Assembly (NCBI GenBank): GCA_900548135.1
Contig: URJC01000208.1
Location: 1 to 5,286, forward strand
Direction of reading: 5' to 3'
DNA length: 5,286 bases
Source: an uncultured Odoribacter sp.
Lineage (GTDB): Bacteria > Bacteroidota > Bacteroidia > Bacteroidales > Marinifilaceae
Shown here: piece by piece, positions 1 through 5,286 of the stretch
How positions within the stretch are numbered: the stretch's first letter is position 1
Layout: the number at the start of each line of letters is the position of its first letter
Notes under the pieces: generated by a model
What the model was told of the DNA's origin: nothing
The model's input: the letters and a program-made list of their open reading frames with translations, nothing else
Databases searched by the model: none
Position numbers and translations under genes: made by a program

Positions 1-552
1 ACCTACAAAGGTAAACTGCAGAGTTAGGTCCTTCGTTTCCGGACAGGTCAGTGAATACCTGCCATTGGCATCACTGGTAACACCCGCAGAAGTCCCCACA
101 ATCATTATCGTAACTCCGGGAAGTGGATTACCGGCCCTATCCGTTACCTGTCCCTCAACCTTGCGGGTCTGTACTTGTGGCAGCCCCGGCTTTCCCGCCT
201 TTACGACAATGATCTTGTCTTCAAACTGATAGATGAAATCCTTGCTCCTAAAAATTTGCTCCAAAACATTTTCTACGGTTTCAGCCTTCACTCGAATGGT
301 TACATCCCCAAAACTCTGACACTGCTCCTCATTGTAAACAAAAAAGAGACCTGTCTGCCTTTGGATTTCTTGAAACAAAGTTTGCAAAGTCGCCCGTTGA
401 AGATCCAGATTCACTTTTTCCTGCTGCGCAATCACCCGGGCCGATACGCTAAACGAAAAAAGAAAGGTAAAAATGACACATAGTCGCATTACACACCAGA
501 TTTTGCGTCTTTTATGCTCAAAAAATTTGAGCAAAAGCCAGATTTTTTTCAT
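1..552 (-). CDS. SusC/RagA-like TonB-dependent outer-membrane receptor with STN domain, N-terminal 184 residues (C-terminus off window)
   Basis: The minus frame is open from ATG 552 to the left edge without a stop. Residues 1-43 have a long basic n-region (KRRK) and a hydrophobic core (LCVIFTFLFSFSVSA), a signal peptide ending near the AQQ. Residues about 47-118 (from VNLDLQRATLQTLFQEI to DKIIVVK) match the STN domain that transmits signals to FecR-type anti-sigma factors. From about residue 132, VEGQVTDRAGNPLPGVTI and SDANGRYSL match the CarboxypepD_reg-like domain that precedes the plug in SusC receptors. Plug and barrel lie beyond the window. The family imports glycans or other large ligands with a SusD lipoprotein using TonB energy. 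It follows the sigma and anti-sigma genes, so it is the expected signalling receptor. Met22 (ATG 489-487) is a possible later start that still leaves a signal peptide. Ligand cannot be read from this part. Confidence 0.93.
   Translation of the reverse strand, partial: MKKIWLLLKFFEHKRRKIWCVMRLCVIFTFLFSFSVSARVIAQQEKVNLDLQRATLQTLFQEIQRQTGLFFVYNEEQCQSFGDVTIRVKAETVENVLEQIFRSKDFIYQFEDKIIVVKAGKPGLPQVQTRKVEGQVTDRAGNPLPGVTIMIVGTSAGVTSDANGRYSLTCPETKDLTLQFTFVG
515..533. repeat. Perfect 8-bp inverted repeat in the start of the susC-like gene
   Basis: TGCTCAAA (515-522), a spacer AAA (523-525) and TTTGAGCA (526-533) form a perfect dyad. It lies in codons 7-13 of the receptor gene and its right arm contains the TTTG proposed as the -33 element of the plus-strand promoter. 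It could be an operator, an early hairpin in the receptor mRNA, or chance in AT-rich DNA. No protein is known to me that binds it. Confidence 0.5.
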
Positions 553-559
553 AAATTTG
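526..559 (+). promoter_or_regulatory. Candidate Bacteroidales promoter for an antisense RNA
   Basis: TTTG (526-529) and TAAATTTG (552-559) match the Bacteroides -33 TTTG and -7 TAnnTTTG elements. The 22-nt spacer is somewhat longer than the 18 nt of the sigma gene promoter in this window. It points rightwards, against every protein gene, and the -7 element overlaps the receptor start codon. Transcription would begin near 564-566 and run across the receptor leader towards the end of the anti-sigma gene. Confidence 0.5.
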
Positions 560-580
560 TTCGTTATAGTTTATATTATG

Positions 581-651
581 AATAAGGCATTGGTGGAACA
601 ATGCGTTATTCGGATAATTCAGTACGGAAAGTGGTGGAACGCTTTCCGTAC
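581..651. repeat. Two tandem hairpins with an identical 9-nt loop and unrelated stems
   Basis: Hairpin 1 pairs 581-590 (AATAAGGCAT) with 601-610 (ATGCGTTATT), nine of ten pairs plus an outer G-C at 580/611, and has the loop TGGTGGAACA. Hairpin 2 pairs 622-631 (GTACGGAAAG) with 642-651 (CTTTCCGTAC), ten of ten, and has the loop TGGTGGAACG. Stem length and loop length are both 10 and 11 nt separate the units. The stems share no sequence, while nine loop positions are the same. This suggests that the loop is the functional part and the stems only present it. Confidence 0.8.
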
Positions 652-659
652 ATTTTTTT
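622..659 (+). terminator. Intrinsic terminator on the plus strand (end of the candidate antisense RNA)
   Basis: A perfect 10-bp stem (622-631 with 642-651) is followed one base later by T7 (653-659), the usual shape of a rho-independent terminator for plus-strand transcription. Read on the minus strand the same stem is preceded by A7 and not followed by a T run, so it would not end anti-sigma transcripts. No plus-strand protein gene needs a terminator here, which is part of the case for the antisense RNA. Confidence 0.6.
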
Positions 660-661
660 AA

Positions 662-1816
662 TTACATACTAATCATCAAAGTTTTGCCTTTTATATTAAA
701 ATTTATTCCCACACTTTGCGACAACGCCTTCAAAATGGTTTCAATCCGGTCATAACGTTTAATACATCCCGTAAAATGCAATTCCTGCAAACTCGGATTC
801 TGGTAAAATACATCCATATCATACCACAATGACAAAGTAGCCATAATCTGTTGCAAAGGTGCATTATTAAAAATAAGCAATCCCTTTGTCCAGGCATAAT
901 AAGGAGTTACATCTGTTTGCTGTACGTTCACTGTTCCGGTCCGTACATCAAAATCAGCCAACTGGGAATCGGTCAGTAAGAACTCTTCTGTACATCCTTT
1001 CACCGTAATCCCGATTTTCCCTTCTACAAGAGCCGTCTGGATCCGACGATCCAAATGACTATTAATATTAAAGGTAGTTCCGTAAACTTTTACTGTCATA
1101 TCTCCCACTTGTACCAGAAAAGGAACAGTATCCTTACTTACTCTGAAGTAAGCTTCTCCTGTTAACTCCACTTTCCGATGTTCTTTTCCAAAAACAACCG
1201 GATACTTCAAGGAAGAAGCCGAATTTAACCGTACAATAGTCCCATCCGATAAAGCAACCTCATATTCACCTCCCCGGGGAATTTTCAGTTCATTCAACTG
1301 CACCAATGTTGAGCTGTTTTCACTTTTATATATCAATCGTTCGTCTTTATTGACAATCTGACCTCTTTCTCCCAGATCCACAAGCAATGAATCCTGATAC
1401 TGTAATTTTACTTCCTGTCCGTTAGCAAGTATTAAAAACGCTTTTGCCTCTCCCGGCTTAATTTCATTTTCAACTGCAAATCCGGCAGGCTGTTCAGAGA
1501 TCATATAAGACCTGAAAAAAATCCCCCCGACACTCAGAAGTAAAACAACCACTGCAGCATAAACCGAATATCGTCTGAAAAAAATTTTCCGTCTATTTCC
1601 AGCAATTCTCCTGTCAAATTTTCGGATAGCTTTATCCAGATCTATCCTGTTACGCAACTCAAAACGCGAACGAAAAGAACGATCCAAGCAGATCTTCTTA
1701 AAAAAAAGACGGTTTGATTTACTCTTGCCAACCCATTCCATCAATTCTTTCTTCCGATCCTCCTGTATTCCGCCTCCCAAATATTCCAGTAATAATTCAA
1801 TTATTTCTGTATTCAT
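662..1816 (-). CDS. FecR-family anti-sigma factor (inner-membrane sigma regulator)
   Basis: This is a 384-residue protein of the usual Bacteroidales FecR layout. Residues 1-82 form a basic cytoplasmic part that should hold the sigma factor. Residues about 83-101 (YSVYAAVVVLLLSVGGIFF) are the single membrane segment. The periplasmic part has the FecR core at about 175-275, with IPRGGEYEVALSDGTIVRLNS, LTGEAYFRV and VYGTTFNI as typical stretches. A C-terminal DUF4974-like domain follows at about 310-384 (LIFNNAPLQQIMATLSLWY), related in fold to STN. It should bind the sigma factor encoded upstream and respond to the STN domain of the downstream receptor. It starts at ATG 1816, 264 nt after the sigma stop, which is longer than usual for this pair. 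The length is complete and no frame damage is seen. Confidence 0.95.
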   Translation of the reverse strand: MNTEIIELLLEYLGGGIQEDRKKELMEWVGKSKSNRLFFKKICLDRSFRSRFELRNRIDLDKAIRKFDRRIAGNRRKIFFRRYSVYAAVVVLLLSVGGIFFRSYMISEQPAGFAVENEIKPGEAKAFLILANGQEVKLQYQDSLLVDLGERGQIVNKDERLIYKSENSSTLVQLNELKIPRGGEYEVALSDGTIVRLNSASSLKYPVVFGKEHRKVELTGEAYFRVSKDTVPFLVQVGDMTVKVYGTTFNINSHLDRRIQTALVEGKIGITVKGCTEEFLLTDSQLADFDVRTGTVNVQQTDVTPYYAWTKGLLIFNNAPLQQIMATLSLWYDMDVFYQNPSLQELHFTGCIKRYDRIETILKALSQSVGINFNIKGKTLMISM

Positions 1817-2080
1817 TGCAATTTATTGTCTTCTTTTATATATAGACACTCAATCACTTTAAAGGAGGTACAGAAAAATTAAATTTTATCACAAAATTTT
1901 TATTAAAAATCCTTCTGAAACATTGATTTTTCTTCCATAGAATATTGAATGCCATTGTACCCAATAAGGTACTGCCAATCATGTATTCACGTTGTCTTTA
2001 CCTATATTTTAATTGCACTTATCCCGGTTTTCAAGCAGATATTGGGCACCTTTTGTATCATGAAACAAATAATCCGGGAA
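1817..2080. other. Sigma to anti-sigma intergenic gap of 264 nt
   Basis: No convincing gene, RNA or TAnnTTTG promoter was found here on either strand. It holds a weak AT-only hairpin (AAATTTT 1881-1887, loop ATCAC, AAAATTT 1893-1899). On the minus strand it holds ACCTCCTTT (1861-1869), the same as the anti-Shine-Dalgarno end of 16S rRNA, about 45 nt before the anti-sigma start. It may simply be a long leader of the anti-sigma gene. Confidence 0.5.
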
Positions 2081-2638
2081 TTATAAAATACCTACAAACC
2101 AATACATTCCTAAAACACCCAACTGTTCCCGAATATAACGCATAGCCCGTTTTTTCTGGGTTTTCACTGTCAGGAGAGTAATCTGAAGCAGATGAGCAAT
2201 TTCTTCGTTTCCTTTTCCCTCTAAATGAAGTAAAAAAACTTCCCGGCAACGGGGAGGCAATTCATCAATTACTTTAAAAAGACGCCGGTATAATTCTTCT
2301 TCAATCATTTCAAAATCATCCTCTGTATCCTCCTTATGGCAGATGGTATAATCTCTATATCTCTCTTCAATCTTCCTGTGCCTGATTCTATTTAAACAAG
2401 TATTCCGTACTGAACGATAAAGAAAAACACAAAAACTATTGTAAGAAAGAAACTTCTCTTTCTTTTCCCATACCGCAACAAAAAGCTCTTGTATAATATC
2501 CTCTGCTTCTTCCTGTTCCTCAATATATCGCATAGCAAATAACACCAGCGAACGATAGAACTCCTTAAAAAGCTCATGATAAGCCTCCTCGCGCTTTTCA
2601 TTAATCTGCTCTATAAATAAATCTTCTCTACTTTTCAT
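2081..2638 (-). CDS. ECF RNA polymerase sigma-70 factor (Bacteroidetes expansion family)
   Basis: This is a small two-domain ECF sigma factor. Counting from the upstream ATG at 2647, region 2 covers about residues 27-92, with the -10 recognition and core-binding stretch EEAEDIIQELFVAVWEK at 46-62 and FLYRSVRNTCLNRIRHRK at 75-92. Region 4 covers about 128-176, from ELPPRCREVF through the helix-turn-helix EEIAHLLQITLLTVKTQKKR. It ends in the hydrophobic tail common in this family. It should direct transcription of the receptor operon when released by the FecR-like protein. ATG 2638 is preferred because the promoter at 2659-2688 places the RNA start near 2654. ATG 2647 (adding Met-Cys-Asn) would leave a leader of only a few bases, but it remains possible, giving 188 residues in place of 185. 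Confidence 0.93.
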   Translation of the reverse strand: MKSREDLFIEQINEKREEAYHELFKEFYRSLVLFAMRYIEEQEEAEDIIQELFVAVWEKKEKFLSYNSFCVFLYRSVRNTCLNRIRHRKIEERYRDYTICHKEDTEDDFEMIEEELYRRLFKVIDELPPRCREVFLLHLEGKGNEEIAHLLQITLLTVKTQKKRAMRYIREQLGVLGMYWFVGIL

Positions 2639-2658
2639 ATTGCACATCCAGCATAAAA

Positions 2659-2688
2659 CAAAAATAGAGAATAAATGGAAAAATCAAA
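2659..2688 (-). promoter_or_regulatory. Bacteroidales promoter of the sigma gene
   Basis: On the minus strand, TTTG (2688-2685) and TATTTTTG (2666-2659) match the -33 and -7 elements with an 18-nt spacer. It lies between the sulfatase terminator and the sigma start, so it should begin a new transcript near 2654. This is the primary sigma factor pattern, so the regulator pair would have basal expression. Confidence 0.65.
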
Positions 2689-2700
2689 AATAAGGTTCTG

Positions 2701-2740
2701 AAAAACAAAATTTCGGAAGATAATATATCTCCCGAAATTT
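2701..2740 (-). terminator. Intrinsic terminator of the sulfatase transcript
   Basis: Read on the minus strand, AAATTTCGG (2740-2732) pairs with CCGAAATTT (2716-2708). After one mismatch, AGAT/ATCT extends the stem over a five-base loop. TTTTGTTTTT follows directly (to 2701). It starts 24 nt after the sulfatase stop and separates that unit from the sigma gene promoter. Confidence 0.85.
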
Positions 2741-2764
2741 CATGATATAGTCGAAAAGTTATGT

Positions 2765-4228
2765 TCAATTATTCTTTTTTACCTTTTGGCGTTCTTTCTT
2801 TAATAAAGGCCAATTAGGATCGTAAACATGTTCAGTATTCAAAATCGTTAATAGTTCCTGTACTTTATCAGGACGTTCAGCAGCCAAGTCATGTACTTCT
2901 GAAGGATCTGCTGCTAAATTATACAATTCTGTCTTTATTTTATTTTCGTCTTTTGAAACATTCAGGCGTATCAATTTCCAGTCCCCTTTACGTAATGCCT
3001 GACGTCCTCCCCCTTCGTGGAATTCAAAATAAAAATGATCCTGCTTTTTTTGTTTACCTTTTCCAGTCAACAAAGGCATCAGGCTAATGCCATCAATATG
3101 ATTCTTTATTTTTACTCCTGTTAATTGAGCAAATGTCGGCAACATATCCCAAAACGAACACATAAAATCAGTCTTTCCCTGCCGGATAACATCAGGCCAT
3201 GCAACGATAAACGGCACCCGGATACCTCCTTCATATACATCCCGTTTATAACCACGGAAAATGCCATTGCTATTAAAGAAATCAGGATCGGCACCACCTT
3301 CTTTATGAGGTCCGTTATCACTACAAAATACAACGATAGTATTTTCATACAATCCCAATTCTTTCAGTTTCTCCACCACCTGACCGACATACACATCCAA
3401 ACGGTAAATCATTGCTGCAAATGTAGCATGCGGTTCCTTTTGGGAACAGTATCCACCATTACGGAACATCGGTCCAGCATCACATCCTTTAAAAGGTTTT
3501 TCCGGATATTTACCCCTAAATTTCTGTATAATACTATCTTCAGGAACAATTAATTCTGCATGTGGAAGTACATAAGGTAAAAACAAAAAGAAGGATTTAT
3601 CCTGATTTTCGTCCAGAAATTGTAAAGCCCTTTCATGAATCAAATCCTGAGTATATGACCCAAAGCCACCATTATAATTACCAGTCAGTTCCACACGTTT
3701 CCCATTATCCCACAAATGATCAGCATAATAATTATGCGCCTGTAATTGCCCATTATATCCAAAAAAATCATCTACGCCCTGCTTATTAGGATCTCCTTCG
3801 GCATCCGGCGCTCCCAGACCCCATTTTCCAAAACATCCGGTAGTATATCCCGCATTTTTAAATACCTGAAAAATACTATTGATTCCTGCAGGTAAAGACA
3901 TATCTCCTTCCGGTTTCACTCCTTTATTGCCCCGGATCGGAGAATGTCCGGTATGTAACCCAGTCATTAAACTGGCACGTGAAGGAGCGCTCACTGTCGT
4001 TCCAGAGTAACATTGTGTAAACCGCATTCCTTCCAAAGCCAAACGGTCAATATTGGGAGTCTGGAATTTTTCCTGTCCATAACAACTCAAGTCTCCATAC
4101 CCCAAGTCATCAGCAATAATAAAAACCACATTCGGAGCTTTCTTTTCTTTGACAAACGGTGCAGCACTTAAGGCTTGTCCTGCATTGAACCCAGCTAATA
4201 TACCGGTTAATAACAAAGTTTGATTCAT
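2765..4228 (-). CDS. Secreted S1-family (arylsulfatase-type) sulfatase, serine-type
   Basis: A complete 487-residue sulfatase that hydrolyses sulfate esters, probably on host glycans, in the periplasm or at the surface. Residues 1-22 look like a signal peptide with no lipobox cysteine; its n-region (MNQT) lacks a basic residue. Metal ligands are visible: D40-D41 in FIIADDLGYGD, and D304-N305 in FCSDNGPH. The active-site motif S80-A-P-S-R84-ASLMTG carries Ser at the formylglycine position, so maturation needs an anaerobic sulfatase-maturating radical SAM enzyme. Other expected catalytic residues are K135 (GKWGLG), H223 (LPHAE), H308 and K328. The C-terminal subdomain ends with the common ELYNLAADPSEVHDLA stretch. 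It follows the M60 peptidase by 85 nt and is followed by a terminator, so it is the last gene of its unit. The S1 subfamily and the sulfate position cannot be set by eye. Confidence 0.95.
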   Translation of the reverse strand: MNQTLLLTGILAGFNAGQALSAAPFVKEKKAPNVVFIIADDLGYGDLSCYGQEKFQTPNIDRLALEGMRFTQCYSGTTVSAPSRASLMTGLHTGHSPIRGNKGVKPEGDMSLPAGINSIFQVFKNAGYTTGCFGKWGLGAPDAEGDPNKQGVDDFFGYNGQLQAHNYYADHLWDNGKRVELTGNYNGGFGSYTQDLIHERALQFLDENQDKSFFLFLPYVLPHAELIVPEDSIIQKFRGKYPEKPFKGCDAGPMFRNGGYCSQKEPHATFAAMIYRLDVYVGQVVEKLKELGLYENTIVVFCSDNGPHKEGGADPDFFNSNGIFRGYKRDVYEGGIRVPFIVAWPDVIRQGKTDFMCSFWDMLPTFAQLTGVKIKNHIDGISLMPLLTGKGKQKKQDHFYFEFHEGGGRQALRKGDWKLIRLNVSKDENKIKTELYNLAADPSEVHDLAAERPDKVQELLTILNTEHVYDPNWPLLKKERQKVKKNN

Positions 4229-4260
4229 ATCAATAGTTATTCTATTATTTAAATAGTCAA

Positions 4261-4290
4261 CTGTCCGGTTGCCCGACGACTCCAGAACAG
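4261..4290 (-). other. Imperfect hairpin in the gap between the M60 peptidase and sulfatase genes
   Basis: On the minus strand CTGTTC (4290-4285) pairs with GGACAG (4266-4261), with one G-T pair, and GG/CC continues it after a bulge. No T run follows, so it is not a normal terminator. No clear TAnnTTTG promoter was seen in the 85-nt gap either, which fits read-through from the peptidase into the sulfatase gene. It may be an mRNA processing or stability element, or chance. Confidence 0.3.
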
Positions 4291-4313
4291 CTTAATTTTT
4301 ACATACCCTGATT

Positions 4314-5286
4314 TTACCTGGTTCCGTAAACCAATGTACGTGTACCATCCCAGCCTACCGCTTCAATCCGGGTAGAACCGTCCGGATAAGCTACGGTAGT
4401 AGCAGATTTATCGGCATAATTCGTAAACGGTAACGTAGCTTTTACCAATTCATTTCCGGCATATGTCTCAAACACTACAACATTTTTCCAGACAGAAGCG
4501 GTCACTAACCGGGAGGAACCGCTACCAGAAACTCCCTTACCGGTTGTCCCCACGACTGCTGCTTTATTCTTGAAAGCATCCACACTATTTCCGGAGATAT
4601 AATAAATCACCGGAGAAACTGGTTGCGGATAATTCATTGCATTAATTTCTGCCTTAAATTCATCCACTTCTTCTTGGGTAATGATCAAATGTATAGCTCC
4701 CCCATAATCTGATACCTCATGGTCATAAGGTTTCAACATTCCGCACTTTTCAAAGAAATCCAGCATATTTACATTCATCACCTTGCAGGTATTCCGCATA
4801 AAATTAAACTGCAATTCTTTATTACTTAAACCGGTTTCATCTGTTCTGCGAATAATCTCTATCAATTGCGGATAAAAATCTTCTACACCCAAACCGGCAA
4901 TCTTATTAAACAGCTGCAATTGCCAAAATGGACACAACCGAACAAATAAATCACCTGCTCCTGTTTCCGGATTCGGATTATTCTGTCCTTTTTGGAACAA
5001 CCAGTTCTGTCCTCCGATAATACCATTATTAAAGTAACAATTAAACCGGTTTCCAACCATAGAAGCCCCGCCTTCCCCATCACCGATCTTCTCCTGTTCC
5101 AAACGCAGGTTATCAGGCGTATAATGATACTGAACTGTAGCGGAGTAAATATTATTAGTCACTTCTGTCGTGCCCTGCCATTTCAATCCCGGTCGTACCT
5201 GATTGACATGCCCGAACTCATGTCCGATTTCCCAACTATTCGCACGAATATTTTCTGGTATGACATTTAAAGACGGGAAAGAAACT
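4314..5286 (-). CDS. M60-family (enhancin-like) zinc metallopeptidase, C-terminal 323 residues (N-terminus off window)
   Basis: The minus frame stays open from the TAA at 4314-4316 to the right edge, so the gene continues beyond it; a start near TTG 5186 would be an artefact that removes the active site. Upstream of that point the frame reads EIGHEFGHVNQ, a HExxH zinc site (5208-5222) with two His ligands and the catalytic Glu. The third ligand is probably the Glu in GTTEVTNN (codon 5163-5165). This arrangement is that of Peptidase_M60 (PF13402), whose gut members cleave mucins and other O-glycosylated proteins. The rest of the catalytic domain follows (FFEKCGMLKPYD, ITQEEVDEFKAEI), then from about 4600 down a Ser/Gly-rich stretch and a beta-rich C-terminal part ending TRIEAVGWDGTRTLVYGTR. 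Exact substrate and any N-terminal carbohydrate-binding domains are outside the window. Confidence 0.92.
   Translation of the reverse strand, partial: VSFPSLNVIPENIRANSWEIGHEFGHVNQVRPGLKWQGTTEVTNNIYSATVQYHYTPDNLRLEQEKIGDGEGGASMVGNRFNCYFNNGIIGGQNWLFQKGQNNPNPETGAGDLFVRLCPFWQLQLFNKIAGLGVEDFYPQLIEIIRRTDETGLSNKELQFNFMRNTCKVMNVNMLDFFEKCGMLKPYDHEVSDYGGAIHLIITQEEVDEFKAEINAMNYPQPVSPVIYYISGNSVDAFKNKAAVVGTTGKGVSGSGSSRLVTASVWKNVVVFETYAGNELVKATLPFTNYADKSATTVAYPDGSTRIEAVGWDGTRTLVYGTR

Follow-up and report, generated by a model that had tools for sequence, protein, structure and literature searches.

A predicted DonS-type antisense RNA with matching hairpin tips opposite a susC-like gene

The gap between a FecR anti-sigma factor gene and a susC-like gene was analysed in a stretch of DNA of 5,286 nt (the window; all coordinates below are window positions) and in its relatives. 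A conserved −7 box, two covarying hairpins that carry the same tip and a run of T residues make it likely that the gap encodes a DonS-type antisense RNA (~94 nt), whose pairing with the susC leader would repress the gene, a reading that is given a probability of about two in three. Its support is drawn from sequence and consists of the box, the hairpins, their covariation, a strand bias, the twin tips and joint changes in those tips. An earlier note on this DNA had predicted a DonS-type antisense RNA in this gap, and the prediction gained ground, as box, hairpins and T run are kept in homologues that retain FecR and SusC. The twin tips are an observation beyond that note.

The locus and its relatives

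All annotated genes of the window, encoding a sigma factor, FecR, SusC, a sulfatase and an M60 peptidase, lie on the minus strand. The features used below are the following.

1-552, minus strand: 5′ part of a SusC/RagA-family transporter gene (PF07660, PF13715), the presumed target
526-529, plus strand: TTTG, the proposed −33 element, unconserved, with a 22-nt spacer to the box
552-559, plus strand: promoter-like −7 box TAAATTTG, overlapping the susC ATG (complement of 550-552)
553-661, minus strand: FecR-susC gap of 109 bases, the presumed susC leader
566-659, plus strand: predicted antisense RNA of ~94 nt, its 5′ end placed from the box to within ~3 nt on either side
566-579, plus strand: AU-rich 5′ tail of the predicted RNA, with ATTAA- and GTTAA-type words enriched in 96 loci
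580-611, plus strand: hairpin 1 (loop 593-598), from folding and covariation
591-599, plus strand: twin tip, copy 1, TGGTGGAAC, in hairpin 1
622-651, plus strand: hairpin 2, terminator-like (loop 634-639), from folding; helix 2 is paired in 84.5% of cells
632-640, plus strand: twin tip, copy 2, TGGTGGAAC, in hairpin 2
653-659, plus strand: run of seven T residues, ending just before the FecR stop codon (662-664)
662-1816, minus strand: FecR anti-sigma factor (PF04773, PF16344)
2081-2647, minus strand: ECF sigma factor (PF04542, PF08281; TIGR02985 above cut-off)
2765-4228, minus strand: sulfatase (PF00884), upstream of the sigma gene
4314-5285, minus strand: M60 peptidase (PF13402), upstream of the sigma gene

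The SusC fragment scored below the cut-off of TIGR04056. The sulfatase and M60 peptidase beside the sigma gene suggest a mucin or host-glycan locus. Searching the window against Rfam gave two chance-level matches only (E 3.8 and 5), no similarity of the window to plasmid DNA was found, and no viral contigs carrying the SusC N terminus were found. A generic sigma-70 promoter scan of the window was set aside as unsuited to the phylum.

Relatives were collected through FecR, for which the named relatives among the matches listed came from Odoribacter, Butyricimonas and Sanguibacteroides. Of the 120 FecR proteins listed, 25 were aligned as a query, which gave 277 relatives from named genomes; the best 80 loci (L001-L080) were kept, from Odoribacter, Butyricimonas, marine genera (such as Marinifilum, Labilibaculum and Ancylomarina), Prevotella, Paraprevotella, Pedobacter and others; two loci that had no next ORF were dropped. 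Three genomes were searched for FecR_C, with 146 matches in G002 (Butyricimonas, the genome of L042), 64 in G003 (an Odoribacter MAG, the genome of L001) and 28 in G001 (the genome of L067). FecR-susC junctions were then read from G002 (80 read, 79 parsed, L111-L190), from G003 (40 read) and from the family of G001, labelled Bacteroidaceae here (40 read, 39 parsed). Rows for G001 and its genus relatives were partly parsed, some of them wrongly oriented, and left uncounted; those that were readable had short gaps with no box. The main set was restricted to gaps of 40-130 nt, other lengths being excluded, and held 131 gaps, 121 of them unique, with the window included. Two of the loci from G002, L151 and L180, repeat L009 and L029 and were retained; neither has twin tips of at least 7 nt.

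A promoter-like box at the susC start codon

Taken together with the CAT at 550-552, the box reads CATAAATTTG at 550-559 of the plus strand. The earlier note placed the promoter across the receptor start codon, and this was borne out, in that TAAATTTG and the CAT at 550-552 overlap the susC ATG. By chance, CATANNTTTG is expected 0.32 times per window, so its occurrence in a single sequence proves little and it is the positional evidence that counts. CATAnnTTTG was present exactly at the susC start in 96 of the 121 unique gaps of 40-130 nt. Among loci L001-L080, the box was present at 38 of 65 susC starts beside FecR versus 3 of 488 other ORF starts (Fisher p = 1.5e-37), a comparison in which a boxed ATG was not favoured. 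In the count over the 121 gaps, five loci (L001, L003, L009, L019 and L029) were scored as unboxed partly because the susC start had been called too far upstream or inside the gene.

The same position was occupied in the sets read later, in which the picking of the susC start favoured a boxed ATG. In G002 the box was found at 65 of 79 junctions and, with that favouring removed by always taking the first open ATG, at 59 of 79; among the other open ATGs it stood at 1 of 195. G003 gave 23 boxed gaps among 28 of 40-130 nt, five of the 28 being repeats of earlier loci (four gaps and L285, which is the L001 locus), and one box among its 12 remaining junctions. In Bacteroidaceae, 14 of the 22 gaps of at least 70 nt were boxed and none of the 17 shorter ones; gaps that leave no room for the RNA thus have no box, which speaks against a signal for susC translation. 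Being fused to the susC start codon, the box offers a simple sequence rule for finding such RNAs.

The sigma-ABfr promoter has −33 TTTG followed by −7 TAnnTTTG. The −7 element TAnnTTTG was found in the window and in the boxed loci. The earlier note had also included the TTTG, at a 22-nt spacer, in its promoter match. That TTTG is indeed present in the window, but it is unconserved, since among the 96 boxed loci a TTTG occurred once at spacer 22 (the window's own) and never at 19-21; it is a chance match or an optional element. In Flavobacterium johnsoniae, too, the −33 motif was not found (PMC7366714). From the position of the −7 box, the predicted RNA would start ~11-15 nt upstream of the susC ATG and would therefore face the leader, not the start codon.

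The start of the sense transcript bears on how much of that leader the RNA would meet, and the earlier wording of full complementarity to the leader presupposes where susC transcription begins. Of the 22 Bacteroidaceae gaps of 90-330 nt, 13 contained a sense GCCTATG-like word (CATAGGC-like on the other strand), which in 12 cases lay 6-50 nt past the FecR stop (e.g. L244, L252, L257, L266 and L274); the word was present in 1 of 121 Odoribacteraceae-type gaps. In Bacteroidaceae it is a candidate part of an ECF promoter, and if it belongs to a sigma-driven promoter the leader of susC in that family would extend over the full length of the RNA. Were susC in the window's family to start downstream of hairpin 1, the sigma-driven message would be without the loops. 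An ECF promoter inside the terminator palindrome was considered and set aside, the stem sequence looking unshared by eye in the wider set.

Hairpins, putative terminator and twin tips

Folding of the RNA 560-660 gave −37.0 kcal/mol (z = −8.2; 0/200 shuffles as good), and a slightly different stretch with a second shuffler gave z = −6.8 for the predicted RNA. The minus strand of 535-665 folded at −27.1 (z −5.1). The two hairpins (580-611 and 622-651) and the terminator-like run of seven T residues (653-659) were recovered opposite all genes, as the earlier note described them, to give an RNA predicted at ~94 nt; the hairpin at 622-651 has the longest stem among six terminator-like matches in the window. 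Of the 121 gaps, 105 had a terminator-type hairpin on the antisense strand compared with 33 on the sense strand, the numbers in G003 being 22 and 5 of 28, and box and terminator co-occurred (p = 8e-4, 121 gaps). Over 117 gaps the mean fold z was −4.1 for antisense and −3.0 for sense, the antisense value being the lower in 84; folding thus beat shuffles on both strands, and more so on the antisense strand. As folding of the sense strand is the weaker, the leader loops may not form as drawn. A strand comparison of pre-selected hairpins was biased by that selection and was excluded.

Covariation was assessed on an alignment of 17 hand-picked RNAs with a structure named by the author. Both sides had changed in 19 of 24 pairs, and the covariation score was 0.406 compared with 0.185 after shuffling (0/500 as high), falling to 0.11-0.18 when the partner was slid by 1 to 3 columns. 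In the helix of hairpin 1 all 12 counted pairs covaried. RNAalifold, unaided, returned a consensus of hairpin 2 only, with 7 pairs. The covariance that had been suggested as a check in the same gap of relatives is thus present in both stems. Loss of promoter and T run from close homologues had been named as grounds for rejecting the RNA; L001 and L002, the nearest relatives among the loci obtained, keep the box and both hairpins, and the T run of L001 is broken.

Two further observations concern the body of the predicted RNA. In the 5′ tail (equivalent to window 566-579), ATTAA was present in 48 of 96 boxed loci compared with 15.8 after shuffling, and the enriched tail words are possibly a second contact or a protein site. 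A 27-codon ATG ORF crosses the predicted RNA on the plus strand (578-661). A type I toxin-antitoxin or small-protein gene was considered and rejected, as ATG ORFs of at least 20 amino acids were present in 12 of 96 RNAs compared with 14.6 ± 3.3 in shuffled ones, that is, with no excess.

The tips of the two window hairpins are one 9-mer present twice, 41 nt apart, and such a pair was found in 0/200 shuffles of the window. Twin tips were scored as the longest substring common to loop 1 and loop 2 (each loop with its two closing pairs), with loops re-dealt among loci as the null. Twins of at least 7 nt were present in 24 of 89 two-hairpin loci compared with 1.0 expected (0/2000 as high). For the first 45 loci, a common string of at least 5 nt was found in 19 versus 4.0 ± 1.8 (0/3000) and, with near-duplicates removed, in 14 of 36 versus 3.0 ± 1.6 (0/3000). 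Note that the twin tips were first spotted by eye in part of these loci, so that the 45-locus test is not independent, while the loci of G002 and G003 are. Among the later-fetched loci of G002, twins of at least 7 nt were found in 8 of 44 versus 0.3 expected (0/2000). In G003 they were found in 2 of 16 versus 0.12 expected (10/2000 shuffles as high), one of the two being the L001 locus again, which leaves 1 of 15 new loci; at the lower threshold of at least 5 nt, G003 was not above shuffles (503/2000). Reverse-complement matches of at least 6 nt between the tips were found in 0 of 89 loci versus 0.75 expected. The boxed Bacteroidaceae RNAs had no twins, their best common substring being 5 nt at one locus. 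Twin tips are real, but they are a feature of about one in four two-hairpin loci in this lineage.

The word that is repeated differs from locus to locus, the 24 twin loci holding 20 different exact strings of 7-13 nt, some of them nested, and identity two to eight bases outside the twins was 15-38%. In two related pairs both tips are altered alike: L021 has GTTCCAGC twice and L032 has GTTCCCGC twice, with FecR 69% identical, and the window has GGTGGAAC twice and L001 has GGTGGTAC twice, with FecR 54% identical. L002, whose FecR is 53% identical to that of the window, has TTCCCG twice. Against this, the related loci L022/L058, L036/L043 and L008/L013 have tip 2 in common but not tip 1. Twins are separated by 28 to 51 nt with no helical phase, and some tips lie in the opposite orientation. 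Joint change of the tips singles out the bases at which contact probably begins.

Other copies of the words were also counted. Twin words of at least 8 nt had one extra copy outside the gap in the stretches around 9 loci, compared with about 0.9 expected; near all 16 loci tested, twin words had 19 copies versus 9.1 expected, 15 of which were the AT-rich TTTGCAG in four marine loci. When 54 terminator loops of G002 were compared with one another, 9 of 1431 pairs shared at least 7 nt, more than the 2.8 ± 1.7 found after column shuffling, and no repulsion between tips was seen within this genome; its loop words appear to be mostly private, yet not actively kept apart. In two pairs of related loci the terminator loops are exact reverse complements, namely GTCCCCAC/GTGGGGAC in L040/L066 (FecR 68% identical) and GCTCCAAC/GTTGGAGC in L057/L061 (FecR 58% identical). 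Hairpin 2 of these loci looks as if its tip had been flipped inside the stem.

In a plain cis-antisense pair every loop is complementary to its own counterpart by default, and there would be no reason for loop 1 to stay like loop 2. The locus-specific matched words suggest a partner that sees both tips. A DNA-binding partner appears less likely, given the spacing of the twins and an equal sigma region-4 core at loci with different tips, and the opposite RNA would be the simplest partner that remains. One reading of these data is that the twin tips are a duplicated, locus-specific kissing seed, in which the common word is probably a private address for the RNA's own target among dozens of similar loci.

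Proposed action, alternatives and known systems

The proposed action of the RNA is as follows. As long as induction of the sigma/anti-sigma pair is not strong, the RNA would be made by housekeeping RNA polymerase starting at the −7 box, and a kissing contact would form between one of the two identical loops of the RNA and a complementary loop of the susC leader. From there pairing would extend towards the AU-rich stretch that directly precedes the start codon, blocking translation or exposing the message to cleavage. With a word that is mostly peculiar to its locus, the loop would serve as a private address in genomes with dozens of loci; since the two tips are identical, each hairpin of the antisense RNA could dock on either hairpin of the leader, and such cross-docking would keep the tips alike. 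It is tentatively proposed, at somewhat less than even odds, that Odoribacteraceae and their marine relatives use a private-address antisense code across dozens of susC loci per genome and that in many of these selection through cross-docking on the leader loops keeps the twin tips identical, so that look-alike RNAs tell their targets apart. The twin tips also hint at the means by which antisense RNAs could be kept distinct in a genome that has 146 FecR_C matches. The two layers of control that the earlier note envisaged, sigma/anti-sigma induction and antisense repression, are plausible at this locus.

An unlikely alternative is a clash of promoters, in which polymerases that start at the −7 box would collide with or occlude transcription of susC and so keep it low, with no part played by the RNA as such. 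The box does overlap the susC start codon in most loci, and transcription from it would meet the susC leader head-on; however, a clash alone leaves the covarying stems and the twin tips unexplained. It could also be that the tips act as DNA, as direct repeats recognised by the cognate sigma factor or by some other regulator specific to the locus, with the hairpins incidental. A gene under sigma control lies downstream of the repeats, the distance of hairpin 1 from the ATG varies rather little, and many tips hold an NNAAC word, which resembles ECF −35 elements. The chance of this is nevertheless judged slight, because the twins are spaced by 28 to 51 nt without helical phase, some tips are reversed, the stems that bear the tips covary, and ITLLTVKTQKK, the core of sigma region 4, is shared by the window, L001 and L002 (few loci were compared) while the L002 tip differs. 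On spacing, orientation and the equal sigma helix core with different tips, reading the tips as a sigma −35 element was set aside.

That the RNA acts mainly in trans, with the two equal loops as a double seed for a distant message, is quite improbable. Doubled loops would suit a seed for a third partner, and parts of PMC11697453 describe the FopS RNAs of B. thetaiotaomicron as repressing susC messages in trans through a seed. Here the RNA keeps its place opposite susC, and twin words of at least 8 nt had a single copy in the stretches around 9 loci against about 0.9 expected. We give hardly any credence to the remaining explanation, in which the promoter at the box would be spurious or a product of chance and the hairpins would work in the sense transcript, e.g. 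by attenuating it or by ending the sigma-FecR message. According to passages of PMC7366714, Bacteroides commonly has antisense starts, which are often regarded as spurious. The sense strand does fold better than shuffles (mean z −3.0) and carries a terminator-type hairpin in 33 of 121 gaps. Against it stand the position of the box, the antisense bias of the terminators (105 versus 33 of 121; in G003, 22 versus 5 of 28) and the joint presence of box and terminator.

DonS is described in parts of PMC7366714 as a family of RNAs of 78-128 nt opposite susC, at PULs for mucosa-derived glycans. DonS lowers susC expression in B. fragilis (PMC7366714), by a mechanism that is called unknown in a passage of PMC11697453. 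In B. thetaiotaomicron ten DonS-type RNAs were annotated, and later 32, in the accounts excerpted from PMC7366714, PMC10994844 and PMC11697453. Extracts of PMC10994844 report both negative and positive correlations of PUL antisense RNAs with their own PUL, the positive ones speaking against the repression proposed here, and state the need for functional work on the class. As the twin tips change together and thereby name likely contact bases, the DonS mechanism becomes testable by changes of a few bases.

Like DonS, the window RNA lies opposite a susC homologue, on the plus strand between FecR and susC; with ~94 nt between its predicted ends it falls within the 78-128 nt of the family, and it has a predicted housekeeping −7 box. 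It fits the DonS type by place and predicted size and would be a variant within the DonS-type antisense RNAs. Unlike DonS-type RNAs it fills the whole gap of ~100 nt, with its T run ending beside the FecR stop codon. No report of twin tips or of a box fused to a start codon was found among the open-licence papers searched. The window RNA also resembles FopS and GibS of B. thetaiotaomicron in belonging to a multi-copy family predicted or shown to repress susC-type messages, as outlined in parts of PMC11697453. FopS, as far as its description there goes, acts in trans through a common 5′ seed, whereas here the tips are mostly locus-specific and each RNA faces its own susC.

The Bacteroidaceae loci have the same layout as the window in longer gaps; unlike them, about a quarter of the two-hairpin loci of the window's lineage have the same tip twice. 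Plasmid kissing-loop antisense RNAs make their first contact through loops, and the loops within one molecule are generally unlike; RNAIII of S. aureus reuses one constant C-rich loop word in several hairpins. The loop-first contact proposed here is like that of the plasmid RNAs and RNAIII, and RNAIII likewise repeats a loop word. Unlike in either, the pair of tips in the present RNAs varies between loci and matches within a locus.
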